Source: Picocystis sp. L7 (lineage: Eukaryota; Chlorophyta; Picocystophyceae; Picocystales; Picocystaceae). From it: DNA of 64,000 nt. How positions within the stretch are numbered: the first letter of the stretch is position 1; each line of letters opens with the position of its first letter. The stretch lies in NCBI GenBank assembly GCA_020975725.1, contig QXJR01000005.1:1-64000 (forward strand), given 5' to 3'. The position numbers and the translations under genes were made by a program. This document shows positions 1 to 64,000 of the stretch, one piece after another. The notes beneath the pieces are model-generated. The model saw nothing but the letters and a program-made list of their open reading frames with translations, was not told the DNA's origin and ran no database searches.

Positions 1-43
1 CCTAAACCCTAAACCCTAAACCCTAAACCCTAAACCCTAAACC
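1..43. repeat. Telomeric repeat array (CCCTAAA)n
   Basis: Six uninterrupted CCCTAAA units (the first lacks one base) run from base 1 and stop at the unrelated sequence beginning at 44. TTTAGGG on the G-rich strand is the plant/green-algal type telomere, also used by some other protists. The C-rich strand reads 5' to 3' from base 1, so this is the left end of a chromosome. The array is probably cut short by assembly. Confidence 0.95.
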
Positions 44-2575
44 ATCGGGCCTCGCTTCGAAGCACAATCAAGTCCAGTTTGCGAGAAGCGATGAAGTGCT
101 GATCACCGTAGACAGTATGTTTTGTGCTGTTGCTATCGCGCAGGATCATCCGATGTTGGGGCCAGTCCAAGGCCTCCAGGTACTGGTGGCAAAAGTTTGC
201 CCCAATATGCAATCAAAGGTTTCTAACGGAGCCACTCCGAACTCGATGCGAGTTCGGAACCCGTCGATTGAGAATGCAGCCCTGATTACTGGGCAGTGTG
301 GACCTTCTGGCCTACAGCCATGCTGTATCGTAGGACGCTGTTGTGCACTCCCATGACACCCCTTCTGGGTCGGCCTGTCGCAAACTATCGTACAAGCGCT
401 CGCTGATGAATGAGTAGCTGGCCAGGGTGTCCAAATAAGCTTGAGTCCTAATTTTTTGTGATTTTTTTCCAAAGTAAGTTTCAGCAGCAAGGAACTCTCC
501 CCTAGGTCTGTTGCTAGCAACAGAATTCAGGTTGATGCATTCCTTCAGTTTGGTAACCGGGGCGGCTGCCTGTTGCGCTCCCGGCTCCGTCCCGCTGATC
601 GAAGTATCGGGACGGAGAGCCATCAGTTTTTTGGTGCTCCCATTACGGATGCCATTTTGCAGCCGGACTGGTCATGTCCGTAACGGCGGCATCGTTGGCA
701 CAGGGAATGAGCTAAGCATAGGTTCTGCTCCTCTTGGGTAAGCTTTGCTCCCATTGACTTGCCTCCGAGCTGTCGCTGAGCTTTTGTAATGGACTGCTTC
801 TGTTCATCCGAGAGATCGCCAAAGCGTTTTCGCTGCCGCTTCGCTGCTGCCATTTCCTTTGACAAAGTGGGAGGCTGAGCCGGTAGGGCAGCTGCCACTC
901 CACCTGTCGGTGTTGGTCCAGCATGCTGGGTGCCATGAGCCGTGCGTGAAGACGGCTTGCGGCTAATCCACTTGCCGGCAGCATCCTTGGTTTCCCTGCC
1001 ATTCTGCTCATGCATATCGCGCTCCAGCTTGAATATCACAGCAGCCAAACTTCCAAGTTGCATATCTGGAACCTTGTCAACCTGAATAAGGTGATTCAGG
1101 TGCTTGTACAAAGCTCGTTGGAGGGAGCTGGGTAGGCCATGTTGTAGCCTGGCCGCGATGTCATCTTCAGTCAGCGTACGGCAGAGCGGCGAATAGCTTG
1201 CATTGACTACAAAGCTCAACTGGACCAGCCGATTGAGAAACTGTAATGCATTCTCTGTTCGGCGCATCCGGGTAGTGTGGAACTCTCGCCATGCTTCCGG
1301 TCCAGGGTCATGACTCTGGAAAGTCCGCTTGAGGTACGCAAAAAGGTCATCGACTGATCGTAGCGATTTGGCAGCGCGCATGATCAAGTTCTGGACCATG
1401 GCCTTTGCCGTACCCGCCAGTGTTTGGTTGATCGCTAGAACCACTTGTTCCATGGGGCGATCGTAGGCATATGCTTGACACCAACACAACACATCGCGGT
1501 ACCAATAGGACAGCGCGTATGGGTTGTCTTTGAGCTCTGTCCCTGAGAACTTTTCCGGTCGTTCGAGCGACACTTTCTGCAAATTCTTGGAGTCCTGGAG
1601 CGCGGAACCGTAGAGGCTCGTAAGACGAGGCAGCCCCTCTTCTTCCAACGGTGTGTGGGATAGTACGGGCTGTTCTTCTGACGCCGATGGCTTGTCCTTT
1701 ACTTCCAGGAGAGTAAGCCCATCAGTTGCTGTCTTCAAATCATCAGGTGGGGAAGCTTGTTTGGCTTGTAGGAGTTCCTCGAGCTCCGCCAACTTTTCTT
1801 CAAGTCCCTCCCTCCGAGACTTTTCCTCCTCGAGGTTCCGTTCGAGGGCTTCCCATCTTTCTTCGCGCCCTTCTTCGTCCAAGGACGACATCCCTCAGAC
1901 TTCTTAGCGTCGTTGAGCTTAAGCTTCGACAGTATTGCACAGCGTCCGTGGAGACACTGCCAATTCACACACGTTTTGGGCTTCAAGGCGGCCAAGATGC
2001 CAAGGGAAGAGGATGGAAACGCCTTGAAGGGCGCGTTTGTGGAGCGCCAGCCGTGTGGGACGGCTCTTGCTGACTTGTGCGAGTCTTGGCGGTGTTGAGA
2101 AGCCGCATCAAGCTCGTGGTTGGTGGAGGCACGCACTTGAGAAGTCGTCAAGGCAAAAGTCTATTTTTCAAGTCAAGTGAGGGGGGCCTCTAGTAGGCCC
2201 TCAAACCAGCAGCGGTTCAGGGTGGTACCCTTATCTCCATCAGGCGCCTGGTGGTCACGTGGCCCTGTCGCCCTCATCGGACGGTTGCACGACAGGCAAG
2301 CACGTGACCCAGATCCCCAGGGTGCTTCCCCACCCTTCGATCGACCTCGGGAGATTCGGGGGGATCCGGTTCTCCCTTCTGCCTGAGTCTCCTAGGGTTG
2401 CCCCGAACTGAGCCTGGGCTTCATTGGGTTCGCCCTGGGTCTATCTGGACGGCTGGTATTGGGGAAATCCCTCGTACCCTCGGACCGGGGTACTAAGGGC
2501 TTCCCATCCCCCGCCTTCCCAAGTCCTGAGTCGCACTCGTCAAGTTGGGGAGGGGTTGCCCGTCCTGTACCTCAC
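44..2575 (-). mobile_element. Ty3/gypsy relic truncated by the telomere
   Basis: Fossil LTR retrotransposon on the minus strand. A gag-like region (about 620-1890) has an N-terminal coiled-coil stretch rich in E/L/R and a C-terminal zinc knuckle ([15 protein letters not shown]). Downstream of it (44-620) is the retropepsin-like start of pol, which then runs into the telomere. On the other side (about 1930-2575) is LTR-like sequence alignable by eye with the LTRs at 27036 and 34058. It is a relative of the methyltransferase-bearing gypsy at 27-35 kb; the part that would carry RT, methyltransferase and integrase is absent. Broken: truncated at one end, plus at least one further break. Older than the 27 kb copy. 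Confidence 0.85.
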
Positions 2576-2599
2576 TTGATATCCAGCGATTCACAGCAA

Positions 2600-4290
2600 G
2601 CTCCAAGCTCGCTTATCTAAGCTACTGCTTGATAACGATCCTTGTCAAGCACTGGGTCCCATCGTAGGGGGGATCCTGCCCTGTGCAACACTTGTAAGGC
2701 ATGCACACCGTCTGTGTGTGTGTGCAACTCCACGATGTCTTGGTCTCGTTGAAGTACGCAGGTTCCATCACTCCTCATAGCTATGTTAGCTCCCATTTGG
2801 CGACCCATCTTTGTCGCGGAGATCAAGTTGGATGCCATGTTCGGAACATACAACACATTTGAAAGTTGAACCTCCAACTTTCCAATCTTGAGCGTCACGT
2901 TCCCTTTACCTGCAAGGGCCGTGCTCCGACCATCGGCCACCATAATTTGACCGCTTGCTTGTTCCAAAGTTCCCTCGCGGAACTTCTATAGGTCTCTTGT
3001 CATATGATCGGATGCTCCATTATCGAGTATCCAGTCCCTTATGCTTGGACTGCTTTCCATTGTTACTCGCATACTCCGACCTTTCTTCTCGGTCTCGGTA
3101 CCTTGTCGGCAATAACGGGCCATATGTCCTTGCTTACCGCACTTGTAGCACTTGCCATTGAATTTCCTTTTCTTTTCCTGGGCGTATCCAACTCTCACAA
3201 CTAGTGGTTGGCTTCCTGTCTCACTTCGATCATGGTTCACGTGTGCTTGTTCCATCACCACGTCGTCACCTTGCATGTTGTACTCTTCGTTTACGAGTAT
3301 CATCTTCAATCGATCCAATGTTGGCATTTCACCGCTTGCATTGATCGTTGTCTTCACAAGATTGTATCTCTCGGTAGCCCATTGAGATTGTGGCGACTAT
3401 GTCGGCTTCCGATATCTTCTCGCCACTTTCTCGGAGTTTGCTCGCTAGCGAGAGTGCCCTTGTGTAGTATTGCATCACGCTCTCGCACGGCGTTTTCTTC
3501 AATGTCCGATACTTCCCAAGTATGCGCATTGATGTTGCGGCATTTTGTATCCCATACCTTGCATGTAGGTGGTCCCAAGTATCCTTGGCCGAGAGCATTG
3601 TGCCTCGTTGCAATAGCGAGCGCTCTTCTTTGTTGACTCTCTGAAGCATTGCCGCTCGTACCATCTTTGACTTTTGTTTGGAATCCGCATCCATTTCATC
3701 ATGCGACGTTGCATTCTCCAACACATCGCCGAGCCCTGCTTCTTCTATTGCTAGGAGCACTTTTCCTTTCCATAAGTTCCAATTTCCTTGTACAAGGATT
3801 GGAATGTCGCCCTTGTCTATCTTGTATCGCGCCATGATGTGTTCTTCCATTGTGTAGGTGTCTTCGGGCAACCAAGGCTCTTAACCTGTTGAAAAATATT
3901 TATAGCTCAGTTAATCTACACTGCCTTTGGTTGAGTGAGTCTCTCGCACTTCTCCTCTAGGAGGTGCTCCTTCTCCTAAGTGGACTTGCGCTATTTGGGC
4001 CTCGCTTCGAGGTGATACTCCCGCGCCCGTTTGGTGTGGGATGCCTGACTTTGCAAAGACTCAACTGATCAATTACATGCATGCTTGCTCCCTTATATAG
4101 AGTGGATGTATCTGCGCTGCATTACATCATCCCCCCAACCGTGCAAGATTATTCGTACAATCACAACACTATCACAACTTAGTATCTCCCCTTGTAGAAG
4201 GTGGGTACCTTCCTTCTAGACCCACTCCCTTGACCGGGCTGGTCTTGCATCATCCTGCTATAGCCAGTACGGGTATACCGATCAAGTGTT
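2600..4290 (-). mobile_element. Ty1/copia relic (gag, protease part) with LTR-like leader
   Basis: Minus-strand fossil. It shows a copia-type gag (UBN2-like), a CCHC knuckle (CYKCGKQGHMARYC), the retropepsin motif WILDNGASDHM and the following NVLYVPNMASNLIS stretch. Integrase, RT and RNase H are missing. Upstream on the same strand (about 3880-4290) is non-coding sequence with a TATA-like stretch, probably remains of its 5' LTR. Broken, with several interruptions. It abuts the gypsy relic to the left and the glycosyltransferase promoter region to the right. Confidence 0.75.
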
Positions 4291-4552
4291 TAAACTTCTC
4301 ATGGTTGGAAACTTGTCATGTTTTAACATCAGGGATGGGGATTTGAAAGGGAACCGAGCCCGAAGAAAATGGCGTTTTTCCAGATTAGTCGGACAAACTC
4401 GCCGACTCTTCCCCCGAAAGGACCTCCAAACCGCCAACGAACCTGTGGGAACCATCTTTCCCGCCTCCATCGCCTTCACATTCCACCACTCATCTCTTGC
4501 CTCTCTCTCACCATCGGGTTGATAGTAAGTGAGTACATCGGCATCCTGAAGT

Positions 4553-7258
4553 ATGCGCTGCGTATATTTCTTTGGAATCCTTGCAGCTATATCAGGTTTT
4601 ACCTTTCTACGACTCGGGGCACGTTTGCTGGATCAGAACGTACAACTCTTCGGCTCAGCCAAACAATGGCCCCCAAGTAACATGGAATGCGAAGCGACAA
4701 TAAAGACAGCAACAATGGCCGTCGACGCATCTTACAGGGATCATGAAGGAGACGATCTTCTTGCTCAAATTTCTGAGAGTTCTATGTTTGAAGAGGAGGG
4801 TGTTTCATTTATTGTAGGTGGCTACCACACTTCAAGAGTGCAGCTTATAGAACATTTTGTTTGCAAACACTCGAAAGTTTCATTTGTGAAATGGATTCAC
4901 GTCAACTGGGGTAGCAATCAAACAGTACCTGATGTCAATCAGTTTCGCTGTTCGCAGAAGCTTAGCATCAGTCATGCTAGCAGCAGTTCTCTGAACGACC
5001 GTTTGGTTGTTCCCCACTTCATAAAAACGAATTGCATAGGGGTGGTAGATGATGATATAGTCGTATCTTTGCGTGCAATTACTTTTGCATATCAGATGTG
5101 GAGAGAGAATCCAGACAGGATGGTTGGGTTTTTCCCTCGTTCCGTCTACTCTGGCTCGTATTATCCTCCCAGATATCGAAGGGAGAGTCACTTAGGAGCT
5201 GCATACCACTTAATCCTAACGAAATTTTTACTGGTGAGCAAGAAGTTCTTGGATATCTACAGCAAAAGGCAGGATCTGAAGGCGATTGTGGACAAATATC
5301 ACAATTGTGAAGACATTGCATTGAATTATGTTGTCGCCAATTTCACTGGTAAAGGGCCGATTCATTTGTCTACAAAAGTTGTGGATTTTGGTGATTCAAG
5401 GAACAAGAAGACCATGGGAGAATATGCAGTGGATGATATTGTAGCAGTGGGTTTGGGACAGAGGAAACAACATAAGGGCGATCGTTCACGATGTATAAGC
5501 GCTTTCCGCCATCTCATGGGACATGACCTACCAGCATCGTATCACTCTTTCATACCAAGCAAACCTGATGAAGCGCTGTGCTGGAGTGCAGATAAATGGT
5601 CCGCTTGTGACCAACCAGGGATTCTACAGCCTTCTCAGAGTGAGGAGCATCTACCTGCACTTAGCATAGGTAGGCCGCAAAGTCTTTTTGCTTTTGCGAC
5701 TTTGGCTTCATCTACAAGCCATATAGAACCTCTCTGTCTCTTGGCGAAGATGCTCCGCTATCATGGGACAATGTATGATATCCTTCTTTTTGTTCCAGAA
5801 CATATGTCAAGAAAACTTTCAGCTGTGAGTGAAGTAAGGAAGCATTTTGACGCAATCATTCCTATTCCTAAAGTGTCCCTCTCAAGAAAGTCAAGCAATG
5901 CTGGTGGTTACATGAAAATATATATTTGGAAAGAAATAAAGTACAGTAAAATCCTGTATCTTGACTACGACGTTTTGATACTGGACAACATAGACCACTT
6001 ATTTGTTGAATACGAAGCTTTTGCTGCGGCACCAGATGTTTACGTTGGAGACATATTCAATAGTGGTGTCATGCTACTGAAACCAGATCTCCTTACCGCT
6101 GCAGACATGCTAGAAAAAGTGGATCATGTAGACTCCTACAACAAGGGCGACCAGGGGTTTTTTAATTGGTACTTCGACTGGTGGTATACAAGCGAAGCAA
6201 AGCACCGCCTGCCTTTCAAGTACAACTTTATTTATCATCTGGAAAGGAGAAATGGGTATCAAACACCAACTGGATGGTCGCTTGAAAAGGATATCAGCTT
6301 GAATGGACATCCATTCATTGTACATTTTGCGAACAGGTTTTCTAAGCCATGGCAAACTCCAGTAGCAAAATGCACATACTACCAAATATTGTGGAAGAAG
6401 TGGGCTGCAGGAAGTGCTCCCAATCTCTATCAGTCAGCAAAACTTCAACCAGCCTTGGATATCTCCCGGTTTGTATCTAACACTCGCTTTCATCATCGGT
6501 GGTCAAATATGAAATTTGCAATGGCAACTTACTTTGAGGGTGGAAATGTCCTCAGCACGCTCATATTGGCAAGGAGTTTGCAAGACGTAGGCTCCTCATA
6601 TCCATTGATTGTTCTCGTGCCTTCATATTCAGTAGTAGAAGTTGAAACGGAGCTTTGGCAGTGCAATCTTACAAGTATCATTGTAAAGGAAACTAGCACA
6701 AGTGGATGGGCTGGGTGGTTGGACGTGTGGAGCCTCACAGACTTTACCTCAATCCTTTTCTTGTCAAACCAAGGTATGGTACTGCGCAACCTAGATCACG
6801 TGTTTGATATGTTTGACCCACTGGCTTCAGTCCCTTCCACACTACCTCCTGACACTGCAAGTGGAGATATGCTGCTGCTCCAACCAAACAGGACGTTGTG
6901 TCAGCTGCTACATCAGGAGGCTGATAACTGGACAAAGAAATATGGAGACCATTTTGGCTTCCTACAGTCAGTCACTGCCTCATGGTTTGCATCTAGCCCA
7001 TCACATAGGCTTCCAGCCAGTTATCGTGCAGAAGCAGAGCTTAAACCTTACGTACAACATTTTAGAAAATTTTTATTCTTTCGTTTTCACAAAGGAAATG
7101 CTCCATGGGAGAAGGCGAGTCTAAGTGAATTGATCAAGTGCCGGCTCTTGCACCCCCTTGGTTCCATTTCATCACTCAAACGGGAGTGGCTACAAAAAGC
7201 TTGCCAGATGAAGCGCTTGCATGACAGTTTGGATGCTTGCGGGGTATGTAAATACTAA
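4553..7258 (+). CDS. GT64 + GT8 + GT8-like multidomain glycosyltransferase
   Basis: A 901-residue, apparently intronless host gene. Residues 1-26 hold a hydrophobic stretch after MRCVYFFG, fitting a type II Golgi signal anchor. About residues 80-310 form an exostosin-C-terminal-like GT64 domain, with the metal-binding DDD at 166-168 (VVDDDI) and the typical FAYQMWRENPDRMVGFFPR and HNCEDIALNYV segments. About residues 378-640 form a GT8 (glycogenin/GUX-like) domain: DxD in LYLDYDVLILDN (D471, D473), FNSGVMLLKP (502-511) and a closing VHFANRFSKPW (590-600). About residues 653-855 repeat the GT8 outline (TYFEGG, LFLSNQGMVLRNLDHVF, HKGNAPWEK), but the DxD is replaced by SNQ, so this module is probably non-catalytic. 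GT64 enzymes transfer GlcNAc/GalNAc-type residues and GT8 enzymes UDP-sugars; the substrate here is unknown. The upstream ATG could be replaced by one at residue 44, which would lose the anchor. Confidence 0.88.
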   Translation: MRCVYFFGILAAISGFTFLRLGARLLDQNVQLFGSAKQWPPSNMECEATIKTATMAVDASYRDHEGDDLLAQISESSMFEEEGVSFIVGGYHTSRVQLIEHFVCKHSKVSFVKWIHVNWGSNQTVPDVNQFRCSQKLSISHASSSSLNDRLVVPHFIKTNCIGVVDDDIVVSLRAITFAYQMWRENPDRMVGFFPRSVYSGSYYPPRYRRESHLGAAYHLILTKFLLVSKKFLDIYSKRQDLKAIVDKYHNCEDIALNYVVANFTGKGPIHLSTKVVDFGDSRNKKTMGEYAVDDIVAVGLGQRKQHKGDRSRCISAFRHLMGHDLPASYHSFIPSKPDEALCWSADKWSACDQPGILQPSQSEEHLPALSIGRPQSLFAFATLASSTSHIEPLCLLAKMLRYHGTMYDILLFVPEHMSRKLSAVSEVRKHFDAIIPIPKVSLSRKSSNAGGYMKIYIWKEIKYSKILYLDYDVLILDNIDHLFVEYEAFAAAPDVYVGDIFNSGVMLLKPDLLTAADMLEKVDHVDSYNKGDQGFFNWYFDWWYTSEAKHRLPFKYNFIYHLERRNGYQTPTGWSLEKDISLNGHPFIVHFANRFSKPWQTPVAKCTYYQILWKKWAAGSAPNLYQSAKLQPALDISRFVSNTRFHHRWSNMKFAMATYFEGGNVLSTLILARSLQDVGSSYPLIVLVPSYSVVEVETELWQCNLTSIIVKETSTSGWAGWLDVWSLTDFTSILFLSNQGMVLRNLDHVFDMFDPLASVPSTLPPDTASGDMLLLQPNRTLCQLLHQEADNWTKKYGDHFGFLQSVTASWFASSPSHRLPASYRAEAELKPYVQHFRKFLFFRFHKGNAPWEKASLSELIKCRLLHPLGSISSLKREWLQKACQMKRLHDSLDACGVCKY

Positions 7259-8097
7259 GCCAAAAACCATGAATCCTGACGAATCCTTGCGCAGGAGTGT
7301 TCTTTACCATAACACTTGCATCAATAGCATACCTCAGTTGGTAAGCCTGTTGTTGTCAAAGATCTTTGTTGAGCAAGCACGGTTGGAAATGGTTGAATAT
7401 TCTCTCTGTGAGACCCGGAGTGAGTTGCTGTCAACAAGTTCATTGTTTGAGACATTGTGTGAGACATTGTGTGTTCCCCATCAAACTGTCATGGTGCTAG
7501 CAGGGCTTCCACACCTGTTTTAGCACAAGCAGAATCGGTATGATTGTCAATAATGGTGGGCAAAGAAAAACTTGCACAAGAATACGTGTAATTGAAAGAC
7601 TTCCATTGAGACCCCGGAGTCCGATGGAGTAATGTTACTTTTCCACATCAATATTTTCTATGCGTGAGGAACCTGTTCATGTGAGACATATCTTGGAAAA
7701 GCAAACGACAACTAGACTTTGTGCTAGGAATGTAGGTTGAGTGGGACTTTATCCTTGTGTGCTCAAGAGGCCATAATTGGGGTATCTTGTAAGCTCGGGA
7801 AGAGTTTACTGAGGTTGGTTGGCTTAAAGCAGGTTATCAAGTGTCATCACGTCATACAACAACCCAAGTTTCTGGAAATTTGCATGTGGAGAAGATGCCA
7901 CGCTAAGTTGACAGGTGCGGAGAACCAAGGCGCACCTCAAAGTGAGACGAGGACGGCTTACTTCAATTATGAGATCTTCTTGGAAGCCCAATGTGAATTC
8001 TCACAAGGGTGTCGCGTTCCTAGGCCCGATCCACCACAAGTTACGCTAAGCAAAGATCTCTTCGCTAGTCAAATGCCAAACTCACTGGCGGAGACCC
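7259..8097. other. Non-coding 3' region of the glycosyltransferase, nothing recognised
   Basis: About 840 bases after the stop codon with no coding signal that I recognise. The first 250 bases are probably 3' UTR. No repeats or RNA genes are seen. Confidence 0.5.
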
Positions 8098-9080
8098 ATA
8101 TTGTTGGAGGGCAAGAGCTGCTAGAGCCCTTGTAGCCGTCCGATAATCTAGAGCAAAGGCAAGGGGTTGGAAAGCCCTCGATCGAGCACCCTCTTGTCTT
8201 CTAGACTCGAGGTAGGGAGCTATTGTTGGAGTCTAAGTGGAGACTCCTCAGTCAAAAGGCAAGGAATGGACCTTGTAGAGTCTAAGGCAAGACTCTCAAG
8301 GGTGACCCCACCGAATGTACCGCCTCTTGAGCAAGAATGGGCCCCCGAGGATGCCCGCCCTTGGTGTGGGGCGTGGAGAGGAGCTCCCTAGGGCCCATAG
8401 ATGGGTCCGTTTAGGGTGAGGCCCTCAATGAAGCGTTACAAGTGTGTAGTAGACGAAGTCCTCACGAGATGTGAGAGATAAGGGGAGGGCAAGACCCCCT
8501 AGGCACCATTACGTGATGGAATCTTGCCTAGGGGTGCAACCCGTGTGCACATCACGAGGCAAGTCCCTCGTGGACTTGATGGGGCTGGCGTCCCATTCCC
8601 CTATGGTGTGGAAAGCACTATATAAGGCGTGAGCCTTTGCATTTGTAATTGAAGAAGAATTGAGATTGAAGAGGAGGCGTCTTTGCCTGTCCTCTGCCGA
8701 GTGCGAGAGCATTTGACTTGGCACCGGGATACGAGGCTAGGAGGCGACATAAGAGAGAAAAAGCGAACCTATTTGGCAAGAAGGAAAACGAGTAAGGCTT
8801 GCGCGGGCGCACGGAATGGACGCTCACACGGACCAAACGAGTTGGACTGCCACCGGCGACCTTACGCCAACTCGTGATGTCAGCGGTGAGTGCCCAACTG
8901 TGACGCTTCGCGTCTCGTCACAATATTAACTTTGGTATAAACACGTTGTGTCTCGGTGAAGACTCTACAGACCGGACAGAATCGCGGGGTCTCTACCAGG
9001 TCCCTTATGGATTGGGTCCCCCCGCAGTTAATCGGTCAACGATTCGACGTCTGACAGCCCTTGTATATGGCACACGCTGT
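8098..9080 (+). repeat. LTR-like non-coding block with TATA box
   Basis: The stretch opens with ATTGTTGGAGG, and a similar ATTGTTGGAG recurs near 8221. It is rich in short direct repeats around GTCTAAG and carries a promoter-like CTATATAAGGC near 8618. This looks like a degraded retrotransposon LTR or leader, but I see no second copy and no target duplication, so the assignment is weak. Confidence 0.3.
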
Positions 9081-9530
9081 GTTGTAATAGATTAGATCCC
9101 TTTTGACTTGGCTAGCCGTGCACCTCTTGACACCTTCGCTAGCCACAAGTCCGGATCATCAACAACGCGTTCCAACTCTCGCTCTTGGAAGGAGACACCT
9201 ACCTCAAGTAACTCCGCAAGTCACTGTTGCTCTTCAAAGCCAAAGTTCAAGCAGATTCCAAGAAGGCCCTCCAAGAACCCCTTTGTGGACCCACTTAAGT
9301 GTTATTCTGTGTTAACATACTTGGCAGCACCACAAGCACTCTCCTCCATCCCTTCTACTTGCAACAAAGTGTTCTTAATTGTAGCCACGCGTTCCTTTTC
9401 ATACATCAATTGCAATGATGCTCTCCCGTGGTCCGTTATGAACCTGGTACTTTGCCAAGAAGATAAGTTTTCGAAGTTGTCAACCGCCTATGCCACAAAT
9501 TTTTTGTTCATTCCAAGTTATGCCTTTCGT
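9080..9530 (-). pseudogene. Decayed coding remnant, unidentified
   Basis: Read on the minus strand, one frame gives protein-like composition over about 140 codons (for example ENLSSWQSTRFITDHGRASL and LVGVSFQERELERV-like stretches) but is interrupted. It lies beside the LTR-like block, so it may be a retroelement remnant. No family is recognised. Confidence 0.3.
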
Positions 9531-10985
9531 GTCTTTCCGGACTTGCCGTTGCGTTGGATCTCCCTCAAAAGTGAATGCTGAAGTCGTTGTCCATCTTCAC
9601 CGCCAAAATGCACACTTGGAGGCTCACCATCCGGACGCAGTGACCCTGGAAGGTCGGTCGACGCCATCGCCAATGGATACTTCGTTTGGTCCCTCCTTCG
9701 GACCGATCCATTGATACCTTTTCGTTCGGCCCTCGAGATTTTCAATCGATTCGATCGGTGTCTCTTTTTGTAGGGATCTCGTTACAAAAAGTTTCTCCAT
9801 CGAACGATGGAAAAACGGACAAAAGGAAAGGAGGTTATTTCGATAGGAAAAATGGGGCGGGAGCCATCCCCTTGTGAATCAACTTTTTAAAACAAATCGT
9901 TACAAAACGGGCCATTCAGTAGGGGATTTTGGAATCCGGGTTACGAAATGTTGGGAGAAAGAGTCGGGTTGGGTCAAACGATTTCGCCGACTAGTTGTTG
10001 TCCGAATAGTCTTTCTTAGTGGGTTTTAGGTGAGAGAGATCGATAATTATCACCGGTAATTCACTACCTAGTATTACAGTTCAACTCACGAGCGTGCGAG
10101 TCACAAACCAGGTTCCAAGTTTGACTGTACGTGTGTTCCAACGGTTCCAGTTGCCGTGCTCTTTAGGTCTTCTCGTAGGCTCACGAGTCCAACACAGCAG
10201 CAAGCGTCCACAGTCCCCTCTACCGGTCCCCTCGGACACTCCACTGGAGTATATCAGCTGGGGGCATTGCTACAGTCCCTTGCACTACAGGCTACCTACC
10301 ACTGCAGTCTTCTGTGACGGGGTGACCCAGTCCCTTCGATCCCTTCCGAGACTCGAAACCACCGGGGGTGCACCCCAGGGCCACACCCCCCCTCTGGCCC
10401 TGCTTCAGGGGCGGTAGATCTTGCTTGCCATGCACGTTGCGTCCGGTTTTTTGGGTGTGTATTCTGAAACTCTCGTAGATGGGATTCCACCCCTCTTCCC
10501 TCGGAACGGACGCTCGCCTTGTCCAACAAGGGCCGAACATCCCAAGGCAAACTTTTTGCTGCGTCTGGAAATCTCGTTTCTCGGCGTTCCTTTTCCTTTT
10601 TTAAGTCCTTCGGGGGGGCCGCCTACGGCGGCCGCCCACCTACCGACTTAAAAAGAGTTCCCCCTCCTCCTCCTTTTCCCTCCAAAATTTCCGCCATTGC
10701 CCGCTCTTTCGCGTGCAAAAATCGTCGGAATCCGTCGTGGGTGGGGTCACGAGCAGGGATTTAGGAGGGTCTCGTTTGAAGGGGCCTCCCTCCTCGAATA
10801 TGGATCCGTTCTCCATACTTTTTAAGTCAAGCACGTGTGGTTGGCCCCTCTACCTTGTTCTAGATTTTGGACGCATACGCTCCCAAATTCACGATGGTGC
10901 ACCCAAGAACATGGGGTCGCTCGAAGGAATCTCGATGGGTTCGAGACCCCCCCTCTCCTTTTCCCCCACTTGGGTGGGACCTCTC
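9530..10985. other. Non-coding debris, no gene recognised
   Basis: No coding signal stands out. Around 10590-10690 there is a GC-rich stretch (GGGGGGGCCGCC...) and a pyrimidine-rich run. The open frames here are short and lack recognisable domains. Confidence 0.4.
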
Positions 10986-11243
10986 GCCCAGCTCATGGAG
11001 GGACACGAGCCCATCTCAAGGGGGAGGCACGAGGAGCAAGCGGTGGTGAGAGAGGGAAGGCTCCCTTCCTCCTTCGAGGACATGGTGGAGAGAAGGGGGG
11101 GGAAGAAGGGAAGTACCCCTCATTACACCCCTGAAAAAGTGGCCCACCCCTGGAGGCAAGGGTGGGGTCGAGTCATTCGGTCGGTCTGTCCCGGTCGAAT
11201 TCCCCAGTATCCCTTTCAGGGCCTCGTTCTGACCCAGGGTGAC

Positions 11244-11728
11244 TGTTGAAAGAACTACCCTTTCAGAAGGGAACAGCCCCACACTCAGTGACCAAACCCA
11301 ATCTTCGACGAAGTCCAAGACAAGGAGTTCCCCCGACGAAGATGCCGAGGAATCCGACATTGGACTGGACGAACGCAAAGGTGCTCGACAAGTGCCTTCG
11401 ACAGCAAAACAAGCAAGTCAGTAGGTGTCGTGCAACTACGAACAACACCTCGCTCGAACAAACTCGGAGCGCTATAAATAGCGCACATGCATTACCTGTA
11501 AACCAGATTTTTCCATTCTCCAACTGAGTTCTCCACAACGCCCTCCAACCGCAAGCCACTCTCACCTCCGTCCTGCGACGTGCCGCTGAAGGCACCACAC
11601 CGCCTGACGAAAGAAGAAACGCTCAACTAGGGTTACGTCTCATTGACACAGATCAGTTCACAACTGATTTCACAACGACTGTGGAGAGAACCAGAACTAA
11701 TTGAAGGGACTCATTAGTCAATTAAACA
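11244..11728 (+). repeat. 5' LTR of the copia element
   Basis: 485 bp, begins TGTTGAAAGAACTACC and ends AATTAAACA. It contains a TATA-like GCTATAAATAGC near 11470. Apparently identical to the 3' LTR. Confidence 0.95.
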
Positions 11729-14700
11729 GGTTAAGAGCCTTGGATTGCTTGGAAAACATCTCAATGAATGATCCAGCTGAGGTATGTGCAGTACCTAAAC
11801 TGGATGGAACAAACTGGAAGGAATGGTTCATCCGAATGGAGAATCATTTGATCCTCCATGACCTGTGGGAAATGACACAAGAAGAACCTGAAAAATCAGA
11901 TGTGGAAGATGACAAAGAGTTTCAGAGAAAACTTAACAAAGCTAAGATAAGGATAAAAAATAGCCTTACAATGGAGTACATGTCGCATGTGAACCAATGC
12001 AAGACTCCGTGTGAAATCTGGAAAGTACTGCAGAACCTGTACAATGAAAAGGGATTTCTGCACGAAAAGGATCTCAGGAGCAAACTCAGTCAGCTCAAGA
12101 AGCAATCTGATCAAACAGCAGACCAGTACATCAACTATCTGGTAATGATCATCGAGGAACTTCGGCAAATTGGCATAAACCTCCCTGAGCAGGAAGTTGC
12201 CACCATAGCCATAAATGGACTGCCTGCAGAGTACAACAATCTAGTGACTGTACTGGAGCACTACCATGAGAAACTGACCATTGCCCAAGTGAGAAAATCA
12301 CTAACCCATGAAGAAGCCAGACTCTACCATGGTACCAGCTTCATAGCCAAGACTGACTCTGTGAACAAACCTGCGAAGAAAGAAAAAGTACGGTGTCAGT
12401 ACTGTCACAACAAAGGACATGTGCTCGCTGACTGCAGGAAATTCAAAGCAGACCATGGGATCACCATCTCTGGATCAAAGAAAAAATCTTCCAACAAAAA
12501 CAAGTCAGCAGAGGTCGAGGATAATGTCATTAGCCTTATGGCAGTGACCGCAGAACTTACCACCAATGACCAGCACACCTGGATCGTTGATTCTGGGGCA
12601 TCGTGGCACATGGCAGGCCACAAGGAAATGTTCAAGGACATGTCACTCGATCAGCATCATGCAACCATCGAAATTGCAGATGGAACACACCTGAAAGCTG
12701 AAGGCAGAGGAACAGTGGAGTTAGTACTGGATGACAAAATCCATACCAAACTCACACTTACCAATGTACTGTATGTACCTGGACTCACCGCAAACCTATT
12801 GTCAGTATCAAGCATGACAGAACAGAACGCGTCAGTAAGTTTCCAAAACAACAGGTGCACAATCAAGAAGGGGAACCATACCTTGCAGATCACCACCATG
12901 ACAGGCAGCCATTACTGCCTCCGTGTGACAGCAAAAACCTGGCATCAAAGACTTGGACATGTGCATCCAAGTCGCATAAAGAAACTTGACCTCCCACATA
13001 AAACTGATAAACAATGTGAAGACTGCATCCAGAACAAGCAGACAGCTGCTGCTTTCAAGCCAAAGAATTACCAGTTGGAACCACTGGATTTGCTGTACAT
13101 GGATGTGGTTGGTGAAATCAGCCCACCAACACCTGCAGGGTACACACATTACTTGTCAGTACTGGATCACTCAACCAAACTTGGTCTCACTTACCTGATG
13201 TCCTCAAAGGGACAGGCTTCCCAATATGCCAGGGAAGCCATCAACCACCTGGAAAAACTCGCTGGGTCAAACAAAAGGGTCAAATCAGTGAGAACGGACC
13301 GTGGTCAAGAGTTTCTGGGAAATGACCTCAAGGAGTTTCTTTCTGCAAAGGGAATTCAGCATGAATTAACTGCAGGGTACACTCCACAACAAAATGATGC
13401 TGAGAGGTATCACCGAGATCTGAGGGAACACGCCAGCACCATGCTGAACAGCTCAAACCTACCATCAAAGTACTGGGGTGAAGCTATCAAGAACTACACC
13501 CACACCAGAAACCTAATTCCACCCAGTGACCCAAAGGATCATAAATCCCCATATGAAAAACTCAGCAACAGGAAGCAGTCAGTAAAGCACCTGCGAGTTT
13601 TCGGATGCGCAGCCTGGGTTCTCAAGAACTCAAAACAACTCACCAAAAAGTTTGATGCCCGAAGTGAAAAGGGCATATTCCTGGGCTATGAGAACACAAG
13701 CACCTACCGCGTGCTTGTGAACAACTCACTCATCATAAGCAGAAATGTCAAATTTGATGAAACCCAGAAGGGAGAATATTCTCCCACACCATATGAAGTG
13801 ACACAATTGAGAACTGCCACCAACCACCTGAATGTCCCTGTTCAGTGGGAGGCTGCTACTACCAATGATGCACAAGATGAACTGCATCAAAACACAACTG
13901 ATACCTTATCAGTGAGTGACACCAATGACACGGGTACAACCGAGATTGGCACCACACAAGAAAACACGGCAGATCCAACGGAAACACAACCTGCAGATGA
14001 ACATGGGAGTCAGCCATACAACCTCCGACCAAACAGACAAAGGCAATACAAAGCCTACAGAGCTGAAAACTTACCAGACAAATTCGATGGCTATGAACAG
14101 GCCATGAAAAGAGCTGACAAAGCCATGTGGGAGGAAGCTATCCAATCCGAACTCACCTCCCTCAATCACATGAGAACCTGGACCAAGACTGACCTGCCAA
14201 AGGACAAGAGACCCATTGGAAGCAAATGGATCTTCAAGATAAAAAGGGATGCCAACAACAACATAGTCAAATAGAAAGCCAGACTGGTCGCACTTGGATG
14301 TCATCAGAAACCTGGACAAGACTATGAGGACATATATGCCTCAGTGGTCAGCAAAACAGCGCTCAGAATCTTCCTCGCAACGGTAAATCAACTCCAACTT
14401 TACCTACATCAAATGGACATCGAGACTGCATTTCTCAATGCAAGCCTAGAGGAAGAAGTATACCTGCGAATACCCAAAGGACTGTCAGCAGACAAAAACT
14501 CAGACCAAGTGCTGAAACTCGATCGCAGCCTCTACGGACTCAAGCAAGCTCCCAGAGCCTGGAACATCGAACTGACCAACACCTTGAGAAGTATGAACTT
14601 CTCATGCAATCAGGTTGACCAGAGCGTACTGAAATGCTCTGCACCAGATACAACCTGTTTCCTGTGCTTCTATGTGGACGATATACTGATCGCCAGTGAC

Positions 14701-15650
14701 AAATCTGATACAGTCCAACAGATGAAAACTCTAATCAAATCCAAGTACAAGGCAACTGATGTGGGAGAAGCAAACCAATTTCTTGGAATCACACTCACCA
14801 GAAAAATCCCTGACCAAACATTGAGCATGGACCAGACTGCAAAAGTGACGGACTATGTGACACAACATGGGATTGAAGACAGCAAGATCCAAGATTTACC
14901 ACTCTCTGTGCCACTGACTGCCAAACATGATGAAGAAAAAGTGATGCACAGTCAGTATCAGCAAATTAGCGGACAGCTCCAATACCTCGCTGGTACAACA
15001 AGACCAGACATCTGCTATGCAGCATCCGTGTTAGCCAGATTCAACAACCATCCTACAAAGGAACATTGGAAAGCAATGAGAAACACGCTAAAGTATCTGA
15101 ACGGAACCAAAAACTTACAACTAACGTACCGAGGCACCTCACAGAACTTACCTGACTGCATTCAGATAACCGTATACAGTGATGCTGACTATGCAGGAGA
15201 GAGTGACACACGCAGGTCGAGAACCGGATACGCCATACTCATAATGGGAGGACTAGTGGCCTGGCAAAGTAAACTTCAACCAACCATCTCCCTGTCAACA
15301 ACTGAAGCCGAATATCAAGCTGCCACTGCTGCGGTCAAAGAAGCCCTATGGATGAAGAACTTCATCGACCAACTACTCAACCCAGAGAAGGTTGAGATAG
15401 TTGTGAAGGTGGACAACCAATCAGCTCTACGCTTGTTGAAGAATCCACAATCAGTCAGCCGTGCAAAACATATTGACGTGCAACACCATTTTTTGCGTGA
15501 ACGTGCAATACGTGAAGAAGTCGACTTCAGGTACTGTCCAACGGAAAAAATGTGGGCAGACTACCTCACAAAAAGACTCCCAAAAGAAAAATTCAAGACC
15601 TGCATATCAAAACTTGGCATGTACTCACCTGAAGTGGAGCTGAGTGGGAG

Positions 15651-16135
15651 TGTTGAAAGAACTACCCTTTCAGAAGGGAACAGCCCCACACTCAGTGACC
15701 AAACCCAATCTTCGACGAAGTCCAAGACAAGGAGTTCCCCCGACGAAGATGCCGAGGAATCCGACATTGGACTGGACGAACGCAAAGGTGCTCGACAAGT
15801 GCCTTCGACAGCAAAACAAGCAAGTCAGTAGGTGTCGTGCAACTACGAACAACACCTCGCTCGAACAAACTCGGAGCGCTATAAATAGCGCACATGCATT
15901 ACCTGTAAACCAGATTTTTCCATTCTCCAACTGAGTTCTCCACAACGCCCTCCAACCGCAAGCCACTCTCACCTCCGTCCTGCGACGTGCCGCTGAAGGC
16001 ACCACACCGCCTGACGAAAGAAGAAACGCTCAACTAGGGTTACGTCTCATTGACACAGATCAGTTCACAACTGATTTCACAACGACTGTGGAGAGAACCA
16101 GAACTAATTGAAGGGACTCATTAGTCAATTAAACA
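15651..16135 (+). repeat. 3' LTR of the copia element
   Basis: 485 bp, same start and end as the 5' LTR; followed directly by the GTGAC target duplication. Confidence 0.95.
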
Positions 16136-16289
16136 GTGACCCTCCTTCAATACGATACCCATCGAGCCAGCCGTAGTGGGGTTATGGGGGACACAGTTGT
16201 CCCTCGTCCATCCAAGGTCTCGATCCTATAGACCAGGGTCGCATAAGGCCCTCGGTAGTTAACCAGAAGGGCATGGCTTCACAGGAGGT

Positions 16290-17170
16290 CCAGGCCTGCC
16301 TCGCGCAACACACACCTTTGACCGGAGCTCTAGTGCCCTATTTGAGCTCCACAATGCGTTGCTATATCACATCGATCCCTTCGCAAAACGAGCGCTGCAA
16401 TTGGAAGTGTGGGCCAACGAGCTCCACGGCTTGCACAAGCACTAGCAAAGAGAGGATGCCGGATCCCCTCGTGCTGTGGCTTCGTCGATGGGAAGTTGTT
16501 CAAGATTCGAAGGCCGACGGAGGGCGAGGATGTGGCGTAGAGTGGGCGGAAATGCATGCACGCGACGAAGTACCACGCGGTGGTACTATCAAACTTCTTT
16601 ATCGCGGACTTTGACGGTCCATACGTAGGTTCTGTTTGAGATGCGAAGATATGTAGACGGTTGAACCTAGAGAAGCGCTTGCAAGCGATCAACCGCAACC
16701 TAGATGACGAGGTCACCTTGTATGGTGACGGTGCATACGTGTCCGTAGACTTGTTGCTTCGGCCTTTCAGAGGCAACATCATTGCGGAGCAAGCAGCGTT
16801 CAACGAGCATATGAGCTTCTTTCGACAGGCCGTGGAATGGATCTTTGGGGAGCTCGAGGATTTGTGTCCGCTCGTGTGCGACAAGACCGGAAAGGCGGCA
16901 TTGCTTCGTGAAACAAGTAAAGAGGACGCAGTGGTTGCGTTGCTGGCTAACTTTCACACGTGATTGTGCGGCCGCGTGACAACTGACTTCCGAGGGATCG
17001 CTCCACCTACTCTACAAGAGTACGCTACAATGATCGAGGAGCATGCAAGCGGTACATGGAGGTTTTCTTGCAACAACGTTTTTCTAGCGTACACGTTTCT
17101 AATGACACATTCTATGCATGCAAAAAGTTTCGACGATGTCGAAGGAGGAACTAAAGAAGCATTCTAGTTG
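16290..17170 (+). pseudogene. Decayed PIF/Harbinger DDE transposase (H5)
   Basis: Scattered matches to the transposases at 35.9 and 56.1 kb run in order on the plus strand: a helical segment like LELWEDELAAF near 16400, FVDGKLFKIRRP near 16480 (first Asp kept), KYHAVVLSNFFIADF near 16580, GDGAYVSVDLLLRPF, then AVEWIFGELEDLCPL (catalytic Glu) and TSKEDAVVALLANFHT near 16920. The second Asp motif (GRTND in relatives) is lost and frames are broken by stops and shifts. Its 5' end abuts the old LTR at 16262. Transposition-dead. Confidence 0.75.
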
Positions 17171-17413
17171 CTGGATGATGACGGATCTTCTTAGTGTGTC
17201 TCCATGTCAAGCACACGTTTCGTACATACAGACGACGCAACAGCGTATCTGTCAAAAACAAAAAAAAACTAGCAGGTCCTTCCTTCCACAGCAACAGCAG
17301 CACGTGTAATCGATGCATATAGAGAAAATTTGCCCTTACCAATGGGCAAGGGGATAAGAAGATGAGAACTATAAATGTAAAAGTAAAAGAATGTATTAAT
17401 ACACGCAACAAAT

Positions 17414-18357
17414 TCATTGCACACAGTTTGCGTCCCTTCCCACCTTCACTCGGGATTCGACTTCCTCTTCCTCTTGCTGCATGGCCAACAATCCTATGTT
17501 CATGTTGGTGCCTTGCCCACGAGGAACGAAGTGCTCGTGGATCCGATCGTCGATAGAACCTAGATCGGCGTGGCGGAATGGATGATTGCGCTGCGCCTCG
17601 TCCCCTAGTTGCCACTCGTCCAAAGCATCACGGCACTCCTCGGAACAAAGGACAGCGACCAGAATTTTTTGCAATTCATGGATGACAACCGTGCGATTCC
17701 CGTCGCCAGAAGTGCATTCTTCACAACCGTTTTTCCGGTGCTTAGACTCGTCTGGCGAACTATTGGGGCGTGGCAGTGGTCGTGCGCGCTTTCCTCCGTT
17801 CTACAATTGCTTCTTGGACAACATTTCTCCTTTTTTATCCCTCTATTCGCGCACCCGTGCTTTCTCTTGCTCGATGCCTTTTCTACTTTTCGCCTCTGCG
17901 ACTTGCTCGGCTACCTCATTGCAAAGGTGCGTGAGCTCCTTGTCCATCATGCCTCCTCCTCGGCTTGTTGCTCGCATTGCTCCCTCCTTATTTGCTCGGT
18001 GTGCCTTGAGCAAGGCACCTATCTTCTTGCGAACTTGCTTCCGGTCCACATCCCACGATCCGAAGAGCTTCGGGTATGCACCCTTTAGGCGCTCGACGAA
18101 GAGCGTCCAAGCAACGCCCTTGTCGCCGTCGGTCCTCCTCGCGAGGAAGCAGCAGTCTTTGTCTCGCAACACATCCAACATCGCCTTGTTGTGCGTGTTG
18201 GTCCATATCCGACCCTTGGGAGGAGCCACGATCTATAGCGAATTTTTGCCAAGCGACGAGGTCCGTATTGTCGCCACGTCGCACGGTTCTTTGTCCGTCC
18301 CGCCATCCATGGTATCGACCACGCTGTCCCTTGCGCCATTTTTGATGAGGCCTGCAC
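17414..18357 (-). pseudogene. Decayed Myb/SANT-like Harbinger partner gene (H5)
   Basis: Minus-strand remnant whose best stretch (about 17843-18229) reads like a trihelix/Myb-SANT domain (IWTNTHNKAMLDVLRDK, then DKGVAWTLFVERLKGAYP, then DRKQVRKKIGALLKAHRANKE), followed by an acidic coiled-coil tail. It faces the H5 transposase tail to tail, as in H1-H4. Frames are broken. Recognised by this arrangement and by similarity of outline to the gene at 53.1 kb, not by strong identity. Confidence 0.6.
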
Positions 18358-20224
18358 TTTTTTTCATCTTCCTAGGTCACCCTCCCATGGAGGAGTGTTT
18401 TCTTCCTCCTCGACGGTACATGTACAAGGTTAGACATTTCGTACTTAAGACATGGTACTAATTGTACCTTTCTGGACACTTACCGCAGACGATGAACTCG
18501 ATGACCCATATAGAGGAGTCACCGGTCTTTTCAACGAGCAAGTCCTACTCAAGGCCTCCGACCCACGCGCCCTCCTCACGCCGTCCGCGTCCGGGCACCG
18601 TCGGAGCACCCAAGGAGTCGTTTCTTTGCCAAGCATACGAGTTTGTCCCACCTCTCCTTCATGGGTCCAAGTGTATACGACTGCTTTTCTCATCCTCCAA
18701 AGGTCGAGAGTGGAACAACTTAAAGTGCCAACTCCCCCGGCACCCATTGTGCCGTAAGCTGATACAACACGGACGATCCTCAGTCTGTCCATCCTATTCG
18801 ATTCCTTGACATTGCGCAAATCGAAAACGCTCGTGTTGGAGCAGACGAGTATGCGCTCGTTCACCAGATATGCGTCGGTCGGACGCATTTGCACCGACTC
18901 AAACAGTCGCTCCCGCGAAAGCCGAAAATGGGTCAAAATTTATATGACCACATCTGGAATGGAATCGGGCTCCGTTTTTTGTAAACTCGAAACTTAAATG
19001 CTTGATCGAAGCCCGGGACCGACTAAAAAAGGGTCGAGTGGCTCTTGATCCTTTTTTCGGTGTTGATCCAAAATCTAAACTCCTCTCTGGCCCAAAATCC
19101 CCTCAATTTGGGTCCACCCCACCGCAACCCGGGGGAGGCGTGAGTCCTCGGGCTTTTTCTTCGCACTTGACGTGTTCCCTATTCCTTCTCATCGGCTACC
19201 TCGGATGTCGTACGAGCTGCATCCAAATTTGAGCTTTCGTGATCTAAGATCATTCGTCTTCTGCGTTGACTCAGCGTGGGTGGCTTCAGGAGTTCCAAAA
19301 AGTCACCCTTTTTGGGGCGTTTTGGAGGGGCAGTGGCCTATGCGCTTCATTGCACCAATGGCTACGTTTCTCGATCCGACTTTTTCATGAACGTGTGTCA
19401 GCGTTGTGCCCTTCTATCTTGCCGCTTTGGTGTTTTGGTCCCCCGTGGGCGCTCGGTCGCCGTTGGGGAGGTGTTGAGGAGAGGTGCCGATTGGGATCAC
19501 CGCCACCTGCCGGTGCTTTTGCGACTCTCACAATTGCGCCAGGTACAATTTAGCCTTTTTTAGAGCATGTTGTAAAAAAGACTACGCTTAGATCTATTCA
19601 ACGAGCGACCATTTTTCGATTTGAGCCCGTATTCGAAGAGATACATGCGTCCGAAGGAAGGAGCACCTGCCAGGGGAGACGATGCGGGATCCAACTTCAA
19701 AAGACCCTGGGACGTGCACGGGCCTCTCAGCTCTTGCACGGGCCGAACCATGCCAGAGTCTCTCAATCAAAACCGTGTTGAACAGAGTGCACTACAGCTT
19801 CGATTGAAGCAGCAATGTCTGGAGGCGTCCTCCGGTGGCTCCACGGCTCCCAAAACGACACCCCCTCTCTAACTTCGAAGAACAAGTGGTGGGCGGTCTC
19901 AGAAGACGATTCTCCTCTCGAATTCTGAAACCTAAACGTCTGTTCACTTCTGTGTCCCCGGCTTTCCACAGTAAAAGGCAAGTGACGTTCGTCTTTGATA
20001 ATCGTTCACAGAGCAATGGCAACAGCGTTGGAAGACAAGACGTTGGGAAAGTTTCATATGTAAATAGTTATACGTTGAAACAGACATAGAAAGTATTAGT
20101 TGGGTGAAATCTTACAATACTCCTGGCAATTACCATGGTGCACTGTTTCTCCTTACACCCATCATGGAGGCTTCTTGCTTCGCCAAAACATGTCTTGCCT
20201 AGCTACAAATTGAATTTCAAGCAA
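18358..20224. other. Non-coding, nothing recognised
   Basis: About 1.9 kb without a convincing gene. The last few hundred bases (to 20224) would be the 3' UTR of the repeat protein, which is on the minus strand. I could not place the outer end of H5. Confidence 0.4.
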
Positions 20225-23200
20225 CTACAACGAGAATAGAAAAGTAAGGCACAGTACAACAGCAGTGAGCACTTTGCACTGAAGGCAATGTTCCCACTCG
20301 CTGCTATTTGCTGGGCTCCCTGCATCAACGTTTAGCACAGTGCCTGACGTCACTTGAAAATTAATGGCACACCTCATAGAAGGTGTGTTATAATCAACAA
20401 CTATCGCATCTCCTCTCGCAAAAGCAGTTACACCAGAAATAGGTTGTGAGGTTCCGCTGCTTCCGGTGATCAGAATTTCGTTCCCTGATTGCTCACCAGT
20501 GAGAACATAGCACCTACACTGGCCAATCACTTGTCTCTCTGGCGTTATAGTAGCCTGGCCTGTTTCTACAATCACAGTGTAACCCGCGTTGGATTCAAGG
20601 CACGTCACATCACAACGGTCGGTGAATGCTTGGCAGGTGTCAGAGGTGTGTCGAATTTGGCCCAGGGACGAAGGCATTGATGTTGGGTTAGGGGGCGGGG
20701 AAGGAGGATTTGCTGGGCTCCCTGCATCAACGTTTAGCACAGTGCCTGACGTCACTTGAAAATTAATGGCACACCTCATAGAAGGTGTGTTATAATCAAC
20801 AACTATCGCATCTCCTCTCGCAAAAGCAGTTACACCAGAAATAGGTTGTGAGGTTCCGCTGCTTCCGGTGATCAGAATTTCGTTCCCTGATTGCTCACCA
20901 GTGAGAACATAGCACCTACACTGGCCAATCACTTGTCTCTCTGGCGTTATAGTAGCCTGGCCTGTTTCTACAATCACAGTGTAACCCGCGTTGGATTCAA
21001 GGCACGTCACATCACAACGGTCGGTGAATGCTTGGCAGGTGTCAGAGGTGTGTCGAATTTGGCCCAGGGACGAAGGCATTGATGTTGGGTTAGGGGGCGG
21101 GGAAGGAGGATTTGCTGGGCTCCCTGCATCAACGTTTAGCACAGTGCCTGACGTCACTTGAAAATTAATGGCACACCTCATAGAAGGTGTGTTATAATCA
21201 ACAACTATCGCATCTCCTCTCGCAAAAGCAGTTACACCAGAAATAGGTTGTGAGGTTCCGCTGCTTCCGGTGATCAGAATTTCGTTCCCTGATTGCTCAC
21301 CAGTGAGAACATAGCACCTACACTGGCCAATCACTTGTCTCACTGGCGTTATAGTAGCCCGGCCTGTTTCTACAACCACAGTGTAACCCGCGTTGGATTC
21401 AAGGCAAGTCACATCACAACGGTCGGTGAATGCTTGGCAGGTGTCAGAGGTGTGTCGAATTTGGCCCAGGGACGAAGGCATTGATGTTGGGTTAGGGGGC
21501 GGGGAAGGAGGATTTGCTGGGCTCCCTGCATCAACGTTTAGCACAGTGCCTGACGTCACTTGAAAATTAATGGCACACCTCATAGAAGGTGTGTTATAAT
21601 CAACAACTATCGCATCTCCTCTCGCAAAAGCAGTTACACCAGAAATAGGTTGTGAGGTTCCGCTGCTTCCGGTGATCAGAATTTCGTTCCCTGATTGCTC
21701 ACCAGTGAGAACATAGCACCTACACTGGCCAATCACTTGTCTCACTGGCGTTATAGTAGCCCGGCCTGTTTCTACAACCACAGTGTAACCCGCGTTGGAT
21801 TCAAGGCAAGTCACATCACAACGGTCGGTGAATGCTTGGCAGGTGTCAGAGGTGTGTCGAATTTGGCCCAGGGACGAAGGCATTGATGTTGGGTTAGGGG
21901 GCGGGGAAGGAGGATTTGCTGGGCTCCCTGCATCAACGTTTAGCACAGTGCCTGACGTCACTTGAAAATTAATGGCACACCTCATAGAAGGTGTGTTATA
22001 ATCAACAACTATCGCATCTCCTCTCGCAAAAGCAGTTACACCAGAAATAGGTTGTGAGGTTCCGCTGCTTCCGGTGATCAGAATTTCGTTCCCTGATTGC
22101 TCACCAGTGAGAACATAGCACCTACACTGGCCAATCACTTGTCTCACTGGCGTTATAGTAGCCCGGCCTGTTTCTACAACCACAGTGTAACCCGCGTTGG
22201 ATTCAAGGCACGTCACATCACAACGGTCGGTGAATGCTTGGCAGGTGTCAGAGGTGTGTCGAATTTGGCCCAGGGACGAAGGCATTGATGTTGGGTTAGG
22301 GGGCGGGGAAGGAGGATTTGCTGGGCTCCCTGCATCAACGTTTAGCACAGTGCCTGACGTCACTTGAAAATTAATGGCACACCTCATAGAAGGTGTGTTA
22401 TAATCAACAACTATCGCATCTCCTCTCGCAAAAGCAGTTACACCAGAAATAGGTTGTGAGGTTCCGCTGCTTCCGGTGATCAGAATTTCGTTCCCTGATT
22501 GCTCACCAGTGAGAACATAGCACCTACACTGGCCAATCACTTGTCTCTCTGGCGTTATAGTAGCCTGGCCTGTTTCTACAATCACAGTGTAACCCGCGTT
22601 GGATTCAAGGCACGTCACATCACAACGGTCGGTGAATGCTTGGCAGGTGTCAGAGGTGTGTCGAATTTGGCCCAGGGACGAAGGCATTGATGTTGGGTTA
22701 GGGGGCGGGGAAGGAGGATTTGCTGGGCTCCCTGCATCAACGTTTAGCACAGTGCCTGACGTCACTTGAAAATTAATGGCACACCTCATAGAAGGTGTGT
22801 TATAATCAACAACTATCGCATCTCCTCTCGCAAAAGCAGTTACACCAGAAATAGGTTGTGAGGTTCCGCTGCTTCCGGTGATCAGAATTTCGTTCCCTGA
22901 TTGCTCACCAGTGAGAACATAGCACCTACACTGGCCAATCACTTGTCTCTCTGGCGTTATAGTAGCCTGGCCTGTTTCTACAATCACAGTGTAACCCGCG
23001 TTGGATTCAAGGCACGTCACATCACAACGGTCGGTGAATGCTTGGCAGGTGTCAGAGGTGTGTCGAATTTGGCCCAGGGACGAAGGCATTGATGTTGGGT
23101 TAGGGGGCGGGGAAGGAGGATTTGCTGGGCTCCCTGCATCAACGTTTAGCACAGTGCCTGACGTCACTTGAAAATTAATGGCACACCTCATAGAAGGTGT

Positions 23201-26179
23201 GTTATAATCAACAACTATCGCATCTCCTCTCGCAAAAGCAGTTACACCAGAAATAGGTTGTGAGGTTCCGCTGCTTCCGGTGATCAGAATTTCGTTCCCT
23301 GATTGCTCACCAGTGAGAACATAGCACCTACACTGGCCAATCACTTGTCTCACTGGCGTTATAGTAGCCCGGCCTGTTTCTACAACCACAGTGTAACCCG
23401 CGTTGGATTCAAGGCAAGTCACATCACAACGGTCGGTGAATGCTTGGCAGGTGTCAGAGGTGTGTCGAATTTGGCCCAGGGACGAAGGCATTGATGTTGG
23501 GTTAGGGGGCGGGGAAGGAGGATTTGCTGGGCTCCCTGCATCAACGTTTAGCACAGTGCCTGACGTCACTTGAAAATTAATGGCACACCTCATAGAAGGT
23601 GTGTTATAATCAACAACTATCGCATCTCCTCTCGCAAAAGCAGTTACACCAGAAATAGGTTGTGAGGTTCCGCTGCTTCCGGTGATCAGAATTTCGTTCC
23701 CTGATTGCTCACCAGTGAGAACATAGCACCTACACTGGCCAATCACTTGTCTCACTGGCGTTATAGTAGCCCGGCCTGTTTCTACAACCACAGTGTAACC
23801 CGCGTTGGATTCAAGGCAAGTCACATCACAACGGTCGGTGAATGCTTGGCAGGTGTCAGAGGTGTGTCGAATTTGGCCCAGGGACGAAGGCATTGATGTT
23901 GGGTTAGGGGGCGGGGAAGGAGGATTTGCTGGGCTCCCTGCATCAACGTTTAGCACAGTGCCTGACGTCACTTGAAAATTAATGGCACACCTCATAGAAG
24001 GTGTGTTATAATCAACAACTATCGCATCTCCTCTCGCAAAAGCAGTTACACCAGAAATAGGTTGTGAGGTTCCGCTGCTTCCGGTGATCAGAATTTCGTT
24101 CCCTGATTGCTCACCAGTGAGAACATAGCACCTACACTGGCCAATCACTTGTCTCTCTGGCGTTATAGTAGCCTGGCCTGTTTCTACAATCACAGTGTAA
24201 CCCGCGTTGGATTCAAGGCACGTCACATCACAACGGTCGGTGAATGCTTGGCAGGTGTCAGAGGTGTGTCGAATTTGGCCCAGGGACGAAGGCATTGATG
24301 TTGGGTTAGGGGGCGGGGAAGGAGGATTTGCTGGGCTCCCTGCATCAACGTTTAGCACAGTGCCTGACGTCACTTGAAAATTAATGGCACACCTCATAGA
24401 AGGTGTGTTATAATCAACAACTATCGCATCTCCTCTCGCAAAAGCAGTTACACCAGAAATAGGTTGTGAGGTTCCGCTGCTTCCGGTGATCAGAATTTCG
24501 TTCCCTGATTGCTCACCAGTGAGAACATAGCACCTACACTGGCCAATCACTTGTCTCTCTGGCGTTATAGTAGCCTGGCCTGTTTCTACAATCACAGTGT
24601 AACCCGCGTTGGATTCAAGGCAAGTCACATCACAACGGTCGGTGAATGCTTGGCAGGTGTCAGAGGTGTGTCGAATTTGGCCCAGGGACGAAGGCATTGA
24701 TGTTGGGTTAGGGGGCGGGGAAGGAGGATTTGCTGGGCTCCCTGCATCAACGTTTAGCACAGTGCCTGACGTCACTTGAAAATTAATGGCACACCTCATA
24801 GAAGGTGTGTTATAATCAACAACTATCGCATCTCCTCTCGCAAAAGCAGTTACACCAGAAATAGGTTGTGAGGTTCCGCTGCTTCCGGTGATCAGAATTT
24901 CGTTCCCTGATTGCTCACCAGTGAGAACATAGCACCTACACTGGCCAATCACTTGTCTCACTGGCGTTATAGTAGCCCGGCCTGTTTCTACAACCACAGT
25001 GTAACCCGCGTTGGATTCAAGGCAAGTCACATCACAACGGTCGGTGAATGCTTGGCAGGTGTCAGAGGTGTGTCGAATTTGGCCCAGGGACGAAGGCATT
25101 GATGTTGGGTTAGGGGGCGGGGAAGGAGGATTTGCTGGGCTCCCTGCATCAACGTTTAGCACAGTGCCTGACGTCACTTGAAAATTAATGGCACACCTCA
25201 TAGAAGGTGTGTTATAATCAACAACTATCGCATCTCCTCTCGCAAAAGCAGTTACACCAGAAATAGGTTGTGAGGTTCCGCTGCTTCCGGTGATCAGAAT
25301 TTCGTTCCCTGATTGCTCACCAGTGAGAACATAGCACCTACACTGGCCAATCACTTGTCTCTCTGGCGTTATAGTAGCCTGGCCTGTTTCTACAATCACA
25401 GTGTAACCCGCGTTGGATTCAAGGCACGTCACATCACAACGGTCGGTGAATGCTTGGCAGGTGTCAGAGGTGTGTCGAATTTGGCCCAGGGACGAAGGCA
25501 TTGATGTTGGGTTAGGGGGCGGGGAAGGAGGATTTGCTGGGCTCCCTGCATCAACGTTTAGCACAGTGCCTGACGTCACTTGAAAATTAATGGCACACCT
25601 CATAGAAGGTGTGTTATAATCAACAACTATCGCATCTCCTCTCGCAAAAGCAGTTACACCAGAAATAGGTTGTGAGGTTCCGCTGCTTCCGGTGATCAGA
25701 ATTTCGTTCCCTGATTGCTCACCAGTGAGAACATAGCACCTACACTGGCCAATCACTTGTCTCACTGGCGTTATAGTAGCCCGGCCTGTTTCTACAACCA
25801 CAGTGTAACCCGCGTTGGATTCAAGGCAAGTCACATCACAACGGTCGGTGAATGCTTGGCAGGTGTCAGAGGTGTGTCGAATTTGGCCCAGGGACGACGG
25901 CATTGATGTTGGGTTAGGGGGCGGGGAAGGAGGTGAAGGGGGTACTGGACCTTCGCCACAAGTGCCGATGCTCCCTTGTACACCGTTGCATGTATAAGTT
26001 CCCCGTCCATTTCGCACGATTGACTGAAAGCTGCCACCGCCGCCGCTCAAGCAGTACGTCCTGGCTTCTGCGGCAGTGTTGAAGCATGGTAGGGATGTCT
26101 GCGCACAGATGGCGACTACACACATCGCAAGCAGTACGAGCTTCAACGCCATCGCTGGCACAAACCTCTTTGAAATCAT
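20225..26179 (-). CDS. Secreted, probably GPI-anchored protein with 14 Cys-rich repeats
   Basis: A 1984-residue single-exon gene. Residues 1-27 are a signal peptide (KLVLLAMCVVAICA-Q). A short N-terminal domain has four cysteines (about residues 32-74). Then a proline spacer (PPSPPSPPPNPTSMPSS) leads into 14 tandem 134-residue units. Each unit has six cysteines (DTCQ, DRCD, VTCLE, GQCRC, MRCA) and ends in a PPSPPPNPTS linker like those of hydroxyproline-rich algal wall proteins. The C-terminus (NSSEWEHC, then VLTAVVLCLTFLFSL) is a hydrophobic tail fitting a GPI-attachment signal. Units fall into two types: V (VVVETGRATITPVRQ) and I (VIVETGQATITPERQ). From the N-terminus the order is V I V I I V V I I V V V I I. 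Family unknown; a cell-surface or wall adhesin role is inference. An alternative start at residue 10 would still leave a signal peptide. Confidence 0.9.
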   Translation of the reverse strand: MISKRFVPAMALKLVLLAMCVVAICAQTSLPCFNTAAEARTYCLSGGGGSFQSIVRNGRGTYTCNGVQGSIGTCGEGPVPPSPPSPPPNPTSMPSSLGQIRHTSDTCQAFTDRCDVTCLESNAGYTVVVETGRATITPVRQVIGQCRCYVLTGEQSGNEILITGSSGTSQPISGVTAFARGDAIVVDYNTPSMRCAINFQVTSGTVLNVDAGSPANPPSPPPNPTSMPSSLGQIRHTSDTCQAFTDRCDVTCLESNAGYTVIVETGQATITPERQVIGQCRCYVLTGEQSGNEILITGSSGTSQPISGVTAFARGDAIVVDYNTPSMRCAINFQVTSGTVLNVDAGSPANPPSPPPNPTSMPSSLGQIRHTSDTCQAFTDRCDVTCLESNAGYTVVVETGRATITPVRQVIGQCRCYVLTGEQSGNEILITGSSGTSQPISGVTAFARGDAIVVDYNTPSMRCAINFQVTSGTVLNVDAGSPANPPSPPPNPTSMPSSLGQIRHTSDTCQAFTDRCDVTCLESNAGYTVIVETGQATITPERQVIGQCRCYVLTGEQSGNEILITGSSGTSQPISGVTAFARGDAIVVDYNTPSMRCAINFQVTSGTVLNVDAGSPANPPSPPPNPTSMPSSLGQIRHTSDTCQAFTDRCDVTCLESNAGYTVIVETGQATITPERQVIGQCRCYVLTGEQSGNEILITGSSGTSQPISGVTAFARGDAIVVDYNTPSMRCAINFQVTSGTVLNVDAGSPANPPSPPPNPTSMPSSLGQIRHTSDTCQAFTDRCDVTCLESNAGYTVVVETGRATITPVRQVIGQCRCYVLTGEQSGNEILITGSSGTSQPISGVTAFARGDAIVVDYNTPSMRCAINFQVTSGTVLNVDAGSPANPPSPPPNPTSMPSSLGQIRHTSDTCQAFTDRCDVTCLESNAGYTVVVETGRATITPVRQVIGQCRCYVLTGEQSGNEILITGSSGTSQPISGVTAFARGDAIVVDYNTPSMRCAINFQVTSGTVLNVDAGSPANPPSPPPNPTSMPSSLGQIRHTSDTCQAFTDRCDVTCLESNAGYTVIVETGQATITPERQVIGQCRCYVLTGEQSGNEILITGSSGTSQPISGVTAFARGDAIVVDYNTPSMRCAINFQVTSGTVLNVDAGSPANPPSPPPNPTSMPSSLGQIRHTSDTCQAFTDRCDVTCLESNAGYTVIVETGQATITPERQVIGQCRCYVLTGEQSGNEILITGSSGTSQPISGVTAFARGDAIVVDYNTPSMRCAINFQVTSGTVLNVDAGSPANPPSPPPNPTSMPSSLGQIRHTSDTCQAFTDRCDVTCLESNAGYTVVVETGRATITPVRQVIGQCRCYVLTGEQSGNEILITGSSGTSQPISGVTAFARGDAIVVDYNTPSMRCAINFQVTSGTVLNVDAGSPANPPSPPPNPTSMPSSLGQIRHTSDTCQAFTDRCDVTCLESNAGYTVVVETGRATITPVRQVIGQCRCYVLTGEQSGNEILITGSSGTSQPISGVTAFARGDAIVVDYNTPSMRCAINFQVTSGTVLNVDAGSPANPPSPPPNPTSMPSSLGQIRHTSDTCQAFTDRCDVTCLESNAGYTVVVETGRATITPVRQVIGQCRCYVLTGEQSGNEILITGSSGTSQPISGVTAFARGDAIVVDYNTPSMRCAINFQVTSGTVLNVDAGSPANPPSPPPNPTSMPSSLGQIRHTSDTCQAFTDRCDVTCLESNAGYTVIVETGQATITPERQVIGQCRCYVLTGEQSGNEILITGSSGTSQPISGVTAFARGDAIVVDYNTPSMRCAINFQVTSGTVLNVDAGSPANPPSPPPNPTSMPSSLGQIRHTSDTCQAFTDRCDVTCLESNAGYTVIVETGQATITPERQVIGQCRCYVLTGEQSGNEILITGSSGTSQPISGVTAFARGDAIVVDYNTPSMRCAINFQVTSGTVLNVDAGSPANSSEWEHCLQCKVLTAVVLCLTFLFSL
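20305..25935 (-). repeat. 402-bp tandem array, 14 copies
   Basis: Coding tandem repeat of exactly 402 bp per unit, with no indels between units. Only about five positions vary, giving two main haplotypes (CTCTGG/CCTGG/ATCACA against CACTGG/CCCGG/ACCACA) and a separately segregating A/C site (GGCACGTC or GGCAAGTC). The near identity points to ongoing unequal exchange or gene conversion. Copy number may be under- or overcounted by the assembly. Confidence 0.95.
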
Positions 26180-26504
26180 GCTTCCTCGAATGCGTAGATT
26201 TCGACAGACAAAACCGAGAAGCTGCCGCTACCAACACCGAAAGCTGTTCAAGTAGTACAATGCGCAGTCTTGCCAGAACGACCAACAGGTTTTTCGTTTG
26301 AACGGCAGTAGACTCGGAAGCGAGATGCAAGCCAATTGCTCGCTAACCGGTCTTTCGAAGCCTCTTGACTACCGAATGATGCGATCTAGTACGCTTTAAA
26401 CGAACTCTTATTCGCTATCAAAATGAATTTCGTATCTCGCCCCAACTCCCAATTTACGATGTTCCTAAAACACCTCTCAAACTAGAGGTATTCGGATTAA
26501 AGGG
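26180..26504. promoter_or_regulatory. Upstream region of the repeat protein gene
   Basis: About 325 bases between the repeat-protein ATG and the left end of Harbinger H1. It must hold the promoter, but I recognise no specific box. H1 therefore lies close to this gene's 5' side. Confidence 0.35.
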
Positions 26505-27035
26505 ATTCGGCAAGCCCCCAGAAAAAAGCTTCTGGTCCGTTTCGCCCCGGTCGTAGCGGTCGTATTTTTTCGGGTCGAAATCGAGATTCGGCTTTTCTTC
26601 CCCAAAATCGTCCCGAAAGAGGGGGGTCTCGTCCTCGGCGGGGATTGTAAGATAGCCATCAGTTGATACCGAAAATACGGATCCTGCGATTTGGCGCGAA
26701 AAGGAACCTTGTTGGTTTCCGACCTGGACGATGATCCGATGGATGGCGAAGAGTTCCAACAATTCTGCAAAATTCTGTAATTTGCATCTATCGACGAGGA
26801 AGCAGGACTTCTTCGTCGAGCTATGGCGTTTGAATTGAGTGCGCAATGGGCAGTATCCAGGCGCACCAGCCATTGGCTGTGCGTGACGACAATGTCGAAA
26901 TCACGGAGATGCCAAACGTCGCGCATGAAGGATTGAAGGCGAAGCGGAACAGGTGGAACAAAGCGCAGCAGATTGCGCTCGTGAATCAGATGTATATGGA
27001 CGAATGCTGTCCGATTGGCAAGGGCTCCCATGGAG

Positions 27036-27764
27036 TGTTGCAAAAAGCGTCCGTGAGTTTTGGACACTCACACACGTGCCTTGGAGGAGAGCGTGTGACG
27101 GGAAGGAGCCGGTGCACCGGTCTTGGGCGAGGGTCCTCGCACTCGCGGACAAAGTCCCCTTCTAGCCGGCTCGAGGCGTGGTGCCTAGTGAGGTCGACCT
27201 CCTGGTGGTTGGGCACGCGCGTAGGCCTCAGCAAGTCGTCGAGAGAGGACGGAAGGAGGCGCGCTGGTGGTTGGCAAAGTCAAATTCTATCTCAAAGCAA
27301 AGAGGGACGATAGGTCTACCTCTCTCACCGCCTCTCACTGGCGGTTGGAATTGGAGCAAAGGGGGTGTCTTATCCGCCTTCGTCCTCCTCTAAGTCACAC
27401 CTGACCGTCCATTTTGCTCGCCCCGGGGCGACTGTGAGCTGTCACTTGCTCGACACCGTTCAGCCCCACAGTCCCATCCGCAACCATTGTAGATAGGGGC
27501 GGGGTCGGCTGGTTCCTTTCGGTCTGTCTCGATCAAGGTCTTCGGATCTCCTTACAGGAAGCCCGTTCTGATCGGGGGCGACCGTGCTTCAATGCGACCC
27601 GGGGAAACTGGTTCTGGTTCCGGAACGGTACTGTCGTTGTATTCCAAAGGGATATCAGATCCCTTACTCAATGGGTAGCCCCGATGGTTCGGACCCGTAA
27701 GCCAGGGTCTCGACGGACCCTGGTGGGCCTCGTTCACAGGAGGAGGCACCTGCCCTATGCAACA
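27036..27764 (-). repeat. 3' LTR of the gypsy element
   Basis: 729 bp, preceded by GGAG. Apparently identical to the LTR at 34058. Confidence 0.95.
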
Positions 27765-29761
27765 CTCTCCCGGCTCCCTGGGACGAACCCGGCTATACCT
27801 GAAAGTCATAGATGTATGCTATGGGGTCATACAACATTGATCTGATCTGGTCTGCAAGATAGTAGTCTTTCTTGCCATCTGTCCATAGCACCTCAAAGAG
27901 CCCATTGTCTTCATCTGTCACCAACCCCTGATAATAAGCTGACTTGTCCTGCCCCTCATGGAAAAGCTCCTGCACAACTGCGCCGGTTAGGTCGGTCCGT
28001 TGCGGCTTGCGTGGCCGCTGTCTGGTCTGAAAAGGTAGCTTGGTGAATGGCCAGGTGTTGATCATAATTGGGCTGGGTGACTGCAAGTAGGTAGTTTTCT
28101 TATGCGTCTGAACTGCTTCATAGTTAGCATCTGTGATACCCTGTTCTGGAATACACCCATTGTGTTCTTCCAGTGGTAAAAAGTCATCCAACAAAGCTGC
28201 TGTTTCATCCACCCAGAAGTAGCGTTGCGAAGGATCTGACAGATTGCTTTCCACCCAATAGCGTACTGGCCTCGCTGGGAACGCGGAGAAATCGCGAGCA
28301 GGTAGCGTCGTATGCGGTACAGCTTTGACTCGGTGCGCATAGCATCTGTGTCCGGCAGCGGAGACGCTTGCAGTTGTCGCTCTTCGTCCATCGGAAATAG
28401 CGTGAGGTCTGAATCTGTCTTGTGTTCAAGGCGATCAGCGTGGATTCGTTCTGAAAATGCAGAGCCTGGTGGTAAGTCCAGTTCGTAACAGCCGTTCCTC
28501 AGCGCCCGTTTAATGACATAAGGGCCAACAAAGTATGGGTCCAGCTTATGTTTGTCAGCAGGCCCCTTGAGACCATACTGCACTTCACCTTGTCCCCAGC
28601 TTCAAATGTTATCTTCGGTCGATGCGCGGCAGCGGCAGCCATGCGCTCCGCAGCCTTACGCAAATTGGCCTGGACAGTATCATAGACCGATCGGTGCTGT
28701 TTTAATAAACTGGTTACCCGGCGGTCGAATGTCGTTACGATGTCTGATTGATTAGTGCCCTCTATGCTTGGAATCTGCAAATGCCAGGGCAGTCTGGATG
28801 GACATCCAAATAATAGCTGAAAGGGTGAGAAGTTAGTAGCTGTATGCACCGAATCGTTGTATGCGTGAGCTGCTGCTTGTAAGAACAGATCCCATTGGTG
28901 CTTATCAGAGCATGTTGTTCTCAACGTTTGCAGGAGCGTGCGATGCTGTCGCTCTGCTCCTCCCTGCGATTGAGAATGATATGGAGTGCCAGTAACATGG
29001 CGGACTCCCAAAGCTGCACAGAAAGCTTGAAACAACGATCGGTAGGCGGGCCCGTTGTCGGTATGTATATGAACTGGGGTGTGATACTTGTACACCAGGT
29101 TATCCATTAAGCACTGAGCCTGACGATGCGCACTCCATGTGGAGTGAATCGGTATATAGATAGGGAACTTCGTGAAGCGGTCCACCACTGTCAGGACAGC
29201 ATTATGGCCAAGAGCAGTGAGCGGTAGATTTTCAACCACATCTATCACAACAGTATGGAAAGGATACGGAAAGAACCTGAACTCTGGGCAAAGCTGACTG
29301 TGTCGGGACCGGTTACTGGGCTTCTGCAGTTGGCACACAGGGCAGCGTGCGACGAAGAGTTCGACGTGTCTCTTCAGGTCCTTCCACGTGAAGTGTCTTG
29401 AGGCATCTGCATAAGTTCTCGCTGAACCAAAGTGTCGCTGATCATGAACCATGTGTAGCAGCTCCTGTCTGAGGCTGTTGTCTGCAGGCACCACCAGTAC
29501 TGGCTGTGCATTGTCACTGGTTGTAAAAAGAAGGCTGTCCTTGACAATATGGTCTTCAGTTGGAGAATGAAGAAGTTCCTGGTAGCTGGCATCATTGTCG
29601 GCAGCGATGCGTATACGCTCCAGTAGAGTAGGTGGCTCCCCTTGCGTAGCGCAGAGCATTGAGCGCACCGATCGTGGCGTAGTAATTGACGCGATCGATC
29701 CACACACAGTCCCTGCTGGACTGCGGCATGCTAGCGGTCTAAGCGTCCGTGTGTGAATTTG

Positions 29762-30634
29762 CCAACGCAGCAGCATGTGGGCAATCCATCCAACTGGAAA
29801 TGCATTACCACACATGCACTGCCGGCTCGCATCGCTTACGTTCGCTGCAGCAGTATCACCAGGCTGCATCCCAACCAATCGCTCTCGTTCGTTAACGCTC
29901 AGCGGGCGAAGTTCGCCTCCTTCATCATGGACCCAGGTGGTTTTCGCACGATCGCTGTGCGACCGTGAGCTGGCCATCAAAGTTGGACATTTCAAGCGAG
30001 GTCGATTCAGAGCATCGCGTTGGACGGTTGCACCAGCTTCCAAGCACTCCTGACAGGTAAGAGGTACTGGTCCTGTCGAGAGCTGAGGTTCCTGCAGAGG
30101 GGGTAGTGAGGTCCAGCATAACCTTGTACGAGCCTGCGCCCCATACTGTGACAGGTCCTCAACTACTGGGGATCCAAACCATTCAGCAATCGTGTCCAGG
30201 TGAGATTCCAGGTGAGTAGCAAATGGGGTGCACTCTAATATAAAGTCCGGACTGTTCAAGCGCTTGTGTATATTAGCAACTGCAGTGAACAGCTCTCGTT
30301 GGTCAAACAGTCCTAGGGGAGGTTTGCCTTGGTCTGTGTTCGCTCGCGAAAAGGGCTGGCAGGGTACTCCTGCTATAAGTAAGTGTACCTTGGGGAGTTT
30401 TCGCCGCTGCCCTAATATGGTCACATCATTGCCGTAACGGAATATGTCTTTGCGCGTAAACAGCCCTGGACGGGCGAGTCGTACTTGATTGAACACCCTC
30501 TGTATGACGCTGCGGCAATCTGGGTCCCTTTCGACGGCAATGTAATCGATCGTAATATCTGTGGATGGAGGCAGAGCAATTTCCAAAGCGCGTAGCGTTG
30601 TACCCATACCAGCACACAGATCCAGTATGCAGTA
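29762..30634 (-). other. C5-cytosine methyltransferase domain within gypsy pol
   Basis: About 290 residues inside the same reading frame as RT and integrase, directly after RNase H. Visible motifs: [16 protein letters not shown] (SAM binding); [14 protein letters not shown] with the catalytic Cys of [13 protein letters not shown] (the usual ENV is ECT here, with the key Glu present); VIII, ARTRLCW; a variable region of about 65 residues that would be the target-recognition part; [38 protein letters not shown]. All elements needed for 5-methylcytosine transfer are present in the usual order. Methyltransferases in retrotransposons have been reported in charophytes and dinoflagellates. Activity and sequence preference are not known from sequence. 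Confidence 0.93.
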
Positions 30635-32772
30635 GACTGATCCACTGTCCACCTTAGCCGAATGGCGCGATAAGTAGTCTGCCCCAGTATTTTCTGATCC
30701 TGGTCTATACTCAACAGTGAAGGGGGCAAAGTAGGCTAATTTCTCAATCCATCGCATCTCGCGCGGAGACAGCTGCTCTGTAGACTTGGTGTTGAGGAAA
30801 TGGCTGGCTTTGTTATCCGTAAGTACGCTGAAGTGCTGACCAAACAACAAGTGTCTCCAGTGCTGCAGAGCATACAGGATGGCACAGGTTTCCTTCTCTG
30901 CTAGATGATAATTCTGTTGGGCTTGATTCAGCTTCTTTGACCAATATTCAACTGGGTGCCACTCCCCTTGCTCATCCTGCTGCATCAGAACTGCTCCCAT
31001 GCCGATGTCCGAAGCATCCGTCTCGACTCGGATCGGTCGGTCCTCATCGAAGAGTGCCAGGACAGGTGGGTTCGTGAGTGCTGCAACCAGCTTGTTATAA
31101 GCTTCTTCTTGTGGGCCTTTCCAGTAGGATGTGAACCCATGTTTCATCGATGCCTGGTTCAACTCAGTCAATGGGGCTGTAAGTTCAGCATAATGCGGAA
31201 CGAATCGCATATAGAATTGGCACAGCCCAAGGAAGGCCATATTATCGCGTTGCGACTGCGGTCGTGGGAACTGCTGGATCTTGGTAAGTAGGTGGTTGGT
31301 ACACGCCAACTGTCCATTACGTATCCGAAAGCCTACCCACTCCAGAGTACTTCTGAAAAAGTGACACTTCGATCGTTTCAGCCAGATGTCGGCCTGTTCG
31401 CAAGTAGCGAAGAATTCCTCAAGGTGTTGGAAATGCTGTTCTTTTGTTTCAGAATGCACCAATATGTCATCCATGTACACCTTTAAGTAGAGCAGGTGAC
31501 CAAATATTCTGTTCATCATGCGCTGAAACATCGCAGGCGCGTTGGCAGCACCCATGGGCATGACCTTCCACACATAGGATCCAAAGGGTGTGACCACTGC
31601 AGTTTTATGGATGTCGGCAGGATCCATCCTAACCTGGTGGAACCCATCCAAAGCATCCAGCGAGGAAAAGTATTTCGCACCTCTCAAGTTCTGCAGGTAG
31701 TCATCTATACGGGGCAGCGGATATCTGTCCTTGACAGTAACATTGTTGAGCAGGCGGTAGTCAAACGCGACCCGCCAGCCCCCGTCTTTCTTCGGTACTA
31801 GGATTACTGGGGCTCCCCAGCTGGAGCCAGCACAAAGGTCCATTTTACCGGCATCGACGTATTCGCTGATTAACTCCTTTAGGGCAGCCTGCTGGTGAGG
31901 GGATAGCCGATAATAATTCCTGTACTGCGGGGTCGCATTTTCAGTGAGCTGTATTTTGAAGGCCTCTCCGCTAACACGCTCTGGCGGTAGCTGCGTACGA
32001 GGCTCAAATAAGCCCTTATATCGGTGATTGATCAGTCCGTCCAGCCGGTACTGATCGCTGTGGTCCAGCTCCCATTCATCGCTGACTTTTGTCCGCATGT
32101 GGTCAAGGTCTGCTTCTTCATCGATAATTTCTGGTCTGGGATCCAGAGGCTGTATCATAAGCAATAGACAGCCTGGGTCCTGTACCGCCTTCCGAGCTTC
32201 GCATCTGGGGACGATTAAGTCCAGCTTTCTGGATGCGATGAACTGGTGATCTCCATACACAGTGTGCTTTCTGCCATTACTGTTCTTTAAGACCATTCGG
32301 TGGTTCTGCCAGTCTAGGGCCATCAGGTGTTTGTCACAGAAGGTCCCCCCTAATATGCAATCAAATGTCTCAAGTGGTGCAACTGCGAAGGGTACTTGAC
32401 CACGGAAGCCATCGATCGTAACGGTGGCCTGAATTACTGGGGCTGTATGAACCCGCTGGCCTACGGCTACGGTGAACTGCACGGCATCGCCAGTGTTCTT
32501 CCAGGTCACCCCTGCTGGGTCAGTGGACTGCAGTTCATGAAATAGTTTCTCGCTGATGAATGAGTAGCTTGCTAATGTATCAAGGTAGGCTTGTGTCCTG
32601 ATTTTGTTCGTTTTCTTTCCAAAGTAAGTTTCTGCAGCTAGGAATTCCTGTCTAGGCCTTATATTACTCAATGAGTTCAGGCAGACAGGAGTCCTTTCAT
32701 TGGTAACCGGGGCTGCTGCTGGTTTCGCTCCCGGCTCCGCTCCGGTAACCTGGGTCACCGGGCGGAGTGTAC

Positions 32773-34011
32773 TCAGTTTTTTGGGGCACCCATAACAGAT
32801 GCCATTTTGCATGAGGACTGATCATGGCCGTAACGACGGCAGCGTTGGCACAGCCCGTGCGCAAGGCACATGTTCTTCTCTTCCTGGGACAGCCTGGCTC
32901 CGAGCGGCTTGTTCGATAGCTGAGTTTGCACCTTTATGATAGCACTCTTCTGCCCTTCATCGAGATCGTCGAATCGCTTTCGCTCTCTCCTTGCGGAGCC
33001 GCTGTCCTGATTATCCTTCGATGGCGCCGGCATCGCAGCAGCTACTGGCCTTCGCATCGGTTCCAAACGGGGACGGTGATCGCTGTTGCGACGGGCAGTT
33101 GCGTAGCGATTCTTCCATTGATCATCAGCTGTCTTGGTCTCTTTGCGGGGCTGTTCAGCAGCTTCCTTTTCTAGCTTGAATATGACTGATGCTAAGTTTC
33201 CTGGTTCCATGTCAGGAACTTTATCCACATCAATCAGGTGGTCCAGGTGCTTATACAACGCTCGCTGGAGGTAGGCTGGCAGCCCGTGCTGCAGCCTTGC
33301 TGATATATCATTCTCCGTTAGCGTACGGCATACAGGAGATGTACTTGCGTTGACGACGAATGTCAATTGCACCAGCCGGTTCAGAAACTGTAAAGCATTT
33401 TCGCCCCGGCGCATACGGGTAGTATGAAATTCGCGCCATGCTTCGGGGCCTGGGTCTTGATTCTGGAACGTACGGCGGAGGTAAGCGTACAATTCTTCCA
33501 CTGATTTGAGGGCACCTGGATCGCGCATAATGAGATTCTGCACCATTGATTTTGCTGTGCCTCCCAAAGCTTGACTGATCGCAAGTACCAACTGCTCTTT
33601 CGGACGGTCGAGAGCGTATGCTTGGCACCAACACACAACATCACGATACCAGTAAGTTAAAGCATATGGATTTTCATCAAGCTCCAGTCCAGTAAATTTT
33701 TCAGGCTTCTCCAGGGAGACCTTTTGTATGTTCTTTGAGTCCTGGAGGGCTGTTCCATACAATGTGGTGAGATGAGGAAGTCCCTCTTCCTCGGAGGGCG
33801 CATGCGTCCCTCCTACGGTTGTCACTTGCTGATTTTCTTGGTTCTCATCGGTGATATTTTGTTCTTCGCCATCAGTTGGGTTTGTTTGCAAGGCTTCAAG
33901 CTGACCTTCGAGCTCAGCAATGCGCTCTTGGAGCGTGCTTCGCATGGCTCGTTCTTCTTCCAAGTCCCTACGGAGCGAACCCATTCGAGTTGTGTGCTCC
34001 GGATCTTCCAT
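32773..34011 (-). CDS. gag of the methyltransferase-bearing gypsy
   Basis: 412 residues. N-terminal coiled coil ([20 protein letters not shown]), a retrotransposon gag core (about 90-290; [20 protein letters not shown], then [20 protein letters not shown]) and a C-terminal CCHC-type knuckle ([15 protein letters not shown]). It packages the element RNA into cytoplasmic particles. Closely related to the gag relic at 0.6-1.9 kb. Confidence 0.9.
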
Positions 34012-34057
34012 TTACTTGAACGTACGGCAGTCTTCTCTCAAGTACAAGCTTAGACAG

Positions 34058-34786
34058 TGTTGCAAAAAGCGTCCGTGAGTTTTGGACACTCACACACGTG
34101 CCTTGGAGGAGAGCGTGTGACGGGAAGGAGCCGGTGCACCGGTCTTGGGCGAGGGTCCTCGCACTCGCGGACAAAGTCCCCTTCTAGCCGGCTCGAGGCG
34201 TGGTGCCTAGTGAGGTCGACCTCCTGGTGGTTGGGCACGCGCGTAGGCCTCAGCAAGTCGTCGAGAGAGGACGGAAGGAGGCGCGCTGGTGGTTGGCAAA
34301 GTCAAATTCTATCTCAAAGCAAAGAGGGACGATAGGTCTACCTCTCTCACCGCCTCTCACTGGCGGTTGGAATTGGAGCAAAGGGGGTGTCTTATCCGCC
34401 TTCGTCCTCCTCTAAGTCACACCTGACCGTCCATTTTGCTCGCCCCGGGGCGACTGTGAGCTGTCACTTGCTCGACACCGTTCAGCCCCACAGTCCCATC
34501 CGCAACCATTGTAGATAGGGGCGGGGTCGGCTGGTTCCTTTCGGTCTGTCTCGATCAAGGTCTTCGGATCTCCTTACAGGAAGCCCGTTCTGATCGGGGG
34601 CGACCGTGCTTCAATGCGACCCGGGGAAACTGGTTCTGGTTCCGGAACGGTACTGTCGTTGTATTCCAAAGGGATATCAGATCCCTTACTCAATGGGTAG
34701 CCCCGATGGTTCGGACCCGTAAGCCAGGGTCTCGACGGACCCTGGTGGGCCTCGTTCACAGGAGGAGGCACCTGCCCTATGCAACA
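34058..34786 (-). repeat. 5' LTR of the gypsy element
   Basis: 729 bp, TGTTGC...GCAACA, followed by GGAG. It is the upstream LTR because the element is read on the minus strand. Confidence 0.95.
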
Positions 34787-35755
34787 GGAGCGATCGACGC
34801 GGCCTGGTCGAACTTGCTGGATGGCTTGCGAAGGCATCCAGATGGCCTGTTCGACGACTTCAACCTATGTCAGAGGAGTGTCCAGCGCCAATTGGCTGCT
34901 TTGATGGAGAAGCAGGACAAGCGAAATGCAGAGGCCCAGGTTGCGACCGGTCGAGGGGTGTGTGCAGTGCACACCGACCTCGAACAAGGAGTCCAGCGCC
35001 TGTTGGACTTGTGCGACGGTTTGAAGCAGCAGCTGGCGATTGCGAAGGAGCAGCGGAACGCGAAGCTGGCGCGACTGGACGAGGATGCGAAGGAAGCCCT
35101 GAGGAAGTCCATGGAAACACATGGAAAACGGGCAAGGCGCGCCTCGTCTGATCGCCAGAGCCATGGCAGCGGAGGTCGCTCCAGTATCGCGCAACTGGAA
35201 GCGAGTATGCGCGATACCAACAACCTACTCATGCTCGCTATGGAGGAGCACGTTGAGACGCAAGCGGAAATGGCGTGGATGAAGGCGGACAAATTCTACA
35301 AATTGCATCCGCACGTGGCGCCCGATCCCGGACCAAAGGAAGCTTGGATTGCGAAAGCAGTGGCAGCGCATCGTGCGAAGCTGCACCGTTCGTCGGTGGA
35401 GGACAATCCGACATCAGAGGAGGATGACCTCAACAACGTTGACATAGCAAACGTATGTGACGTCTAACTTGCCTTGCGTAAATTCCTGTTTCCTTTCTTT
35501 TCTTTATCATTCTTTGCCAAATCTCCCTATTGTTCGTTCTCTACGCAAGAATCTACCTCATTCGCATCGGAAGTTTTCGTGCAGGTGCTTGAAATCGTTC
35601 GTGTTCGTCGTGTTTACATTGGGAAGACGCGCGTACATTCTTTTTGGCAGCAATAGTAGAAAATTACTACAAGGCAGGTTGTTGGTTTACGAGCGGAGTC
35701 AGGTGCCATACATGAACATACGGCACCTTCTTCTTCTTCATATTGTCGTTGCTAG

Positions 35756-35945
35756 ATGGTTGATGTTGGATTGCCGTTGCAAGATGGTTGCTGCTGGATT
35801 ACTGCACTGCAGGATGGCTGCTCTTGGTTACTGCACTACTGGATGGTTGCTGCTGGTTACTGCAGTGCTCGATGGTTGCTATTGATGGTTGATGTTGGAT
35901 TGCCGTTGCTGGATGGGTGCTGCTGGTTACTGCACTGCTGGATGG
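35756..35945 (+). repeat. Minisatellite between the H1 gene 3' ends
   Basis: About six degenerate copies of a GGATGGTTGCTGCTGGTTACTGCACT-type unit. The core GCTGGATGGTTGC is also present, as its complement, in the large array at 54.2-56.0 kb, which sits in the same place inside H2. Confidence 0.8.
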
Positions 35946-37148
35946 TCAGTGGTCAACTTCAACTGCAATCGTATCTTGTAATTGTGCACCCCCCACCGAG
36001 TACATATTTCTGTACTCCTGCAAAGTAGGAGGTGTTGTGTTGAAGTAACTGTTCGCAACACCGCCGTAACGACACGTATGAAAGTTAGTCAGTAAAGCTG
36101 CTACCCAATCTTCCTTACTAGTTGCACGGGAGTCTGTCATCTTCCTTGTGACGTCCGTTACGAACGGCCACAAATTGCCGATCTTTCCAAAGACCCATTC
36201 AACACATTCCCTGCACTGGGACATGGCGGTAGCGTACTCTTCCATGGCAGGTGTCCTGTTTGATCGTTTCGGTGCACGGAGGAGGACCTCGCTCGGTGGA
36301 TAGGCTGCATCTCCGTACAAGCACACCCGCTGTCCAAGTCGTTCGCAAATAGCACGCAATCGAGGCACAAGCTCAGAATCAACCAGCATTTGCGGATCGT
36401 TCGTACGACCTGCAGATGGTCCAAACCAATCGCCGATCATGAAGTTTGGAAGGACAACGCACTGGTACTTGACCTTGTGCGACTGCTTCCATCCATTGTA
36501 CATGCTCTCCTGTCCCACCACTGGGCGGCAGATGGTGAACATGGTGCCGTCGATGAAGCCCACACAGTGAGCTTCGAGGCAACCGCAGCGCGCCAAGTCA
36601 TCTGCAAACAACGGGAGCTGGGCCTCCCACATTTCCAATCGCATCGCACGTCGCGCGTGTTCGTACACGTGGTCTAGCATCACGTTGTACATCTCCGATA
36701 TTGCCGGCGGAGGCCTATCGAAAATCTGCGCGAGCTCCATGTTGCGCTTACGCCCAGCCAACCGACGAAGGAGGAGGAGGAACGCCTCCTCACCGCCAAA
36801 CTGCCTTCTGCACCGCTACCGCACCACCTCTGGGACCTCCAGCAACCCTCGCAGCTCGGAAATCGCCTCTCGATCGAAGCGGAATCACGACCGCAATTCG
36901 TCGTCTGTAAAGGAGTCCATTGTGCGCCGCGTCGAAGCAAGAGAGCATTGCGGACTCCACCAGCCCATCATTTCTCGCAGCAACGCGTCACACTCCGTCG
37001 CGATGGCGTCAAACGTAGCTGCGAACGCGACACCAAGGCTAGGCGACTGACGCGTCACGACGACGGCCAAGGCGCGCATCCTCGCGATCTCCACCCGCAT
37101 TCGCCTCAGCTGCATGATCTCGAGGATCGTGCCTTTGGGCTGCGGCAT
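35946..37148 (-). pseudogene. PIF/Harbinger DDE transposase (H1), two stop codons
   Basis: 400 codons in one frame, matching the intact H2 transposase (396 residues) from its MPQ start to its end. The C-terminal part is intact: FIDGTMF (first Asp), GRTNDPQM (second Asp) and CVEWVFGKI (Glu). Two in-frame stops lie upstream, TGA at 36885-36887 (before FRFDREAISEL) and TAG at 36816-36818 (before the GGEEAFLLLLRRLAG segment). No frameshift is seen. If translation could restart at the Met near 36761, the product would carry the whole DDE core without the N-terminal DNA-binding part. Confidence 0.85.
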
Positions 37149-37164
37149 GGTGCTGCTCACTTCC

Positions 37165-37703
37165 CTCCTTCCCTCGTTCTTGTCCTGGCTTTGCTACCGC
37201 CGAGGAAGGGCTCTCATCACGGCCGAGGCCACGAAGGGAATAATTTCCTCAAAACATTTGTCCAAATCGCTCCATAATGACCGATGGAGTGTCCTCCTCG
37301 TTTCGTTCCTTTTTCGCGGACCAGCAGAGGATCCCCCAAAATAGTACCACTATTTGCGGCAAAAACGGACCGGATTTTATTTTCCGGTTGGGAAACCCGG
37401 GTCAACGGTCAAAAAATTACGTAATGCAAAACCGGAAGTTTTTTTTTGGGGGGGCTTGCCGAATGCCGCTACTTGCCAAAATATTTATTTCGCTTCGGAT
37501 TTCGCCCTGATTTTTGAGCGTTGGCTCTCCCGAACCGAAAAAAATATTTTTTTTTTCCGGAAAACTACCCCTATTAGCGAACTTTTTTTGGAGCCCCTCT
37601 GCGCATTCTGTTCGGAGACGGTTGGAAGGGTGAAGTGCTTGTAAAACGCAATCCGTCGTCCTTTACACGTGCTATGAGGAAAATATTCCGCTTGAGAGGG
37701 GTG
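37165..37703. other. H1 right end and flank
   Basis: Holds the H1 transposase upstream region and right terminal repeat (to 37464), then about 240 bases of A/T-run-rich flank up to the hAT target site. No gene seen. Confidence 0.5.
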
Positions 37704-37711
37704 CACACACC
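37704..37711. repeat. hAT target-site duplication, left copy (CACACACC)
   Basis: An 8-bp duplication, the size typical of hAT elements. The partner copy is 10.98 kb away at 48689-48696 because Harbingers H3 and H4 lie between it and the hAT ends. Confidence 0.85.
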
Positions 37712-37953
37712 CAGAGCCCCATTCACATGTCACGTTTCCGGGGAAGTCGGGGGGGGAGAAGATGATTGCGGGCAATGAATCTCTCGTTTAATTAGTAGTG
37801 AGTTCGGAAGTAAACCATACCCGTCTTTCGTCGTTCGCGCAGAGGACAGACACCCGCCATCTTTCGACTGCATTTGAGAGGGAGGCCTTGCTTCGAAGTC
37901 GCACGCGACAGGGCGATCGGGCCTCCGACACCGTCGACTGCGGATCATAGCGA

Positions 37954-38298
37954 ATGTCGACCTCCCACCCTACCTCCGCTTGCTTCTATAGTCTTAAGGG
38001 GAAGCTCACGATCAGCCGTGCCGGCTGGGAAAGCGTCGTACCATTGGACTGCATCTTTCCTAAGCAAGAGCAAGTATGTACAAAATGCGCCGAATGTGGT
38101 CGTTTCTTTCATGCTGCGTGTAACGAGCGAGTGGAAGGGGACCTCGGCTCGATCATCGTGGCACAAGAGGATGGATCTGCCCAAGACAATGTGCTTGGAA
38201 GCCATTCCGCACCTTGCGACGGTGGTGACATAGGAGTCCCTCATCGCGACGAACATCTGATCGTGTGCTTCCCGTGTAAGCATCCCAGAGCTACCTAG
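37954..38298 (+). CDS. PHD-like zinc-finger exon of H3
   Basis: 114 codons from an ATG. The CTKCAECGRFFHAACNE stretch (about residues 46-62) matches CIQCAVCSRHFHHACNAE in H4, and further Cys (CFPCKHP) near the end could complete a PHD/RING-like zinc site. It lies directly upstream of the Myb-like region on the same strand in both elements, so it is either the first exon of one protein or a separate small protein. A GT-rich donor-like site near the end fits the first option. Function unknown. Confidence 0.55.
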   Translation: MSTSHPTSACFYSLKGKLTISRAGWESVVPLDCIFPKQEQVCTKCAECGRFFHAACNERVEGDLGSIIVAQEDGSAQDNVLGSHSAPCDGGDIGVPHRDEHLIVCFPCKHPRAT

Positions 38299-38392
38299 TA
38301 CGTGCACTCATACACGATGGCGGACGAAAGAAACTACTGATTACAAGTCGACTAACCTTACGTCTCGAAACTTTGCCGTCTGTGGAAGCAGC

Positions 38393-39536
38393 GTATGTCT
38401 GGAGCAATCCAAGCTTGCGCAAAAGTTGCTTCCGAGACCTCCTCCCGGAGTGACCTTTGGAGTGCGCGCACAGTGGGACAACAACCTCGCTACCATGTTG
38501 ATTCGGCTCCGAGGAATCGAACTGCTGGGTGAATTTGACGTCTCCAAAGGCACACACATGGATACAGGTTGGCGTAAGGTACGCCAAGCTATGTTGCAGA
38601 AGCTTGGGCACCTTGCCCCCTGGTTTGTTAGTGGCGAGGGCAGCTTCCGCACCTTCTGCAAGGAGCACGGAGTAGGCAAGGAAGTCTACCTCGAAGACAT
38701 GTTCAAGGCAAAAGCAAGCGAAAAATGGAAAGGACTCCAAGATACTTACAAGCTGGCGAAATGTCGCACAGTCACAGTGGTCGACCACAATGGCTTGCTA
38801 GTCAAACGCAAAGCCAATTGCATCGGTAAACAGAAAATGGACGACATTGCCTGGCCCTTGTATGATGTCATGGGCGAAGCCATGAAACACAAGCCTTCTG
38901 TTTGCCCTCCTCCTGGTACTGTCCTCCAAACCAGCAAGTCCACCCACACCCACTGGTGGACCAGTCTCTAGCGATGTGGATGACAATCCACTGCAAAAAC
39001 TTGTCAGCTTGGATGAGCAGAATGAAACTTATATGACCTGTGATGAGCAGCACAAGAAAAGGTCAGCCCGTGATGATGAAGCTGACAGCCCACATCGCAA
39101 GATCATTCCCCCAAGCCAGAGGGGTAAGAGACCTAGCAGCGCAGATCGCAGGCATGAAGAACTGTTGTCTGCTGTTATGGATCAATCGAGTGCTGTAACC
39201 GAGAGTTTGGAAGTCATACGAACATCAATTACTGACATGCAGAAGCAATACCAAATGTTCGATTTGCAGAAGCAGATCATGGACTGTGCTCAGAAGATCC
39301 AGCGAAACTGGGATAAGAGATTTGCATTCCTCTTATCCCAGAAAGTTCCACCTCACCTCATCATTGAACAGCTGGGTCCACGCCCCACCAAGGAGGAAGC
39401 TACGAAGGAGGTGCAGTCCTGGAAAGATGTCATAAAGGAAATCATGTCAGTTCTAATGCAACCCGGCACTCAACCGTGTCGTGCTGTGACACCACTTACC
39501 TCTGTAAAACTGACTACCTGTTTCTTGGTCTGTTGA
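38393..39536 (+). pseudogene. Myb/SANT-like partner gene of H3, frameshifted
   Basis: Aligns along its length with the intact H4 gene at 45.8 kb: FGVRAQWDNNLATMLIRLRG, then EFDVSKGTHMDTGWRKVRQA, SFRTFCKEHGVGKEVYLEDM, KASEKWKGLQDTYK, KPSVCPPP, then RPSSADRRHEEL and the C-terminal RNWDKRFAFLLSQKVP. Between about 38930 and 38980 the frame shifts by one base relative to H4. The 5' boundary is a guess (splice acceptor after a GACTAAC branch-like site near 38350). Its 3' end overlaps the 3' end of the H3 transposase gene by 67 bases, tail to tail. Confidence 0.7.
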
Positions 39537-40954
39537 GGTCTCACCTGTTGCATGAAATACGTGGTCAGCTTCTGCTTTATATCTAAAGCACACCCATGCT
39601 CCTCACCGTCGCTCCCTGGAACCTGTTCCTCAGTCCCCGGTACCGCATGCCCCAGCTCCTCCACACCATCAGCCCATTCAGGCCTGAAGCTATCCTGCTT
39701 GAGTCCCAAATAATTGTGAAGCACCATTGCAGCAAGTATTGACCTGGTCCCCATATTCCACGATGTCCTATGGCCGTGATGCAGCAGCCTGAACCTCCCT
39801 TTCAATCGTCCAAAAGCATGCTCAACTACCACCCGCGCGGAACTGTGCACCCAATTAAAACGGCGTTGTGGCCCATCATGTGTAGTGTTGTCTGCCTTGT
39901 ACGGTGTCATCCGCCATGTTTCCAAACCAAATGCTGAATCTGCTAGAACAAGAGGAGGCACTTGAAAACTATACGGTCTGCCGTTGTTGTCTTGACATTG
40001 TACTTCCATGTACCACGATGGGAACTTCAGCAGCAGACCATCCTGGCATACACATGTTGCATCGAGCAAGCACACTCAAATCGTCAGTCATGTTTGTCCA
40101 CATAACCATACAAATCACATTTATCGACCTCTCACCTGCAGAATGCTCGTGAAATCCATCTCCTTGATTACTCCTCCATATGCAGAGTAGCCCGCCCAAC
40201 CACAAAGGACCGCTCTGAACATTCCCTTGCCATCCACATACGCCATGTTATTGAGAGAGTAGAATCCTTTGAATGACATGAAGTCCTGCAGCCTGTCGTA
40301 CTGATCATTCATTTCCACTGGCACATGACAGCCGTTGACTGCCAAGCATGCACTTGGAAAACCCCTATGCCGGAAACTCGCAATACATGCATCCATGTGG
40401 GCTGCTGTGGATGGCATCTGGATAAATCTGTCCTTCAAGCTACAAAGAGCTTCGGTCCCTCTTTTGTAGCACTTGTGTGCTGTGGCGGTACCAATAGCAA
40501 ACAATTCCCCTAATTCGAAGAAACTTGTCCCATGTGCCAACCGAAGGATGGTGACACTGAGAGTTCTGCGTGGCGAGCTGAAGTCGCCTCTTGCACGCTT
40601 ACCTGGCGCCAAATCCGCGCTCACCATGTCAAGCAATTCCTCGAAGCTTTCCCTCGTCATTCGCATACGTCGTTTGAAGGTGTCGACCCGCGTTTCAGGC
40701 TTGAACAATTCATAGAAATTGTTCGGGGCCCTCGCAATTTTCCAGCATTTTTGCTCGTTCGTCATGTCCCCCGCATGGAAAACCCAACCCGTAGCGATCT
40801 GATGCACGACGCTATTGCAACTCAAAATCGCCTGGACTGCCCGTGTCATCCTACGATGACGTTCGCCCCTCCATGCTCGCTCTTCCTGTGCTTCTTCTTC
40901 GTCGCGCTTGTCCCTTGTTGCGATCCATGCATGATATGCCCCCTCGTCACTCAT
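39470..40954 (-). CDS. PIF/Harbinger transposase (H3), two exons, catalytic Asp residues lost
   Basis: Exon 1 runs 40954-40136 and exon 2 40042-39470; the 93-bp intron (CTGCAG|GTGAGAGG ... ATGCCAG|GAT) is phase 0 and at the same place as in H4. About 463 residues from the ATG at 40954; the frame stays open upstream. The fold is clear: RMTRESFEELLDMV, GTSFFELGELFAIG, FKGFYSLNNMAYVDGKGMFR, VVVEHAFGRLKGRF (Glu kept). The first Asp is Asn (LAVNGCHV, codon 40334-40336; Asp in H4), and the second is Tyr (GYSAYGGV, codon 40178-40180; Asp in H4). An open frame with a dead active site suggests either early decay or a non-catalytic protein. Confidence 0.85.
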
Positions 40955-41559
40955 GTGTTGCGTTTCGAGGTTAATTATCCCAACCTTGACGCCATGTGTG
41001 ACGGGAGGTGCATGCGAAGACGGTCTCCCGCACCACAATGTCTCTCCGCGGCTTTCGGAACCCTCGAAAAGAACCTTTGCTGGTGCGGGACACGTGCCTC
41101 TTTGTTCTAATCCCTTCGCGAATCTGATCGAATATTCCCTACATCCCTTGAGTTCAGAAAACTCCCCCAAGAACATGTGAATGGCCCTTTTCGTTCCCCG
41201 ACTTCCCCGACTTCCCCGGAAACGTAACATGTGAATGGGGCTCAGGGGTGGGTGCGAAAAGATTTGGGCCGGTGCGAAAAGATGGGTGCGAAATGGGTCG
41301 AAGGAGGGGATTTAGCACCGGGTGCGAAAAGGGCGAAATTCGATTTAGTTCTTTTTTAACAAATGCGAAATTGCTTTCATGTCATTGCATATTAGACACG
41401 CTTGCACGCTTTTCATCCGCTCTAAATTTAACCCCCATAGAACAACCGTGCTTTGATTTATCATCCTAAAATATCACAAGCCCTCTACATCATTAGTAAA
41501 ACAGCAGAACTGCGTTTAGGAATCTCTTCTTGGAGACCCACGAGGGCCCTTACCCATAC

Positions 41560-42010
41560 CATGTCCACTTTGTGATGACCACTTCTGCCGTTGGAACTGC
41601 TAGTGCTATAGGAATTGCCACTGCTGTCGTTGGAACTGCTGATGCTATAGGAACTGCCATTGTTGCCGTTCGAGCTGCTGCCACTACTGCCGTTGGAACT
41701 GCTGGTGCTATAGGAACTGCCACCGTTGCTGCTGCCACTGTTGCCGTTGGAACTGCTGATGCTATGGGAACTGCTAGTGTTAGAAGTGATGCCACTGCTG
41801 CCGTTGGAACTGCTGGTGCTATGGGAACTGCCACTGTTGCTGCTGCCACTGCTGCCGTTGGAACTGCTGATGCTATGGGAACTGCTAGTGTTAGAAGTGA
41901 TGCCACTGCTGCCGTTGGAACTGCTGGTGCTATGGGAACTGCCACTGTTGCTGCTGCCACTGCTGCCGTTGGAACTACTGATGCTATGGGAACTGCTAGA
42001 ACTACTGTTG
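41560..42010. repeat. GCTGCCACTGCTGCC-type repeat in the hAT
   Basis: Degenerate trinucleotide-rich repeat with a 111-bp higher unit (GATGCTATGGGAACTG at 41758 and again at 41869). It lies 3' of the transposase coding region. Open frames on both strands here are low complexity and are not taken as genes. Confidence 0.8.
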
Positions 42011-42054
42011 TCAATTCTACTAGGCGTGCGGGTGTGCCTTTTGCACCTCTGCCA

Positions 42055-44722
42055 TCAAGGCCTTGGGATCCCAATCCGTTTCACCGCTTCTGAGTCAAAG
42101 TTGCACTGTGGAGGCTTTCGTGGGACAGGTGCAGCGACAAAGTCCCTGCCCTGATGCACGGCAGATTGAGACCACATGAACTCCTCTCCAAGCAACACCT
42201 CCATGAAAGCTACGTTGATCCCATCAGGCTGAAAATTGTTGCACACCACATCTTGCATGAATTCTGCAAGACGCTCCTCCCTACCCTCTTCCTCTACTGT
42301 CCGGATGGTGTCCAATGCTGCTTCAAGACCCTCATAGTCCACGAGGGGGCCATCTGCCCCAGTTGCTACTTTTGCTTTAGCTGCTACCACTCCTCCTTCT
42401 GCTTGTGACGCTGCCAATGCCACCCTTGCCATCTGCTCTGATGTACTGACATAATTGCTGACATCCGATGATGCTGTCCCTACGAGCGGCACTGGTTGAG
42501 CAGACACAAGCTGCAGGTCTGCATGAAGAGGTTGCTTCTTCCTGTTGGGGTCCATGTCTTTGTTTTGGTAAAACAATCTGACAGTGGTCATCTATTGCAA
42601 GGTGGTGGGGCTCAGGGAGTTGCGTGTGTCGCTTTGCCGCCAGCCCATTGTATTGAGTATCCGTTCCAGCGTAGCAGAATGTGGCACAACCCGCAACAAG
42701 AGGATGGCCACATGTACTAGTGCCGGACACTCCCCGCTAACTTGACGCCAATACACCTCCACATCAGCAATTGTTGTGCCGCATGAGAAGGAAGAGGTGG
42801 GCCCAACACCTGCGATGTACGCTTGTAGGTCAGCAATGAGCTTGCGAGCATCTGCTTCCGAACATCTCCTAGTGTTGGCAATCGTCAACGCCCTCTCGAT
42901 TAATTTCTCTGGCATGGTCTTCGGATCGTCGGCAACAACCAGCAACTTATACCTTGGGTCAAGCAACAACGCCAAGCGAAGCAGCACTGCGTCCATCTCA
43001 ACTGCCCGTTTCTTGAAGTGTAGCACGCAACTCTCCACCAATGTAGTCGAACCATGGCGATCATGCAGAATGGAAAGCTGCTGAGCCAAGTAGAGCCAGT
43101 ACCGGCAAACATCCGCTATCGTAGCTTGGTCCCGCTGCACAACCATCACTACCTTGCACACTGGCCGCAACAACTCGATCAACAGCTCGATCCCACTCCA
43201 AAAATCTCTGCTCTCGAGGGCCTCGTTCACGGCTTCTTGCTTGTTGGGGATGAGGTAAGGCACAAGTCTGAGGACTGCACGGAATGCTGGTTCCAAATTC
43301 AAGACCGAGGTGAGGCTGCGCTCTACAGAGGTGAACCGTGTTGCGTTGGCAGAGACCAGGCCTTCACCTTTCAATTGCTGCAGCTACTGTTGTTCCCTCA
43401 ACAGCCCGAGTGCACGGTGGCTTGACCTGAAGTATGCCACCACCTTTTGGACCCTGATGATGAGGTCCTCTACCCAAGCAATGCTGCAATAGCTGCCGAG
43501 CAGCAGTGCAAATGCATGCATCATGCAGCGGCCCTCTAGGATGTGGGTGAATCCAGGAGTCTTCACAAGCAGCTCTCTCGCTCCTTTTAGATTGGAGGCA
43601 TTCTCAGTGGTGATCATAGCCACCTTGTCTACCCCAATTTGCTGTTCAATGACTTTGTGCAGCTCGTCACAAAGTTGCTGAGTTGTGTGCCTGATAGTGG
43701 ACATGTGGAGCAAGGCCATGAGCAGGGTGGTGCGGTCTGGAAAGATGACATTTACACCATACAGACTGGCCATCGAGGCATCTGACCAGCCATCAATGCT
43801 AATTGTGAGGTTATCAGCCTGCTCAATCAACTCTTGGATGCTCCTCTTCACGGTTGCATACTCACACAACACCAACCGATCAGACAACACCTTGCGACTT
43901 GCAAAAGTATGGAGGGGAGGAGCATGATGAGTTAGTAACCTTCTGTCCAACAAACTAGGTACACGAGGCGTAGCAGCCGCAAGCCTTCAACTACGTGGGC
44001 TAGAGCAAAGAACGCTTACCTGGGGGCCTGTACATGGGCCGCAACACGCTCAAGAAGTCCAGAAAGAACGGGGCCTCAGCCACGTTGAAAGAAATCCCAC
44101 AAGCGACGAATGCCAGCAACTGCTTCCGCTCGATGGATGCCTGCAGCTGCGCTGGAAGGTTCGTGTCGACAAAGCTTCCGATGCGGGACTGCAACTTTGC
44201 TTTCTTTGTGGCCGAAGCGGCGGGCATTGGCTCCCCTGTCTTCGTAGTCCACGCAGCGTCCTTTTTCCCAAGCGGGGTAGCCGCTTCTTCCGGATACGAA
44301 ACGTACAGAAGAAACGCGTCCTTCACTTCGTCCGGGACATCCTTGCAACCACGGACCAGGTGCTTCGCGAGCGTCTCAGTCTTGGCCGCAGTCCCGCATA
44401 CCACTTCGTGGCAGTAATTGCACACGTGGTCCCTACGCTTGCTTAGGCCCTTTGGATCGCCAGTCTGGGTGATATGGGCCTTCACCGCGTAAGGTGGCCT
44501 TCCCCTTGCAGGCCTAGTCGCAGCGAGGATCTTCATTTCCTCCTCGTCTTCCACCTCCCGCGTGTTGCTGTCCCAATAAGAGTCACCATTCATCACATTT
44601 AGGCCGAAACACTGCAAGCTGCACGACAATGTTCCCGCTTGAAAGGTTTGTGGGGCGCTCGAGCCGACTTGAGCACACCCCATCTTGCAGATGAACACGT
44701 GCATGTTCAAGTTTTCGAACAA
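42055..44722 (-). pseudogene. hAT transposase with BED finger, interrupted
   Basis: N-terminal BED zinc finger (CNYCHEVVCG, then KHLVRGC). An intron-like gap near 43910-44019 opens with GTAAGC and holds a TACTAAC branch-type site, but the phase did not fit by one base in my count. Then comes the DUF659-type core (NLTISIDGWSDASMASLYGV), the RNase H-like catalytic region (TTENASNLKGA, GRCMMHAFAL) and the C-terminal dimerisation region (ECPALVHVAILLLRVVPHSA, then RNSLSPTTLQ). Two in-frame TAG codons, at 43384-43386 (inside EQQ*LQQLK) and 42592-42594 (after SPTTLQ, inside the dimerisation motif), split an otherwise open frame. Both sit where CAG would fit. Downstream is a 178-codon tail. Confidence 0.85.
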
Positions 44723-45378
44723 AAAAACCTAATTCCGCACCTTTTCGCACCGCCCGTTTTTGACGACAACGGTGCGAAAAGGTGCGAAAAGGTGCGAAAA
44801 GGTGCGGTGCGAAAATAGGGTATTTTCGCACCCACCCCTGAGCCACATTCACACCCTCGACCTCGGGGAATCGGGGGAACCGGGGGAAGTTCCCTTCATT
44901 CCCCGAGGTTCTCCTCGACGCATCCGTGCGAATATTTCGTAAATAAAACCCAAACCTCCCTTCCGGGGCGACCGAAAAAGGACGGGGAGTGTCGAGGGGT
45001 TTCCCCTCGTTCCACCGGCCCCGGGGCCGGGGTAACCCGGGGAACCTCGGGGAGGGTCGAGAGAATCAAAATGGGACCCTTCACTCTCCCATTTTGAGAG
45101 GGGGCACCTACGGACGGGAAACATGACGCGCAGAGGAGGTTTGACCTCGGGGAATGAAGGGAAACCCCGGGGAACGAAGGGAATGACGGTACATGATTTG
45201 GCCTCGAAACGATACTGGACTCGAAACACAAAATGGGTTTCCGAACCGCGATACCCGTAGAGGATCGTCCCGCGAAAGATCGACCGAGTCTGAGGGGGGA
45301 GGGCCCGGCTTCGACGCAGGCGCGCGCGACGATCGTGTTCGAAACGACGACAGACAGGAACGACTGCGACCAGGCGTC

Positions 45379-45771
45379 ATGGCGAGCGCCGCGGTAGCAC
45401 GCAAGTGCTTCTACGGACTTCAGGGGGTGATGACGCGTCAGTACGGGGCGAACGAAATATCGACCCCCTTCACATGCAAGCGTCGAAGGAGCAGCGAGGA
45501 GTGCATCCAGTGTGCTGTTTGCTCCCGACACTTCCATCACGCTTGTAATGCGGAATTACGCCAAATGTTCGCACACAACCCGGAAAGCGAAACAGATGTG
45601 CCTGTCATCGAGGAAGGCTCTGTGCCGATCCAAGCGCATGTTGGTGCAAGCAGTGCATCGACGCAGAACGAAAGCGATCGACCGGTTCTTTGCGTGATAT
45701 GCGAAGCAAGCGACCTTCTACAGTACGCGTCCTGCCTATTCTCGATTCGATTGCGCAGCGACGAGGTGTGA
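45379..45771 (+). CDS. PHD-like zinc-finger exon of H4
   Basis: 130 codons from an ATG. CIQCAVCSRHFHHACNAE and a later CVICEAS Cys pair give a C-x2-C...H...C pattern like a PHD or related treble-clef finger. Homologous to the exon in H3 and equally placed before the Myb-like gene. The frame ends in GAGGTGTGA, which may be a splice donor into the next gene 60 bases on, but the phase is not settled. Confidence 0.6.
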   Translation: MASAAVARKCFYGLQGVMTRQYGANEISTPFTCKRRRSSEECIQCAVCSRHFHHACNAELRQMFAHNPESETDVPVIEEGSVPIQAHVGASSASTQNESDRPVLCVICEASDLLQYASCLFSIRLRSDEV

Positions 45772-45829
45772 ATACTGACTTGTTCGATTGTCTTGCATCG
45801 TGCTCATCGATAGGGTGACATTTGCCACC

Positions 45830-46885
45830 ATGGAATCCCAATCAACGAAGCTATCGAGACCGCCGAAGGGCGTCAACTTCCCCTTTCGTGCGATTTGGGA
45901 TGCCGAATGCACAACGGCATTCATCAAGTTACGTGGTATCGAACTACGCGGCGAATTCGACGTTGCGAGGGGCAAGCATATGGAAACTGGATGGCAAAAA
46001 GTGCGACGTGCCATGTGTGACACGCTTGGCACGTCTGCACCATGGTTTGTCAACGGAGGGGATTCGTTTCGCACCTTCTGCGCAGAACACAATATCGATT
46101 CGGACACGTACCTTGAGGAGGTGTTCAAGACAAAAGCTTCGGAGAAGTGGAAGTACCTCCAAGAGGTTTACAAGGAGAAGAAGCGAGGCACTGTCACTGT
46201 CGTTGACGATAGTGGAAAGGTCGTCAAGAAACGCGCGAATTGTACAGGCGAGCAACAACTTGATGAAGTAGACTGGCAATTCTATGACATTATGCAACAA
46301 GCAATGCAACACAAAGCATCTGTGTGTCCACCTAGAGAGGTCATCATGCAGAATTGCGACCCTTCCACAAAGTATCTTTCGTGCATCGATGGTCCGTCTG
46401 ATACTTGCCTGGAAGGTAGCCTGGGTGCTTTGGGCTCCAAAGTCAACAATGATTCCCCAACAACAGTGGCAGGTGGTGGGAAATCCAATAGACAAAGATC
46501 CAGCCGTCCTGACGAAGCCAGCTCACCTGCTCGCAAACCCTCACACCCCTCTTCGAAGGGGAGACGCCCCAGCAATGCAGACCGGAGGCATGACCAGGTG
46601 GTGTCCCTCATGATGGAGCAATCAAGCACAGTAAATGAAACTGTAACAAATGTCAGCAAATGTATTACTGATATTCAAAAGCAGCTTCAGACTGGTGACC
46701 ACGAGGCCTTCATTCTCGATAGGGCCATGAAGATCCAGAGAAGTTGGGATGAAAGGTTTGCCTTCATGGCTGCACAGAACATCCCACTCGATGTCATCAC
46801 AAGCTACATTGGAAGTAGACCATGTGCAGAGGATGCCATCCAACAAGTAATGACCCTGCAGGAGGCTTTGCGAAAGAACTGTTAG
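45830..46885 (+). CDS. Myb/SANT-like Harbinger protein (H4), intact
   Basis: 351 residues from an ATG in good context (CCACCATGG). The N-terminal part has conserved aromatics and basic residues in a DNA-binding outline (FPFRAIWDAECTTAFIKLRG, TGWQKVRRAMCDTL, SEKWKYLQEVYKEKKRGT); then a Ser/Pro/Arg-rich linker, and a C-terminal helical region (RAMKIQRSWDERFAFMAAQN). By analogy with Harbinger Myb-like proteins it should bind element ends and bring the transposase to the nucleus. Tail to tail with the transposase, 63 bases apart. Confidence 0.75.
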   Translation: MESQSTKLSRPPKGVNFPFRAIWDAECTTAFIKLRGIELRGEFDVARGKHMETGWQKVRRAMCDTLGTSAPWFVNGGDSFRTFCAEHNIDSDTYLEEVFKTKASEKWKYLQEVYKEKKRGTVTVVDDSGKVVKKRANCTGEQQLDEVDWQFYDIMQQAMQHKASVCPPREVIMQNCDPSTKYLSCIDGPSDTCLEGSLGALGSKVNNDSPTTVAGGGKSNRQRSSRPDEASSPARKPSHPSSKGRRPSNADRRHDQVVSLMMEQSSTVNETVTNVSKCITDIQKQLQTGDHEAFILDRAMKIQRSWDERFAFMAAQNIPLDVITSYIGSRPCAEDAIQQVMTLQEALRKNC

Positions 46886-46948
46886 TTTGGTCCGTTGAAG
46901 CTTTATGTATACTGTTCCTTTCTAAAAGACTTACCTTCTTACCATGCT

Positions 46949-48426
46949 TCACCTGTTCCTATTCCTACGCACTGGACGTCCCTGTTGCACAAACAAATTA
47001 GTCAGTCCCTCTTTGTACACCATTGCTGCTTCCAATGGGGCACTCGCAGCTTCACCCATTGTATCTTCATTGGCTTCTTCTGTGGCTTCTAATTCTTCCA
47101 CACCTTCTGCCCACTCATCTAGGAATTCATCGTTCTCCACACCAAGAAAATTGTGCAGCACCATAGCAGCCATGATGGCATGTGCTCCAAGCTTCCAAGA
47201 TGTCTTGTGCGTCCGCAAAAGCAACCTAAATCTTCCCTTCAGCCTCCCAAAGGCATGCTCTACCACCACCCGTGCACTGCTGTGAAACCAGTTGAAGCGC
47301 CGTTGTCTGTTGGTCACTGAACCATTATCGCCCTTGTAAGGATTCATCTGCCAAGCTTCTAGTCCAAATGCGGAATCAGCTAGTACCATAGGAGGAAGTT
47401 GCAGCGTTACCAAGTGTCCAGCAGGATCGAGAAACGCCACCGTCTTGTACAGGCTGTGCATACTTGTGAGCAAGCCTCCCTACACGAAAAAATCGGGCAC
47501 GCGGAACACCACTGCAGTCAGCACTCCACGATGGACCTCTCGGGGTTGTGCAAACAAAGGATCATACTCACCTGCAACATCCTAGTGAAGTGCATTTCCC
47601 TGACCACTCCACCATCCGCAGATGACCCCGCCCATCCACATAAAACTGCACGGAACATCCCTTTCCCATCAACATACGCCATGTTGTTTAGGGAATAGAA
47701 CCCCTTGTAGCATATAAAGTCCTGCAATCCATCAAATTGATCCGTTAGCTCTACTTTCACGTGACAACCATCCACAGCCAAGCATGCATTGGGAAAGCCA
47801 CGGCCACTGAAGCTTGCTATGCATGAAGCGATGTCCCTTTCTGTCGAGGGCATACGAATAAATCGCTCGCGCAAACTGCAAATTGCTTCCACTCCCCGCG
47901 CGTAACATTTGTGAGCTGACGAAATGCCAATTGCGAATAGTTGGCCCAACTGAAGGTAGGTCAATCCATGAGCCAACCTTAAGATAGTGAGAGCGAGCGT
48001 CCTCCGCGGGGACATATAATCCCCCCTCGAATAACGAGACGGTTGCAGCATGTCCCTGACAAGTCGTAGCAAGTTTTCGAAGCTTTCTTCTGTCATCCTC
48101 ATGTGACGCTTGAATGTCTCCTCGTCCGTTCTCGTCCCAAACAACTCGTCGAAGTTGTTCTGCCGCCTGTCCATTTTCCAGCAAGAGCGACCTCCACCTC
48201 CCACAGCATTCGGTATCGTGGTGTTTGTTACCACGCTAGAGACCAAATCGAGGCACATGGCCAAAGCCCGTTGCTGGTTTTGCACTCCCTCCGCAAAAAT
48301 ACGCTTGCGTTCACGTTCTGCATCTTCGTCCTCCTTCTCCAAAGCCTCCCTCATACGTAACCAGGTCATGTACGATTCTGTCACGTTGTTCGCTCGCGAT
48401 CGCCCACACCCCTCCAGAGCCTCCAT
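46949..48426 (-). CDS. PIF/Harbinger DDE transposase (H4), two exons, intact
   Basis: Exon 1 is 48426-47572, exon 2 is 47479-46949; the 92-bp intron has CAG|GTGAGT at 47571 and GTGTAG| at 47480, phase 0. 461 residues. Helical N-terminal DNA-binding region (MRMTEESFENLLRLV, LQLGQLFAIGISSAHKCY), then the RNase H-like core with DDE: D219 (LAVDGCHV), D271 (GSSADGGV) and E359 (VVVEHAFGRLKGRF), as in HARBI1-type nucleases. It cuts and joins element ends at CWG targets, judging by the duplications of H3 and H4. No defect seen. Confidence 0.9.
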
Positions 48427-48688
48427 TGCCCCAATTCTTGGCACCCCCACGCGCTTGGGAAGGGAAGGGCGCGTGTGATGTTGGCACTAACGGAAACCCT
48501 ACGCCATACCCTTTGCGTCGTACGGTCTCCGCATTCGTTGTCGATCCGTGGGCTCGATCAGAATACTTTCCGAATATTCGCTTCGTGAATTCGGTTCGGA
48601 AATTCCCCGAGGTCGAGGGTGTGAACGTGCAAACCCTTTCCCCCGGTTCCCCCGATTCCCCGAGGTCGAGGGTGTGAATGTGGCTCTG

Positions 48689-48696
48689 CACACACC
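48689..48696. repeat. hAT target-site duplication, right copy (CACACACC)
   Basis: Matches 37704-37711 exactly. It follows the CTG duplication of H4, as expected if H4 inserted into the last three bases of the hAT. Confidence 0.85.
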
Positions 48697-49712
48697 GGAA
48701 GGGCAACCCGGGAAACACCATTCTCCCGTACCCCCGATCCCCCGTTCGTTCGTTCGCCCCGCTCCCGTGCCCGGATGCCGTACGCCCGGGAAACTCTTGA
48801 AACATCCCGGGAAACATCGTGTGGAGAACCCCGCAGAGGATGGGAGGGGAACCCCAACTGGATCCCTCCATGTTCCTCCCTCGGCGGTTGGAGAACCCCA
48901 ACTCGCACGAGGAGAACCACAAGTGGACGACGGGACGAGGCAGGGCTGGTAGGCGAAACACCACAGGGGAGGCCAGAAGGTCGGAGGATGCGTGGAAGGC
49001 GAAGCAGGAGGGGGATCGAAGAGAAGGCGTGGCGGAATGGAGGCGGAAAAAGGGGGAAGGAGGCGTGACGCGTGGGGGAAGGGGGGTGCGAGGCACTGGA
49101 CGACGTCTTCGGACGTGCAGCGAAGCGGTGCAAACATAATGGAGTGCGAGCGTCGAATGCGTGGGGGTACCTTTGGAATAGGTGAGGCAGCAAAGCATGA
49201 AGGGAGGCCGGTCGATTGGTGGTGGGAAATGGCCTCGATGGCGAGGGTCCCCCTCCTCTCTTCATGCTTTGGTGCATGTTGGAAAACACCGTGGGACCGG
49301 TGCAGGTTGACAGGTGCAAACGGTACAAATTTCGGTGATTGGCAGTTGGGAAGCCTCTGGTGATTTAAAGGTGAATGGCATTGCAGAGACCTCTTGAAAT
49401 TGCACGAAGAAGCCTCGGGTGTCCAATTCACCTTTGTGGCAGATCATGCGATAACGGCACTGCAAGTTGCCCTCCAGCAGTGTGTTATACACATCCTGTG
49501 GGTGCATTCAGCACCTCAAAACCCATCAAGTTTGAGGAAGCTGGATCTGCTGGTGTGCACAACACATTGTTGGCAAAGGTGTGAGGAATAGGACGGGGAG
49601 GGATCGCGTAAATCTGTGAGAACGGTTGGGACTTTCCAAGTGAAAGAAATTGATTCACGGTTTGTGGCTTAGACAAGACTGCAACTTTTCAAATAGAAGG
49701 AGGACAGGTACA
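48697..49712. other. Unassigned region, first half GC-rich
   Basis: About 1 kb. 48700-49200 is GC-rich and rich in GAGGGG/CCCCTC runs, with overlapping open frames on both strands but no recognisable domain. 49200-49712 is plain sequence, likely the 3' flank of the Crypton gene. Nothing further seen. Confidence 0.4.
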
Positions 49713-51734
49713 CTACACTTGAGCATCAGGCACATAGCTGATCTCCCGTTGCACAATCCCTTTGAGCAATCGGGAGAAGAAATTGCCATAGAGGCTGGTC
49801 ATGGTTGTTTCCAAAAAGGCAACAACCTTCGGCCATTCATGCCGATCATGATCTTGGATGAACTTGACTAAGCGTACTGCTCTAGACCAAAAGACCCGCT
49901 CTTTTTGTTTGGCTCTCCAGTTGTCAATTCTGCCTTGCCTGTACAGTTTTTCGGCAACTTCATAGGACATCTCACCGTCTGTCCCAACGTAGTACAGGTT
50001 CCAGAATTTTGTGACACTGTTCACATTGGTGCACAAGGTTGGCACAAGGAGTCCAGGGGCATCTTGACTCGTTGGTTCATCAGTTCCCACTCTTGTTCGG
50101 GACGTGTTAGTATGATTGCACAGTAATTTATGATTTTCCTCGCAAAGCACTTCAATCTTCGACTGCAATCCACCGATGACTTGTGTCAAAGCCTGAATTT
50201 GCTCTTGTTGCTTTTGACTAGTTTCCAGTGAACGAGAGAAAAGAAGCTCCATCTCTTTGAAGTGCTGAATACGAACCTTCTCTGTAGGGTCGGTGCACGA
50301 CATTTCGTTTAAGTATTCTTCTTCGAAGCATGCAAATTCTGCAGAATTTAACCACGAAAACTGCTTCATTACGGGGATTTCAATCCCGAGCCTGCGAAAT
50401 TCACATGCATCTTCCAGCACGGTGATGCTGAGGAATTCCAACACTTGAAGAAGGGGAGGAAGGCAATTTTCCTCGACACCAGCTTCTTGGAAGTCTGTCT
50501 TTGATTTGACAAGCCATGGAAACACAAGATGAGCCAAAGAGGGAGGGGGGGTCACCCTCCCTCGCCTGAGAACATACTCATGCTTTGACTTTCCTGTGGC
50601 AATAGTAGCAATAGGAGATGCAAGCGCTTGGGTAAGGTAATTTTTTTGAAGGCGTCCAGTGCACCACCTGCCCAATACTTCAATTTCTTGCACGGAAAGC
50701 CCAAAATTCAGAGCTCTTCGGGCGGCAAGTCCGCGGACATGAGTGCTTTGCTCCATGTTAAGATTGAGTGCATTGTATGCCTCTTTCCAAGCCTTTCGGT
50801 GACCTTCGTAAGTGAGGGGGAATATTCCGAGCTTTTTCCATTCTTTAGTCGAGGGTGAAGGCGGGGCATTCCTCATGAAGACATCGCAAGCCACCATCCC
50901 TAAATGAGCCACCGGACAGAGCAATATGTCCGGATTTCTCGCGAAGTAGAGATACTCTGTGCGCTCGCCGATGTTCTCCTTCGACACCTTTGATACCACC
51001 TTCAAAATCGGACATGGATCCGGTCCAATCGTGTGTGCCAGGCTGCCTTCACCAACTTCAAGTGCAAGGTCTTGGAAACGAACCTCGCGGAGGTCCTGTC
51101 CCCTACCTAGGGTGGCCACTAGGAATGTAAAGCCAAATGCATGGTGTTGCTGACCCTTGCCAATCCAGTAGCTCACCAACTCTTTGATTTGAGCATCAGA
51201 AAGGATGTCTCGACGCGCTCCCTTGTGAGGATCCTCCTCCGCATCCACCAAGGCATGATGGAGTTGAACTGTCTTCAAGATGGTGCGAACAGTATGTGTT
51301 CGGACACCGTCGTGAATCTTTGGCACCTGCCGTTTCTCGCACTCTACCGTTTAGTAGTGTTGGAGTGCCTTCACATATTCGACCACATATTTGTGTGGTG
51401 GGACGCCATGACCAACAGGGTCGTCGAAGATGTGCTTGTTCCCAGCGTATGCTTCGAGGAATCGTGTTGATTGCTGCTCGAAACCACTTGCGAACCCTTG
51501 TCCTTCCCACGATTCTTGGACTTCACCTTGCGAAGTCATCCACGAAACGGCACGCTCTGCAAGTGTCATGTACTTGTCGTAAGTCCTTGATATTTCGACC
51601 AACCTGTTCACTCCCTTTCTCTTCCGAGATCGGCCTGTCATCGTGATCGAGATTTGTTGGGCGTCTGCTTTGCAGTGATCGCAAGCTGCAAATCTTGGCG
51701 TTCGGCTTTGCTGCCATGACCCCAACAGTGTCAT
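49713..51734 (-). pseudogene. Crypton-like tyrosine recombinase with GCR1_C-like domain
   Basis: One frame from the ATG at 51734 to the TAG at 49713 (673 codons) with a single in-frame TAA at 51351-51353 between QHY and TVECEKRQVP. About residues 45-160 look like a core-binding domain. Catalytic region: the first Arg in TLGRGQDLREVRFQDL, then THVRGLAARRALNFG (His and Arg), EIEVLGRWCTGRLQKNYL (Trp and nucleophile Tyr): the R..HxxR..Y layout of tyrosine recombinases, with spacing closest to Cryptons. The C-terminus (FWNLYYVG, then NWRAKQKERVFWSRAVRLVK) resembles the GCR1_C DNA-binding domain of fungal Cryptons. A Leu/Gln coiled coil lies between them. The TAA may be a nonsense mutation. Element ends not found. 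Confidence 0.75.
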
Positions 51735-51939
51735 TCGTTGACCCTGTTCCTGGTCAAACCCGAGACGAAGACGAACCGACCCACAACCATCCCTGCCATC
51801 GAGAAGGGGTGCATAAAGAAGAGTATCAAGAGAACAGACCGAAATTTTACATGGCAAAACATCAGATAGGACGGAGCAGCACACTCCTGTGCTTCGGAAG
51901 ATAGCAATCATATACATGGAAAATTTGCAAAACCAGCAC

Positions 51940-52430
51940 CTGCTGGATTCTCGATCCATCCTCCTTGGCCTGCACTGCCATCTCCAGATGTGCAGGCGTG
52001 CACCTCTCCACATCCTGCACCTGCTGGAAAGGTGCAGGCCTGCCCCTGGATTCTCGATCCATCCTCCTTGGCCTGCACTGCCATCTCCAGATGTGCAGGC
52101 CTGCACCTCTCCACATCCTGCATCTGCTAGAAAGGTGCAGGCCTGCCCCTGGATTCTCGATCCATCCTCCTTGGCCTGCACTGCCATCTCCAGATGTGCA
52201 GGCCTGCACCTCTCCACATCCTGCACCTGCTAGAAAGGTGCAGGCCTGCACCTGGATTCTCGATCCATCCTTCTTCAGCTCCATGGAACCTCCAGGTGTG
52301 CATGCATGCACCTGATTCTCGATCCATCCTTCTTCCCGTACCATTGGAGCACCATGTGGTGCAGGCATGCACCATTCCAGTCCGAAACCGGCAAGTGAAG
52401 GAAGTGTGCATGCCTGCACCAACCTCGACG
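51940..52430. repeat. 103-bp minisatellite with GGTGCAGGCCTGCACC palindromes
   Basis: Three and a half units of about 103 bp (GGATTCTCGATCCATCC at 51944, 52048, 52151, 52254). Within and beyond them are about nine perfect or near palindromes of the form GGTGCA-GGCC-TGCACC, roughly every 50 bp, at about 51985, 52030, 52091, 52134, 52194, 52238, 52293, 52358 and 52404. The array lies just upstream of the Crypton-like gene. Confidence 0.85.
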
Positions 52431-52695
52431 GCCTTCGTTCTGCATGGACGACCACGTGTGCTGTGCGGTATGTGCATCTGCGGGCACTCCTTCGCAAAGC
52501 CTTGATGCGCTCGAGTGCGCCACCATCCCACTCCAGCCCCACCATTCGCGAGCTCCATCGTCCTTCCTTTTTTTCTCGATCTCCATCCCCTGGAAGTTTG
52601 GTTTCGCCCTCATTCGGATGGACCAGATCCACGTTTCCAGGTGCGTCGTCCACGTGTTTTTCTCGGAGACTTCGCCTGCGGCGCTGATTCTCCCG
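52431..52695. other. Spacer left of Harbinger H2, nothing recognised
   Basis: About 265 bases of mixed sequence, no gene seen. Confidence 0.4.
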
Positions 52696-52725
52696 GTAGG
52701 GACCCAACTCGAGTTGGGTCCCTAC
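52696..52725. repeat. Perfect 30-bp palindrome at the left edge of H2
   Basis: GTAGGGACCCAACTC joined to its own reverse complement. The right half (52711 on) is the start of the H2 terminal repeat; the left half is an extra inverted copy outside it. Confidence 0.9.
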
Positions 52726-53075
52726 TAGAGGACTTCGGATTTGCCCCGACGAACAACTTCGGAGGGTTTTTTATTTTTGTGTTAAGCATCCGTGAAATAG
52801 GGCGGGTCGAGGACTTCGCTTTCACCGGGCATTTCAACTGCGGGAGGTCAGGTCACCGTCCTCGAAGGTAGTTGTAAGGTATTTGGAGTTTAAAACCAAG
52901 AGCAACGTAGGAGGGTGTCGTTTCAAGATCCCGTAAATGGAACAGGTTCCCGCCATCTTCTACAAGGCCTTTCCCGATAACTCCGTGTCCATTCACCCTA
53001 GGAATCGAAAATACACAAGGCGTGGAGGATCTTGCTGTCAAGGGCGCCAGGAGCAACTTCCGAATCGCGCATGCG

Positions 53076-53942
53076 ATGGTGCAAGAAGAGGACAGGCCTC
53101 CTCTCAAAAGGAAAGATGTCAACGTAACAACCTCGAAGGCCGCCAAGTCGATGGAAGATCAAAGATCACGCAATACGTGGACGAACGCACGGAAGTACGC
53201 GCTCTTGAATCAGATTTGCGTGGAGTCATGTGACCCATTCAAGGTCGATGCAAATCGTGATCAGAGGAAGAAAGCGTGGGAGGCTTTGGTTGCATCCCTC
53301 CGAGAGCACACTGATGGACTTTTCGCGGAGTTCGAATTGTCTATCGATTCTGTTCAGCGGCGGGTAGCTATGTTGGCCCGAGAGGCGCGGAAGTGGAACG
53401 AGGATGCAAGGGCCTCTACTGGTCGAGGAGGGGGGTATGCCCATACAGAGGTGGAGGAACTTCAACAACGTTTGGTGGAGAAGATCGACGAGCGAGCTGC
53501 AGCATCGAAGGCTGTACGTGACGAACTTGCTTTGCGACGTGCAACATTGACGGAGCAAGGGCGCAACAACGTGAGTCGTCAAATGGAGACGCACCGCCAA
53601 ACGGCGAAGCGCGGACGGTCGTCCATGTCCAAAGGAAACGATGGTGCTTTGTGTGCTGAGGTCGAAGACACTCGTAAGAGCATGGACGACATTTGCGATC
53701 TCACGCGTAAAGCTTTGCTCCATGCGACGCGTTCCAATGCACGTGCCGAGTGGGCACGCGAGTTCGAGCTTCACAAGAGGTTCCCGAACGACTTTCCAAG
53801 CCCAGGACCACGCGACGAATGGGTAGCAGCTGCTGTGAACACCTTCGAGGAGGAGAATGGGAGCCTTCTCCGCCGTTCATCTTCCAGACCCTCGACCATT
53901 TCGTCGGAGATGGAGGAGGTTGTCGTGAACGAAGCTACTTGA
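53076..53942 (+). CDS. Myb/SANT-like Harbinger protein (H2), intact
   Basis: 288 residues from the ATG at 53076. The frame is open upstream but has no earlier ATG. SANT/trihelix-like domain at about residues 28-95 (NTWTNARKYALLNQICVE, then RDQRKKAWEALVASLREHTDG, SIDSVQRRVAMLAREARKWN), then a long charged coiled coil (EVEELQQRLVEKIDERAAAS) and a PSPGPRDEWVAAAVNTF segment near the end shared with H1. Expected to bind the element ends and assist the transposase. It points toward the transposase gene across the minisatellite. Confidence 0.8.
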   Translation: MVQEEDRPPLKRKDVNVTTSKAAKSMEDQRSRNTWTNARKYALLNQICVESCDPFKVDANRDQRKKAWEALVASLREHTDGLFAEFELSIDSVQRRVAMLAREARKWNEDARASTGRGGGYAHTEVEELQQRLVEKIDERAAASKAVRDELALRRATLTEQGRNNVSRQMETHRQTAKRGRSSMSKGNDGALCAEVEDTRKSMDDICDLTRKALLHATRSNARAEWAREFELHKRFPNDFPSPGPRDEWVAAAVNTFEEENGSLLRRSSSRPSTISSEMEEVVVNEAT

Positions 53943-54232
53943 GAACGTAAAGTAGATTTGCAAATTTCTATTCCTACTTCTTTTTCGTCCATTCCACAAC
54001 TTTGCGTCCTCGGAAGTTCCCTACTTGCGAGCTATGTCGACCGCGATGTTGTTGCATAAAAGAAATTTTGTTTCTTACCTTTATTACAAAGAGTGCGATG
54101 ACTCAGTAGGGTGGAAAAGACAGAACACAACTCCACCACTTGCAACCTTTCATCATCCACATCCACAGGTTGTCACTCACCAATGCAAAACATTTCGCAA
54201 TGTAACATTCATACTGTACACACCGTACTCCG

Positions 54233-56060
54233 CTTCCCATCCAGCAGATTTCTGCAACCAGCGAGAAACCATCCAGCAGATTTCTGCAACCATCCAGCAA
54301 CCATCCAGCAGATTTCTGCAACCAGCGAGAAACCATCCAGCAGATTTCTGCAACCTTCCAGCAACCAACCAGCAGATTTCTGCAACCATCCAGCAACCAT
54401 CCAGCAGATTTCTGCAACCAGCGAGAAACCATCCAGCAGATTTCTGCAACCTTCCAGCAACCAACCAGCAGATTTCTGCAACCATCCAGCAACCATCCAG
54501 CAGATTTCTGCAACCAGCGAGAAACCATCCAGCAGATTTCTGCAACCAGCGAGAAACCATCCAGCAGATTTCTGCAACTATCCAGCAACCATCCAGCAGA
54601 TTTCTGCAACCAGCGAGAAACCATCCAGCAGATTTCTGCAACCAGCGAGAAACCATCCAGCAGATTTCTGCAACCAGCGAGAAACCATCCAGCAGATTTC
54701 TGCAACCAGCGAGAAACCATCCAGCAGATTTCTGCAACCAGCGAGAAACCATCCAGCAGATTTCTGCAACCATCCAGCAACCATCCAGCAGATTTCTGCA
54801 ACCAGCGAGAAACCATCCAGCAGATTTCTGCAACCAGCGAGAAACCATCCAGCAGATTTCTGCAACCAGCGAGAAACCATCCAGCAGATTTCTGCAACCT
54901 TCCAGCAACCAACCAGCAGATTTCTGCAACCATCCAGCAACCATCCAGCAGATTTCTGCAACCAGCGAGAAACCATCCAGCAGATTTCTGCAACCTTCCA
55001 GCAACCAACCAGCAGATTTCTGCAACCATCCAGCAACCATCCAGCAGATTTCTGCAACCAGCGAGAAACCATCCAGCAGATTTCTGCAACCAGCGAGAAA
55101 CCATCCAGCAGATTTCTGCAACCAGCGAGAAACCATCCAGCAGATTTCTGCAACTATCCAGCAACCATCCAGCAGATTTCTGCAACCAGCGAGAAACCAT
55201 CCAGCAGATTTCTGCAACCAGCGAGAAACCATCCAGCAGATTTCTGCAACCAGCGAGAAACCATCCAGCAGATTTCTGCAACCAGCGAGAAACCATCCAG
55301 CAGATTTCTGCAACCTTCCAGCAACCAACCAGCAGATTTCTGCAACCATCCAGCAACCATCCAGCAGATTTCTGCAACCAGCGAGAAACCATCCAGCAGA
55401 TTTCTGCAACCAGCGAGAAACCATCCAGCAGATTTCTGCAACCAGCGAGAAACCATCCAGCAGATTTCTGCAACCTTCCAGCAACCAACCAGCAGATTTC
55501 TGCAACCATCCAGCAACCATCCAGCAGATTTCTGCAACCAGCGAGAAACCATCCAGCAGATTTCTGCAACCTTCCAGCAACCAACCAGCAGATTTCTGCA
55601 ACCATCCAGCAACCATCCAGCAGATTTCTGCAACCAGCGAGAAACCATCCAGCAGATTTCTGCAACCAGCGAGAAACCATCCAGCAGATTTCTGCAACCA
55701 GCGAGAAACCATCCAGCAGATTTCTGCAACTATCCAGCAACCATCCAGCAGATTTCTGCAACCAGCGAGAAACCATCCAGCAGATTTCTGCAACCAGCGA
55801 GAAACCATCCAGCAGATTTCTGCAACCAGCGAGAAACCATCCAGCAGATTTCTGCAACCAGCGAGAAACCATCCAGCAGATTTCTGCAACCTTCCAGCAA
55901 CCAACCAGCAGATTTCTGCAACCATCCAGCAACCATCCAGCAGATTTCTGCAACCAGCGAGAAACCATCCAGCAGATTTCTGCAACCTTCCAGCAACCAA
56001 CCAGCAGATTTCTGCAACCTTCCAGCAACCATCCAGCAGACTTTTGCAACCGTCCAGATA
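54233..56060. repeat. 32-bp minisatellite with 576-bp higher-order repeat
   Basis: About 57 units of 32 bp with common core CCAGCAGATTTCTGCAACC, of three main kinds (ending CAGCGAGAAA, CATCCAGCAA or CTTCCAGCAA). A rarer CAACTATCC variant recurs at 54577, 55153 and 55729, exactly 576 bp (18 units) apart, so blocks of 18 units were duplicated together. Each unit can form a small GCAGA/TCTGC hairpin. 32 is not a multiple of 3 and the unit has almost no stops, so several frames stay open by chance. Confidence 0.95.
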
Positions 56061-56087
56061 ATTTTTGCAAGGAGCGAGAGATGACTC

Positions 56088-57278
56088 TCATGGCTCTGAT
56101 GCAGATGACACATCTACATGCGCAGCAAACTTCGCCTTGTATTCACTCATAGATGGAGGCTGCATCTCGAAGAACCTATTCGCAACGCCTCCGTATGCAC
56201 AAGTGTGGAAGTTAGTCAACATTGCCGCTACCCAGTCCTCCATACCTGTTGCTCGCGAACCTGTAACCTTCCTCGTCTTGTCAGTAATGAAGGGCCATAT
56301 GTTCCCAAGCTTTCCAAACACCCACTCCACACTTTCACGGTATCGAGACATGTCCCGCGCCAGCATGCGTTCTGAGCGTGTGATCCTGTTTCCTTTTGGA
56401 GCGCGTAGGAGGACGTCACACTGTGGATAAGCTGAATCACCATACATGTACAGCGTGCTACCAAAACGATCGCGCATCCCCTGCAACCTCGGAATCAATC
56501 TAGAGTCATCCAACATCACCGAGTCGTTCGTTCGGCCACTTGCCGGTCCATGCCAATCACCAATCAAAAAATTAGGCAACACCACGCATTGGTATTTCGT
56601 TTTGTGCCCTCGCTTCCATCCGTTGTACATGCTTTCCTGGTCAATGATGGGACGACATATGTCAAACATCGTCCCATCAATGAACCCAAAACAATGAGGC
56701 AACGGACATCCCTGTTCCCGTAATGCATGCGCGAAAGCTGCCAACTCGTCCTCCCATAGCTCTAAACGCATTGATACTCTTGCGATCCTGTACACGTGAC
56801 GAAGGATCACGTTGTACATCTCGGACAGGGCAGGAGGTGAACGATCGAAGATCGTGGCCAAGTGTGTCAGGGTTTCCCGTCCCGCTAGTCTGCGCAACAA
56901 GAGAAGGAACGCTTCTTCTCCCTTGAAAACACGTCCACAAGTAGGACTCCGCAACCGCTCGGGGATCTCTAACAAGCGGATAAGCTCCCGAATGTGACCA
57001 CGATCAAAACGAAAGTTCCCACGCAACGTAGCGTCCTCGAAATCGTCCAGCCAACGCGCGTTGTTCGAAATAGCAACCCGAGGATTCCAGCGTTGCTTCA
57101 TCTGACGCAGCAAGCGTTGGCAACGCAGGACCACCATTGCAAAAGCAGACGAGAGTGCAATCGACAGCTCCGGATGGTTAGGGAACGCGACGAGCATTGC
57201 CTCCCGCATCCGCAAGCTCTTCTCCCGCATCTCCTCCGTCTGGATGATCTGGAGCACTCGACCATACCTTTGAGGCAT
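56088..57278 (-). CDS. PIF/Harbinger DDE transposase (H2), intact
   Basis: 396 residues, single exon, ATG at 57278. N-terminal helices (MREKSLRMREAMLVAFPNHP), then a helix-turn-helix-like part (GEEAFLLLLRRLAGRETLTH), then the RNase H-like core with all three catalytic residues: D201 (FIDGTMF), D252 (GRTNDSVM) and E318 (SVEWVFGKL). SMYNGWKRGHKTKYQC and NFLIGDWHGP are typical of this branch. Unlike H3 and H4 it has no intron. It matches the H1 pseudogene along its whole length and gives the reading frame for it. Confidence 0.92.
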   Translation of the reverse strand: MPQRYGRVLQIIQTEEMREKSLRMREAMLVAFPNHPELSIALSSAFAMVVLRCQRLLRQMKQRWNPRVAISNNARWLDDFEDATLRGNFRFDRGHIRELIRLLEIPERLRSPTCGRVFKGEEAFLLLLRRLAGRETLTHLATIFDRSPPALSEMYNVILRHVYRIARVSMRLELWEDELAAFAHALREQGCPLPHCFGFIDGTMFDICRPIIDQESMYNGWKRGHKTKYQCVVLPNFLIGDWHGPASGRTNDSVMLDDSRLIPRLQGMRDRFGSTLYMYGDSAYPQCDVLLRAPKGNRITRSERMLARDMSRYRESVEWVFGKLGNIWPFITDKTRKVTGSRATGMEDWVAAMLTNFHTCAYGGVANRFFEMQPPSMSEYKAKFAAHVDVSSASEP

Positions 57279-59062
57279 CGTGCTCGGCGTTGTTTGCTTC
57301 CCGCGTTCCTCGAGGCGAATGTATACCGCGGAGGATCCTCTAGGTTTCGGTCGAGGCTGACCGTCCGACGAAATCCTCTGCGCATCTGTTTTTTAGGATC
57401 CCATACTGGGCCAATCCGTAGGCTTTCTCATCCCCCAACTGTACGAGATGCGTAGAGGACGCAAGGTTTCATCCGCCGAAAACCCCACGATTTCGTCCGG
57501 TTTTGGCTCGACGGAGGATCCCTTCTTCACGGAATTTCGTCACCCCAGAATCACCCCTGGGAAATCCCTCTCCGATCCCTGGGTATAACCCCGGTCGTCT
57601 CCCCAATCGAAGGGGTGTTTCATCGGGTACGCGTTGGGAAGGAATTTCTGTTTCGAAAGGGCGTCCTGTCCTTGAAAAACGTGGAGGGATTCGGCGAGAA
57701 TTCCGGACCCAAGGGACCTTGGACTTGCAAAAGACAATGGCGAACACCAAACCCGATGGTAAGAACTTCGCGAGAAACAGGATGAGGCATGTATGAAACA
57801 TGCACCAAAGCATATTGGAGGTGCCTTGGGATAGGTAGTCATCCACGAAACACCATCCATACCATGAAATGAAGCATCATGCCACAAAGTCTTGGATGCA
57901 AGAACGGGCAAGAATGCTGAAATTGCCTTTAATTGCAACGAACTACCAAGGAAAGACTACAAACACCTTCACTCACTACTTGTGAGAGGTCACGGATCGA
58001 GGGAAAGAATTTTTTTTGGGGGGGGGATGAAGAAGGAAAGTCTAACTTCGGACAATCAATGCAATGACTTTTTTGTCGATGAGCCGAATGGTCATCATTG
58101 GAGGAGAGTTGGCAAGAGCCCTTACAGGTACGAATCGTAAAATTAAAGTGCCACTGCAAGCATCGCCAAAGGTGCTCAATCTAATTCTAGTACGCCTTCA
58201 TTTCGTTTGTGGAGAGCTTGTGGTTGCTAGTACATTATGTTTGTTGCGCTTGGGACGCCATGAAACCGCTTCACTCGGTCTGACTTCTACTTGTTGAAGT
58301 GAAAGGGGTTCGAATAGCAAAATCACAAAGATGGTCCTCGTGAGTGCAAATTGTAGGACATCGTGGTCTACTAGCACACCCTCTCTTCGAACTTCAATAT
58401 GGTGTTATTACTTACGGGAAAAGAACGGTGGGATGCATGAATTGTAGTCTTTTCTGGTGCATCCCGTATGCTTGAGGTGGCAAAAGTGTTGCTTTTTCTT
58501 CGCCCCGGTTGCTTTTTTTGGTTTTGAAGGGCACCCTAGCTAGCGGCAATGCCAAGGCAACGGGCAAAGTTGTGACAGGGGATCCCGCAGAAAGCCTTGT
58601 ATCATAGTGTTTGTCGGCTTTGAGGCTCCTCTACTTCATCGGCCATGAGGAAATGCTTCCGATGGACTAGCGCCACAAGGTACACGTTCGATTCCTCCAA
58701 CGCATATTCCACAATCGATTGGGATCAGCCATGTCGGTAGCATCGACTTGCCCCTTTCCGCATGACCCGTGCCTAGGTGTGTAAGTGCCTCCGATCCAAC
58801 GCGCCCCACCATATGTGGGAAGGCTAGGGATGGGTCCAAGTTCTTTCGCTTGAAGAATCGTCACCCTGTCGGGGTGACGAAAAGGACGGAATTTCTCATC
58901 CCGTGCCCACCCGAGTGGGTTTGAGTGGGGGAACCCCGGTTGGGAATTTCCCATCCCTCCTTTTCGTCACCCTTTCGGGGTGATTTTCGGGACACATCGG
59001 GTGAAACCGGGGTGACGAAAAGCCGAGAACCCCAAATCCGGGTTTAGGGATTTTTTTTGGTT
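57279..59062. other. Non-coding right arm of H2
   Basis: 1.8 kb with no gene recognised. 57535 has TTTCGTCACCCC and about 59012 has GGGGTGACGAAAA, an inverted pair that could bound a 1.5-kb non-autonomous element. A smaller inverted-repeat unit of the same sequence lies at 58857-58985. Confidence 0.45.
58857..58985. repeat. MITE-like inverted repeat
   Basis: About 129 bp with ends CGTCACCCTGTCGGGGTGA and TCACCCTTTCGGGGTGA, and inner GACGAAAAGGA paired with TCCTTTTCGTC. The whole unit could fold into a hairpin. No coding content. Confidence 0.6.
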
Positions 59063-59125
59063 AAAAACCCTCCGAAGTTGTTCGTCGGGGCAAATCCGAA
59101 GTCCTCTACTAGGAGAACCCAACTC

Positions 59126-59308
59126 ATTCCCCTCGGGAAACAAAACCGGGCCCGATTTGTTTCCCACCGGGTTTCCGGGAAACAAACCCAAACCGCCGGG
59201 AAACAAACCCGGGTGGGATTCCAGACGGACCTCGATTTTTCATTTTTTTCCGAAAAACGAATACCTCTATTCTAACACTTTCAACCGGTTCCTCCTCCTC
59301 CAACGTCC
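59126..59308 (+). promoter_or_regulatory. CtpA upstream region with CCGGGAAACAAACCC repeats
   Basis: The only sequence between H2 and the CtpA start codon. GGGAAACAAA occurs three times and its complement TTTGTTTCCC once, within about 80 bases (59135-59215), followed by a pyrimidine-rich stretch before the ATG. This may be promoter or a short repeat cluster; function is a guess. Confidence 0.4.
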
Positions 59309-61129
59309 ATGTCGTTCTCGATCAGGTCGCAACCTCCCACCTCCACCATCCTCACACGTGTCCATGGATCGAATGAACAACGCAGAAGGAACGGATCACG
59401 TGCACGCGTGGAAATGCGTGGATGCTCTCCCGTCCAACGCACGTGCGTTGTTCGCGGAAGGAAACTGCGACGGAACGGTGGGATGGGACCCGATCGTACG
59501 TCCCAAGGTTGCACGGTACCATGCGCGGACGAAGCCAACACAGACAAAAAGGATGGTCGTGGGACGTGGAAGGTGGCCTTGGTGGTGGCCTTGACGGTGC
59601 ACGGGATGCTGTGGTGCGGCTCGTTCAGCGCCATGGCCGAAACGACGGACAACGCATCGCCGTCCAACGCCGTCGTGGCCAAGTGGGACTGGCGGATGCC
59701 GTTGAAAGAAGCAGCCGAAGACGTCGAACAAGACGCGGAAACCATCGTCACCGGCGTGAAAGCTTGGTGGCAAGGACAAGGACACGTCAAACGAAGCCCT
59801 TGGTTCGGTTCGAAACCATCGCTAGAAGTAGGACCCGAAAGTTCTACGTGGAAAGAGCAGGAAAATGCCGAGAACCGCGCCCTCTTGCAAGACGTGTGGG
59901 ACGTGGTGGACCGAAAGTACTACGTGGTGGGAGATGCCGGCAGCCTGGACCACGAACAATGGAAACGTGCGTTGGAACGCGCGCTGCAACAAGCGGACCT
60001 CAACGACCGTGCATCCACCTTCCGGGCGGCCCAGGCGATGCTGAACACCGTTTCTGCCGGAGATCGATACACGAGGTTCCTAACTCCAGCAGAATTCGAC
60101 CGATTGCGACGGTACGATGCATCGGGGATCGGAATCAACCTTTGCGACAATGTGGAGTACTTGCGTCGAGCAGCTCGTGGGGATGCACCCGCGGTGGACC
60201 AGGGACCACCTCAGCCGGCAGTACAGGACGGAGAGGCGAACGGAGACCTACCAACCGGTCCTCGTGTGCTGGGACTTGTGCCTGGATCACCCGCAGAAAA
60301 GGCAGGCCTGCGCCAAGGAGACCAGATCCTGGCCATCGATGCTGTTCCTCTGGAAGAGGGCGTGACGCCTTGGGAGACCACGGAGAAGATAAGTGGAAGT
60401 GGTGACACCAGTAGAACCACATCCGTCACAATAAAGAGAGGCCAGGACGGTTCCGTGGATACCCTCAAAATTCAGCTCCCAGGAAAAACATCATCGCAGC
60501 CTAGACCAACCACAACATCGTACCTGTTGGACGCCACGGCATGGGGTAAGAAGGTAGGCGTCCTCAAGATGACGGAGATGGGAGCAAACACCCCGAAGGA
60601 AGTGCGGGAACGTGTGCAGCAACTGTTAGAAGAAGGCGTAGACGGGCTCCTGTTGGACCTTCGTGGCAATAGGGGAGGACTGGTACCTTCTGCTGTTGAG
60701 GTGGCAAGGCTATTCCTCCACAATGACCAGAAAGTAGTGATCGCAGCTGGCGGTATTGCGGATCCACTTGCAGCTCAGGAAGGTGTGCAGGGAAACGATC
60801 TGGTACCCTACAACCTCCCCGTAGCTGTGCAAGTGGATGGGCGCACCGCCAGCGCTGCAGAAATACTAGTGGGTGCACTCCGCGATAATTGCAGGGCAGT
60901 TGTCGTAGGAGCTCACAGGACCTTTGGAAAGGGCATTGTGCAGTCCGTCTATGCGCTGCCTCAAGGTGCTGGCCTTGTTCTCACGGTAGGTGCATATCAA
61001 ACTCCGGCTTTGCGCTCCATTCATTTGGTTGGTATGCCACCAGACTTTAGGGACCTTCCAACGGTGGATGCTGCGCAAGAGATACTGGGAAAATGTAGCC
61101 GTGGAGAGGGAATTCTGCATAATGGATAG
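59309..61129 (+). CDS. ctpA: Plastid C-terminal processing protease (CtpA type, S41A)
   Basis: 606 residues, single exon. Residues 1-85 are basic and Ser/Arg-rich (plastid transit part). Then W87-F106 is a hydrophobic lumen signal ending in SAMA-E (cleavage after A110): a bipartite leader to the thylakoid lumen. A tail-specific protease N-domain is at about 180-290 (TVSAGDRYTRFLTPAEF), a PDZ domain at about 318-395 (VLGLVPGSPAEKAGLRQGDQ) and the S41 catalytic domain at about 405-590, with LLLDLRGNRGGL (448-459), nucleophile Ser515 in VDGRTASAAEIL and base Lys541 in RTFGKGIVQS. In plants and algae CtpA trims the C terminus of photosystem II protein D1, allowing assembly of the manganese cluster. 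All key residues are present. The terminal TAG sits at the normal family end. Confidence 0.95.
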   Translation: MSFSIRSQPPTSTILTRVHGSNEQRRRNGSRARVEMRGCSPVQRTCVVRGRKLRRNGGMGPDRTSQGCTVPCADEANTDKKDGRGTWKVALVVALTVHGMLWCGSFSAMAETTDNASPSNAVVAKWDWRMPLKEAAEDVEQDAETIVTGVKAWWQGQGHVKRSPWFGSKPSLEVGPESSTWKEQENAENRALLQDVWDVVDRKYYVVGDAGSLDHEQWKRALERALQQADLNDRASTFRAAQAMLNTVSAGDRYTRFLTPAEFDRLRRYDASGIGINLCDNVEYLRRAARGDAPAVDQGPPQPAVQDGEANGDLPTGPRVLGLVPGSPAEKAGLRQGDQILAIDAVPLEEGVTPWETTEKISGSGDTSRTTSVTIKRGQDGSVDTLKIQLPGKTSSQPRPTTTSYLLDATAWGKKVGVLKMTEMGANTPKEVRERVQQLLEEGVDGLLLDLRGNRGGLVPSAVEVARLFLHNDQKVVIAAGGIADPLAAQEGVQGNDLVPYNLPVAVQVDGRTASAAEILVGALRDNCRAVVVGAHRTFGKGIVQSVYALPQGAGLVLTVGAYQTPALRSIHLVGMPPDFRDLPTVDAAQEILGKCSRGEGILHNG

Positions 61130-62383
61130 AATCCTCTTGACAGGTTAGTTATGAAGGAACCACGTGTATGTATCCTGCTTGATCTTTTAGATGGAGCGCT
61201 TGGTGTACTCGACTCACGACACGAAGGTACTGCTTTTCACGTTTCTCCGTTGTACAACCCATCGCTTTCCCTTCTTCTTTTGGGAAGACAATTCTTAACA
61301 CTGTGTTGGTGCCTGAGTGAAAAGACGGTATACGCCAGGATAGCGCTTGGCCAGAATAAAAATCCATCCCGGCGCTGGTGCCTTCCTATGTGACCTAGGT
61401 GCAAACAAGACTGAAATAAATGCCTACTTGGATGGTGTTCTAAACGTTCTCGCCCAGGATCAGATATACTAGCATCTCATCAAGTGTGTGGGACATGTAA
61501 AATTTACGTGCAAGCTTTAGTGGTCAGGCGATCGGTGAAGAACCCCATTCTGCTTCTGTGTTGGTGCATTCTGCACAGAACTTTAGCCTTACAGAGGTCC
61601 TAATGCAATCTTGGTTTGCTCTTTTGCTGGAAGCTTTCAAGGGGTCCGTTGAGACCAATGCCCACCATCGCCCGGAATGAGTACAGTCCAAAGACTGCCG
61701 TTTTGTGTGGAACCAGCGATTGCTGGGAGAAAGCCTCGAAATTTGCTCAGCTTTTGTAGGCAGATCACATTTTTTCTTCCGACCCTTGCTTACTGATGCT
61801 CTATGTGGATGAACGGTACACACGCGCTGGTGCCTTTGACCTACTGGGTTTTATGGGGGTATTATGTCGCATACAACGTGGTAGACCCTTGACGACTCGT
61901 GTGGTTGGGCGAACTGTTTCGTCTTTGGATGGCTGTATCGAAAGATGGAATACACGGCGTTGCAGCACGCGGCTATTCATGGTAGGAGTGTTCGTATACC
62001 TTGGGTTTGGACTTGGTGGCGCCGGATGGGTTTCCCCTTCGATTTTCGTCCGCACAACTCTATTGAATTGGAGTCAAATGACCTAGGCACGCACAGGAGG
62101 GGGACACAGTTGGCACGAACCTCCCTCGACAATGAACGAATCACCCTGGAGGACGCACGAAACCAGGCAGAGGCCAAACCAGTGGCGGTTCCTGGTCTCC
62201 GCCTGTGAGACGCCCATGAGCGAGGCTTGCCCGAACGTGGATCACAGACAACGGGTGCGTTCCTCGTTCTCTTGCATGAGGAAGGCGCTTTCAGCGCGAC
62301 CGTGGAAGTTGAATCGAGGGTCCGTTGTCTCGTTCGTTTCGGACCACCACCTTCGCTTCCTTTCGGTCGTCTTCTTCTTTCCT
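61130..62383. other. Intergenic region between convergent CtpA and glutaredoxin genes
   Basis: About 1.25 kb holding the 3' UTRs of both genes. The CtpA frame happens to remain open for about 80 codons past its TAG; this has no domain and is taken as chance. Nothing else seen. Confidence 0.5.
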
Positions 62384-62839
62384 TCACGTTCGTTGCAGTT
62401 TTTGGTCCAGGTCCCCAGTTTCGTGCATGTTGATGAGGATGTCTGCGCCACCCACGAACTCACCATCGATGAACACTTGAGGTATGGTGGGCCATTCGGT
62501 GTATCTCTTGATCCCTTCGCGCAAGTCCGGATCTTCGAGCACGTTCCTGGCGCCGAATTCCGCGCCGTGGGCACGCAGCACTTGTACGACGACGTTGCTG
62601 AACCCGCACATGGGCGCATCCGGCGTGCCTTTCATGTACACCATGATCCGATGGTCCTGGACGTCCTTCTGTATGGATTCCGACACGTCTTGGTTCGTGT
62701 TTTTGTACTGGGTCTGGAAATCTTCGTGGGAGTCGTCACCCCCTTGTGCGGCCATTCCGCGTCCCATCCGTTCCAGTTCCATCCTCCACGTCCGCTGGAC
62801 GGTTCGTCTCGCACATCCTTGCAGTGCGTTTCGGAGCAT
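62384..62839 (-). CDS. Monothiol glutaredoxin, mitochondrial type (CGFS)
   Basis: 151 residues from the ATG at 62839. Residues 1-30 are Arg-rich and lack acids at the start, fitting a mitochondrial presequence. The glutaredoxin fold follows at about 50-150: K70 in YMKGTPDAPMCGFSNVV with the CGFS active site (78-81), WPTIPQVFIDGEFVGGADI (116-134) with the cis-Pro TIP and the GG glutathione-binding pair. CGFS glutaredoxins (yeast Grx5, plant GRXS15) bind a [2Fe-2S] cluster with glutathione and hand it on in mitochondrial iron-sulfur assembly. GRXS14-like plastid targeting cannot be excluded from the leader alone. Confidence 0.93.
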   Translation of the reverse strand: MLRNALQGCARRTVQRTWRMELERMGRGMAAQGGDDSHEDFQTQYKNTNQDVSESIQKDVQDHRIMVYMKGTPDAPMCGFSNVVVQVLRAHGAEFGARNVLEDPDLREGIKRYTEWPTIPQVFIDGEFVGGADILINMHETGDLDQKLQRT

Positions 62840-64000
62840 GGCGTTGGATTGGACGCCTTGGCGTGGATGCAACAGCGCAACACCCACCTGACGATGGAAC
62901 GTCGACGAATGGGTCCGATGGGAAGGGAAGACCGTACATCCATTCGATTCCCCATGGGTTGACCCAGGAGAAAGGGGGACGGTGACCCCAGGTGTTCGAT
63001 GGATCCATCGGGTTCACCAGGAACATCGAACCAGGAGACCCGCGTCCATGGACAAGATGGAGCGTTCGGATCCGTTCCTGGGGGACCTCGTTCGTACCAT
63101 CCACGTGGAGGAAGGGCAAGAGAGACGGGTCGAACGAGACGGCAAAACCTAGAGGACAAGAGGAAGGTAGACCACGGACGGATCTTACTCACCCTCGAAA
63201 TGTCCGTCGCACACCCATCCATCCCCGTGCCCATGGGATTTACCGAATCAGGGTTCATGCATCCGTCCTTTGTCCATGTCCATCCTCGGATGGGAGGGGT
63301 TGCACGCTACCTGCTCAAGCGAAAGCAACGCAAGGTTTTAGCCACTCCTTTCCAATGGCGGAAAGTGGATGAACAATCCACACGGAGGAAAGCGTGGCAT
63401 GATGACGAAGATGAAACTCAGATTTATCACCACAAGCATGTTGATGGGACGGTCGAGGGAACGTTCGGTCATGCACAAGGCGGCCCTTCTCGCACCGGCG
63501 ACGATGTTCTTAGAAGCCTTGCGTGTGGGAAAACCATAGCTTTAGGGAAAGCACGGACCGTGGTTCAAGATGGTCCAAGAACCCCACGGCATGTCTTGCC
63601 GAGGCGCCGCCTTCCATTCGCATCGAGGCACTTTGGCAAGAGTGCGGTCGCCTCGTCCATGGGTGTTCTTCCGTCCAGATGCAATTTGGAACCATTTCGC
63701 TTGATAGGCCATGTCATTACGGGCTTCTCGTCGGATTCGCGCGGAATTCGACTCTTGGTCATTAGTTGCGACATGGAAGGTTGGGGGCGCCGATCGATAT
63801 GGCATTGCACGTCCCATCACGTTACTCGTTTTCCGAGTTCCCACGTTCGTCGTACGTTAAAGAAAGCACGTGTTGTATGGGGGATACGTCCTGGACCATG
63901 TAGGCATCCACGAACCACCTTCGAAAGGGCCAGGCTCCATCCCCGCAAGGAATGCTATCTGTAGGCTTTCGTTGATGTAGCGTAGGCGATTGACATTTGT
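62840..64000. other. Upstream region of the glutaredoxin gene, no firm gene
   Basis: A plus-strand open frame of 321 codons (62999-63964) is longer than expected by chance in neutral sequence, but has no recognised domain, skewed His/Arg/Ser composition and no homology cue, so it is not called as a gene. The rest is presumed promoter and intergenic sequence. Confidence 0.35.

Follow-up and report, generated by a model that had tools for sequence, protein, structure and literature searches.

The window analysed here, a 64,000-nucleotide stretch of Picocystis sp. L7 DNA (contig QXJR01000005.1, positions 1 to 64,000), carries one LTR retrotransposon at 27036-34786 on the minus strand, with the following features:

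27032-27035, no strand: target-site duplication GGAG, first copy, by flank comparison
27036-27764, minus strand: 3' LTR, 729 bp, identical to the 5' LTR
27793-28583, minus strand: end of pol, out of frame here; integrase C-terminal (SH3-like) region, then the last stretch YYQGLV..FEVLWTDGKKDYY
28499-32812, minus strand: pol ORF, 1437 aa, shortened by a frame break relative to intact copies
28973-29263, minus strand: integrase core (PF00665)
29315-29482, minus strand: integrase zinc-binding domain (PF17921)
29762-30649, minus strand: predicted DNMT3-type cytosine-5 methyltransferase domain, 296 aa, pol residues 722-1017, from PF00145, motifs, tree and fold
29789-29809, minus strand: GNAFPVG motif of the DNMT
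30119-30136, minus strand: QARTRL motif of the DNMT
30227-30244, minus strand: FILECT motif of the DNMT
30350-30364, minus strand: PCQPF motif of the DNMT
30728-31123, minus strand: RNase H (PF17919/PF17917)
31322-31798, minus strand: reverse transcriptase (RT; PF00078, E 1.9e-36)
32339-32608, minus strand: aspartic protease region (PF13650/PF13975, both below cut-off)
32773-34011, minus strand: gag ORF, 412 aa, overlapping the start of pol in a different frame
34058-34786, minus strand: 5' LTR, 729 bp, identical to the 3' LTR over all 729 bp
34787-34790, no strand: target-site duplication GGAG, second copy, by flank comparison

Direct LTRs, a short duplication and the order protease-RT-RNase H-integrase make this a Ty3/Gypsy-type element. 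Its single pol frame reads, in Pfam order, protease (below cut-off), RT, RNase H, C-5 cytosine DNA methylase, integrase zinc-binding domain and integrase core. The preliminary description had claimed a complete DNMT in frame with RT/RNase H and integrase and lying between them; both points are confirmed, with the methylase matching PF00145 above the cut-off (E=3e-8). The gag ORF gave no Pfam match above cut-off and contains near its end a CX2CX4HX4C motif, which we take to be a knuckle.

Joining the flanks with a single GGAG yields a 288-codon ORF without interruption (26846-27035 plus 34791-35467), and the element is therefore a genuine integration at an ordinary site inside an ORF. This interrupted ORF may belong to a PIF/Harbinger transposon as its second gene, and an ORF for a DDE_Tnp_4 transposase (35946-36761) lies near it. 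Also adjoining the element is an ORF of 1984 aa (20225-26179) that comprises 14 repeats at 402-bp spacing with PPSPPP linkers, the repeats being 99-100% identical across the 300 nt compared.

The pol frame of the window copy is lost near 28580, directly past the integrase core, and is broken again further on; owing to these two breaks, about 240 last residues that are present in intact copies stand out of frame. Intact copies have pol-type open frames of 1,660-1,764 codons, and two of them run on to a common pol C-terminus. Either the window copy is a young insertion with a defective pol end, or the breaks are sequencing errors. The C-terminal stretch YYQGLV..FEVLWTDGKKDYY looks Tudor/Agenet-like: Agenet was matched weakly in the relative P0018 (E 0.089, below cut-off), and a Pfam search of the window stretch 27796-28254 returned no match.

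As the preliminary description had listed them, motifs I (DLCAGMG), IV (PCQ), VI (ECT), VIII (QARTRL), IX and X (GNAFPVG) follow one another in order, all within 29762-30649. The catalytic set of C5-MTases is complete, consisting of the Cys of PCQ, the Glu of motif VI and the Arg of QxR; ENV is replaced by EC(T/V) with retention of the Glu. Among solved C5-MTases, DNMT3 is the best sequence match, and the DNMT3 fold spans the whole catalytic domain. In the phylogenetic tree the element domain joins DNMT3 with a support of 97/90, the sole DNMT3 reference being incomplete and long-branched. Comparison with the DNMT families thus identifies a methyltransferase, and by match, fold and tree its catalytic domain is of DNMT3 type. 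An origin from DNMT1, CMT, DNMT2-like or bacterial enzymes is unsupported by any of these three, and bacterial C5-MTases score lower.

A DNMT stretch was retrieved from 73 loci of the same genome, of which the 70 covering at least 270 residues were aligned and 3 shorter ones dropped. The catalytic Cys, whose absence from the family the preliminary description had named as counter-evidence, is present in 70/70 aligned copies, as is the QxR Arg, and the motif VI Glu in 69/70. The second residue of motif VI is Cys in 70/70, and the third is Thr in 62 copies and Val in 8. Among 32 relatives from protein databases (30 from one search, 2 from another), the Glu is found in 32/32 and the catalytic Cys in all 31 that cover its position; their motif VI reads ECT in 27, ECV in 2 and ENV in 3. 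The suggestion that ECT is a lineage mark therefore holds in the form that EC(T/V) marks the group (29/32 relatives), but it is not special to the window copy. Since the ENV carriers (P0025, P0026 and P0152) are divergent relatives, EC(T/V) may have originated within the group. Domain identity to the window copy drops to 33-37% in one family of the same genome, and even there catalytic Cys, Glu and Arg are nearly invariant.

Substitution ratios (NG86, 2415 pairs, of which 2056 were saturated and 37 fell in no bin; copies and pairs are non-independent) gave a median dN/dS of 0.39 at dS <=0.05 (135 pairs; pooled pN/pS 0.37), 0.22 at dS 0.05-0.2 (53 pairs; 0.30), 0.16 at dS 0.2-0.5 (8 pairs; 0.20), 0.09 at dS 0.5-1 (5 pairs; 0.12), 0.07 at dS 1-1.5 (5 pairs; 0.15) and 0.16 at dS 1.5-3 (116 pairs; 0.40). 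Judged by these ratios, the DNMT domain is shown to be kept under purifying selection.

Searches of the whole genome (G000; 20.5 Mb, 30 contigs), in which all place counts are lower bounds, located at least 132 places with the window DNMT as query, all element-type by sequence and 47-100% identical, and at least 121 with PF00145. Another 30 PF00145 places, outside both the 132 and the set of host genes, raise the total to at least 162 DNMT places; 27 of these 30 adjoin RT or RNase H, which brings the element-type places to 159/162 and leaves three weak PF00145 places (C20:532869, C20:156478 and C5:16547). A single stop-free frame of 1,660 codons or more is present in 55/132 copies, and internal stops occur in 16/132. 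For at least 150 RNase H places, a listed DNMT lies downstream in 119 and none is listed in 31; of 15 inspected among the latter, one (L088) does have a DNMT and the other 14 belong to a single DNMT-less family. Judged by position, a nested insertion seems to lie between the RNase H place C3:797540 and its DNMT. Contigs C3 and C4 make up 11.6% of the assembly, yet hold 70/162 DNMT places, a likeness to the TE-rich outlier chromosomes of Mamiellales.

Genome-wide, 41 related LTR places were listed, the window's two included. Eight LTR pairs were compared out of about 13 evident among them, a choice that leaned to equal-score pairs; 6/8 are identical and the others differ by 3 and 11 mismatches. 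The window family was thus recently active, in agreement with the earlier reading of young LTRs, which in the window copy are identical and flanked by GGAG on both sides. The same DNMT fusion was found in metagenome and EukProt proteins, and the EukProt rows P0005, P0023 and P0027 (labelled Pavlova lutheri, a label that is uncertain) are relatives of these elements. An assembly error or chimera at the join to pol, raised in the preliminary description, is rejected by the many copies with a long open frame, the recurrence of the fusion in other datasets and the clean empty site. A Gypsy-like metagenome protein, P0028 (1504 aa), has its DNMT match, which narrowly misses the cut-off, between protease and RT; this position differs from the RNase H-integrase interval of the window element. 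At its N-terminus it matches a Dam-like domain below cut-off (E 0.0025), with the motif NPPF.

The charophyte and dinoflagellate precedents mentioned earlier were traced to de Mendoza et al. 2018 (PMC5890265), which describes Dnmt3 capture by Klebsormidium Gypsy elements and Symbiodinium DIRS elements. In the charophyte Klebsormidium nitens, KnitGypsy-Dnmt3 is an LTR Gypsy element whose Pol ORF likewise contains a Dnmt3-type domain, under purifying selection and with key residues conserved. Its repeats are DIRS-like according to a figure legend, whereas the window element has plain direct LTRs and a 4-bp duplication; its host is a charophyte and ours, by its CMT gene, a chlorophyte. The two elements were compared by description, and no row named Klebsormidium was among the 30 + 2 protein-database relatives. 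In yeast the KnitGypsy-Dnmt3 domain produced no methylation, a result called inconclusive there. According to the same paper, SymbioDIRS-Dnmt3 also bears a Dnmt3-type domain in Pol beside RT, forms old families and methylates CG in yeast, but as a DIRS element it has a tyrosine recombinase and, unlike the window element, no DDE integrase; SymbioLINE-Dnmt, also of Symbiodinium, is another cytosine DNMT in a retrotransposon, but of an orphan DNMT class and in a LINE ORF1. Our literature searches recognised no report of DNMT-bearing Gypsy elements in chlorophytes.

In an RT-RNase H tree of 59 rows (10 DNMT-less, midpoint root), the DNMT-less family forms one branch (100/100) that pairs with the DNMT-bearing P0018 (93/85, where long branches meet) and then with the window type (97/95). 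Families E, C and divergent rows, all DNMT-bearing, fall outside that grouping. The DNMT tree is compatible with the RT tree, the order of E, C and P0018 being unresolved: C lies outside window type, P0018 and E as in the RT tree (81/84), and neither a union of window type and P0018 (AU p 0.524) nor the alternative with E outside (p 0.491) is rejected. Family C is 38-41% identical to the window element in RT (37-41% over its nine loci) and 44-52% in the DNMT, and because its DNMT identity exceeds its RT identity, a DNMT swap between Gypsy lineages was first suggested; since the DNMT tree fits the RT tree, a single ancestral capture suffices, although a swap may also have taken place. From these trees, the DNMT was probably gained once, before the present families split, and our reading is that one later loss gave the DNMT-less family. 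If the root lay within or next to the DNMT-less branch, absence of the DNMT could be ancestral instead.

At the DNMT's position, the DNMT-less family has a roughly 200-residue segment, and its first 91 columns are colinear with the DNMT profile: hhalign gives probability 17, E 0.0015 and a score of 29.2, which neither 60 column shuffles (maximum 21.5) nor reversal (15.5) reach. PCQ, ECT and QxRxR are absent from the segment, and its structural model (pLDDT 38) is uninformative on the fold. By this profile match it is a possible decayed DNMT remnant. One member, L093 (G000 C3:1008900-1018800), has a gag-pol ORF of 2,552 codons, cut at the locus start, that ends in a Dam-like adenine-methylase domain (PF05869, E 9.8e-12, above cut-off). 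Comparison with a second locus, L124, shows the Dam-coding stretch recurring upstream without mismatch over 737 bp, the extent of the piece compared, and the domain is therefore coded inside the LTRs; the upstream LTR is not part of the L093 locus, so a repeat search confined to L093 found nothing. The genome has 101 listed Dam places, about 20 pairs of which are 8.0-8.2 kb apart. NPP(Y/F) is the catalytic motif. In ten sequences (L093 and L116-L124, two of them LTR ends of one element) its position is occupied by HPPC in nine and HPPY in one, as against NPPF in P0028, which makes activity of this Dam-like domain doubtful. Dam-like adenine methyltransferases are known from DIRS elements (PMC5890265; DIRS1-like MT domain, PMC3266345), which share such a domain with this sister family but are DIRS rather than Gypsy; our searches recognised no report of a Gypsy element, or of an LTR, that contains a Dam-like domain. 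It is conceivable, if improbable, that the group depends on a DNA-methylase module, the sampled lineages keeping DNMT3 in Pol while one DNMT-less family, with a decayed remnant in place, took up an LTR-encoded Dam-like domain as gag-pol C-terminus; one DNA mark would then have been replaced by another in mobile DNA.

Beyond the elements, PF00145 identified four host genes: L031, with two BAH stretches, groups with DNMT1/MET1; L032 is small and, by our label, DNMT2-like; L033 is a CMT with BAH and chromodomain (100% match to one unnamed record; best named relatives Coccomyxa, 44%, and Trebouxia and Myrmecia, 40%), which marks the host as a chlorophyte; and L034 bears a PWWP domain. PWWP-bearing 'ChloroDNMTs' occur in chlorophytes and charophytes (PMC12344493). 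A six-frame search of the genome, blind to introns, recognised no free-standing Dnmt3, the three weak places aside.

The proposal that the DNMT methylates its own copies or the host genome meets mixed CpG evidence. Across the homologous RT-RNase H stretch (6/67 named loci fell out through short coverage or lack of a match), 50 DNMT-bearing copies in five groups have mean CpG o/e values of 0.69, 0.72, 0.75, 0.76 and 0.83 with TG/CA of 1.24-1.33, whereas 11 DNMT-less copies average 0.978 and 0.993. This contrast would fit long 5mC exposure of the DNMT-bearing lineages, but it comes from one DNMT-less lineage, possibly a newcomer, with codon usage uncorrected, and window sequence flanking the element is also depleted (0.75 and 0.86). 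No CpG-specific transition excess was found in 22 LTR sequences (CpG 0.0145, CHG 0.0164, CHH 0.0121, A/T 0.0142). In coding copies CpG and CHG transitions exceed CHH up to about twofold, which codon position can explain.

We propose a model, to which we give even chances, in which the element DNMT marks its own cDNA or fresh insert. An ordinary Gypsy-type LTR lineage would have gained a DNMT3-type de novo domain in Pol between RNase H and integrase and passed it on together with pol. Most likely the DNMT would be released along with RT, RNase H and integrase, or remain joined to them, inside the virus-like particle or pre-integration complex. It may deposit 5-methylcytosine on the double-stranded cDNA of its own element or on the fresh insert, and the copy would thereby enter a methylated genome pre-marked like host DNA. 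Catalysis, a CG target, cDNA or the fresh insert as substrate, a methylated host genome and a benefit to the element are what we infer here. Against the model we count the yeast-silent KnitGypsy-Dnmt3 domain, the flat LTR CpG transitions, the codon-explicable coding excess and a CpG contrast drawn from one DNMT-less family and set among depleted flanks. Further counted are the dN/dS of 0.39 in the closest pairs with pooled pN/pS above the medians (0.30 at dS 0.05-0.2), host DNMT1 and CMT genes that could do any methylation, and a related family that manages without the domain.

Alternatively, the DNMT might methylate integrated copies so that host silencing limits transposition, sparing the host and thereby the element, an option offered in the discussion of PMC5890265. 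The DNMT3 type of the domain and the persistence of several families in a 20.5-Mb genome agree with such self-restraint, but the recent activity of the window family with its identical LTR pairs and the lack of a deamination footprint in LTRs make it unlikely. Similarly doubtful is a role in binding or methylating RNA, or a nucleic-acid-binding or structural function within the polyprotein: the yeast result for KnitGypsy-Dnmt3 (PMC5890265) and the departure of motif VI from ENV would suit it, but the near-invariance of Cys, Glu and Arg down to 33-37% identity argues against it, and by fold and tree the domain sits with DNMT3 rather than with the host's DNMT2-like gene. A chance passenger, or an assembly or annotation artefact, draws on the pol break downstream of the DNMT in the window copy, but is refuted at the sequence level by the 55 of 132 scored copies with one long open frame, a dN/dS well below 1, the recurring fusion in other datasets and the clean empty site, and retains practically no credibility.

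Why a transposon should carry an enzyme that normally silences it is an open question in the discussion of PMC5890265. Previously known from another alga, the association is represented here in a compact genome by at least 162 DNMT places, a number well above one hundred, spread over several old families ranging from 100% to about a third identity, with recently active copies among them. A sister family without the DNMT resides in the same nucleus and constitutes a natural control.
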